IMG/VR virus record: IMGVR_UViG_3300031951_000699
Span: 1-33,640 of that record
Reading direction: 5' to 3' (one strand)
DNA from: a virus
DNA: 33,640 bases
This document shows, one piece after another, positions 1-33,640 of the stretch; the first letter of the stretch is position 1, and the number at the start of each line of letters is the position of its first letter. The notes beneath the pieces were generated by a model. The model made no database searches. It was given only the letters and a program-made list of their open reading frames with translations, and was not told the origin of the DNA. The translations under genes and the position numbers were made by a program.

Positions 1-768
1 GGTTGGAGCAGCAGGTACTGCGAGCAGACCTGAGTATGCGCTAGCAGTTCCGCGTGCGAACAAGAGCATGCGCTCTTCCATCAACATTGTTGCGTATAGC
101 GTAGATGTTGATGAGAGTTGGCGTAGGTCTTGATATCCCATACCTGAGAAGTTCGCATCAAACGAAACTTGGTCAGATAGTGAATACGAGTTGTATGGCA
201 ACACGAGGTCGTCTGCTGTGTAGGAAATCTGTGGACCGCGCTCTAAATAGAGAGGGTTAGATGCTCCAGGAGCAAAGTTGTTTTGTGTTGTTTCTGTAAT
301 ACCAGGCCAAATGTTTCCTTGTCCGCCTGTTCCGGTACCTGTGTAACCAAGAATTCTCTTGACACGATGTGAGGTACCAACTCCGCGCTTGCGTGGAAGT
401 TTGTTACGAAGTGGTGTTGGACGAGGCGTTAGAAGTTTTGCAGGTGCTTCGAGGTCGAACGCTGCAAAAGATGAAGTAAGTGGCTGAGTAAGAGTGATTT
501 CTTTGTTGATATCACCCATAGCGCCACGCTGTGCTGCGAGAGCGTTGTTCAATGCTGAAACAGCATCAGGAGTCAAAGACTTGTTAGCAACAAGTGCTTC
601 GATTTGTGACGCGGCATCAGTAGAACCACCAAGAGTTTCACCATCAAAAGAGCGAGGTGCGGAAAGCGCCTTGCTTAGTTCTGATGTGTATTCCTCATGG
701 CGCTCAGCAGCAACTTTAGGATTGGACTCATTGTATAAGTCCGCTGCTTTGAGTTGTGTTTTAGCCAT
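1..768 (-). CDS. Major capsid protein, HK97-fold type (N-terminal part)
   Basis: The frame is open from ATG at 768 to the window edge and gives 256 residues starting MAKTQLKAADLYNESN. The protein would form the icosahedral shell. A helical, acidic N-terminal segment (about residues 1-80) is followed by a basic stretch around PLRNKLPRKRGVG and the block RILGYTGTG, then residues like those of HK97-type capsids in actinophages (QISYTADDLVLPYNSYSLSD). It lies directly downstream of the protease-scaffold gene, the usual place for this gene. The C-terminal part is outside the window. The family call rests on residue pattern and position rather than a database match. Confidence 0.85.
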   Translation of the reverse strand, partial: MAKTQLKAADLYNESNPKVAAERHEEYTSELSKALSAPRSFDGETLGGSTDAASQIEALVANKSLTPDAVSALNNALAAQRGAMGDINKEITLTQPLTSSFAAFDLEAPAKLLTPRPTPLRNKLPRKRGVGTSHRVKRILGYTGTGTGGQGNIWPGITETTQNNFAPGASNPLYLERGPQISYTADDLVLPYNSYSLSDQVSFDANFSGMGYQDLRQLSSTSTLYATMLMEERMLLFARGTASAYSGLLAVPAAPT

Positions 769-788
769 TGTTATCTTTCTGTAAAGAG

Positions 789-2147
789 TTACGCCTTGAT
801 TTCGGTTTCCGCTTTGGCAAGGTAATCCTTAGCCATTTCGCGGTATCCCTTAGCAAGGTCGTTATCGGTTGTAGCGGATGCCTTTGCTAGATACAAATCT
901 GCTTTGGCTTTCCACTCATTATTGGTTTTAGCACCTGTCGCTATGGTTGTCCGCTTTGGACCGCCACCTATTGCGAGAGATTTTGCCGTTGCTAGTTCTG
1001 TTTCAAGAGATGCTGCTTTGTTCTCTACCGCCTCTTTTGCGGACTTTAACTCAGCAATTTCTGCTTGTACTGAAGCCATAGCACTCTTTACGGCTTTCTC
1101 AATGACAGCAGTAACGCCGTCAGCGAGCAGGGACTTCTCTGCCGAGTCTGCCTCGTCAGAATCTTCTTCTTCGATTACTGTTCCGATTTCTTCGATAGTC
1201 GAAGGTGGAACAATTGTTTCAACGCTCTTAGGCGTTGGTGGTTGAATCGCAGGTGATGGCACAGGTGTTTCGCTTGGTGTGACCATGACTGCTGTTGAAA
1301 CATCAGGGTTGCCGTGAGAGTTTGCTGGCATATTGCATCCGCACTCTAGGCATTTTTGAACTGATTTATCTGCCATCTCGTTGTCCTCAACGACAACTTC
1401 TTTCTTGGCTTCTTCGAGTTCGTGTTGCGCGGTTTCTGCTCCGACCATTGGACCTTCGGCAGTTTCTTGTTCGGCGGTTTCGCCGTACTGCTTTTCAATG
1501 TCGTCATATCCGCATTCTTTGCACATACGCGATACTTCGTCTAGTGCTTTGCGAGCAGCAGCATAACGCTCTACCATTTCATCACGGGAAGGAACATTTT
1601 TGGCTTCACCGCTCATAGGCATTGCTTCTGATGCCATCTCTTTCTCTATGTTAGTTTCCACCAGTTCCTCTACTTTCGTTAGTGATTTTTCACCATTGAC
1701 TGATTTCGCCAAAACAAGTTGGCAATTTGGATTAGCAGGTCTATCGACCAAACTAACTTCTACGATTTGACCATCAATAATGCGACCATTTGCCGCCTTC
1801 TGGTCACGAACAACACGCGGCGCTTTGATGCCGATGCTGAAACCTTTAAGTACGCGCGACTTAACTTTCTTGACAGAAACAGGGTCAACTACTAGCGCGG
1901 AAATGTAGTGTCCGTCTGACTTCTGTTCGTATTCTTGCGCAACACCAGCAGCGATATTGCTGTGCTGTTCGCGGATATTACCGCCTGTCATGAACCATTC
2001 AGGCATCGCGCGGTCAAGCCACGCAGGGTCGCAAATCTGCTGGTCAATGTCAATGGAATCGTCTGTTGCTTTACCATAAACGGTAAGAGTGCCGTCACCA
2101 TTATCGTCCATTTTGACGATGCCAGCGTATACGCTTGTATCTTTCAT
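789..2147 (-). CDS. Capsid maturation protease fused to a scaffold-like domain (XkdF-type)
   Basis: This 452-residue protein probably processes the procapsid and guides its assembly. The N-terminal 150 residues look like an XkdF/HK97-type serine protease. His62 lies in EQHSN, Ser104 in KGFSIG, and EVSLVDRPANPN covers residues 130-141. Residues 155-340 are acidic and low in complexity and contain two CxxC motifs (CKECG at 209-213, CLECGC at 266-271). Residues 340-392 form a predicted coiled coil, and the C-terminal 40 residues are Lys/Ala-rich, as in scaffolds. A GGAAAG ribosome-binding site precedes ATG at 2147. It lies between the MuF-like gene and the capsid gene. The catalytic assignment is inferred from motif spacing. 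Confidence 0.82.
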   Translation of the reverse strand: MKDTSVYAGIVKMDDNGDGTLTVYGKATDDSIDIDQQICDPAWLDRAMPEWFMTGGNIREQHSNIAAGVAQEYEQKSDGHYISALVVDPVSVKKVKSRVLKGFSIGIKAPRVVRDQKAANGRIIDGQIVEVSLVDRPANPNCQLVLAKSVNGEKSLTKVEELVETNIEKEMASEAMPMSGEAKNVPSRDEMVERYAAARKALDEVSRMCKECGYDDIEKQYGETAEQETAEGPMVGAETAQHELEEAKKEVVVEDNEMADKSVQKCLECGCNMPANSHGNPDVSTAVMVTPSETPVPSPAIQPPTPKSVETIVPPSTIEEIGTVIEEEDSDEADSAEKSLLADGVTAVIEKAVKSAMASVQAEIAELKSAKEAVENKAASLETELATAKSLAIGGGPKRTTIATGAKTNNEWKAKADLYLAKASATTDNDLAKGYREMAKDYLAKAETEIKA

Positions 2148-2156
2148 ATCTTTCCT

Positions 2157-2966
2157 TTACTCGTTTATGAGTTTTGTATCAACTACATAGGGCGCAACAT
2201 CGCACATACAGTTCGGGTGAACAGGTGGGTCGCCGTTAGGCCATTGTTCGCCGAGTTGTATCGGTGATGCTGCTTCGTTTTCCGAACATAAATCGCAAGG
2301 GTCTGCGACTAAATATTCAATCATTTCAACACCTGAATCGCGGTACAAATCTAGAGAGGACTGTACCACCGCGTACGATGTTTCGGTTTGCGCTATTGAC
2401 AACGCCCGAACAGGGTCATCAATAAGTTGGTCTATCAGAATAGCGGCAGAGCGTGGACTGATACCTTCGTTCAGCGTACGAGCGAGGATAGTTCCGATGC
2501 GTTTTACTGTCGTCATCGTTATCTCGTCAGACATACTCGTACCGCGATTAAGCAGGTCGTAGAGTGTTGCGCTAGGGCGTAGCCGTAATGCTGCTGCTCT
2601 GTTTCCGGGTTTCCAGTTGTTCCAGTTGATAGCCAATGCGCGCTGTAATTCTTTTTTACTCGGCGCTGCTTTGCTGACTTTTGCTTTTCGTGCTATCTCG
2701 TATGCGCTGAGGTCAATACCGAGAATCGCAGCATCAGCATAAAGGTTGAACAGGGTATTGCGTAGCGTACGAGTATTCACAATGACATGAACGCGCGCCC
2801 ATGCGCGAGCCTCGTCAGGTGTGACACTTCCGCTACCTTCGGGAAAGTTCGCAAACCAAGCATCGATAATGTCTGTAACGCTTACCGAATCTCGTATTGC
2901 TCTGCGAATAGCGCGTTGATGCCGAACCGCAAGCCTCGTCTTAAGACGCTTCGTGTTCGGTTTCAT
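2157..2966 (-). CDS. MuF-like minor head (head morphogenesis) protein
   Basis: This 269-residue protein probably joins the portal inside the procapsid. The C-terminal end carries the typical SPP1 gp7/Mu F pattern: CDLC at 224-227 followed by PPVHPNCMC at 247-255, a probable metal-binding knuckle. The rest is helical and basic at the N-terminus. It starts on the base next to the portal stop codon, so the two are probably translated in sequence, and it precedes the protease gene as in many head modules. The N-terminal region has no motif I recognise. Confidence 0.75.
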   Translation of the reverse strand: MKPNTKRLKTRLAVRHQRAIRRAIRDSVSVTDIIDAWFANFPEGSGSVTPDEARAWARVHVIVNTRTLRNTLFNLYADAAILGIDLSAYEIARKAKVSKAAPSKKELQRALAINWNNWKPGNRAAALRLRPSATLYDLLNRGTSMSDEITMTTVKRIGTILARTLNEGISPRSAAILIDQLIDDPVRALSIAQTETSYAVVQSSLDLYRDSGVEMIEYLVADPCDLCSENEAASPIQLGEQWPNGDPPVHPNCMCDVAPYVVDTKLINE

Positions 2967-4841
2967 TTACAGCCCTATGTATCTCTCCGCGTGCCAACGG
3001 GCAGATTCTTCGTCACCGATAGCAAGATACTTGTTGATAACTTCTGCGTAGTCTGCTTCGATTACTTCGAAATTGAAGGGTCTTTTGCGATTACCTTTGC
3101 GGAGCCACTTGAGGAATTTCTTAACTTCCTCAGTAGTTTTATCACTTTCTTCTTCCTTCTTTTCCTCTGCCACCTCTTGAACCAGTTGTCCTTCTTCAGT
3201 TTGAGGTGTTTCGCCGATGGGGAGTTCGCCGTCAACTGCCTCAGCATCAGGACCTTCAAGAGCACTTGCTCCTGCCGCTGTTGCTGCATCGATAATCCCT
3301 TCTGGTGAGAGGAAGAATAATCCGCTACCACTATAAAGCATTGGCATATCTGCTTGTGGTGTGTCGAGTAGTGGCAAACCACTCTTGGAACGCGCTTCGT
3401 TTACTGTGCGGTTGCCGTTCTTCAACTCAATATCAATACGGCGCGCTTCTGCTTCCGTATCAACCTTAGACTCAAACAGAATCTTGAATTCAAGTTCGCG
3501 CGGCATACCGAGATAAACATAGGACAAGTTCGTAAGTTGCTTGCTAATCCAGTCGACTAGCGGAGCAATGCCGATAACTTCGCCCGAGAGTGTTTCGCCT
3601 TCTTGTAATCCTGACGCACCGAGCGAACCGCTACCGCTAAATCCGATTTCTGATGGCAATACGCCGAAGTGTCCGCAGATAGAGGTGACAAGATAGTTAT
3701 CAAGAACATCTTTGAACTTCTCGCCGTATCCTTCAAACTGATGCGGTACGAAACCAGCAGGTAGTACGCGCGAACGCTTACGCTGTGCGGTTTGTCCTGC
3801 GAGGTCATCGTTGAAAATGTTTTCATACGCGCGCAACAACTCTGGATTATTACCAAATGTTGCGTCAGTTTGAAACATTAGTTCAGGGAGTACACCATCT
3901 GTATATTCTGCTCGTAGCCACTGCTGTCTGCGCAGATAAATGTCAGCAAGAGGTAATGAGCGCTCAGTTGGGGAAAATCCATAGATAGTCCATGACCTTC
4001 TATTTTTGACCAAATAAGATAGTTCGTCAGAGGTGAATTCTCCATCGGCATCTTCCATTTCCATTGGCGCCATGAATTCGCTACGAGGAAATCCGTAGAG
4101 AATCTGCTGAAACGCAGGGTTAGGTGGAATAGGACGCATTCCTCGGTCGTCAATAAGTGGCTTGATAGTTGAGCCGTCAAGTACCTGAAATCCGTATAAA
4201 TCTCCACCGACAGACTTTTGTGGCCAAATAGCCCACGCATCTATCACGAGGATTTCTTCTACGGAAAGGTTAATCCAGTCCGAAAATGTGTATCCATTTG
4301 CTTTGTCAGGGTTTTCCCAAAATCCGCGTAGGCGAGCAATATCTTCTGTGTATTTCTCACGCGCCGAAGCCATCGCACGAACATGGTCTTTGCCTGATTC
4401 TGCTGCGATGCGTTCAGAAGCGTCATCGCTCAAAACAATATCCCAGTCCATACCCGTGATTTTGTTTTTCACAACTTCAAGACAACGGCGGATAATATCT
4501 ACTTGGTCTGCGGTTGCGCGTAATGTCTTGAAAGGGATAAGACGCGTTTCCGTGATGTTGATATTTTGCGCAACTTGATACTCATAACGGCGAGGGTCAG
4601 GACGACCATCTTCGCGTAATGGATTTATCGCTCCCGGAACGATAGGACTTCCGGGTGTAAATGGAACATTTGGCCAAATCGGATTACGAGGTAATCCAAC
4701 TGACTGACCGTATGTTTGATTCATAGGTCTAGAGCGATTCACCATATCTTGTTCAGAGATAGTGACAGTTCCGGGCGGAAGATTCGGTGCTTTCTGAATT
4801 TCCGCCGCGACTGCTCTAGCCAATCTGTCAAGCAGACCCAC
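2967..4841 (-). CDS. Portal protein
   Basis: This 624-residue protein should form the dodecameric DNA channel at the capsid vertex and bind the terminase. The size, the position downstream of the terminase and upstream of the MuF gene, and the pattern fit actinophage portals. Examples are LRATADQVDIIRRC and NKITGMDWDI near the N-terminus, WLRAEYTDGVLPELMF in the middle, and FGVLPSEIGF followed by a Gly/Ser-rich loop. The last 90 residues are an acidic then Lys-rich tail. The start is GTG at 4841 with an AGGAGG ribosome-binding site five bases upstream. Confidence 0.85.
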   Translation of the reverse strand: MGLLDRLARAVAAEIQKAPNLPPGTVTISEQDMVNRSRPMNQTYGQSVGLPRNPIWPNVPFTPGSPIVPGAINPLREDGRPDPRRYEYQVAQNINITETRLIPFKTLRATADQVDIIRRCLEVVKNKITGMDWDIVLSDDASERIAAESGKDHVRAMASAREKYTEDIARLRGFWENPDKANGYTFSDWINLSVEEILVIDAWAIWPQKSVGGDLYGFQVLDGSTIKPLIDDRGMRPIPPNPAFQQILYGFPRSEFMAPMEMEDADGEFTSDELSYLVKNRRSWTIYGFSPTERSLPLADIYLRRQQWLRAEYTDGVLPELMFQTDATFGNNPELLRAYENIFNDDLAGQTAQRKRSRVLPAGFVPHQFEGYGEKFKDVLDNYLVTSICGHFGVLPSEIGFSGSGSLGASGLQEGETLSGEVIGIAPLVDWISKQLTNLSYVYLGMPRELEFKILFESKVDTEAEARRIDIELKNGNRTVNEARSKSGLPLLDTPQADMPMLYSGSGLFFLSPEGIIDAATAAGASALEGPDAEAVDGELPIGETPQTEEGQLVQEVAEEKKEEESDKTTEEVKKFLKWLRKGNRKRPFNFEVIEADYAEVINKYLAIGDEESARWHAERYIGL

Positions 4842-4850
4842 GCTAGCCTC

Positions 4851-6371
4851 CTAAGCGTGTACGACTACACGATATTGATTTGAAGTTGGAGCGACTGAGA
4901 ATAGCAGAGTAATCGAAGTAGTGTTTGTATGTTGTACATCGCAAATCACTTCTGCGTATGGGCTGCTGTTATCATAGACAGTAACAATAACATCACGAGT
5001 GCCGAGGTCATGGGTAATCGTGTATGAGGTGTTCGAGCCGTCACCAACATTGGCTGCGTACTTGCGTACAACAACAGCAGTATCGATAGCGATACCTGCG
5101 GAACTGACAGAGATACCTGTATGAGCAACAGCAGAGAAGTTATTTGCTCCGCCGACTGCTCCGAGAGCAACACCATTGCTTGCGGTATAAGTACCAGCAC
5201 CCGAGAACTGAGTGAACTCAAGAACAGTAGAGTTGAGGGTAATTGGGTTGTCGGTTGTAAGAACCCAGCCAGTATTGGCAAGAGTGTCGCCAGTCTGTAC
5301 GAATGTGAACATACCCGACTTAACTTCAGCAGAAGTATTAGCGTCAGCAGAGCGAACAAGAATCCAAGGATTCGAGCCGTCACCTTCTTGCGACAATACA
5401 TAAATGCCGTTGTATTGACCACCTAGACCGCCGAGGCTTGCCTCATTTTTGACGAGAACGCGCTGACCAGCAAGAACTTGGTCGCCGTCTACTGTGAGAG
5501 TGGTGTTGCTTCCTGCTGTGATTGTTCCGCCGTTAGCAGAAGTCCACGCAGGGCTGTTAGGAAGAATTGCGGCAGTTGCGAGGTGAACTGCTTCTTTGAT
5601 AAGAAGTCCTTGCGCAGTTGCATCAACATACGCTTTAGTTGCTGCGTCAGTATCGGCAGTTGGTGTTGCGAGGTTAGTAATCTTGTAGTTACCGAAAGAC
5701 ACATCAGCAAGAGGAACAGTAAGCGCGGAAAGATTGATTGCGCTGTGTGCTGCGTTGTCGTGTGTTGGTGTTCCGTGAGTATGGTCATTACGAGCGAAGT
5801 CTGTGCCTGAACCATTAGCAGAAGCAGAACCGAAAGTTGTTTGCGCGGTGACATTGCCAAAATTAGGTAGTGCGTGAACATGGTCTGCGCGAGCAGGTGT
5901 ACTCGCAGTACCTACGCTGTTAGTTCCACCAGCCGCAAGTGTTTGCGGTGCTGTGCTGGTGAGAGATGGCGTTCCGTGCGTGTGGTCAGCGCGAGCATAA
6001 TCGTTGCTGCTACCGCTTGACGAAGTATCGCCGTAAGAGGTTTGTGCTGAAACTGTGCCGAAAGATGAGATTTGGTCCCATGTCGAGCCATCGCTTAGAT
6101 ATAGGAGATTATTATCTGTTGCGAAATAGAGCGTACCAGCAGGAACAGTATTAGCGGCAGGGCGGTTGCTGAATGTACCGTACTGAACTTGCGTAGTCTG
6201 TACGAAGTTCACCCATTGTGTGCCGTTGTAAAAATACAGCGTATCGTCAGAGGTGTTGTAGTAAATCTGACCATCGAGAGGGCTAGATGGTGCAGTTCCG
6301 AGATTCTGAATTACCGCGTTTTGTAATTCGTTCTTGTTTAAGTCAATGCTGACTAGAAATTTTCTTGCCAT
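4851..6371 (-). CDS. Tail-fibre-like structural protein with DHTHG repeats
   Basis: This 506-residue protein is probably a trimeric fibre or decoration. Residues 30-110 hold two fibre N-terminal type motifs (GQIYYNTSDDTLYFYNGTQW and GTLYFATDNNLLYLSDGSTW). Three repeats follow (ARADHTHGTP, ARADHVHALP, ARNDHTHGTP), a His-rich type known from trimeric fibres. Then comes ITNLATPTADTDAATKAYVD, a common phage fibre element. The C-terminal 70 residues (YTITHDLGTRDVIVTVYDNS) resemble the neighbouring 92-residue protein. AGGAG precedes ATG at 6371. Finding it between the terminase and the portal is unusual; the position suggests a virion protein attached to the head or neck, but that is inference. Confidence 0.75.
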   Translation of the reverse strand: MARKFLVSIDLNKNELQNAVIQNLGTAPSSPLDGQIYYNTSDDTLYFYNGTQWVNFVQTTQVQYGTFSNRPAANTVPAGTLYFATDNNLLYLSDGSTWDQISSFGTVSAQTSYGDTSSSGSSNDYARADHTHGTPSLTSTAPQTLAAGGTNSVGTASTPARADHVHALPNFGNVTAQTTFGSASANGSGTDFARNDHTHGTPTHDNAAHSAINLSALTVPLADVSFGNYKITNLATPTADTDAATKAYVDATAQGLLIKEAVHLATAAILPNSPAWTSANGGTITAGSNTTLTVDGDQVLAGQRVLVKNEASLGGLGGQYNGIYVLSQEGDGSNPWILVRSADANTSAEVKSGMFTFVQTGDTLANTGWVLTTDNPITLNSTVLEFTQFSGAGTYTASNGVALGAVGGANNFSAVAHTGISVSSAGIAIDTAVVVRKYAANVGDGSNTSYTITHDLGTRDVIVTVYDNSSPYAEVICDVQHTNTTSITLLFSVAPTSNQYRVVVHA

Positions 6372-6379
6372 TATTTCTC

Positions 6380-6658
6380 CTATATTACATACGCGGTGCC
6401 AGTAAAGGCTGCCGTGAAGGTTATTACCATTGTGTTCTTGCTTGGATAACTAAATGTGCCTTCACATTGAGTACCTGCTGAATCAAGCACGACCGCAGTA
6501 GGTTCTCCACCGAGATTATGATTGATAGTCCATACGCTACTGGCAACTGCTTGAGTATGCGTATAGAAAATTTGTGCTGCTCCACCTTGCGGTCCGGGAG
6601 CAGTAACGCGGATAATCGGCTGCGTTACTTGAACTACTACTGTTTCGTCTGCCATCAT
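6380..6658 (-). CDS. Small fibre-associated beta-domain protein
   Basis: This 92-residue protein contains WTINHNLGGEPTAVVLDSAG, the same kind of domain as the C-terminus of the 506-residue fibre encoded next to it (YTITHDLGTRDVIVTVYDNS). It appears to be a free copy of that beta-rich domain preceded by a short collagen-like PGPQGG segment. It overlaps the upstream gene by four bases (ATGA) and is followed at once by the fibre gene. A role as a virion accessory protein is inference from this shared domain. Confidence 0.7.
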   Translation of the reverse strand: MMADETVVVQVTQPIIRVTAPGPQGGAAQIFYTHTQAVASSVWTINHNLGGEPTAVVLDSAGTQCEGTFSYPSKNTMVITFTAAFTGTAYVI

Positions 6659-7002
6659 GTCCTCGTTACTTGTGGGCTGACTTCAATTGTGCCTTGAACA
6701 AGGCGTGTTACAACATTCTGAGGCGAAGTAATTTCAATGTCATAAGCATATCTGCCGTTAGTAATCGCTGCCGTTTGTGTGTTGGTCGCATGACACGCGA
6801 TAGTTCCAGTATTGCCTGTGATAGTAATGCCGTTGCCGTTCGTCAGGGTCAATACTGCTGTTTTGGCGAGTGGTGATGTGCGTACTTGTAGTGCTGCGGT
6901 GTAACTCGTGATATTGACAGGATTGCCGTTCGGCTGTTCATAAATAAAAGTTATATACCAATCCGCACCTTGGTCGATTACGGTGTTGTAAGTAACTGCC
7001 AT
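6655..7002 (-). CDS. Small Ig-like phage structural protein
   Basis: This 115-residue protein is beta-rich and starts MAVTYNTVIDQGADWYITF. Then come GNPVNITSYTAALQVRTSP and, near the end, RLVQGTIEVSPQVTR. I recognise this as a widespread small phage protein, often next to fibre genes and resembling the BppU/Ig-like N-terminal domain of receptor-binding proteins. AGGAG lies seven bases before ATG at 7002. It directly follows terL and overlaps the next gene by four bases, so terL, this gene and the fibre genes form one unit. Confidence 0.72.
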   Translation of the reverse strand: MAVTYNTVIDQGADWYITFIYEQPNGNPVNITSYTAALQVRTSPLAKTAVLTLTNGNGITITGNTGTIACHATNTQTAAITNGRYAYDIEITSPQNVVTRLVQGTIEVSPQVTRT

Positions 7003-8427
7003 TTATGCTCCTAGTGCCGCGTTACAGTATTCGCAAATCTTGTTCGTTTTCTTATTCGGCATCTGACAACTGCCGCAAATTGTAGCGAGGTTCTGTAATC
7101 CCGTAAGAGATACTGAACCATCTTTCAGTTCGGTAAGTGCCCACACTAGTGCGTCTAGTCTATCAGGTGATTCGGCGCTTTCGGGTGTCCACATTACCAT
7201 TTGGTCCTCGAGTTGCGGAAACGCGCCAACATGATGAACGCGATACTGCTCGTAGAGTGCCGAAATGGGTTCTGCGCGCACACGCTTTCCGCGTGTCGCA
7301 TGAACTTTGGTAACAGGTGCATTTCTATCTACCTGTTGAAGCACCATAATAACCATGTCACCGCCGTTGTTTGTTTCAGCAACGATTCGGTCTGCCTTGT
7401 GTTTTCTAAATGCTTCAATTGCTCGCTTACCCCATTCGTTTGGAGTAGCGCGTATAGTGTCATCAGAGAGGACATAGAAGTGTCCGTCTGATGCTGCTCC
7501 TGCTGTGATAATTCCTGTTTCATCGCTATCTTCTCCGCTCGTTACTGCTGGGTCAATAGCAACTACGATGCGGTATAGCGGTGGTACTTTGTCGGGCGTG
7601 ACGCGAGTATCTTCTATCCAATAGCGCTGCCATAGTGCGCCTTCTGCCTGTTCCAGCAGTTCGCCGTATAACTCTTGCCTTCCTGTGCGCGTACCTTCGT
7701 AGCGCGCCTTCAGTTCCGCTAGCGCGGTTTCAGACAAATTCCTTGCGTTATCAAATGTGCTTCCGCGAGTGACAACTACTGAGCCGTCAGTACGCGATAC
7801 CCAGTCACGAAGTAACTTGATGGGCTTTGGCGTTGTTGTTGCAACGATGCGTGGTCTTTCGCCGATACGCAGCGCAGGTGCTAAACCTTCTGTCCAAGTT
7901 TCATACGGATAAGGCCAAGCAGCAACCTCATCAAGCCATGCGCCTGATAAGTTCAGACCGCGACCGCTATCGGGCGAATCCGCACCGAACATGTGAACTA
8001 TCTGTCCGTCTTTGAAAGTAATCTTGTATGACGATTTGTTATAGATATAATCAACATCAGGCACTAGCCCACGATTTCGTATTGAAACCAGCAGCCCTGA
8101 TGGACCTTCTACGCAGACTGTTTTCGTATCGCTAAAACGCGGTGCGATAATTGCCCATTGCGTACCCGTGCCGTCAGGTGCTTTTGGCGTTGTCAATATG
8201 CGTTCCGTAAGCCACTCTGCGCCTGTGCGTGTCTTGCCCCAACCGCGACCCGACATAATCAACCAGATATTCCAGTCGCCTTCGGGTTCGTGTTGTTCGG
8301 GTCTGCCGATAAACCACCAAGGCTTGCGGTGTAGGCTGTGAATGTACTCGCTAGTTTGTTGGTTCAGCCATCGCTGTTGTTCCGCTATCGGTAACTGCGA
8401 TATCTGTTCCCTGAGTGATAGACCCAT
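7003..8427 (-). CDS. terL: Terminase large subunit
   Basis: This packaging ATPase and nuclease has 474 residues. The ATPase shows Walker A SGRGWGKT at 59-66, Walker B GAWLDE at 162-167 and the coupling motif TTTP at 197-200. The nuclease domain shows AIDPA with Asp292, AETN with Glu351 and RLDALVWAL with Asp425. The last 25 residues add a zinc-ribbon-like pair of CxxC motifs (CGSC at 451-454, CEYC at 465-468), which is not standard for TerL. The start at 8427 overlaps terS by 77 bases. No later Met precedes Walker A except Met58, so the long overlap is probably real. Confidence 0.95.
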   Translation of the reverse strand: MGLSLREQISQLPIAEQQRWLNQQTSEYIHSLHRKPWWFIGRPEQHEPEGDWNIWLIMSGRGWGKTRTGAEWLTERILTTPKAPDGTGTQWAIIAPRFSDTKTVCVEGPSGLLVSIRNRGLVPDVDYIYNKSSYKITFKDGQIVHMFGADSPDSGRGLNLSGAWLDEVAAWPYPYETWTEGLAPALRIGERPRIVATTTPKPIKLLRDWVSRTDGSVVVTRGSTFDNARNLSETALAELKARYEGTRTGRQELYGELLEQAEGALWQRYWIEDTRVTPDKVPPLYRIVVAIDPAVTSGEDSDETGIITAGAASDGHFYVLSDDTIRATPNEWGKRAIEAFRKHKADRIVAETNNGGDMVIMVLQQVDRNAPVTKVHATRGKRVRAEPISALYEQYRVHHVGAFPQLEDQMVMWTPESAESPDRLDALVWALTELKDGSVSLTGLQNLATICGSCQMPNKKTNKICEYCNAALGA

Positions 8428-8845
8428 TTACGCTGCCTTCGTTAATGAACTCGAGAATTGCCTTCTTTGCTTCCTCTATGTCTATTTGAATCGGTGTGCC
8501 ATTCGGACCTGAAATCTCTGCGCGGATTTTGTCGTTCCTTCCCCAGCGTTCTGCGTGCTTTCTTTCAAGCCACCACGCTGCCGCTTGCCATCTGCCGTTT
8601 TGTGCTGCTTGTTGAATACGCACAACCGCATCAGCCTCAGCAGCAGCAAGAGCGCGCAAGACAGACTCCCGAAATTCCCGATAGTCTTTCTTCGCGTTAG
8701 GTTCTTGCGCTAACTCCATCCAGCGATAGAAAGTTGTTTCGCCTATTCCTGCTAGTTCAGCAGCAACCTTTTGGTCGTTTCCTGCCCGTAACGCACGGAT
8801 AAGTTTTTCCAGCGTTTCCGGTGTTAGTTTGCTCGGTCTAGACAT
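8351..8845 (-). CDS. terS: Terminase small subunit
   Basis: This 164-residue DNA-recognition protein of the packaging motor begins with LTPETLEKLIRALRAGND and an HTH (VAAELAGIGETTFYRWMELA, about residues 27-46), then an amphipathic Ala-rich helix and AWWLERKHAERWG, a typical TerS signature. The last 45 residues are acidic to neutral and overlap the terL start. It starts eight bases inside the glycosyltransferase gene, so translation of the packaging genes is coupled to the DNA-modification operon. Confidence 0.88.
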   Translation of the reverse strand: MSRPSKLTPETLEKLIRALRAGNDQKVAAELAGIGETTFYRWMELAQEPNAKKDYREFRESVLRALAAAEADAVVRIQQAAQNGRWQAAAWWLERKHAERWGRNDKIRAEISGPNGTPIQIDIEEAKKAILEFINEGSVNGSITQGTDIAVTDSGTTAMAEPTN

Positions 8846-9635
8846 CTACTCTTGGCAATTTCTCGAAGGTAATTGGTTTCAAGCGAATATTTTTGATTCC
8901 GCCAGCCTTCGTTACAACTTTACATAGTTCAGGATAGTGCGCTTCCATTTCGTACAGTACCCGTGTGTGGTCTGTCTGCCTATCGGCTACTCCGCGTGTT
9001 TTGAGTTCTGCGTCAATACCGCCAGCAGCAAAATACTTGGTAGTAGGGCAGAGATATTCGAAACGCACGACAGAGCCATTCTGAATAAACGAGCGAATCG
9101 TGCTTTCGTAGTCATCGCCCGATGCTTCGAGCAGTCTGTCTTTACCGATAAACACAGGGTCGCCAGCGTAACAGCCGTAGAAAAGTCCGATGATATAGCG
9201 CAGCCCTACGGAGATATGGTCGTGAAGGAAAAAACCATTCTCAACAGGGTTGATTCCCCACATTGTTGCGCCGACCTGTTTCGCCGTCTTGAAGCCAAGT
9301 TCAACGAGTGCGTCTAGGTCGCCTTGCCAATCCTCTAATTTCCCGTCTGCCGTACGCTGCCGAAGGCGGACAACATCATCGTCCATGTTCAGTAGCGGTG
9401 TGCCTTTGGGATAGTAGTGATGATAAAACTGTTGTTGCTGGATTTTGCCCAAAACACCTGTGACTACGCGGTATTTATGTCCTAGCACATACCGATAGTG
9501 GTCGCTTTCTTCTTCTCCTGCCACGAATACCGTGATGCGGTCAGGGTCTACTTTCTTGCTCTCTAGCCATACGAGAGTCTTATCGCGCAATAATTCGGCG
9601 CGCTTGTACGAAGGTATTGCTATTTGGTAATCCAT
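8838..9635 (-). CDS. TET-associated-type glycosyltransferase (DNA modification)
   Basis: This 265-residue protein probably moves a sugar from a nucleotide sugar to a hydroxymethylated base in phage DNA. It starts MDYQIAIPSYKRAELL, has ITVFVAGEEE near 34-43 and an acidic metal-binding triad DDD at 85-87 (NMDDDV). This is the pattern of the TET-associated glycosyltransferase family (GT-A-like fold). It follows the TET/JBP-like dioxygenase gene by 16 bases. GGAAGG lies before ATG at 9635. The sugar donor is not shown by the sequence; the UXS-like gene in the same operon suggests UDP-xylose. A capsid or host glycan as acceptor cannot be excluded. Confidence 0.82.
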   Translation of the reverse strand: MDYQIAIPSYKRAELLRDKTLVWLESKKVDPDRITVFVAGEEESDHYRYVLGHKYRVVTGVLGKIQQQQFYHHYYPKGTPLLNMDDDVVRLRQRTADGKLEDWQGDLDALVELGFKTAKQVGATMWGINPVENGFFLHDHISVGLRYIIGLFYGCYAGDPVFIGKDRLLEASGDDYESTIRSFIQNGSVVRFEYLCPTTKYFAAGGIDAELKTRGVADRQTDHTRVLYEMEAHYPELCKVVTKAGGIKNIRLKPITFEKLPRVDV

Positions 9636-9651
9636 CGCCTTCCTTCCGTTA

Positions 9652-10518
9652 TCAACCGCCGAGTATGCGCGGTTTCGTTTCGCCTTTCAGGGCGGAAGCG
9701 AATGCGAGTTCTCGCTCGGTTCTGCGTTTGCGTGCTTCGGCTTGTTCGACTGCGTAAGTAAAGCAGTCTTTCATACCGCGTAAGCAGTAGTACACGACAG
9801 TATAACGATAGGCGTCTTTCGTGATGTGCTGAATAGGCGTTACGCCGTGAAGTAGTCGGAATCCCGGAAAGAACAACACCCAACCATCGCGGCATTCAAT
9901 AACAGCGTTATATTCAGGAATGCTGAGATAACCACCGCGAGTGCCACGCCGAACAACAGGCATAGCAGACCACATATCAAAATTATTGCCGTCATAATGA
10001 TACGGAAGCGTGGAAGTTTTATTGACAACACCGCTAGTCCAGAGAGAGCGCTCCGAAATGCGCCACTCATCAGCAACCGCCGATGTTTCTTTTGCGTCTT
10101 TTTCATAAATTTCGGGCGCGATTTCGCGCATGATATCGCTCAAAATATCAGCAGTCTGCACTAATACATCGTGTTCTTCGGGTTGTTCGTGCGACATTGA
10201 AGTAGGGCGACAAGCCTCGCGTGTTTGAAATGGCTTGCGTGGTGCCATGCCGAAAGTACGGCTGTTGTTCTGTACGCCTGTGCTGCGTGTTACGCCTGTC
10301 GCGCTGTATTTGATTCCGCGTACTGCGTTACGAAGATTCGCAGTCACATCTGCGTCCATCTTCAAATAAACAAGGAATGGCTCGCCTGTTGTTTCATCAA
10401 CATAAATGCCTTCTTCAGTAATGTTGGCTTCAATTTCAGGAACGAGTAATCCCTTCATTTCGCGCACATCATCACGAGTGATAACTTGCTTGACGGGAAA
10501 TACTGTTAGTTCTTTCAT
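9652..10518 (-). CDS. TET/JBP-like Fe(II)/2-oxoglutarate DNA base dioxygenase
   Basis: This 288-residue protein probably oxidises 5-methylcytosine (or another methylated base) in DNA to its hydroxymethyl form. It has the metal-binding HxD at His174-Asp176 (YHYDGN), the distal His224 in LLHGVTP, and Arg238 (YRYTVVYY), expected to bind 2-oxoglutarate. Between them, GTRGGYLSIPEYNAV matches the conserved strand and Gly-Gly turn of phage TET/JBP enzymes. It overlaps the ParB-like gene by four bases (ATGA), and the glycosyltransferase gene follows. No cytosine methyltransferase is visible in the window, so the origin of the methylated substrate is open. Confidence 0.85.
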   Translation of the reverse strand: MKELTVFPVKQVITRDDVREMKGLLVPEIEANITEEGIYVDETTGEPFLVYLKMDADVTANLRNAVRGIKYSATGVTRSTGVQNNSRTFGMAPRKPFQTREACRPTSMSHEQPEEHDVLVQTADILSDIMREIAPEIYEKDAKETSAVADEWRISERSLWTSGVVNKTSTLPYHYDGNNFDMWSAMPVVRRGTRGGYLSIPEYNAVIECRDGWVLFFPGFRLLHGVTPIQHITKDAYRYTVVYYCLRGMKDCFTYAVEQAEARKRRTERELAFASALKGETKPRILGG

Positions 10519-11153
10519 TGTGTTGGCACCTCAGAGTTGGATAGTTCGGCAATCATGCGCAGAATAGTATCTGCATTACTGTCTGTTCCGAAGCGTTCGC
10601 GCAACTCTGTAAGTTTTTCCATCGCCCAAATGTATTGGTGTTGTGGGAACTCACACATAAGCAGACGAATAGTTCTTTCCGCATAGCGTTGTGCGCGTTC
10701 TTCGAGTGTTGTTGTTGCCAACACATTTTCGTGTGCTGGTGCAGCAGCAACACCAAACTCAGGTGCTTGTTGCTCGTCTAGTATTGCGAGCAAGTCATCA
10801 ATATCTGCTGGCTGATAGCCTGTTCCTTCGAGCGAAATATCTTCAAGTAAATCTAATAATGCTTGCTCATCGTAAGTGCCGAGGTCAGCAAGGCGGTTGT
10901 CAGCAGCAACAATTTTCTTTGCGCCTTCGTCATCAACATCGATTTCGACAATGTTGATTTCTGTCCAGCCTAGCGACTGTGCCGCTTTCCACAGGTGATT
11001 TCCTGCGAGGATTTGCTGAGTTGCTTTGCTAACAACTATTGGCTTGTACTGTCCGTTCGCTTTGAGAGATTCCGCGAGCGCAGCGACATTTCCCTTGCGA
11101 GGATTGCCTTCAAACTCTTTTAATGAGTTGATAGCGACTACTTTTGTTTCCAT
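10515..11153 (-). CDS. ParB/sulfiredoxin-fold protein of the modification operon
   Basis: This 212-residue protein carries an N-terminal ParB-like domain: NPRKGNVAALAESLKANGQY at 17-36, PIVV at 38-41 and the nucleotide-binding motif LAGNHLWKAAQSLGW at 49-63. The C-terminal half is helical and acidic. ParB-like proteins are frequent in phage DNA-modification clusters with TET enzymes and methyltransferases. Their exact role there is not settled, and DNA binding, nucleotide hydrolysis or recruitment are possible. It starts 10 bases after the UXS-like gene with a GGAGAAGG site and overlaps the dioxygenase start. Confidence 0.8.
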   Translation of the reverse strand: METKVVAINSLKEFEGNPRKGNVAALAESLKANGQYKPIVVSKATQQILAGNHLWKAAQSLGWTEINIVEIDVDDEGAKKIVAADNRLADLGTYDEQALLDLLEDISLEGTGYQPADIDDLLAILDEQQAPEFGVAAAPAHENVLATTTLEERAQRYAERTIRLLMCEFPQHQYIWAMEKLTELRERFGTDSNADTILRMIAELSNSEVPTQ

Positions 11154-11163
11154 TTGCCTTCTC

Positions 11164-12099
11164 CTATTTCACTATGCTTGCGAAATACGCAATCGTTTTC
11201 TGTAAGCCTTCGTCTAAAAATGTCGTAGGCTGCCAGTCCAACTGTTCTTTTGCGTAGTTAATATTCGGCTGACGCTGTTTCGGGTCGTCCTGCGGTAGTG
11301 ATTTGAAAACTAATTCAGATTTGCTGTTCGTATATTTCAATACGAGTTCAGCGAGTTCCAGCATTGTGAACTCAACAGGATTACCTAAATTCATAGGTCC
11401 AACAATATGATTCGGCGTTGCCATCATTTTGATAATGCCGTGTACTAAATCATCGACATAACAGAAACTTCTTGTTTGTTTGCCGTCACCATAAATAGTT
11501 ATCGGTTCATTGCGCAATGCTTGAACAATGAAATTGCTGACAACACGACCATCATCTGCTGCCATGCGCGGTCCATAAGTATTGAAAATGCGTATAACTT
11601 TGATGTTCAAATCGAACTGTCGCCAATAATCGAAGAATAAAGTTTCTGCAACGCGTTTGCCTTCGTCATAACACGCGCGAATACCAATAGGATTTACTTT
11701 GCCCCAGTATGTTTCCGGCTGTGGGTGTTCTTCTGGGTCGCCATAAACTTCCGATGTTGATGCTTGTAAAACTTTTGCGCCTGTGCGTTTTGCTAGTTCT
11801 AGCATATTGATAGCACCGCTTACGCTCGTCACAGTAGTTTGTGTCGGATAGCGTTGATAATGTACGGGCGAAGCAGGACACGCTAAATTGTAGATTTCAT
11901 CTACTTGCAAATATAACGGCTGCGATACATCATGTAATAAAAATTCGAAATTAGGATTATCGCGGAACGATGCGATATTGCGTTTGTTGCCCGTGTATAA
12001 ATTATCAGCAACGATTACTTCATTGCCTTCTGCGAGCAATCGCTCTGTCAGGTGCGAACCTAAAAATCCTGCGCCACCTGTAACAAGTATTTTTTTCAT
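11164..12099 (-). CDS. UDP-glucuronate decarboxylase-like SDR (UDP-xylose synthase type)
   Basis: This 311-residue extended short-chain dehydrogenase has the NAD-binding GGAGFLGS at 8-15, [12 protein letters not shown] at 71-82, [14 protein letters not shown] at 114-127 and the catalytic Tyr144-Lys148 in [16 protein letters not shown] and ACYDEGKR together are the signature of UDP-glucuronate decarboxylases, which make UDP-xylose from UDP-glucuronate. GGAGG lies four bases before ATG at 12099. It is first in the operon with ParB, TET and glycosyltransferase genes, so it probably supplies the sugar for DNA glycosylation. A role in altering host surface sugars is an alternative. The product cannot be fixed without assay. 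Confidence 0.85.
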
Positions 12100-12119
12100 T
12101 GCGCCTCCGTACCTACAGA

Positions 12120-12167
12120 AGAAGTCTGCCTAGCGCGAAAGGGTAAAACGCACTAGGACAGACTTCT
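12120..12167 (-). other. Long imperfect hairpin upstream of the UXS operon
   Basis: The arms at 12120-12137 and 12149-12167 pair over 9, 5 and 3 base pairs with one bulge and one mismatch, around an 11-base loop. It fills most of the 92-base gap before the UXS-like gene, about 20 bases above its start codon. No U-run follows on either strand, so it does not look like a complete intrinsic terminator. It may be a leader structure, an RNase site or a regulator-binding element. Confidence 0.6.
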
Positions 12168-12191
12168 CCCATTGGCAGGAAGTGTAACATA

Positions 12192-12401
12192 CTAAGGCGT
12201 GGAAGTATTCCTTCCCTGACCCAGTTTGCCTCGGTATGTTTGTAGTGCCAGCACATCTTGTAGGTGAAAGGTACTCCTACGCGACTGCCTTCCGACTGGC
12301 ACTAATTGTTTTCGGTGAACCAACTGACGGAGGTTGTTCTTGCTGATTCCCAAAAGCATGGCTGCTACTTCACTATCAATGATTCCGTTGCCTTCTGTCA
12401 T
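12192..12401 (-). CDS. Small excisionase/MerR-like HTH protein
   Basis: This 69-residue protein has a winged-helix pattern: IDSEVAAMLLGISKNNLRQL (about 8-27) is the HTH, and FHLQDVLALQTYR is the following wing and helix. Such proteins bind DNA as excisionases or small regulators. It overlaps the 73-residue gene by four bases (ATGA) and ends just before the gap with the long hairpin, so it may regulate the modification operon. No integrase is visible in the window, which makes a true excisionase role uncertain. Confidence 0.75.
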   Translation of the reverse strand: MTEGNGIIDSEVAAMLLGISKNNLRQLVHRKQLVPVGRQSRRSTFHLQDVLALQTYRGKLGQGRNTSTP

Positions 12402-12619
12402 TGTTCCTCTAAAACTTTCTTCAAATTGGCGATGCGAGAGTAAGCATCTCCGCCTGCACTCATGACCTGTAACAGTTCCTTAGCCATATCTCTGCGTATG
12501 CCCCAATACATCTGCGCGCAAAGCATGTCATGATTCAGTTTTTTCGTATTGTTGTAGTTCGTGAAACGCAAAACATTGTTGAGAATGTCCTCAACGAACT
12601 TGTAACGCTCGGCTACCAT
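12398..12619 (-). CDS. Hypothetical small helical protein
   Basis: This 73-residue protein has no recognised family. It begins MVAERYKFVEDILNNVLRF and is mostly helical and charged (KELLQVMS, RIANLKKVLEEQ). It sits in a run of tightly overlapping genes, starting seven bases inside the 45-residue gene and ending in an ATGA overlap with the HTH gene. That spacing supports it as real. No function can be assigned. Confidence 0.7.
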   Translation of the reverse strand: MVAERYKFVEDILNNVLRFTNYNNTKKLNHDMLCAQMYWGIRRDMAKELLQVMSAGGDAYSRIANLKKVLEEQ

Positions 12620-12750
12620 TCAATGAATAACCACAGAGGTCCAAAATCTATGTTGAAAGACCACCTGTCCACGCATATTCCGAGTCCGAAACGCCAACTA
12701 ATGCCACCGCCAATGGTGACTTTGCCTACCTGTTTGAATGAACTTACCAT
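12613..12750 (-). CDS. Tiny conserved-type phage protein (45 aa)
   Basis: Reading from ATG at 12750 gives 45 residues starting MVSSFKQVGKVTIGGG and ending DFGPLWLFIEW. The ending FGPLWLxxE, aromatic and following a Gly-rich beta segment, is common in very small phage proteins near replication genes. Its start overlaps the ssb stop by seven bases, and its stop overlaps the next start. The unbroken chain of overlaps is the main support. Function unknown. Confidence 0.7.
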   Translation of the reverse strand: MVSSFKQVGKVTIGGGISWRFGLGICVDRWSFNIDFGPLWLFIEW

Positions 12751-13142
12751 GGGAAATCCTCGATAGGTTCTTCGTCCGATTTATCGGAACGCGGTTCCTG
12801 TGGTTCAGGTGCATATTTCGGCACTATGCCAACACCATCAGCATTGATTTCAAGTGCGGTGCGCGCGTTGCCTTCTTTGTCTGTGTAGTTTGCTACTTGT
12901 AGTCTGCCTGTAACAATTGCTTTGTCACCTTTCTTGAGTGCCAATGCTGTTCCGGCAGCATCACGATTCCATACGAATACGCGGAACCATGTTGTATCGC
13001 CATCTACCCACTCGTTGCCTTGTTGTTTGCGCGGAGTATTAGCGATGCTAAATGTTGTAACGGGTGTGCCTTTCGGTGTTTTCTTAAATTCGGCATCCGT
13101 TCCCAAGTTACCGATAATGGTAACTATCGGTTCACCAGCCAT
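12744..13142 (-). CDS. ssb: Single-stranded DNA-binding protein
   Basis: This 132-residue OB-fold protein would protect single-stranded DNA during replication and recombination. It starts MAGEPIVTIIGNLGTDAEFK, contains TTWFRVFVWNRDA and ALKKGDKAIVTGRL, and ends in an acidic tail with tip EDFPW, the site that recruits partner proteins. I chose the second ATG (13142) because AAAGGA lies seven bases upstream and actinobacterial SSBs begin MAGE; an ATG at 13148 would add two residues. It overlaps the HNH gene by 11 bases. RecT, a RecB-like nuclease and RusA are encoded upstream in the same direction. Confidence 0.93.
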   Translation of the reverse strand: MAGEPIVTIIGNLGTDAEFKKTPKGTPVTTFSIANTPRKQQGNEWVDGDTTWFRVFVWNRDAAGTALALKKGDKAIVTGRLQVANYTDKEGNARTALEINADGVGIVPKYAPEPQEPRSDKSDEEPIEDFPW

Positions 13143-13482
13143 AGCCATTCCTTTCGAGATATTTATAGGTGCCTTCCTGCGTCAGTATAACAATATCCCC
13201 GTTCGGAAGCGTAACAGGACACTCCGCAGGGTCAGCCCAACTTGAAACCATATAGCCTTTTTCAAGTGCGCTGCTAGGGTTGTTATGTACCGAATCCGTG
13301 TCAAGGTTGTGACACTCATGGTGTAACGCAAGAAAATTAGTGATTTCGTCTTTGCCGCCACGACTGCGCAGTTTGCGATGATGAAGCGCCCAAGAGTGCG
13401 GAAGTGACCCACCGCATTTTTCGCAGTACCCTCTCGCGCGTGCCCAAGTCAAAGCGCGTAGCACCTCTAGTTGCTGAGCCAT
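13132..13482 (-). CDS. HNH endonuclease
   Basis: From ATG at 13482 the protein has 116 residues with a complete HNH motif: CEKC at 20-23, LHHRKLRSRGGKDE at 33-46, Asn49 and LHHECHN at 53-59. This metal-dependent nuclease could nick DNA for packaging, recombination or host DNA breakdown. A longer reading from 13581 would overlap the upstream gene by 115 bases; I prefer the internal start, which gives only a 16-base overlap. Many phage HNH proteins near terminase help cos cleavage, but here the gene is in the replication block. Confidence 0.85.
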   Translation of the reverse strand: MAQQLEVLRALTWARARGYCEKCGGSLPHSWALHHRKLRSRGGKDEITNFLALHHECHNLDTDSVHNNPSSALEKGYMVSSWADPAECPVTLPNGDIVILTQEGTYKYLERNGYGW

Positions 13483-13985
13483 GTACGCAATTTTCCAGTC
13501 ATCGGGTCTTTGCAAGCAGTATTGACACAGACGAACATATCGTTTATACGCATCACGGACTTGTGCGCACATTGTCCGCACACCATCTCGGACTCGTAGG
13601 TATAAGTGTCGCCGTCATTGACTTTGACCCGAATACGGGTATGCCAATGGATTACCTCATCGCCTAAAGTTTTCGACAGCGATTTGCGTTTGCGAACAAT
13701 ATCTTCCCATACAAGGTTGAGCCATTCGATTCGTGACATAACAAGCGGACATGGACCTACTTCTGTTTTGCGAACAGGAACAGGTAACGCTTGTTGAATT
13801 TCGCTTGCGACAAAATATGTCGTCTTGTGTGTCCATTTATGAAAATCTAACATCATGCTAAGAGTGCCAAGTGGCAACGGATAGCGCTGCGAAAACTTCG
13901 GCGCGCGCCCTTTTTCTCCTGAATCGTGTTTGTAATATTCCCACACTCGGGGATAGTCGCTCAGGATTTCTTCTAATAATTTCAT
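13467..13985 (-). CDS. Hypothetical protein with C-terminal zinc ribbon
   Basis: This 172-residue protein has no family I can name. The first 110 residues are mixed helical with basic patches (WEDIVRKRKSLSKTLGD). The C-terminal part has a probable zinc ribbon, CGQC followed by CVNTAC about 15 residues later. It overlaps the resolvase stop by four bases (ATGA) and the HNH start by 16. Its placement between rusA and HNH genes suggests nucleic acid binding. Confidence 0.72.
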   Translation of the reverse strand: MKLLEEILSDYPRVWEYYKHDSGEKGRAPKFSQRYPLPLGTLSMMLDFHKWTHKTTYFVASEIQQALPVPVRKTEVGPCPLVMSRIEWLNLVWEDIVRKRKSLSKTLGDEVIHWHTRIRVKVNDGDTYTYESEMVCGQCAHKSVMRINDMFVCVNTACKDPMTGKLRTWLSN

Positions 13986-14359
13986 GTGCCTAGTTGCTCA
14001 ATCGTTATCCACACGCCTTCCACAGACCCGTATGATTTACTTGCTGAGATTAGCGTTACTTGCGCATCATCAACATAAGCGACACCCGTAAGTCCATCGA
14101 GAACTGCGCGAATTAGTTTATCTAAATCAGGCTTGACCCATGGCATTGAACGCGAACTTGTTTTTGGTTTGATATAAATGAATTCACAACTAACTTTCAC
14201 AGCACCATCAACAGGTCGATAGCCTGAGAGTTCTGCGTTACGCGCAATATCAGCACGCCATACTGCTAAATCTGTTGCTCTTGCGTGAATAGGGCGACCA
14301 TGAATAAATTTCAGCGAACCCTGCGGAACGGGTCGCCCTTTCACGAAGAACGAATCCAT
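13982..14359 (-). CDS. rusA: RusA-like Holliday junction resolvase
   Basis: This 125-residue protein would cut four-way junctions formed in replication and recombination. It shows VKGRPVPQGSLKF near the N-terminus and the acidic RusA core KPDLDKLIRAVLDGLTGVAYVDD at 76-98, with Asp78, Asp80, Asp88 and Asp97-98 as candidate metal ligands. I chose ATG at 14359, which makes a TGATG junction with the transglycosylase stop; an upstream ATG at 14392 would overlap by 34 bases. RecT and SSB are encoded in the same gene run. Confidence 0.9.
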   Translation of the reverse strand: MDSFFVKGRPVPQGSLKFIHGRPIHARATDLAVWRADIARNAELSGYRPVDGAVKVSCEFIYIKPKTSSRSMPWVKPDLDKLIRAVLDGLTGVAYVDDAQVTLISASKSYGSVEGVWITIEQLGT

Positions 14360-14817
14360 CAATACCACCGATTCTTTTGCCAAAATTGCCAAGCGTTACA
14401 TGGATTATTGTAACGGATAGAAATATAATTCAATCCCCAAACTATCTGCCCTCGCGTGTCGTTAAGGAAGGCAGTTTTTTCGGCTTGAGTATTTCTTGGC
14501 ATATTGCGTTGTGGTATCCCATGGTCATTGGTAGGGCTGACTGCTTTCGGATTCCATGCGGACTCTTTGCCCCATAGTTTCGATAGGCAGCCATACTGCT
14601 GTTTGCCCCATGCGTATTCTGTCTTGGCAATATCACGAGCAATTGCCCTAGGGTCTGTCAATTTCTTGACTTTCACAGGGTCTATGACTGGTGACATAGT
14701 TGCCGATAACGGCGCTGTAAAGGTGAATAGGGCTGCGAAATACGCAACCGCCAGCCCTCGTACCTTCCATTTTCTTTGAGCCTTCCTATAGCCTTCTACG
14801 GGTTTTATTGTGCTCAT
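14359..14817 (-). CDS. Membrane-targeted transglycosylase-like lytic protein
   Basis: This 152-residue protein has a basic N-terminus, a hydrophobic segment at about 21-39 (signal anchor or signal peptide ending near LSAT) and a soluble domain. That domain has WGKESAWNPKAVSP with Glu85 as probable catalytic acid, NDHGIPQ, QIVWGLNYI and RYNNPCNAWQFW, typical of actinobacterial SLT-like transglycosylases. It would cut peptidoglycan outside the membrane. Its place among replication genes, about 12 kb from the CHAP endolysin, is unusual. GAGG lies before ATG at 14817. Confidence 0.78.
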   Translation of the reverse strand: MSTIKPVEGYRKAQRKWKVRGLAVAYFAALFTFTAPLSATMSPVIDPVKVKKLTDPRAIARDIAKTEYAWGKQQYGCLSKLWGKESAWNPKAVSPTNDHGIPQRNMPRNTQAEKTAFLNDTRGQIVWGLNYISIRYNNPCNAWQFWQKNRWY

Positions 14818-14826
14818 TGAAGTACC

Positions 14827-15126
14827 TCATAACGCTCTAGTCTTGGAGCGTTCTTCTTCTTCGTAGGCTTTGAATTTAGATACAGTAGAGCGAGCGCGTA
14901 GTCGCTCCTGTAGTTCCTGACTTGAACGGGAACTTGCCTGAATATTTGCGCGTTCAGGGTCGCAGGTCGGACAAAATCGTACACCTTCGAAACGCTCTGA
15001 TACAACTTTGGTATTCCCATCTTTTGTAACAGTTTTCTTGTCCTCGTAGTACTCGACCCATATATAACCATATTCGCATGGTTCACTATGTGTACAAATA
15101 CAACCTGTTTTTCCACAATGATTCAT
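14827..15126 (-). CDS. Small zinc-binding protein
   Basis: From ATG at 15126 (TAATG junction with the preceding gene) the protein has 99 residues. Cysteines in CGKTGCICTHSEPCEYGY and CPTC look like zinc ligands, and a basic helical C-terminus follows (ELQERLRARS). A longer start at 15174 would overlap the upstream gene by 49 bases, so I prefer the internal ATG. Function unknown; nucleic acid binding is likely. Confidence 0.72.
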   Translation of the reverse strand: MNHCGKTGCICTHSEPCEYGYIWVEYYEDKKTVTKDGNTKVVSERFEGVRFCPTCDPERANIQASSRSSQELQERLRARSTVSKFKAYEEEERSKTRAL

Positions 15127-15311
15127 TACATACCCTTTGTTCGGAATGGATTTTTTCTTGGTTTGTACGGGCATTCCTCAAGGTGCGCGTCCATTTTTTC
15201 GCCCACTCCTTCGTGCCTACCCGATTTCCAGATGACTATGAAACCACAATTGTGAAAACAACTCATGCTTTCATAGCCCTCTGGAATCTCGTATCCGTTT
15301 TCTAGTATCAT
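15126..15311 (-). CDS. Small Cys/His protein
   Basis: This 61-residue protein contains CFHNCGFIVIW and DAHLEECPYK, a Cx3C...HxxxC arrangement that could bind zinc. ATGA overlap with the initiator gene upstream and TAATG junction downstream show tight translational coupling. No family recognised. Confidence 0.7.
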   Translation of the reverse strand: MILENGYEIPEGYESMSCFHNCGFIVIWKSGRHEGVGEKMDAHLEECPYKPRKNPFRTKGM

Positions 15312-16147
15312 GCTTTCCTATCCGCATACATTCTTTGGGCTATCCTAAACGCATAACTCACAAGGTCAGTCAAATCTTTTGCGGCTGCCTCGTCAATAGC
15401 GAGTAGGGCAATTCGTCCGAACCGCTTGGTCATTTGACCGATACGGCTAATCTCTGCGGAAGTCAGTTTGCGTGACTGCAACTCAGCGACATACCACGCT
15501 GTCAGCGCGATACACCCACCGATATCGTTGTTGATATGCAGCGTATCCCACTCGTCCTCGACCAACCGCGACAGATTCCATGCGTTGATACCCTGCGAAC
15601 GCGCTTCTGCAAGTTTGCTGCTAATCCTGATAACAGAATCCTTTGCAGACTTCACGCGTGGCAGCGGAATCGGAGTATCCGATTCGTATGGTTCTACCTC
15701 TTTAGATATATCGATAGATATATCTAAAGAATTGGGTTGGGTTGGGTTGGGTTGGGTTGGGGTTGGCGTTTCGAATTCGTTTCCGAAGTCATCAGGAAAC
15801 GCATCGGAAACGCGTTTCTTTTGCGTTTCTCGATACTTTGCCAGCCTCTCCCGTGCCTCTGCTCGTTTGCCTTCTACCTTTTCCCGTGTCGGTTGATACT
15901 CGTCATACGAGCGTATTTGAAATCCCTTCGCCGTGCGTTCCCATAGGTTTTGGTCCTCGAGTTCGTCACTTGGTTTTTCAGGATTATCGCCTACCCACGC
16001 ATTGACGATTTGATATGGGATATGCCCGTCTGTCAGTTGGCGGTTGGAATAGCACAGCCCTGTTATGAACAGGCGAAATGCCGTATCGGACAAGCCAATG
16101 ACTTTCGGGTGGTCTGCGAAATTGTCGTCTAGCCGTACCCAGCCCAC
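15308..16147 (-). CDS. DnaD-like replication initiator
   Basis: This 279-residue protein begins GWVRLDDNFADHPKVIGLSD, then TAFRLFITGLCYSNRQLTDG, a winged-helix domain typical of phage replisome organisers. Residues 90-165 are a charged and low-complexity linker with a TPTQPNPTQPN repeat. The helical C-terminal domain (185-279) may bind a helicase loader. The start is GTG at 16147, in a TAGTG junction with the upstream stop codon. The linker DNA holds a palindrome, a G-rich repeat and iteron-like repeats, as in initiator genes that contain their own origin. Confidence 0.75.
   Translation of the reverse strand: MGWVRLDDNFADHPKVIGLSDTAFRLFITGLCYSNRQLTDGHIPYQIVNAWVGDNPEKPSDELEDQNLWERTAKGFQIRSYDEYQPTREKVEGKRAEARERLAKYRETQKKRVSDAFPDDFGNEFETPTPTQPNPTQPNSLDISIDISKEVEPYESDTPIPLPRVKSAKDSVIRISSKLAEARSQGINAWNLSRLVEDEWDTLHINNDIGGCIALTAWYVAELQSRKLTSAEISRIGQMTKRFGRIALLAIDEAAAKDLTDLVSYAFRIAQRMYADRKA
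15701..15829. other. Candidate replication origin inside the initiator gene
   Basis: Three elements sit next to each other. At 15701-15728 there is an AT-rich inverted repeat with perfect 12-base arms around GATA. At 15734-15762 there are six G-runs of three or more spaced by TT (GGGTT repeats), a classical G-quadruplex motif on the plus strand. At 15767-15829 the hexamer CGTTTC occurs six times in both orientations, like iterons. They encode the flexible linker of the initiator, so protein constraint is low. Origin function is inferred from the lambda O-type arrangement and is not demonstrated. Confidence 0.5.
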
Positions 16148-16377
16148 TAGTTTTCTCCCTTCACAGGTTGCAGAAATGTAACGAGTTGCTCGACTATCAC
16201 AACATCACGACCTTCAATGTGATGGTGATATTCGGAAGCGAACGCATGAATTTCCTTGATGAATTCAGCACGGAAATAAGATTCCATGTGCCGATACATT
16301 GCTTGCGATACGCAAGCGCAGATAACAGTTTTGTCACCAACATCGCGTACGCCTAAACATTCGTGTAGGTCGCTCAT
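16147..16377 (-). CDS. Hypothetical small protein
   Basis: I chose ATG at 16377, which has AAGGAG seven bases upstream and an ATGA overlap with the Cys-rich mini gene, giving 76 residues. The sequence starts MSDLHECLGVRDVGDKTVIC and has HAFASEYHHHIEGRDVVIV in the second half. No family recognised. The stop overlaps the GTG start of the initiator gene (TAGTG), so it is probably co-translated with it. Confidence 0.68.
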   Translation of the reverse strand: MSDLHECLGVRDVGDKTVICACVSQAMYRHMESYFRAEFIKEIHAFASEYHHHIEGRDVVIVEQLVTFLQPVKGEN

Positions 16378-16469
16378 GCTTGCGCTCCTTCGTGTTCGAA
16401 TTCGCATTCGTCACAATGACACCAATCGCAACCTTCTATCGGACACTTGCCCCAATTGTCATCAGTCAT
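16374..16469 (-). CDS. Cys-rich 31-residue mini protein
   Basis: ATG at 16469 follows a strong AGGAGG site at a good distance. The product is 31 residues, starting MTDDNWGKCPIEG, with five cysteines and two histidines in about 18 positions (CPIEGCDWCHCDECEFEH). It overlaps the nuclease gene by eight bases and the next gene by four. The pattern suggests a metal-binding knuckle. Function unknown. Confidence 0.68.
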   Translation of the reverse strand: MTDDNWGKCPIEGCDWCHCDECEFEHEGAQA

Positions 16470-17421
16470 CGTTGCCTCCTGTTGCTTTCACGGATAGACG
16501 CGCAGAGTCCTTGCCGACCTTAAATGGAACATATCCAAGTTTTTCGAGGACTTCTGCTTCGTCAATGGATTTTCGTCCTGCTACGGACGACCAAGCGATT
16601 TTCAAGCCCGATACAGTAGTTCCGTTAGCGCCTTCAAGAAATCCTTTGAGTCCGTCTTTTTCCGCCTCTAGTTTCCGTATCTCATCGCTAACTCGGAGAT
16701 AGTCCTGTGCGACCTTATCAACGATAGGGTCAGGAATGTTGAAACTATCGGCTTCTGATTTTGACCGACCAGCACAACCCTTCGTGCCTGTCTTGTCATA
16801 GAACTCGCAGTAGTTACGGCAGAACACCGCGTCTTTTTCAGGCGCAGGTGGGTGCTTTGCGAACTTTACTTCCGACAACCATGCGAAGGCTTCATTTGCA
16901 ACATTCGCATCGTACGGCTCGCTGTGATAAACAATGTCGTTCTCAGTACCATCACGCGGAATAGCAACAAGCGTGACAGTATTTACTTTCTGACCTAAGA
17001 CATTTTCAATAAGCCAGCCGTATAACTGAACTTGCCAGCGCTGTTGTCTGCTCGGAAAATACGCGAGGTTGCGCATCTTCGTAGACTTCCAGTCAATGAC
17101 TTCGCCCAATTGTTTATCGAACATATCAACATGACCACGCAGTTGTGCTTCTTCTGAATACACTTCTGTTTCCAGCAAATATCTTTCGCCGAACGGGTCA
17201 AGACGATGAAACGCCTGTTGAATATACGAATGTATTGCTGTTCCCATCATGCTACTGAAACGCAATAAATTGCTGTTCGTTTTTTCCGCGCCGTTGATTT
17301 GTAGCCACAATTTGCGTGCGCAACTACCTACCTGACTCGGACCTATATCAGTTTGTTTACCGCGTGATTCTGATAAACCAGCAGCAGTAATGGCTTTGAC
17401 TAATTCATTGGCTGCTGACAT
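16462..17421 (-). CDS. Cas4/RecB-like PD-(D/E)XK exonuclease with probable Fe-S cluster
   Basis: This 319-residue nuclease has the RecB-family core: His64 in GTAIHSYIQ, GHVDMFD with Asp99, VIDWKST with Asp110 and Lys112, and QVQLYGWL at 130-137. Four cysteines (34, 201, 205, 216) are spaced as in Cas4 and AddB, which hold an iron-sulfur cluster. It probably resects DNA ends to load RecT, encoded upstream. The last 70 residues contain a coiled coil (DEIRKLEAEKDGLKGFLE). GGAG precedes ATG at 17421. It is not part of a CRISPR system here. Confidence 0.88.
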   Translation of the reverse strand: MSAANELVKAITAAGLSESRGKQTDIGPSQVGSCARKLWLQINGAEKTNSNLLRFSSMMGTAIHSYIQQAFHRLDPFGERYLLETEVYSEEAQLRGHVDMFDKQLGEVIDWKSTKMRNLAYFPSRQQRWQVQLYGWLIENVLGQKVNTVTLVAIPRDGTENDIVYHSEPYDANVANEAFAWLSEVKFAKHPPAPEKDAVFCRNYCEFYDKTGTKGCAGRSKSEADSFNIPDPIVDKVAQDYLRVSDEIRKLEAEKDGLKGFLEGANGTTVSGLKIAWSSVAGRKSIDEAEVLEKLGYVPFKVGKDSARLSVKATGGNDD

Positions 17422-17671
17422 TTTGCGAACTCCGTTTCTTAACTGTTGCCTCTATGTAATATTCCATAGCGTTGTAGATTTCGCGCCAAATTGCATCATC
17501 GATTTCCATAAAACGAATGACTTGAACCCACTCGTCATCGGTCAACGCAGCCTCGCCTTCGTGATGATTTTTCAGGTGTTCATCGGCTTCATCACGCAGA
17601 GTGATAGCAGCGAATACTTCGCTGTCATCAAGATATGGCGCGATTAGTTTTTTTACTTTTTCTATTTTCAT
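17405..17671 (-). CDS. Hypothetical acidic helical protein
   Basis: This 88-residue protein begins MKIEKVKKLIAPYLDDSEVF and is mainly acidic and helical (LTDDEWVQVIRFMEIDD). It overlaps the nuclease start by 17 bases and has AAAGGG close to its ATG. No family recognised. Its tight spacing suggests an accessory role in the recombination genes, which is only inference. Confidence 0.65.
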   Translation of the reverse strand: MKIEKVKKLIAPYLDDSEVFAAITLRDEADEHLKNHHEGEAALTDDEWVQVIRFMEIDDAIWREIYNAMEYYIEATVKKRSSQNVSSQ

Positions 17672-17687
17672 TACCCTTTGCCCTTTC

Positions 17688-18038
17688 TTACGCTATGTCC
17701 ATTGAAGCGCGTACGGAGGTGCCGATAGAACGCGCAATATCTACTTGAGTGCGAACGCGAGCAGCATTTCCGCGCGCAGCCTTCACTAATGCTTCGGCTG
17801 TTTGAAGTTGATGCCACTCCTGTTCACATTCGACAAGTGCTTTGTCAGCAACATCGCCTACGCGCAATTTCAGATTATTCATGCCAATGTTTAATCTTGC
17901 CCGAGCGATAGCGATTTCGAAAGTTGCCTTGACGCCGTGATATAACTTCTCAGCATCTACAAGTTCGTCATGCGCTTTGTCGATTTCCTTGCTAAGTTCG
18001 TAGAGTCTTGCCTCTACTCGTTCAGGTGTTATCGTCAT
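17688..18038 (-). CDS. Hypothetical coiled-coil protein
   Basis: From ATG at 18038 (ATGA overlap with the upstream gene, GAAAGG site) the protein has 116 residues. It is almost wholly helical: RLYELSKEIDKAHDELVDAE, then a basic segment RARLNIGMNNLKLRV and a second helix pair with RARTQ-like residues. It could be a host-factor binding or DNA-associated helical protein. A longer start at 18068 adds ten residues but has poorer context. Function unknown. Confidence 0.68.
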   Translation of the reverse strand: MTITPERVEARLYELSKEIDKAHDELVDAEKLYHGVKATFEIAIARARLNIGMNNLKLRVGDVADKALVECEQEWHQLQTAEALVKAARGNAARVRTQVDIARSIGTSVRASMDIA

Positions 18039-18202
18039 ACTTGCCTTTCCGTTCCGCAGGTGGAACATGGTTGTTTATGAATAGTCCACGCACCGCAATA
18101 CGCACATCGCGCAATAGGTTCGTGTCTTGCTGGTCTTGTTGCCGGAACAGCGTGAGGGTATGTCAATGCCCACCCGTCACGCCACGAATATGAACCTGTC
18201 AT
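18035..18202 (-). CDS. Small zinc-ribbon protein (55 aa)
   Basis: Starting at ATG 18202, which overlaps the preceding stop by four bases (ATGA), the product has 55 residues. It contains CAYCGAW and CSTCGTE, a CxxC...CxxC zinc ribbon, after a Pro/Arg-rich segment. A longer reading from 18256 lies inside the secreted-protein gene and I reject it. Function unknown; protein or RNA binding is possible. Confidence 0.7.
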   Translation of the reverse strand: MTGSYSWRDGWALTYPHAVPATRPARHEPIARCAYCGAWTIHKQPCSTCGTERQV

Positions 18203-18858
18203 GACTCGAGCCACAATAGGAACTCTGCCCATAATTCTTGCCAACGCGCTAACCATTCGATTAGCGATTCCGAGAATAGAGGAATTTCAGGTTCAGGTTG
18301 CGTTTCGACAGGTGCAGTCGTAGTTGTTGTCGTATCTGAATTTATGACAGCGCCAACAGTAGCCGTATCTGCGACTGTTGTGACTGTGCTTGTTTCTGTA
18401 ATGACTGTGCTTGTTTCTGTTGTGTTCGTAGGTGTTGGCGTAGGTGTTGGCGTAGGTGTTGGCGTAGGTGTTGGCGCAACAGGTTGTGGTTTAGGTTCAG
18501 GCGTAGGCTGTGGTTCTACTACTGTCGGCGTGACAATGACAGTAGTTTGCGTAGGCGTTATTGCCACGAATGTATTTTTCGTAGGTTCTTCTTTGACTAC
18601 GAGAATTTGATTCGGTTGCGCACCGATTCCTGAATTGTTGCCATTGCTATCTGTCCTGCCTTGTAACACATAGCGTTCCCCTGCTTTCAATGTCAGTCGT
18701 GAATACAGAGAATTCGGGTTGCCACAAGTACCAGCATCGCAAACGATTGCACCGCTTACGACTACACCATTACTATCAACGATGACATACACATCTGCTC
18801 GCGCAGGAATGACTGTTGAAACCAATAGAACAACTAACAATATGATTAGTTTTTTCAT
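18199..18858 (-). CDS. Secreted Pro/Thr-rich protein with Trp-rich C-terminal helix
   Basis: The 219-residue product has a clear signal peptide (MKKLIILLVVLLVSTVIPARA) with cleavage likely after ARA. A beta-like domain follows (about 22-95, one Cys pair in VCDAGTCG), then a (PT)n linker at about 128-145, a Thr-rich stretch, and a C-terminal amphipathic segment (LIEWLARWQELWAEFLLWLE) with four Trp. It would act outside the membrane, perhaps as a surface or superinfection-exclusion factor. Two adjacent ATG codons exist; the second has better spacing to GGAG. No known family. Confidence 0.75.
   Translation of the reverse strand: MKKLIILLVVLLVSTVIPARADVYVIVDSNGVVVSGAIVCDAGTCGNPNSLYSRLTLKAGERYVLQGRTDSNGNNSGIGAQPNQILVVKEEPTKNTFVAITPTQTTVIVTPTVVEPQPTPEPKPQPVAPTPTPTPTPTPTPTPTNTTETSTVITETSTVTTVADTATVGAVINSDTTTTTTAPVETQPEPEIPLFSESLIEWLARWQELWAEFLLWLES
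18431..18478. repeat. Four tandem 12-base repeats
   Basis: The unit GGTGTTGGCGTA occurs four times in a row (the last with one change). On the minus strand it encodes the Pro-Thr linker of the secreted protein. Such repeats can change in copy number by slippage and so alter linker length. Confidence 0.9.
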
Positions 18859-19427
18859 CATCGCTCCTCGAATAAAAACGCAGGATGCTCATTGCGTTCT
18901 ACCCAAACAATGCAGTCATGCCCTTTCTCGTTCTTGCGTGTTCTACCTGAATCTATTAGGTAGCCATCATCAACGAGTGTTTTTCTTGTAGGGCGAAATG
19001 TGTTTCCATCGATGCCGAGAAAGTTTTGCGCTTCATCATCAGTCGCACCATACACACCGCGCCCTGTGAAATACGAGTGAACGCGGTGACGAATAGTTCC
19101 TGAACGCGGCAATACAGATTCGGCAGCAGCACGACTTGTTCGCTGTGCTTTCTTGCCGACTATCACAGTATTGTCGCTGACGGCGCGCAATGGTTCTTTC
19201 TTGCGTAGCGCTTTCTGTGTGTGATAGTGCTTAACGATGATATCGTAGACTTCTTCCATTGTTTGGTGATAGCAAGTTTCGCCCGTAGCGTCCATTTTGA
19301 TAGCGTCAAAATTGGCAGGGTGAAACAGGCATACGAAATTATCGTGGTCGCCTATCCATGGCAAATAGTCGCTAGGGCGCGTGAGTTGTTCCTCGCACCA
19401 ATAGCAACTATCTTGTAGTAGTTCCAT
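18858..19427 (-). CDS. Winged-helix protein with N-terminal zinc knuckle
   Basis: This 189-residue protein begins with CYWCEEQL and, about 20 residues later, CLFH, a possible zinc site. A basic middle (KKAQRTSRAAAES) leads to a winged-helix domain at about 108-175 (TIRHRVHSYFTGRGVYG, then TDDEAQNFLGIDGNTFRPTR). It is probably a DNA-binding protein or regulator for this early operon. It makes a TGATG junction with the secreted-protein start. No closer family recognised. Confidence 0.72.
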   Translation of the reverse strand: MELLQDSCYWCEEQLTRPSDYLPWIGDHDNFVCLFHPANFDAIKMDATGETCYHQTMEEVYDIIVKHYHTQKALRKKEPLRAVSDNTVIVGKKAQRTSRAAAESVLPRSGTIRHRVHSYFTGRGVYGATDDEAQNFLGIDGNTFRPTRKTLVDDGYLIDSGRTRKNEKGHDCIVWVERNEHPAFLFEER

Positions 19428-19599
19428 GTTCTTTCCTTCCTTCTGCTAGTGCCTCTAGGAACAAATCGCAATTGTCGCGAGTCCAACGCATAGTGGCTTC
19501 CGCTAAATCGGTGTCGCCACTTTGCGCTGCGTTAAATAATTTCTTGCTGGCTTGCGTGAGGAAATCCGCAACCATTGGATTCAGCGTGTTGTTAATCAT
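19408..19599 (-). CDS. Hypothetical small helical protein
   Basis: I start at ATG 19599, overlapping the recT stop by eight bases; a TTG at 19611 would add four residues. The 63-residue product is helical (NPMVADFLTQASKKLFNAAQ, ATMRWTRDNCDLFLEALAEG) with no known motif. It overlaps the next gene by 20 bases. Its close link to recT suggests a small recombination accessory, but that is only position. Confidence 0.62.
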   Translation of the reverse strand: MINNTLNPMVADFLTQASKKLFNAAQSGDTDLAEATMRWTRDNCDLFLEALAEGRKEHGTTTR

Positions 19600-20380
19600 T
19601 GTTGGTCGCAACTTTCTCTAGTACCAACATACGCAGAGTTTTGCCTTCGCCATCAGGAACGATTTCGTCTAGTAATGTTTTGTTTTTATCCCAAAACTTT
19701 TTCAAATCTTCCTTGGTTTTGCACTCGTTGAATTTTTCCATGATGCCTTCCCAGTCGGTTTCGCTTTGAGGCGATACAGGCTGGACGACCTCAGCCACCA
19801 CAGGCTCTAGAGTGACCTTTACAGGCTTGACTGTGGAATCCTGACCCGAATCCGCTTGGCTCATTTCTTCGTCTGTGTATAGCCCTGACAAGTCGTTTGG
19901 GAACGCCTTGCGTAGCGCCAAAGATTCAGCGCATTTTGCGAGCATGAGGTCGGGCATTTTTTTCCACACGGGCGATGCCAACGCATACGAATCCCATTTT
20001 GCTACTGCGTATAGTGGCTCGGCAAATCCTTTGCGATATACGCCAACTTTCGCTGCGTATGGTGGAGTCTTGCCAATCCAAACATCTTTCCATACGCCAT
20101 CTTCGCCGCACCAAAATGGTCCTGCTTGTCCTGCGTATTCGCCTGAACGCTGCGCAACGATACGCAAACCATCAACCGATGTTTGTATTCCGTAGCGTCC
20201 GCCTCGTTCTATCATGTAAATCTGACGAGCGAATGGGTCGAGTCCTGTTTTCTGTGCTTGATGGAAAAACACGGCGAGGTCGCCGTTGCTCGCATTGTTC
20301 AAGCCAAGTTGCTTCAACGCAGCGAGTTGCTGATTTGACCAAAAATCTTGGTCGTTTTTTATTGCTAGTGAAGTAGTCAT
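19592..20380 (-). CDS. recT: RecT-family single-strand annealing protein
   Basis: This 262-residue recombinase would anneal complementary single strands. It shows GDLAVFFHQAQKTGLDPFAR and QIYMIERGGRYGIQTSVDGL near 40-85, a pattern typical of RecT/Bet, then MLAKCAESLALRKAFP at about 157-172, another conserved block. The C-terminal 85 residues are variable with an acidic/Lys helix. I chose ATG 20380, preceded by AGGAAGG; the longer reading would run into the upstream gene. With the RecB-like nuclease and SSB it makes a complete phage recombination set. Confidence 0.92.
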   Translation of the reverse strand: MTTSLAIKNDQDFWSNQQLAALKQLGLNNASNGDLAVFFHQAQKTGLDPFARQIYMIERGGRYGIQTSVDGLRIVAQRSGEYAGQAGPFWCGEDGVWKDVWIGKTPPYAAKVGVYRKGFAEPLYAVAKWDSYALASPVWKKMPDLMLAKCAESLALRKAFPNDLSGLYTDEEMSQADSGQDSTVKPVKVTLEPVVAEVVQPVSPQSETDWEGIMEKFNECKTKEDLKKFWDKNKTLLDEIVPDGEGKTLRMLVLEKVATNND

Positions 20381-20400
20381 AGGTTTGCCTTCCTGTTCGA

Positions 20401-21084
20401 TTACTTGTTCGGTATTACGGGTGTGCGTATTTCGCCACGCCATTTTTCTATCGTGCTGTAACGCCATAGCGGTGTGCGACCATATTCGCGGTCGGGTGCT
20501 GGCATTTGCCCACGCGCTTTGTATGCGCTAATGGTTTTCGGCGATACGCCGAGTAGTTCAGCGACTTGCTGTGAGGTGAGAAATACATTCGCGCCTTTGA
20601 GCATATCGAGGTTATCTCCGTTCTTGAATGTGCCGAGTCGGAATTCGCCGACTTCGGGAAGTGGCCAGATGTAAGGAATGTTGTCAGGAAGTTGCCAACC
20701 GCCGTAATACTCAGGGTATTTACGGATAAGGTTGGAGCGATGCGTCATGTGAAGTAATTCGTTATTGACCCACCACGGATATTTTCCTGCTTTCGCTCGC
20801 GTAAGTTGTGCGTTTAAATCGTTGAAGATTTCGCACATATTCCAACCATCGAATCCGCGTTCGTAAAACTCGATGGAAATAGTCAAGCCGTAAAGAGCCA
20901 AGTCGGCTTCGTGACCGCGCCACATGACTGTCGCAGGGTGATTAACCCAAGCGCCAGTATCGTCATAGTCACCGCGTAATGCTTTGAGAATTTGATATGT
21001 TTCAACGCGCTGTTTCCCTAAACGCTTGTCGTCTAGGACTTTTGCGGTATCAACATAGTTGTCGTGTGTCATGAAAGTTTGCAT
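20401..21084 (-). CDS. MSMEG_6728-like protein fused to an HTH domain
   Basis: From ATG 21084 the product has 227 residues. The first 150 start MQTFMTHDNYVDTAKVLDDK, then RLGKQRVE, and contain LHMTHRSNLIRKYPEYYG. This is the MSMEG_6728 family, distantly related to pyrimidine-dimer glycosylases. Residues 168-220 form a MerR/excisionase-type HTH (FLTSQQVAELLGVSPKTISA). The fusion suggests a DNA-targeted enzyme or regulator. Its activity in phages is not established. AAAGGG lies before the ATG and contains the preceding stop codon region. Confidence 0.8.
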   Translation of the reverse strand: MQTFMTHDNYVDTAKVLDDKRLGKQRVETYQILKALRGDYDDTGAWVNHPATVMWRGHEADLALYGLTISIEFYERGFDGWNMCEIFNDLNAQLTRAKAGKYPWWVNNELLHMTHRSNLIRKYPEYYGGWQLPDNIPYIWPLPEVGEFRLGTFKNGDNLDMLKGANVFLTSQQVAELLGVSPKTISAYKARGQMPAPDREYGRTPLWRYSTIEKWRGEIRTPVIPNK

Positions 21085-21086
21085 AA

Positions 21087-21197
21087 TTACCCTTTCTGTC
21101 CATAGTAACACTTCGCACACAGAGATACGCGTTCGTTGTCGCGTATGACTAAATGCGTGTATGTGCATTTTTGTTTACATTTTTCGCAACGACTCAT
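21087..21197 (-). CDS. 36-residue zinc-finger mini protein
   Basis: ATG at 21197 overlaps the preceding stop by one base (TGATG). The product starts MSRCEKCKQKCTYTHLV and ends LCAKCYYGQKG, with CxxC at each end and one further Cys. Its final codons AAA GGG TAA also form the ribosome-binding site for the next gene, so the two are tightly linked. Probably a small metal-binding protein; function unknown. Confidence 0.75.
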   Translation of the reverse strand: MSRCEKCKQKCTYTHLVIRDNERVSLCAKCYYGQKG

Positions 21198-21424
21198 CAG
21201 TATCCCCACATAACTGAACAAGCGCCGGAATCACAGTTCCACCATGTTCCGTTGATGGCGACAATGACTGCGCCGATAACTAAACCAACGCAGATTCCGA
21301 CAACGATGCGTCCGCGCCGTGTCAGAATAGATTTTGATTCTTGTGCGTCAATAGCCATAAGGCGTAACGCAAGTCCTGTGCCGAATAGCGCAGCGACTAT
21401 GTAAAGTATTGCTGGATATAACAT
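21197..21424 (-). CDS. Small two-helix membrane protein
   Basis: This 75-residue product has two hydrophobic segments (LYPAILYIVAALFGTGLAL and GRIVVGICVGLVIGAVIVAI) joined by a charged loop containing KSILTRRG, so both ends probably face the same side. The start at 21424 follows the AAAGGGTAATC site used repeatedly in this region. Not near the lysis genes, so a holin role is unlikely; superinfection exclusion is one possibility. Confidence 0.75.
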   Translation of the reverse strand: MLYPAILYIVAALFGTGLALRLMAIDAQESKSILTRRGRIVVGICVGLVIGAVIVAINGTWWNCDSGACSVMWGY

Positions 21425-21480
21425 GATTACCCTTTCTGTTGTGGTTGATTTTACAGTATGAAACGGCAGATACAAGAATA

Positions 21481-21510
21481 GGCGCGCCCACCGACAATGA
21501 TGAGCGCGCC
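21481..21510 (-). other. GC-rich hairpin downstream of the DUF932 gene
   Basis: Perfect 7-base arms (GGCGCGC/GCGCGCC) enclose a 16-base loop, 20 bases past the DUF932 stop. There is no U-run after it, so it may be a weak or factor-assisted terminator or an mRNA-end stabiliser. Unlike the four neighbouring gaps it has no hammerhead core. Confidence 0.45.
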
Positions 21511-21530
21511 GAATTTCTTGATACTGCTAA

Positions 21531-22520
21531 CTACGCATTCATTAGGAGTGCGTGTGCCTTGTTCTTGATAGCGTCAGTTGCGCCGAGAATGTTTCTCTCA
21601 GCACGAACAGCATTCTTGTTCTCGCCACCGCGTACTGCCTGTGCCCAGTCAGCCCACTCAACAACAGCGTTGTAAGCAGCCCACGCAGTATTCGCTACAT
21701 TCTGCTGTGTTGGCGCGTACCACAGAGCAGTAATCTCTGCGCGCTTGGTGTCAATGCTGTTTTTCTGTCGCTCGCTAGCGTCCTTGTGTGCTGCTGGTAC
21801 GAGTTTCTCAACAAACTTCTTGAAGTCCTGCTCGTTCATGCTGCGGTTGAGCAGATAATTAACTTCGCGTTCGAATTCCTCTTGGTAGCGCCAAACGACA
21901 CCGAGAGTTTCGCGTGCTTGTTGAACTTTCGCAGTAGAGCCAGCAGTATGCTTGAGCGAAATCTTGCTAACTGCGTGGTCGAGCGCGAGGCGAACTGTGT
22001 TCGTGCATACTGCGCGGATAGGTGTAACCGCAACAGTAAACGCGGACGAGCCATCGTGACTGTTGATAGCCATGATGTATTGGTTGATGGTATCAACGCC
22101 AGCAATTGTCATCGCTTCGGGGAATTTCATCGTCATGAATACGCGCGCGCCATTATTGAGCGAACCAGCAGTTTCGAACTTCGCACCCGAATCATCGGAT
22201 AGGTAGTTCAAGAACTCAAAAGCGTCTGCATTCTGAATCGGTGTATAGCGGTCGCCAACTACACCAAGAGCAGCCAACCCTTTCTTCGGGTGGTCGCGGT
22301 ATGTGATGAACTTGTTGCCAACAGTAAGAACTTTGCCATCAACAACAGCGCCAACATTGGTGTCGCTAACTTTAACTTCCCAATTCAACTGTGCTGTTTC
22401 GAGTGCGTCCTGTGCTGTTAGCGCGTCAGGTGTAACTGTGCCGAGGTTGTGCCATGCTGGTTCGCGGTTGGCGAAAAATGCGCTAGTGCCGTCAGCGAAC
22501 TGTTCGATGTTATGTGCCAT
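21531..22520 (-). CDS. DUF932 phage/plasmid-like protein
   Basis: The 329-residue protein begins MAHNIEQFADGTSAFFANRE, then PAWHNLGT, and has the DUF932 pattern GDRYTPIQNADAFEFLN, followed by TPIRAVCTNTVRLAL. Members occur in phages and plasmids and some are linked to host DNA or defence functions, but the activity is not known. It is the largest gene of this early block and lies behind hammerhead ribozyme 1, which would give it its own mRNA. AAAGGGTAAT lies upstream of ATG 22520. Confidence 0.85.
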   Translation of the reverse strand: MAHNIEQFADGTSAFFANREPAWHNLGTVTPDALTAQDALETAQLNWEVKVSDTNVGAVVDGKVLTVGNKFITYRDHPKKGLAALGVVGDRYTPIQNADAFEFLNYLSDDSGAKFETAGSLNNGARVFMTMKFPEAMTIAGVDTINQYIMAINSHDGSSAFTVAVTPIRAVCTNTVRLALDHAVSKISLKHTAGSTAKVQQARETLGVVWRYQEEFEREVNYLLNRSMNEQDFKKFVEKLVPAAHKDASERQKNSIDTKRAEITALWYAPTQQNVANTAWAAYNAVVEWADWAQAVRGGENKNAVRAERNILGATDAIKNKAHALLMNA

Positions 22521-22553
22521 GAGTATTACCCTTTCAAGATAGTTTCAAACGAG

Positions 22554-22608
22554 AGGCTCGTCAGTAGTGCCATTCAGCACTAGACCCTGCCGAAGCAGGG
22601 TTTCGCCT
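22554..22608 (-). ncRNA. Type II hammerhead ribozyme 1
   Basis: Minus-strand RNA in order: stem II strand AGGC, GAAA core, stem III CCCTGC-UUCG-GCAGGG, cleavage triplet GUC, stem I UAGUGC-UGAAUG-GCACUA, core CUGACGA, closing stem II strand GCCU. All conserved catalytic residues are present, with the G-C pair next to the core in stem II. Stem II is open, so this is type II. Predicted cut lies between 22583 and 22582, 62 bases before the DUF932 start. The first base of the ribozyme is in the stop codon of the upstream 70-residue gene. Confidence 0.95.
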
Positions 22609-22820
22609 TAATCTTTCATACCAGCAGATTCACAGAAATTCTGTATATCTATGCCTGTGTAATCTCCGATAATAGACGCGCCATTAGATGTTGTAACAGA
22701 CAGCGCACCTGCGAACATATTTGTTACGGAATCTAATGCTTGAACTGCTGCTGGTTCTGTGTGTGTTTTGCGAGCCTCGCGAATAATTGCTGCGATGACT
22801 CTGTCGTCTAATTGGTTCAT
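22608..22820 (-). CDS. Hypothetical small protein (70 aa)
   Basis: This 70-residue product begins MNQLDDRVIAAIIREARKTH and continues with a Ser/Gly-rich middle and IDIQNFCESAGMKD at the end. No family recognised. It overlaps the gene upstream by four bases (ATGA). Its stop codon TAA is the start of hammerhead ribozyme 1. Confidence 0.7.
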   Translation of the reverse strand: MNQLDDRVIAAIIREARKTHTEPAAVQALDSVTNMFAGALSVTTSNGASIIGDYTGIDIQNFCESAGMKD

Positions 22821-22999
22821 CGTGATTCCTTTACGATAGTAGGAATGTGTTCGCGTGTTCCGTTGTCAGTAAGTAAATCGTGTTTAAATAGACAACCTAC
22901 GCAACAAAACATACGAGTCATTTCGCCGTTGTCGTAAATGAACCAACGATAATGTCCGTGTGTGCCTGCAGACCTTCCGCACATTTCGCAATCTTTCAT
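22817..22999 (-). CDS. Small zinc-finger protein (60 aa)
   Basis: From ATG 22999 (TGATG junction) the product has CEMCGR near the start and FCCVGCLFKHDL in the middle, two Cys pairs that fit a treble-clef or zinc-ribbon fold. The product is acidic to neutral overall. Nucleic acid binding is likely but not shown. No hammerhead lies before it, so it is translated from the same cut mRNA as the 54-residue gene. Confidence 0.72.
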   Translation of the reverse strand: MKDCEMCGRSAGTHGHYRWFIYDNGEMTRMFCCVGCLFKHDLLTDNGTREHIPTIVKESR

Positions 23000-23163
23000 C
23001 ACGCACCTACCATGTACTTGTTAGGCTTAACGCTGTTAGTTCTGACAACGCTTGTGTTTGGAAGAATCTCTACTAGGTCTTTCGCTTCGGCTTCCGCAGC
23101 GAATTCGTTTCCTGCTGTTACTACAACTTCTACTGTCAATTTCACTACATATTCTTTTGTCAT
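22999..23163 (-). CDS. Hypothetical small protein (54 aa)
   Basis: ATG at 23163 follows AAAGGGTAATC, the shared ribosome-binding site. The 54-residue product starts MTKEYVVKLTVEVVVTAGNE and is a beta-alpha-beta-like segment with a short acidic helix (FAAEAEAKDLVEIL). It stands directly behind hammerhead ribozyme 2. Function unknown. Confidence 0.75.
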   Translation of the reverse strand: MTKEYVVKLTVEVVVTAGNEFAAEAEAKDLVEILPNTSVVRTNSVKPNKYMVGA

Positions 23164-23185
23164 GATTACCCTTTCGTTGTTTGCT

Positions 23186-23237
23186 GACCTCGTCAGTTAC
23201 CGCGTTACGGTAAGACCGCCCGTAGGCGGTTTCGGTC
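23186..23237 (-). ncRNA. Type II hammerhead ribozyme 2
   Basis: Order on the minus strand: GACC, GAAA, stem III CCGCC-UACG-GGCGG, GUC, stem I UUACCG-UAACG-CGGUAA, CUGACGA, GGUC. The stems differ in sequence from ribozyme 1 but pair perfectly, while the core is the same. Predicted cut is between 23214 and 23213, 50 bases before the start at 23163. Its first base is the last base of the TAG stop codon of the 141-residue gene. Confidence 0.95.
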
Positions 23238-23662
23238 TATAACTTGATTTCGCGTCTAGCGATTTGCGCATAGATGAAAAACTTTTCTAGCGCGTCTTGT
23301 GCTCGTTGTTGAAGTTCTTCGATTTTATCGACACGCTGCGACAAAACCCATGTTTGGTTGAATCCGCCATTTTCGCGGAACTTGTCAGCAACATATTGCG
23401 CTTTTTCAACAAGTTCTTGCGAAGCGTCTAGCGCGTCTTGTGAAGCGCCCCAATAAGTGATGTAGTAGTAGCGCATATACGCACCGATAGTGCCTTTAGC
23501 GTCACTCATTTCAAGTGTGTATGTTTCATCGTTTTGGCGAATCGTGTAACGAATCATCGATACTTTATTGCCATAAGTGCTTTCGCCTTCGTACTCACCG
23601 ATAGTTTCAGTTGTTACATACTTAGATACGAACTTGGCTTTTTCTGCAACGGCTGTACTCAT
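23237..23662 (-). CDS. Hypothetical protein (141 aa)
   Basis: I start at ATG 23662, behind AAAGGGTAAAT, giving MSTAVAEKAKFVSKYVTTET. The protein has a beta-rich first half (NKVSMIRYTIRQNDETYTLE) and a helical second half rich in Gln and Lys (DKIEELQQRAQDALEKF). No family recognised. It lies between ribozymes 3 and 2, so it would be carried on a single-gene mRNA with hairpins at both ends. Confidence 0.75.
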   Translation of the reverse strand: MSTAVAEKAKFVSKYVTTETIGEYEGESTYGNKVSMIRYTIRQNDETYTLEMSDAKGTIGAYMRYYYITYWGASQDALDASQELVEKAQYVADKFRENGGFNQTWVLSQRVDKIEELQQRAQDALEKFFIYAQIARREIKL

Positions 23663-23690
23663 TTGTGATTTACCCTTTGTTAGTGCTGAT

Positions 23691-23747
23691 GGACTCATCA
23701 GTGCTGGCATTTACCAGCAGACGCGGTATTGCTACCGCGTTTCGTCC
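23691..23747 (-). ncRNA. Type II hammerhead ribozyme 3
   Basis: Order on the minus strand: GGAC, GAAA, stem III CGCGGUA-GCAA-UACCGCG, GUC, stem I UGCUGG-UAAAUG-CCAGCA, CUGAUGA, GUCC. The stem III loop is a GNRA tetraloop. Core residues are all present. Predicted cut is between 23720 and 23719, 57 bases before ATG 23662. Its first G is the last base of the TAG stop codon of the 67-residue gene. Confidence 0.96.
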
Positions 23748-23950
23748 TAGTAACCGCGTGTCAACAAACTGTGCAATTTCACCAAATACAAATAGTGTTC
23801 ATTTGATAGAACTTCGTGTTCGTTGAGAAGCGTTTGATTAACAAGAATCGCTAAATCATTCAATTGACCGCGTGTCATAGTTACTGTTACTTCTTTGTCA
23901 AGATAGTTAGCGATTGCTGCGTTGCTTGCCGCGTGAATGTCTTGTGCCAT
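23747..23950 (-). CDS. Hypothetical small protein (67 aa)
   Basis: This 67-residue product begins MAQDIHAASNAAIANYLDKE and ends HYLYLVKLHSLLTRGY. It is helical with a hydrophobic heptad-like segment (QLNDLAILVNQTLLNEHEVL). No family recognised. AAAGGGTAAAATC precedes ATG 23950. It is the first clear gene of the leftward operon and sits between ribozymes 4 and 3. Confidence 0.75.
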   Translation of the reverse strand: MAQDIHAASNAAIANYLDKEVTVTMTRGQLNDLAILVNQTLLNEHEVLSNEHYLYLVKLHSLLTRGY

Positions 23951-23970
23951 GATTTTACCCTTTCGTAACT

Positions 23971-24029
23971 GAACTCATCAGTAGCAGCAGATACTGCTAG
24001 ACGCACATATTGCTATGCGCGTTTCGTTC
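23971..24029 (-). ncRNA. Type II hammerhead ribozyme 4
   Basis: Order on the minus strand: GAAC, GAAA, stem III CGCGCAUA-GCAA-UAUGUGCG (one G-U pair), GUC, stem I UAGCAG-UAUCUG-CUGCUA, CUGAUGA, GUUC. All catalytic bases are present. Predicted cut is between 24000 and 23999, 49 bases before ATG 23950. No clear gene ends in front of it, so it would remove the 5' leader from the first mRNA. Confidence 0.95.
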
Positions 24030-24223
24030 TCTACAATTCTGTCGTCGTAGTTGCTGTTCTATAGGCAGTGCGCTTACCACATCCGATTTACGGAAATAAG
24101 TGGCTAGTGATGTATCACGGGCGATGCCATCAAACACAACGAACGCGCGAACGCGTTTCGACTATCTGAATTCTGCTATGTAGTTATCTAGTTACAAATG
24201 AGCAAACGAGGGAGTTGTCGCGC

Positions 24224-24236
24224 GCGGTCAGACCGC
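24224..24236. promoter_or_regulatory. Candidate operator dyad
   Basis: GCGGTC-A-GACCGC is a perfect odd-length inverted repeat with 6-base arms. The 1-base centre cannot form an RNA hairpin, so binding by a dimeric repressor is the more likely use. It lies downstream of the minus-strand promoter candidate. Confidence 0.4.
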
Positions 24237-24268
24237 CTTCGGTTCCCGTCATCGTCATCATGGGAGAA

Positions 24269-24296
24269 GTATTACAGGCTCAGGCGGTAAAAGCAA
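24269..24296 (-). promoter_or_regulatory. Candidate leftward promoter
   Basis: On the minus strand TTGCTT (24296-24291) and TAATAC (24274-24269) are 16 bases apart. The first ATG follows the -10 box by seven bases, which would make the transcript leaderless, a common feature in Actinobacteria. This would drive the operon that carries the ribozymes. Confidence 0.4.
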
Positions 24297-24451
24297 ATCA
24301 GGCTGGCAGAAAGTTTTGGCGCGCCGTTCGAGCGTGCAGGCTCGACCCTGAGCGTGGCAACTTGAGCCCTGTGCGCCTATTACAGACCCGAACAGCCTTG
24401 CCCAAGGGTTTTCCCCCGTGCCGCCTCTAAAAATCGCTCTAATAGCCTCGC

Positions 24452-24480
24452 CTCACAGGGCTGGACAGGTGCGCTATTCT
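24452..24480 (+). promoter_or_regulatory. Candidate rightward promoter
   Basis: CTCACA and TATTCT are 17 bases apart, and the -10 box lies six bases before ATG 24487. Transcription would start at or near the start codon, a leaderless mRNA. No ribosome-binding site is seen before this ATG, which agrees. Confidence 0.4.
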
Positions 24481-24486
24481 TCGGAC

Positions 24487-24699
24487 ATGGCTATGGCTCG
24501 GGTCGTGATAAATCTCGGCGGACTCAATGTCAAAATTGAACAAGACGCTGCGTATCCTGACATCATTACTGATATGTGTAATCGTGCTGCGGTTTTATTC
24601 GCAACATCATTAGCACAAGCTACTAGCGCAGGACTAGAAATCATGGCATCAACTTGGGTTGATTACGGCGATGATGATGACGAGGACGAGGACGCATAA
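24487..24699 (+). CDS. Small acidic protein, sole rightward gene
   Basis: From ATG 24487 the product has 70 residues: a beta segment MAMARVVINLGGLNVKIEQD, a helix (CNRAAVLFATSLAQATSAGL) and an extremely acidic tail (DYGDDDDEDEDA). The direction opposite to all neighbours and its own candidate promoter suggest a separately timed gene. The acidic tail may imitate DNA and bind a host or phage DNA-binding protein; that is inference. An upstream start at 24418 is less likely. It ends in the A-run of the facing terminator. Confidence 0.72.
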   Translation: MAMARVVINLGGLNVKIEQDAAYPDIITDMCNRAAVLFATSLAQATSAGLEIMASTWVDYGDDDDEDEDA

Positions 24700-24729
24700 A
24701 AAAAAAGACCCCCCACCGAAGTGAGGGGT
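24698..24729 (-). terminator. Strong intrinsic terminator of the late operon
   Basis: On the minus strand ACCCCTCAC pairs with GTGGGGGGT over nine bases (one U-G) around a UUCG tetraloop, followed one base later by nine T. It ends transcription from the fibre-lysis-phosphoesterase operon. In the plus direction the same hairpin has only a weak T-run. Confidence 0.93.
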
Positions 24730-24750
24730 AACTTTTGCCACCTTTTGTTA

Positions 24751-25017
24751 CTAGGTTGCTAATTGACCAGCACCAGCGACATACGCAACTGCGTCAATGT
24801 AGTTGTCCGTGTGCGTTGGGTCATTAGCAATTCTTGAAATCTTCATAAGTGCCAGCATACATCCGACCATGTGTGCCGGAATAGGTTCATCTAGTTTTAG
24901 TACGGCTGCCCATAGTTTGCCGATGCGTTCCCATGATTCTTCAATAGCACCATAGGTATCTTGTCTGTTGCCACCAATAAGGCAACTCGCTTCCGCAAGT
25001 ATGTCGTCAATTTCCAT
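24751..25017 (-). CDS. DUF6378-like protein
   Basis: From ATG 25017 (TAATG junction) the product has 88 residues. MEIDDILAEASCLIGGNRQD, YGAIEESWERIGKLWAAVL and NYIDAVAYVAGAGQLA match the DUF6378 pattern found in many phages, a short helical protein of unknown activity. It is the last gene before the terminator and directly follows the metallophosphoesterase gene. Confidence 0.78.
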   Translation of the reverse strand: MEIDDILAEASCLIGGNRQDTYGAIEESWERIGKLWAAVLKLDEPIPAHMVGCMLALMKISRIANDPTHTDNYIDAVAYVAGAGQLAT

Positions 25018-26048
25018 TAGTCGAGCCAAATCTTATATGCGGCAGTTACTCTGCCTTTAATTGGGTCAACGAAATGAAGTCGTTGTGATGGTGTTGCGCT
25101 TGCCGCCAACATGACACCAGCATATCGATTATCCGATTCCGTGCTGCCTGTTTGATAGACGCTTCCTTGTCCGTTTGCCATTGGCCACTCTGCGTGTGTG
25201 TGGTAGTGACCGATATACACATCTCGGAAATCCCAATCGTATGCTCCGCTTCGCCAGCGGTTCGCGTGTTGAACGATGCCACTCGGACTCGCAAATCCAT
25301 TCCGCCCAACTTCATCGCCATGGATAAGCAATGCTTTGTAGTTTCCGATTTGAACTCTCTGGATATCGTCTGGACACTCCTGCCATGTGAGTCGTTTTTC
25401 GTCTGATAACAATTGTCGCGCGAGTTCGTAGCACATTCTGTCGAAGTTGTCGCTGCGTGGAACATTATCTCGCTTGCTTCCAATACGCCCATGATTACCC
25501 CATTCTGCTACGACAGTCACCTTCTCGTAATTGCTCAAAGCGTAACGCACAACCTCTACCAAAAGTCGGCTTACCGTTACATATTGCTCAAAGAGTGTCG
25601 CGTCTATTTCGAACGCTTGCGTGGGGAAATTGAATAAACCTTCGACCATGTCGCCACCGAACATAATCGTTACATCGCGTACTGGGTGGTCGGCGCGCTG
25701 TATGTCCGTGATGCGTATGGCTTTCTTAGCAAAATCTAATACGCGTTTGCGCATAATCGTACTGTCGTAGGACACAGTTCGTTTCGCGCCTTGCCAGTCT
25801 GTTAAATGCCATAGCGCAACTTCGGGTTTTGTTTTGCGTTTGTCTGCGCTCGGCGCTGCTATTCCGGGAAACTTATCGTGCGCTAATACTGCGTCATAAC
25901 ACGACTGAATCGTAACTTCGACAAGTTCTTCCGTGCGTTGTTTTGCTTTCTGTAAATCTTTCTGCGCTCTTTGTAATGCTTTGCGCAGTTCAACGATTTC
26001 AGGATTCGAGTCGTGGTCGAGTTGTTCTAAATCGTCACTTAGCGACAC
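25017..26048 (-). CDS. Calcineurin-like metallophosphoesterase
   Basis: This 343-residue enzyme has a coiled-coil N-terminus (15-50) and the full motif set: HLTDWQ at 81-86, GGDMVEG at 131-137, GNHGRIG at 184-190, HGDE at 243-246 and GHYHTHAEW at 280-288. It should hold two metal ions and cleave phosphodiesters. The arrangement resembles actinophage proteins near small HTH genes; DNA substrates are likely but unproven. The start is GTG 26048, overlapping the HTH gene by 14 bases, with GAGGGG some 11 bases upstream. Confidence 0.88.
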   Translation of the reverse strand: MSLSDDLEQLDHDSNPEIVELRKALQRAQKDLQKAKQRTEELVEVTIQSCYDAVLAHDKFPGIAAPSADKRKTKPEVALWHLTDWQGAKRTVSYDSTIMRKRVLDFAKKAIRITDIQRADHPVRDVTIMFGGDMVEGLFNFPTQAFEIDATLFEQYVTVSRLLVEVVRYALSNYEKVTVVAEWGNHGRIGSKRDNVPRSDNFDRMCYELARQLLSDEKRLTWQECPDDIQRVQIGNYKALLIHGDEVGRNGFASPSGIVQHANRWRSGAYDWDFRDVYIGHYHTHAEWPMANGQGSVYQTGSTESDNRYAGVMLAASATPSQRLHFVDPIKGRVTAAYKIWLD

Positions 26049-26280
26049 CGGAACAGACCCCTCGCCTATGCCGCCCCACTACTCCATCTGAAATCGGATA
26101 GCCGTTTTCTTTTAACAACTTACTCAATGCTGTGTGACTAACTTTCGGTCTAGCCATTGCTGCTACGAGAGCATCGCGTTCGGCTTGGGGGAGTTCACCG
26201 AGTAGCGTACATACTCCGCAGAATAACGATTGTGCCTTCCCGAATGCTTCAACATTCGACAAATCGTCTAGTAATCCCAT
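26035..26280 (-). CDS. Small HTH-like partner of the phosphoesterase
   Basis: This 81-residue product ends with HTALSKLLKENGYPISDGVV and RHRRGVC, a helix-turn-helix-like shape with a basic recognition helix common in actinophage genes next to this phosphoesterase. The N-terminal half has two Cys (CGVC). It may guide the phosphoesterase to DNA. The 14-base overlap shows coupling. No stronger family call. Confidence 0.7.
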   Translation of the reverse strand: MGLLDDLSNVEAFGKAQSLFCGVCTLLGELPQAERDALVAAMARPKVSHTALSKLLKENGYPISDGVVGRHRRGVCSGVAK

Positions 26281-26282
26281 GA

Positions 26283-26540
26283 CTACTTTTTCTTTACTGC
26301 TTTCTTCTTTTTCTTGTCTGCTTTTGCTAATTTGTTCAATTCGACTTCTACGGTATCGGCAATTAAACCGAACGCAGGGTCTTTAGGATTGATAGCGCGG
26401 AGTGCTGGTCCAAGTGTTGCAATAGCACCAGCGATAAGTAAATCTTCTGCTCCTGTGATTCCTGCGTTATACGCTACGAGAGCAGCGATAGCGAAAGAAC
26501 GAACATACGATTCGATGGCTGATTTCATTTTATGATTCAT
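26283..26540 (-). CDS. Holin
   Basis: From ATG 26540 with AAGGAGG the product has 85 residues. It has two hydrophobic segments (YVRSFAIAALVAYNAGI and DLLIAGAIATLGPALRAI), the motif INPKDPAFG and a strongly Lys-rich tail (KADKKKKKAVKKK), a typical actinophage holin layout. It follows the CHAP endolysin gene by ten bases. It would open the membrane to release the endolysin. Confidence 0.82.
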   Translation of the reverse strand: MNHKMKSAIESYVRSFAIAALVAYNAGITGAEDLLIAGAIATLGPALRAINPKDPAFGLIADTVEVELNKLAKADKKKKKAVKKK

Positions 26541-26550
26541 TTCTGCCTCC

Positions 26551-27009
26551 TTATGGTCGAGCCACAGCCATAACAGTAGCATAGGGTCGCTTCTTTTCCG
26601 CGACTTCACCACCATTACTTTGTGAGCCCTTGTTGTCAGGTGAGGTATTACCTTCAATACAGACTAGGCGCTGACGCTTGACATTGTTCTTTACAACAAT
26701 ACCAACATGGTCAGGTTGAGCATCTGTATCAAACTGAAAGAAAACGATATCGCCTTCTTGCGCCTGTCCTACTGGTACTAACTTGTTCTTTTTCGTAAAC
26801 CATTTCAAGCCAGCATCACACGAAGCAAAACCCTTTTTCGTGCTGGCTGCTACTGATGCTGATAGTCCTACTTTGTGATAAACCCACGATACGAACATGG
26901 CGCACCATGGTTGATTATTCATGCCATACCATTTGCCGAATTTAGTATCGTTATCGCCTGTTTCAGCGTACCCGAGTTCTTCGTATGCTGTCGCTACTAT
27001 GTTATTCAT
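26551..27009 (-). CDS. CHAP-domain endolysin
   Basis: This 152-residue enzyme is a single CHAP domain: Cys36 in QPWCAMFVSW, GDIVFFQFD at 86-94, His101 in DHVGIV and EGNTS at 119-123. It would cut peptide bonds in peptidoglycan. It has no signal peptide, so it depends on the holin beside it. No separate cell-wall-binding domain is present. Confidence 0.9.
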   Translation of the reverse strand: MNNIVATAYEELGYAETGDNDTKFGKWYGMNNQPWCAMFVSWVYHKVGLSASVAASTKKGFASCDAGLKWFTKKNKLVPVGQAQEGDIVFFQFDTDAQPDHVGIVVKNNVKRQRLVCIEGNTSPDNKGSQSNGGEVAEKKRPYATVMAVARP

Positions 27010-27016
27010 GCCTGTC

Positions 27017-27247
27017 CTATTTCTTGTCGATTAGCAGCAGATAAATCTGGTCTATTCTGCCTTCTAACTTGTTTACTTTTGCGTCAATATCATTGACTTT
27101 GTCTTTGATACTTGAGCCACCATTAGGTTTGAGTTCGCTCAAATAGTCACGAATCAAAGACCGCGTGATGAATCTGTGCGCTGCCCATAATGCGGCAAGT
27201 AGAGCGAGTACGCCTGATACTGTCGTTGCCCAGTCAGGTATAGACAT
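27017..27247 (-). CDS. Holin-like membrane protein with coiled coil
   Basis: This 76-residue product has one transmembrane segment (ATTVSGVLALLAALWAAHRF, about 7-26) and a C-terminal coiled coil (IKDKVNDIDAKVNKLEGRID). The layout is like XhlA-type lysis proteins. It sits before the endolysin, so it may be a second holin, an antiholin or a spanin-like lysis aid. Confidence 0.75.
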   Translation of the reverse strand: MSIPDWATTVSGVLALLAALWAAHRFITRSLIRDYLSELKPNGGSSIKDKVNDIDAKVNKLEGRIDQIYLLLIDKK

Positions 27248-27265
27248 TGTTATTGCACCTTTCGG

Positions 27266-27895
27266 TTATGCGAGTATTGCTACTCCATTGAGAACGATTT
27301 CAGAAGTAGAATCTAGAACAGCAGGAGTGTTGTAATCTACGATTTGTGAACCACCATTAGCAGTTGGGCACCACAAATACATATCAGATGAACCTTCTGC
27401 CAAGATAGCAAAAATTGTATAAATATTGCCGTTGTCGTTGATGTATCCGGGAGCGACAACATCATGCGCAAATGTTGCAAAACCAGCAGGTAGTGTGAAG
27501 TAAATCTGCCCAGTACCCCAGTTACTAACAGTCGTGCCAAGAATTTCAGCATACGCAGTAAGCATATTGCCTACGCGTTGTGCTTCAACAGTTATCGGAC
27601 TACCTGTATAAACAATGTCGTTATTAGTTGTTTTCAATACAGCAGTAGTTGTAGTGATAATTGTTGGGCTTTGATTGCCATCAGCAATTTCTACCCACTC
27701 AGTTCCGTTCCAGTATTTTAATAAATCAGCATTTGTGTCATAAAACGCATCACCAATATTAGGATTAGTTGGTGTATTAGTGCTGAAATCAACATTCGGA
27801 AAATTGAAACGATACGCAGTTTCTAGCGCACGAATACGGCGGTCTAAATCCCAAAACATTTCCGATACCGTTGGCGGTAAATTGATATACGGCAT
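27266..27895 (-). CDS. Tail-fibre-like protein
   Basis: The 209-residue product begins with MPYINLPPTVSEMFWDLDRR and a short coiled coil, then the fibre motif GDAFYDTNADLLKYWNGTEW at about 48-67, and a beta-rich C-terminal domain (AYAEILGTTVSNWGTGQIYF). The C-terminal domain resembles small virion knob domains. It lies right after the Gp37-like protein gene, so it is probably part of the tail tip. Confidence 0.7.
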   Translation of the reverse strand: MPYINLPPTVSEMFWDLDRRIRALETAYRFNFPNVDFSTNTPTNPNIGDAFYDTNADLLKYWNGTEWVEIADGNQSPTIITTTTAVLKTTNNDIVYTGSPITVEAQRVGNMLTAYAEILGTTVSNWGTGQIYFTLPAGFATFAHDVVAPGYINDNGNIYTIFAILAEGSSDMYLWCPTANGGSQIVDYNTPAVLDSTSEIVLNGVAILA

Positions 27896-27902
27896 CGCGC
27901 TC

Positions 27903-29015
27903 CTAGTTGATAGTCGGTGGTGTTAGCGTAAGTGTAACGCGTTCAGGTCCATCTTCACCTGGTTCTACGCTAATTGCCACAATACGATACACCTCGGCAA
28001 GTCCGTATCCGCTACCATTATTGGGAAAGCGGTCATCGGTGATACGCAATAAACATTCGTCACCTGTTTTGTAAGAACCAAGCACAGGTTCGGCATAAGC
28101 AGGAACAACAATTTTCGGCGTAACGACAGGAACTTGTCGCGCTGTTACTTCGCCGAGTGTTTGCTGATATAACAAGTCAGGGTCAAACTGGTCGGTATAA
28201 GACACAGTATCTTCTAACAATGGCCAACCTGCCGCGATTTGATTTGCTGGACTAACAGCCGTAGCACGAATTTTGGCTTCGTTGCTATTTGGTCCAATTC
28301 CATACATTGTGTTAGCAGTCTGCGCGCCGTCATCAGGCCATTCGTAAGTCACAATATTTCCGGGAAATTCAAAGACAATAGCATCAGGATTTGCCGCGTT
28401 ATATTGAATACCGCGCTGAGGATATTCGGTGCGTAGATATTTGCGTGGCTCAAGGAAAGCGTCATACGCAACATCTATATTTACATCAAAGCCGTCTTGC
28501 TGGTTGCTGAGGTCTTTTACTGCGCCTGATACATCTTTGAACTCATAGTCAAAATACACACGCGTAACTAAAATACCCGATAAGTTGTCAGGTATCACTA
28601 CGCCAATATCTCCGCCCGGAACATCTTGCGCGAGGAAAACTAAATCCTGCGCTACGGAGAGTTGGTCTTGGTCCTCGTAAACTAGCGTGTCAGTAATGCG
28701 TCTGCGCTCAAAATACGACATGAACTCACGCGCCTGAAATGTGAAATGTTGGCTGTCGCTATCCCATGTGCGTAACCAAATAACACCGCCCCAAATCAAA
28801 ACGCCATCTCGGTCTACATAAATCGCAGTACGAGCAGGTTCTGTTGAGGCGGTAATGTCGTAGCCTGTTTCATTGACATCAGAACCAAGAATAGTTCCTT
28901 GGAAACTACCCGAAGTATTGAGTACCTGTGTAAATGAAACGCGTGTGAGAGGAAGTTCGGCAAGAATATCGTTGGTTCTAAGGTCGGCAAACAGATACCG
29001 ATACTGTGTTGCCAT
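27903..29015 (-). CDS. ReqiPepy6 Gp37-like minor tail protein
   Basis: This 370-residue protein shows YLFADLRTNDILAELPLTRV at the start, VLIWGGVIWLRTWDSDSQHF at about 70-90 and REFMSYFERRRI, a pattern of the Siphovirus ReqiPepy6 Gp37-like tail family. It probably forms part of the tail tip or hub joined to the host-binding fibres. The last 70 residues include KTGDECLLRI and a barrel-like end. It lies between fibre genes on both sides. Confidence 0.8.
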   Translation of the reverse strand: MATQYRYLFADLRTNDILAELPLTRVSFTQVLNTSGSFQGTILGSDVNETGYDITASTEPARTAIYVDRDGVLIWGGVIWLRTWDSDSQHFTFQAREFMSYFERRRITDTLVYEDQDQLSVAQDLVFLAQDVPGGDIGVVIPDNLSGILVTRVYFDYEFKDVSGAVKDLSNQQDGFDVNIDVAYDAFLEPRKYLRTEYPQRGIQYNAANPDAIVFEFPGNIVTYEWPDDGAQTANTMYGIGPNSNEAKIRATAVSPANQIAAGWPLLEDTVSYTDQFDPDLLYQQTLGEVTARQVPVVTPKIVVPAYAEPVLGSYKTGDECLLRITDDRFPNNGSGYGLAEVYRIVAISVEPGEDGPERVTLTLTPPTIN

Positions 29016-29025
29016 GTGTTGCTCC

Positions 29026-29256
29026 TTAGATAACTATTGCTGCTGCTTCTTCGTCTGTGAGTGGTTCGCCAGCAATAAGTTTAGCCTTTGCTGACTCTTT
29101 GAGTGCGGCTTTGACTTGTGCTTCTGCCTCTGCTTTAGCGGCATCTTCTGCGGCTTTTGCCGCCATTTGGTCGCGTTCTGCAATTTCAGCAGGAGTCAAA
29201 GCAATATATTCTTGCTTTCCTGTTGCGCAATCTACTACTAATTTATACTGTGTCAT
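29026..29256 (-). CDS. Small coiled-coil protein of the tail module
   Basis: This 76-residue product begins MTQYKLVVDCATGKQEYIAL, then a long Ala/Glu/Lys helix (DQMAAKAAEDAAKAEAEAQV) and ends LTDEEAAAIVI. The helix is likely a coiled coil. It overlaps the preceding gene by 14 bases. Such small proteins next to fibre genes may link fibres or act as chaperones; not proven. Confidence 0.7.
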   Translation of the reverse strand: MTQYKLVVDCATGKQEYIALTPAEIAERDQMAAKAAEDAAKAEAEAQVKAALKESAKAKLIAGEPLTDEEAAAIVI

Positions 29257-29590
29257 TTACGAACGGCTCCCATTCTAGGTTTTCTTCATTCCAAAAATAC
29301 ACTAATCCATCATCGGGTTTTGGCACGGGCGGTTGCCAGTCATGATTATCATCTAGCGTCCAAGACGCATAAGGTTGTGGCGCAATAAATACATCTCCGT
29401 CTGCGTCATACTTGAAACCAATGCCAGCATATTGCTTACGGATTCTGTGATTGTAACTTGTTTGAATCCAAGTTCCACCTAGTCCCAAATCATTAGCAAG
29501 GAACTCTTGTCCACGATGTTCTTCTTGGTCAGGTACTACGAGTACCTGCTTGACGATTCCATTACCGTCAATCTCTGCAAAATGTGCCAT
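29243..29590 (-). CDS. Small conserved phage structural protein (115 aa)
   Basis: The sequence MAHFAEIDGNGIVKQVLVVP, TWIQTSYNHRIRKQYAGIGF and DVFIAPQPYASWTLDD belongs to a very widespread small phage protein known from marine and freshwater phages. Its exact role is not known, but it is often encoded in the tail and fibre region. ATG at 29590 is clear. It ends 14 bases inside the next gene. Confidence 0.8.
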   Translation of the reverse strand: MAHFAEIDGNGIVKQVLVVPDQEEHRGQEFLANDLGLGGTWIQTSYNHRIRKQYAGIGFKYDADGDVFIAPQPYASWTLDDNHDWQPPVPKPDDGLVYFWNEENLEWEPFVNDTV

Positions 29591-29599
29591 TGTTTTCCT

Positions 29600-30913
29600 T
29601 TACTTTAGGTATCTAACTATTACGATTCCAGAACCACCAGTAGTTCCTTCACAACCGCCGCCTTGACCTGTGCTAACTGCACCATTTACATAACTTCCAG
29701 CGCCACCTTGCGTTCCAGCAGAACCGAATCCATTGTTTCCGCCGCCAACACCGCCACCAGAATAGTAGTAAGTTCCGCTAGATAAAACACCTGTAGCAGT
29801 TGCAGAACCCCACGATGAAAATGTGCCTGTTCCATTTCCAGCATTTCCACCTACGCGTGATGTTGGAGCCGCAGGAGAACCGCCCGCACCACCACCACCA
29901 CCTGACGCTCCGCCACCGCCGTCCCAATATCCAGCCGCACCAGCAAATCCGTAACCAGTTCCACCAGTTCCAGTTTGTGTAGTGGCACCACCACCAGCAA
30001 TAGGACCACCACCACCACCTGAACCACCGCTTGCTCCAGCGATATTTGCAGGGTTAACTCCTGCACCCCCGCCACCGCCACCGACTGCTGCAGTCAAAGA
30101 ACCAAATACGCTATTGGAACCATTGCTTCCTTGTCCAAAACTTCCTCTATTTGAACCGCCAGCACCAACAGTTACAGCGTAATTTTGTGCAGTAAGTGAT
30201 TGTGATGTCGCATAGAAAATACCACCACCACCACCGCCGCCACCATAAGAAAATCCAGCGGCACCGCCACCAGCAATAACAAGCACATCTGCTGTTACTG
30301 ATTGATTAGGCGTAAAGACTCCAGTGTTTGTAAAAGTGTGATACCAGTATGTACTATCACTAGTGACAGTTCCTCCAAGTGCTTTAGGACTTGAATCGCC
30401 AACATATTTGAAAACGCCATACAAAGTTGCGGTTGAGTGTTCAGCAAAATCGCCTGATGACAAGTAAGCCGTTATACGAGTAATTGCCGCCGTATCAGAC
30501 CATAAATAAGCAGCCATATTCTGAAATACATCAGGTGAATTCGTAACATTATTTTCAACTACTCCATCAGACATGGCACTTTTGTTATTGTTTCCAGCAT
30601 AATTTGGAATGTAAAAATATGTATTACTGAATGTGCTTGCTAATGCAGAATTAGAATTAGTCAGCAACTGCATATTTGATGTTGTTCCGCTAGTTGCTGA
30701 TGACCCATTACCCCTGAACCATTTTGTTTGAAGATTACTGGTAGTATTGTTGAATTTGAGGAACATTTCGGCTGATGCTGTTGATTCTTCTCTTGTAGAA
30801 AAAACTAACATCAAATCTGTGTAAGTTTGTGGGATTGATTGAAAATCAATTTCCGCGATTCCACCTGCACCTACTGTGACAGTTTGAATCGCTCGCATAT
30901 TTTTACTTGTCAT
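29600..30913 (-). CDS. Glycine-rich adhesin, paralogue 1
   Basis: The 437-residue protein has an N-terminal beta domain (about 1-190, with FQSIPQTYTDLMLVFSTREE), the repeated element YWYHTFTNTGVFTP, then about 220 residues with long Gly runs and a closing GGSGIVIVRYLK. The glycine-rich domain is like adhesins that pack polyglycine helices. It is probably a receptor-binding tip. It overlaps paralogue 2 by four bases (ATGA). About 30 bases near 30329 are almost identical to 31682. Confidence 0.8.
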   Translation of the reverse strand: MTSKNMRAIQTVTVGAGGIAEIDFQSIPQTYTDLMLVFSTREESTASAEMFLKFNNTTSNLQTKWFRGNGSSATSGTTSNMQLLTNSNSALASTFSNTYFYIPNYAGNNNKSAMSDGVVENNVTNSPDVFQNMAAYLWSDTAAITRITAYLSSGDFAEHSTATLYGVFKYVGDSSPKALGGTVTSDSTYWYHTFTNTGVFTPNQSVTADVLVIAGGGAAGFSYGGGGGGGGIFYATSQSLTAQNYAVTVGAGGSNRGSFGQGSNGSNSVFGSLTAAVGGGGGGAGVNPANIAGASGGSGGGGGPIAGGGATTQTGTGGTGYGFAGAAGYWDGGGGASGGGGGAGGSPAAPTSRVGGNAGNGTGTFSSWGSATATGVLSSGTYYYSGGGVGGGNNGFGSAGTQGGAGSYVNGAVSTGQGGGCEGTTGGSGIVIVRYLK

Positions 30914-32247
30914 ACTGCGTACCTCACTATCACGATACCCGAACCACCATTACCGCCAGCGTAACCACCTGGGGTAGCGCTAGGACCATCTGCCGCGCCA
31001 CCGCCACCGCTTCCTGTATTTGCTGTTCCGCTTGTTGGTGCAGGTGTTGAACGAGTACCACCATTTCCACCAATTCCTGAGCCACCAGTTCCTTGACCTG
31101 AACCTGACGAATACGCACAACCACCACCGCCACCAGCATAAGTAGTAGATGTACTTGAAATAGAAGTTGCTACACCAGCACCACCATTACCGCCGCTTGC
31201 ACCACTATTAGAAATGCCAACAGCACCAGCACCACCACCACCAGCCGCAGAGCGATTGGAACCATCCCACACTCCAGCACCGCCAGCATAACCTTGATTT
31301 ACTGTTCTTGCGCCGCCTGTTTGTCCTGATGATGAGTTTGTAGAACCGCCACCGCCCGAACCGCCCGATGAAGGATTGCTATTGAAAGCACCACCAGCGC
31401 CGCCGCCAGTAGAAGTAATTGTTGAAAATACAGAATTTGAACCGCTCGACGCAACAACAGAATTAGAACCTGCTCCACCTGCGCCAACAGTTACAACATA
31501 AGCCTGAGCAGTAAGAGAAAGTGCAGATTCAAGCGACCCACCGCCACCAGTAGCAGTAACAGTACAACGCAATCCACCTGCGCCGCCGCCGCCACCAAAA
31601 TAAGTCCCACCAGCACCACCGCCAGCGACAACTAAATAGTCAGCCGTTAATGATTGTAAAGGTGTGAATACGCCTGACGATGTAAAAGTGTGATACCAAT
31701 ATGTACCATCACTATAAATTTGATTGCCGCCACTTGCTTTTGGCGTGGACATACCATCGGTTGATATACCGTAGAGGTTGAAGGTTGAGCCTGAAAGCCA
31801 ATTAGTGCTGCTGTTTCTGCCGAACAAATCTATAGATGTAATAGCAGAGGTTGAGCGCCATAAATTTACACAGGCTTCCGTTGAAGTACTTGTGTTGTTA
31901 TTCCTACTCAATACAGTTTTATTGGTAGTAGTATTAGAATAATTCTGAATTTGTATAATTGCATTAGATTGAAGAGCATTTGTGAAAAAACCACCGCTTG
32001 TTATGTAACAAGATGTTTGATTTAATTGCCTGCCAGTGAAAGCACCGCTACCGTTTCCTTGAAAATTTGTACCAGAATAATTGCTTCCTGTGTCGAAATT
32101 GAATCTCATTGCTACATCTTCGCTGCCAGCAAAACCCCCATTAACTACCAAAATCAAATCCGTATAGGTCTGTGGAATACCAGCGAAAGTGACAGATGAC
32201 TGTGCGCTAGAGAGCGTTACGGTTGCGATAGGTGTATAGGTACTCAC
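30910..32247 (-). CDS. Glycine-rich adhesin, paralogue 2
   Basis: The 445-residue protein has the same plan as paralogue 1: FAGIPQTYTDLILVVNGGFA near the start, FNFDTGSNYS, then YWYHTFTSSGVFTP, a glycine-rich domain (GGAGGTYFGGGGGAGG) and the end GGSGIVIVRYAV. It most likely arose by tandem duplication with the next gene. Differences lie mainly in the Gly-rich loops, where receptor contact is expected. It starts next to the stop codon of paralogue 3. Confidence 0.8.
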   Translation of the reverse strand: MSTYTPIATVTLSSAQSSVTFAGIPQTYTDLILVVNGGFAGSEDVAMRFNFDTGSNYSGTNFQGNGSGAFTGRQLNQTSCYITSGGFFTNALQSNAIIQIQNYSNTTTNKTVLSRNNNTSTSTEACVNLWRSTSAITSIDLFGRNSSTNWLSGSTFNLYGISTDGMSTPKASGGNQIYSDGTYWYHTFTSSGVFTPLQSLTADYLVVAGGGAGGTYFGGGGGAGGLRCTVTATGGGGSLESALSLTAQAYVVTVGAGGAGSNSVVASSGSNSVFSTITSTGGGAGGAFNSNPSSGGSGGGGSTNSSSGQTGGARTVNQGYAGGAGVWDGSNRSAAGGGGAGAVGISNSGASGGNGGAGVATSISSTSTTYAGGGGGCAYSSGSGQGTGGSGIGGNGGTRSTPAPTSGTANTGSGGGGAADGPSATPGGYAGGNGGSGIVIVRYAV

Positions 32248-32832
32248 TTACGCTCCTTTCACCGCGTATAAAGAACATTGCGTATATTGTAATAAATTGC
32301 CTGATAAACCAGATAAAGTAATTGAAGTAATAGCGTTTGTATTTCGCCACGAACCTGATGATAGAGAAATAAAACCTGTTTGTTGATTTGCACCTGAATT
32401 ATTATCTTCACCTGAGAAAAAACGAGCAGTTTTATATTTATTACTATTTGCGTAATCTAATACATCTATCACAAATGCGCCAAACATATTAGCAATTCCA
32501 CCATTACCTGCAACCTGCGTGAACATAAAAGTAGAAGTAGCCGCACTTCCTAAATCAAAATTTGCTCCGTCACTCGTCAATTGATGTCGTGAATAATTAG
32601 AACCTGTATCAGAATTGAATTGCAAAACTAAACCGTCATTAGAAAAAGTTGTTCTTGCTGTTCTAGCAATTCCCCTAATTTGTAAATGTTTGTAAGTGTT
32701 AGGAATATTAGAAAAAGTTATTGATGATGCGCTAGAAGAACCCACAATAATATTTTGTAACGCAAACATCGCGCCAGTATCGGTAGACTGACCTTGGCGA
32801 GTGGAAGAAGCGATAACCCCAAGAATAGGCAT
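32248..32832 (-). CDS. Fibre paralogue 3, short form without glycine-rich domain
   Basis: From ATG 32832 (TAATG junction) the 194-residue product contains SITFSNIPNTYKHLQIRGIA and LQFNSDTGSNYSRHQL, the same N-terminal domain as both glycine-rich adhesins, and stops where their Gly-rich parts would begin (QCSLYAVKGA). It may be a shaft-like relative, or a shortened duplicate. The start at 32859 would overlap the upstream gene by 28 bases and is less likely. Confidence 0.72.
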   Translation of the reverse strand: MPILGVIASSTRQGQSTDTGAMFALQNIIVGSSSASSITFSNIPNTYKHLQIRGIARTARTTFSNDGLVLQFNSDTGSNYSRHQLTSDGANFDLGSAATSTFMFTQVAGNGGIANMFGAFVIDVLDYANSNKYKTARFFSGEDNNSGANQQTGFISLSSGSWRNTNAITSITLSGLSGNLLQYTQCSLYAVKGA

Positions 32833-33479
32833 TAGGCGATATCTCCCATCGCATACCAAGTATCTGTTGCTGTTTTAATAAGCGTGATAGCGGAATATTG
32901 AGCGCGGCATTTAGGGGATGCGGCTGTTGCTCCTGTTGAGTTGATAGTTGTTGTCGCAGGTGTTGTTGCGCTAATTGTGAGTTGTCCTGCGCCTGTTTGA
33001 AGGATAGTGATTTGTGTTCCTGTCGCAAACGCTACTGAGCCGTTAGTAGGAACATTGACAGTTCCAGCAGTAGCGCCATTAGAAGCAAGTAACAATTTAC
33101 CAGCGTCACCAGCAACAAGAGTGTAAGCGTTAGCAGAGAAGGAAGGAGTTGCTTGACCTTGTGTAATTGTTGGTGTTGTAAGAGTCTTGTTAGTGAGCGT
33201 TTGCGCCGTAGATAAATCAACAGTTGTCGCTGTATCAATCGCAATTGTTCCGCTACCTGTAATTGTCCCACCGCTTAGTCCTGTTCCAGCAGTAATGCTT
33301 GTTACTGTGCCAGTACCACCAAAATAAGATAACGATGACCAAGCAGATGAACCATTGCCGATTTTGGCTTTACCTGTATCAGTTTCAAATCCCCACTCAC
33401 CTGCGGCAAGAGTTGGATTTGTTGAAGTCCATTGTGCGGCAGTTCCGCGCCGTACTTGAATTTGTGTGACTACTGCCAT
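32832..33479 (-). CDS. Tail fibre protein with tropism-determinant-type N-terminus
   Basis: The 215-residue product starts VVTQIQVRRGTAAQWTSTNP and then GEWGFETDTGKAKIGNGSSAW, the well-known N-terminal module that fixes fibres to the tail. A beta-solenoid-like Thr/Gly repeat region follows (QTLTNKTLTTPTITQGQATP). The end CRAQYSAITLIKTATDTWYA is a common fibre terminal domain. It begins in a TAATG junction with the partial gene upstream. Confidence 0.82.
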   Translation of the reverse strand: MAVVTQIQVRRGTAAQWTSTNPTLAAGEWGFETDTGKAKIGNGSSAWSSLSYFGGTGTVTSITAGTGLSGGTITGSGTIAIDTATTVDLSTAQTLTNKTLTTPTITQGQATPSFSANAYTLVAGDAGKLLLASNGATAGTVNVPTNGSVAFATGTQITILQTGAGQLTISATTPATTTINSTGATAASPKCRAQYSAITLIKTATDTWYAMGDIA

Positions 33480-33640
33480 TATGGAGTTCCCCCATTTACT
33501 GTTTGCGTAGCGATATCAGATGGATTTGCGCCACCCATATAAGGTGCGATTCCATCAAATACACCAGCATCTATTTCGGTTAGTGTTGTTGAAGCGCCAA
33601 CGACTTGCCAAGCAGAGCCGTCATACACTTTGAGTCCTGT
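33479..33640 (-). CDS. Fibre-like protein, C-terminal part only
   Basis: The final 53 codons of a gene that begins beyond the window. It contains LKVYDGSAWQVVGA, a fibre-type motif as in the 506- and 209-residue proteins, then DAGVFDGIAPYMGGAN. The stop TAA overlaps the start of the next gene (TAATG). The gene is cut by the window edge, so its full role cannot be judged. Confidence 0.65.
   Translation of the reverse strand, partial: TGLKVYDGSAWQVVGASTTLTEIDAGVFDGIAPYMGGANPSDIATQTVNGGTP

Follow-up and report, generated by a model that had tools for sequence, protein, structure and literature searches.

What do self-cleaving RNAs do when several of them stand in succession among the genes of a virus? 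The stretch of DNA analysed here (the window) spans an entire IMG/VR virus record, 33,640 bases long, for which an earlier note had claimed four type II hammerheads of a given order, stems and loops in gaps between phage genes. At the level of sequence and predicted fold, four complete type II hammerheads were confirmed on the minus strand by an exact descriptor, a covariance model and folding, the first in a leader and the other three between genes. Hammerhead 1 (24029-23971, 53.8 bits) lies in the leader upstream of gene A, where no upstream open reading frame (ORF) of at least 35 aa terminates, and its predicted cut falls at 24000/23999. Hammerhead 2 (23747-23691, 63.1 bits; predicted cut 23720/23719) occupies the A/B junction, hammerhead 3 (23237-23186, 64.9 bits; 23214/23213) the B/C junction and hammerhead 4 (22608-22554, 65.8 bits; 22583/22582) the E/F junction. 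The starts of the 3' products expected in the earlier note (23999, 23719, 23213 and 22582) are the same positions that the descriptor predicts.

In all four copies the order of elements is the stem II 3' arm, GAAA, stem III, GUC, stem I, CUGAYGA and the stem II 5' arm, and each copy carries the core CUGANGA and GAAA, the A15.1-U16.1 pair and an NUH cleavage site, with stems I and III closed by loops and a stem II of 4 bp left open, as demanded of hammerhead ribozymes (clan CL00010) with type II topology. Loop I measures 5-6 nt, the stem III pairs are CGCGCATA/TATGTGCG, CGCGGTA/TACCGCG, CCGCC/GGCGG and CCCTGC/GCAGGG with loops GCAA, GCAA, TACG and TTCG, and the stem II sequences (GAAC, GGAC, GACC and AGGC) differ among the copies. 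GGAC can pair with the hammerhead 1 arm through a G-U, and arms do repeat in other arrays. Run over both strands of the whole window, the exact type II descriptor returned these four matches only, and none on either strand of 200 dinucleotide-preserving shuffles of it. When folded without the sequence that follows stem II, each of the four elements has the hammerhead as its minimum free energy structure (z -2.6 to -4.4). A hairpin after GAAA near 24159 was ruled out as a hammerhead, there being no core downstream of it.

The covariance-model check proposed in the earlier note came out negative at the Rfam cut-off and positive with a model of our own. At the gathering score, which is 37 bits for RF02276 (Hammerhead_II), Rfam matched none of the four window hammerheads; at the lax 'evalue' threshold RF02276 found three of them at 32.9, 32.2 and 29.9 bits, the element at 24029-23971 being absent from the matches even then. 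A model built from 32 phage hammerheads, whose seeds include three window copies and not 24029-23971, scored all four at 53.8-65.8 bits (E 4e-18 to 9e-23), the next window match reaching 14 bits; with those 14 bits, a fifth element at 15785-15822 was ruled out. Across the 32 seeds, pairing held in 99.4% of 512 cells and 13 of the 16 pairs showed double changes, but this is no independent proof because the seeds had been selected by a descriptor that demands pairing. Elsewhere the Rfam gathering score recovered 7 of the 11 hammerheads of phage Celia and 10 within 8.5 kb of phage Puginator, and none in the ShakeNBake and Dryad stretches, in L096, or in loci L004, L006-L010, L012, L013 and L085. 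Since this score is blind to the window and to those loci, copies may have been missed in further phage genomes that are already annotated.

The genes beside the hammerheads all lie on the minus strand. Genes A (23747-23950, 67 aa), B (23237-23662, 141 aa), C (22999-23163, 54 aa), D (22817-22999, 60 aa) and E (22608-22820, 70 aa) matched no Pfam or PHROG family at E 0.001, and gene F (21531-22520, 329 aa) encodes a DUF932 protein (PF06067, phrog_1221). Gene D overlaps C by 1 nt and E overlaps D by 4 nt, and neither the C/D nor the D/E junction has a hammerhead. In hammerheads 2-4 the first base of stem II is the last base of the upstream stop codon (genes A, B and E), and downstream of each of the four window hammerheads come a ribosome-binding site resembling AAAGGGTAA and then ATG. 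Separate promoters at the junctions were also considered, and between 21300 and 24900 the two strands gave 4 promoter-like sites against 4.0 in shuffles, hence no signal. None of the named phages matches the DNA of the window array. The relatives of gene F come mostly from actinobacterial phages and, because those listed share at most 42% identity with it, to name an actinobacterial host is no more than guesswork.

Gene F, used as a query, led to 77 loci, 11 of them close (65-67% or 100% identity) and 66 distant. Every close relative has 2-5 complete type II hammerheads in the same region, those of L005 being identical to the window's, and the descriptor found none in the fetched stretches of the 66 distant DUF932 loci (655 kb) nor in four whole contigs carrying distant DUF932 genes. 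All 162 descriptor matches (100 distinct sequences) in the loci gathered first are type II, in a set assembled partly with a type II pattern, to which the gene F loci owe nothing. The first pattern set comprised 44 stretches, of which all but L115, L118 and L122 contain a complete hammerhead (41) and 24 contain at least two; among GTDB contigs 11 pattern matches were obtained, one of which (L131) passed the descriptor. A later pattern scan reached at least 120 stretches and, among the 80 matches listed, 68 new loci (L151-L218) were analysed, 58 of them with a descriptor match, for a yield of 105 type II, 2 type I and 2 type III hammerheads.

Larger arrays were encountered when whole records were scanned. 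Contigs G008 and G012 hold 8 hammerheads each, and 6-11 were counted in 8 of the 12 Streptomyces phage records scanned (ShakeNBake 8, Dryad 7, Gibson 7, Wentworth 6, phiRKBJ001 6, Yara 8, Puginator 9 and Celia 11), with none in the whole records of KimJongPhill, phiScoe3, Lika and Nanodon; this is no survey, because the phages were chosen by DNA similarity to array loci. All 8 hammerheads of ShakeNBake are clear of annotated coding sequences (CDS) and end 13-16 nt upstream of the next annotated start. Of the 11 gaps in Celia that measure at least 50 nt, 10 contain a hammerhead, compared with one of the 10 shorter ones; the short-gap element (46401-46461) reaches into the start annotated for gene 71, and the match at 48465-48548, at 20 bits, is a weak one. 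The annotations of the ShakeNBake and Celia stretches list CDS only. Neither these larger arrays nor the core-pairing 3' tail described below was mentioned in the earlier note. As for contact with the stop codon, of the 26 hammerheads of the window clade that have an upstream ORF of at least 35 aa, 21 adjoin the stop codon of that ORF or overlap it by one base, its last. The idea that ribozymes regularly begin at a stop codon fails outside the clade (24 of 44 in the first pattern set, 0 of 9 in ShakeNBake and Dryad), and in the later set contact was seen in 22 of 70 cases among the matches listed.

Which of its two neighbours a ribozyme belongs to was addressed with 50 hammerheads from 15 loci of the window's group, among which 75 between-phage pairs are at least 80% identical and 64 could be scored on both sides. 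Homologous neighbours were found on both sides in 10 of these pairs, downstream only in 24, upstream only in none and on neither side in 30, counts in which the pairs are not independent and the invariant core bases help to reach 80%. Taken with the constant spacing between ribozyme and start codon in ShakeNBake, the downstream-only homology suggests that the leader of the following gene includes the ribozyme.

In locus L101 four Twister-P5 ribozymes (42.9-49.3 bits in Rfam, cut-off 37.6) and six hammerheads (31.5-58.8 bits, four above the Rfam cut-off) lie on one strand at ten junctions, in the order T H T H H T H H T H along the transcript. Relative to the stop codon of an ORF of 70-242 aa, all ten start either no more than 15 nt past it or 2 nt inside it, and a Shine-Dalgarno sequence and a start codon follow 12-33 nt downstream of nine of them. 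Twister and hammerhead are unrelated folds and, because both occupy successive junctions of this locus, the property kept there seems, most simply, to be self-cleavage itself. Both ribozymes had been linked to phage genes and to other ribozymes (PMC4604425, in the portion of that paper considered here); a mixed array of the two was found in none of the open-licence PMC papers searched.

The reading that we prefer, to which a probability of roughly 80% is given, is that type II hammerheads cut the leftward operon transcript co-transcriptionally, in the leader and at three junctions, and that each ribozyme sets the 5' end of the downstream gene. Self-cleavage during synthesis would divide the leftward transcript into mRNAs that each carry one gene or a few and have a defined 5' end. 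The stop codon would stay on the upstream piece, which would end in the stem III hairpin, and the next mRNA would open with the stem I hairpin and its 5'-OH, after which come the freed core, the ribosome-binding site and the start codon. By its topology a type II hammerhead gives each new end a hairpin, stem III for the 3' end and stem I for the 5' end, which types I and III do not. Functionally, the ribozyme would be assigned to the downstream gene, whose 5' end it would define. Cleavage activity, its timing and its effect on mRNA stability or translation are what we infer here. The cleavage of tandem prophage hammerheads, already in print, was counted in favour of this reading, and the inactivity of 4 of 18 consensus hammerheads against it (both in PMC3088659, as far as considered here). 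Also counted against it were scores below the curated cut-off of Rfam, a stop-codon contact that is not general, a core-tail match that 111 of 179 copies lack at the strength required (see below) and that is mostly missing from the Streptomyces copies, and a predicted most stable fold that lacks stem II when the tail is included, so that the finished RNA, taken literally, would be inactive.

Three other accounts of the arrays were weighed against cleavage of the operon transcript. The ribozymes might serve as conserved linkers by which phages swap gene cassettes, cleavage being secondary, and the comparison of L004 with L005 invites this thought: the two are 97.8% identical until 17 nt past hammerhead 1, then carry different genes, and become alike once more in a block of 95.6% identity whose start lies 3 nt ahead of hammerhead 3; a second divergent stretch runs from near the D/E junction as far as hammerhead 4. 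Moreover, neither neighbour is homologous in 30 of the 64 similar pairs. Gene borders are, however, the usual breakpoints of phage mosaics anyway, one of the L004/L005 borders lies near the D/E junction, which has no hammerhead, and recombination needs neither exact catalytic cores nor a mixture of twisters and hammerheads, so modular exchange as the main role appears improbable.

Still less probable is that a cistron is excised by its two neighbouring hammerheads and then circularised or spliced. Tandem hammerheads in retrozymes and viroid-like RNAs do yield circles. The four differing stem II sequences of the window disfavour end-to-end pairing of one cistron, despite the G-U pairing open to GGAC and the repeated arms of other arrays. 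Spliced or circular products were sought by Perreault et al. 2011 and none was detected, according to the portion of their paper considered (PMC3088659). The last account, that the hairpins are non-catalytic and only protect mRNA ends or block exonucleases, draws on the UNCG or GNRA stem III loops seen in 16 of 34 clade copies; for such a role exact GAAA, CUGANGA and GUC would be unnecessary, as would twisters in the same position, and we regard it as the least probable of the three.

A second feature of these elements lies between stem II and the ribosome-binding site, where the bases that follow stem II (the tail) are often the reverse complement of the core CUGAYGA. According to the predicted folds of the minus strand, hammerhead 1 can form 4 bp between core CUGA and its tail (AG, 23969-23970) joined to UC of the stem II arm, and hammerhead 3 can form 5 bp between core CUGAC and its tail (AG, 23184-23185) joined to GUC of the arm. 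The tail of hammerhead 2 (AUCAG, 23686-23690) with C of the arm pairs with core CUGAUG (6 bp), as covariation also indicates, and that of hammerhead 4 (CUCGUU, 22548-22553) pairs with GACGAG, formed by the core and the first arm base (6 bp). Over 34 clade copies the core-tail helix averages 4.68 bp, compared with 3.96 bp when tails were permuted among copies (0 of 1000 permutations as high) and 2.5 bp with letter-shuffled tails. For all 99 distinct copies the values are 3.94 and 3.44 (0 of 1000 as high), and for 77 later short-loop copies among the matches listed, collected with a scan pattern that did not include the tail, 3.87 and 3.55 (0 of 1000).

The covariation test set the register without the variable core position and required at least 5 of the 6 other pairs, a match present in 68 of 179 copies and not at such strength in the other 111; it is mostly absent from the Streptomyces copies. 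In the 68 copies the variable core base faces its tail partner as C:G 23 times and U:A 38 times, with C:A once, U:G once, U:U twice and U:C three times (Fisher test of core C/U by tail G/A, 6e-15, and 1e-11 after identical combinations were collapsed to 54). The permutation and Fisher tests ignore the sequence tree, the collapsing of identical combinations being their sole correction. Among disjoint similar pairs, all 13 with a difference at the variable core position differ in the partner base too, but these pairs had been preselected for 6 of 7 pairs, so the register-blind test is the cleaner one; among unfiltered similar pairs without a core-tail helix the core base differs uncompensated (L009 4563 and L098 1147, for example). 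An anti-core match of 6 of 7 was observed in 25 of 99 copies, compared with a mean of 10.5 (maximum 19) for random genomic 18-mers and of 4.9 (maximum 13) for letter-shuffled tails. The genomic 18-mers give a weaker contrast than the shuffled tails, and reliance was placed on the register-blind covariation test instead.

In the folding model, which omits hammerhead tertiary contacts and co-transcriptional order, the mean probability of stem II in 33 clade copies is 0.11 with the copy's own tail, 0.58 with a shuffled tail and 0.81 without a tail, and the addition of 14 nt of tail to each of the four window copies abolishes the predicted stem II, its core bases pairing with the tail while stems I and III are kept. 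Like the sequence, position and conservation of the elements, the core-tail covariation and this predicted fold switch are observations. They are best read, on the model, as a tail that acts as product trap or timer. After cleavage it would lock core CUGAYGA into a second hairpin beside stem I and make the cut irreversible; before cleavage it would compete with stem II, and for that reason cutting would have to be quick and co-transcriptional.

The same low stem II probability, the covariation with the variable core base and the position of the tail just ahead of the ribosome-binding site could instead describe a gated switch, off by default through the core-tail hairpin, in which a ribosome or factor at the downstream start frees the tail and ties cleavage to translation or growth state. 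We consider this possible, if on balance unlikely: the pairing is also accounted for by a product trap, the tail is mostly missing from Streptomyces copies, no ligand or factor is known, and the model omits tertiary contacts and co-transcriptional order. Equally tentative is a wider proposal in which phages use hammerhead and twister interchangeably as punctuation of gene clusters, a large subset carrying the covarying anti-core tail as a one-shot or translation-gated cutter. If true, the ribozyme would cut within moments of its synthesis or stay off until a ribosome at the downstream start displaces the tail, which would amount to a protein-free natural control of operon dicing.

A pseudoknot between loop I and the tail, published for type II hammerheads, was also considered as the cause of tail conservation. 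With permuted tails it finds no support in the short-loop class, the window copies included (865 of 1000 permutations as high, 90 copies; 867 of 1000 in the 77 later short-loop copies among the matches listed), and it is visible in the nine copies with a long loop, at 4.33 compared with 3.83 for permuted tails, 18 of 1000 permutations reaching the observed value. Perreault et al. 2011, in the portion considered here, judged the loop pseudoknot likely in about 40% of hammerheads, many others using other contacts or none (PMC3088659).

The statement of the earlier note that phage hammerheads are known as single elements was wrong, clusters in prophages having been published. In the part of their paper considered here, Perreault et al. 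2011 (PMC3088659) described prophage hammerhead clusters flanking single genes or short gene blocks "on many occasions", proposed processing into operon- or gene-length mRNAs, and reported that three tandem arrangements cleaved in vitro, one also in E. coli, and that 14 of 18 tested consensus hammerheads were active and 4 were not. The clusters of Agrobacterium tumefaciens, Azorhizobium caulinodans and Clostridium scindens prophages resemble the window in flanking genes or gene blocks; processing of a long phage transcript was proposed for them and tandem cleavage was shown there. The arrays gathered here reach a greater length (up to 11), belong to a single topology in the first search sets and in one case include twisters; neither a covarying tail nor a link to the downstream gene is described for the prophage clusters in that part of the paper.

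With the type II family RF02276, as far as that source was considered (PMC3088659), the window copies share the core, the three stems, the open stem II, the GUC site and the phage setting, and they differ in their loop I of 5-6 nt, their core-tail complementarity and their scores below the curated cut-off. In the haloviruses HF1 and HF2 the hammerhead HHphage lies 13 nt upstream of a start codon, with a mapped 5' end no more than 3 nt from the cleavage site, and differs from the window elements in being single and in having a variant core (same portion of PMC3088659). Twister, pistol, hatchet and twister-sister are likewise self-cleaving RNAs found near phage genes and other ribozymes, in the portion of PMC4604425 considered here; in L101, on the other hand, twisters and hammerheads take equivalent places at successive junctions within a single gene cluster. 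What clustered phage hammerheads are for was left open by Perreault et al. 2011, in the portion considered (PMC3088659). With arrays in nearly every wide gap, junctions shared with twisters, a link to the downstream gene and an anti-core tail, that question becomes concretely testable, the array phages ShakeNBake, Gibson, Celia and Puginator having recorded, named Streptomyces hosts. Taken together, and relative to the portions of the literature considered, clustered phage hammerheads were already known, and what is found beyond them is a short-loop class with core-tail pairing, the size of the Streptomyces arrays, the mixture with twisters and the link to the downstream gene.

Consecutive gene junctions on one strand of L101 (IMGVR_UViG_3300034980_000253, 10821-5306), one of the contigs compared with the window, were found to hold six type II hammerheads together with four Twister-P5 ribozymes. 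In the hammerhead array of Streptomyces phage Celia (MN062705.1), the sole gap of at least 50 nt without a hammerhead spans 85 nt at 48717-48801 (8218-8302 of the compared stretch, L149), is high in G+C and has a structured appearance; a match to Rfam at gathering score was not obtained for this gap, which is regarded as a candidate site of a different ribozyme. Two intergenic tRNA-like elements, possibly a further type of junction element, are present in another compared stretch, L099, at 8468-8513 and about 8862-8912, with a T-arm-like 3' end (GGTTCGAGTCC). The element at 8468-8513 has matches in 119 named phages (104 of Streptomyces and 15 of Mycobacterium) and, among the matches listed, its position is mostly not within annotated features.

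Only one of the 11 pattern hits in GTDB contigs passed the hammerhead descriptor, that of a Saccharopolyspora kobensis bacterial genome contig (L131, 5975-6027), and this hammerhead is probably a prophage copy since the identical sequence occurs in an IMG/VR record (L109, 1664-1716). As for the window itself, its leader carries on the minus strand, upstream of hammerhead 1, GAAA and then a short hairpin (CGCGTTCGCGCG) at 24163-24142, which resembles half a hammerhead with the core absent.

In Streptomyces phages, hammerheads at 15362-15436 and 11788-11840 of stretch L137 and at 14886-14960 of stretch L138 have a stem II arm with the additional capacity to pair with the next Shine-Dalgarno. The predicted pairings are GUCC with GGAGGAC and GAUC with GGAGGAUC and could represent a second type of switch.
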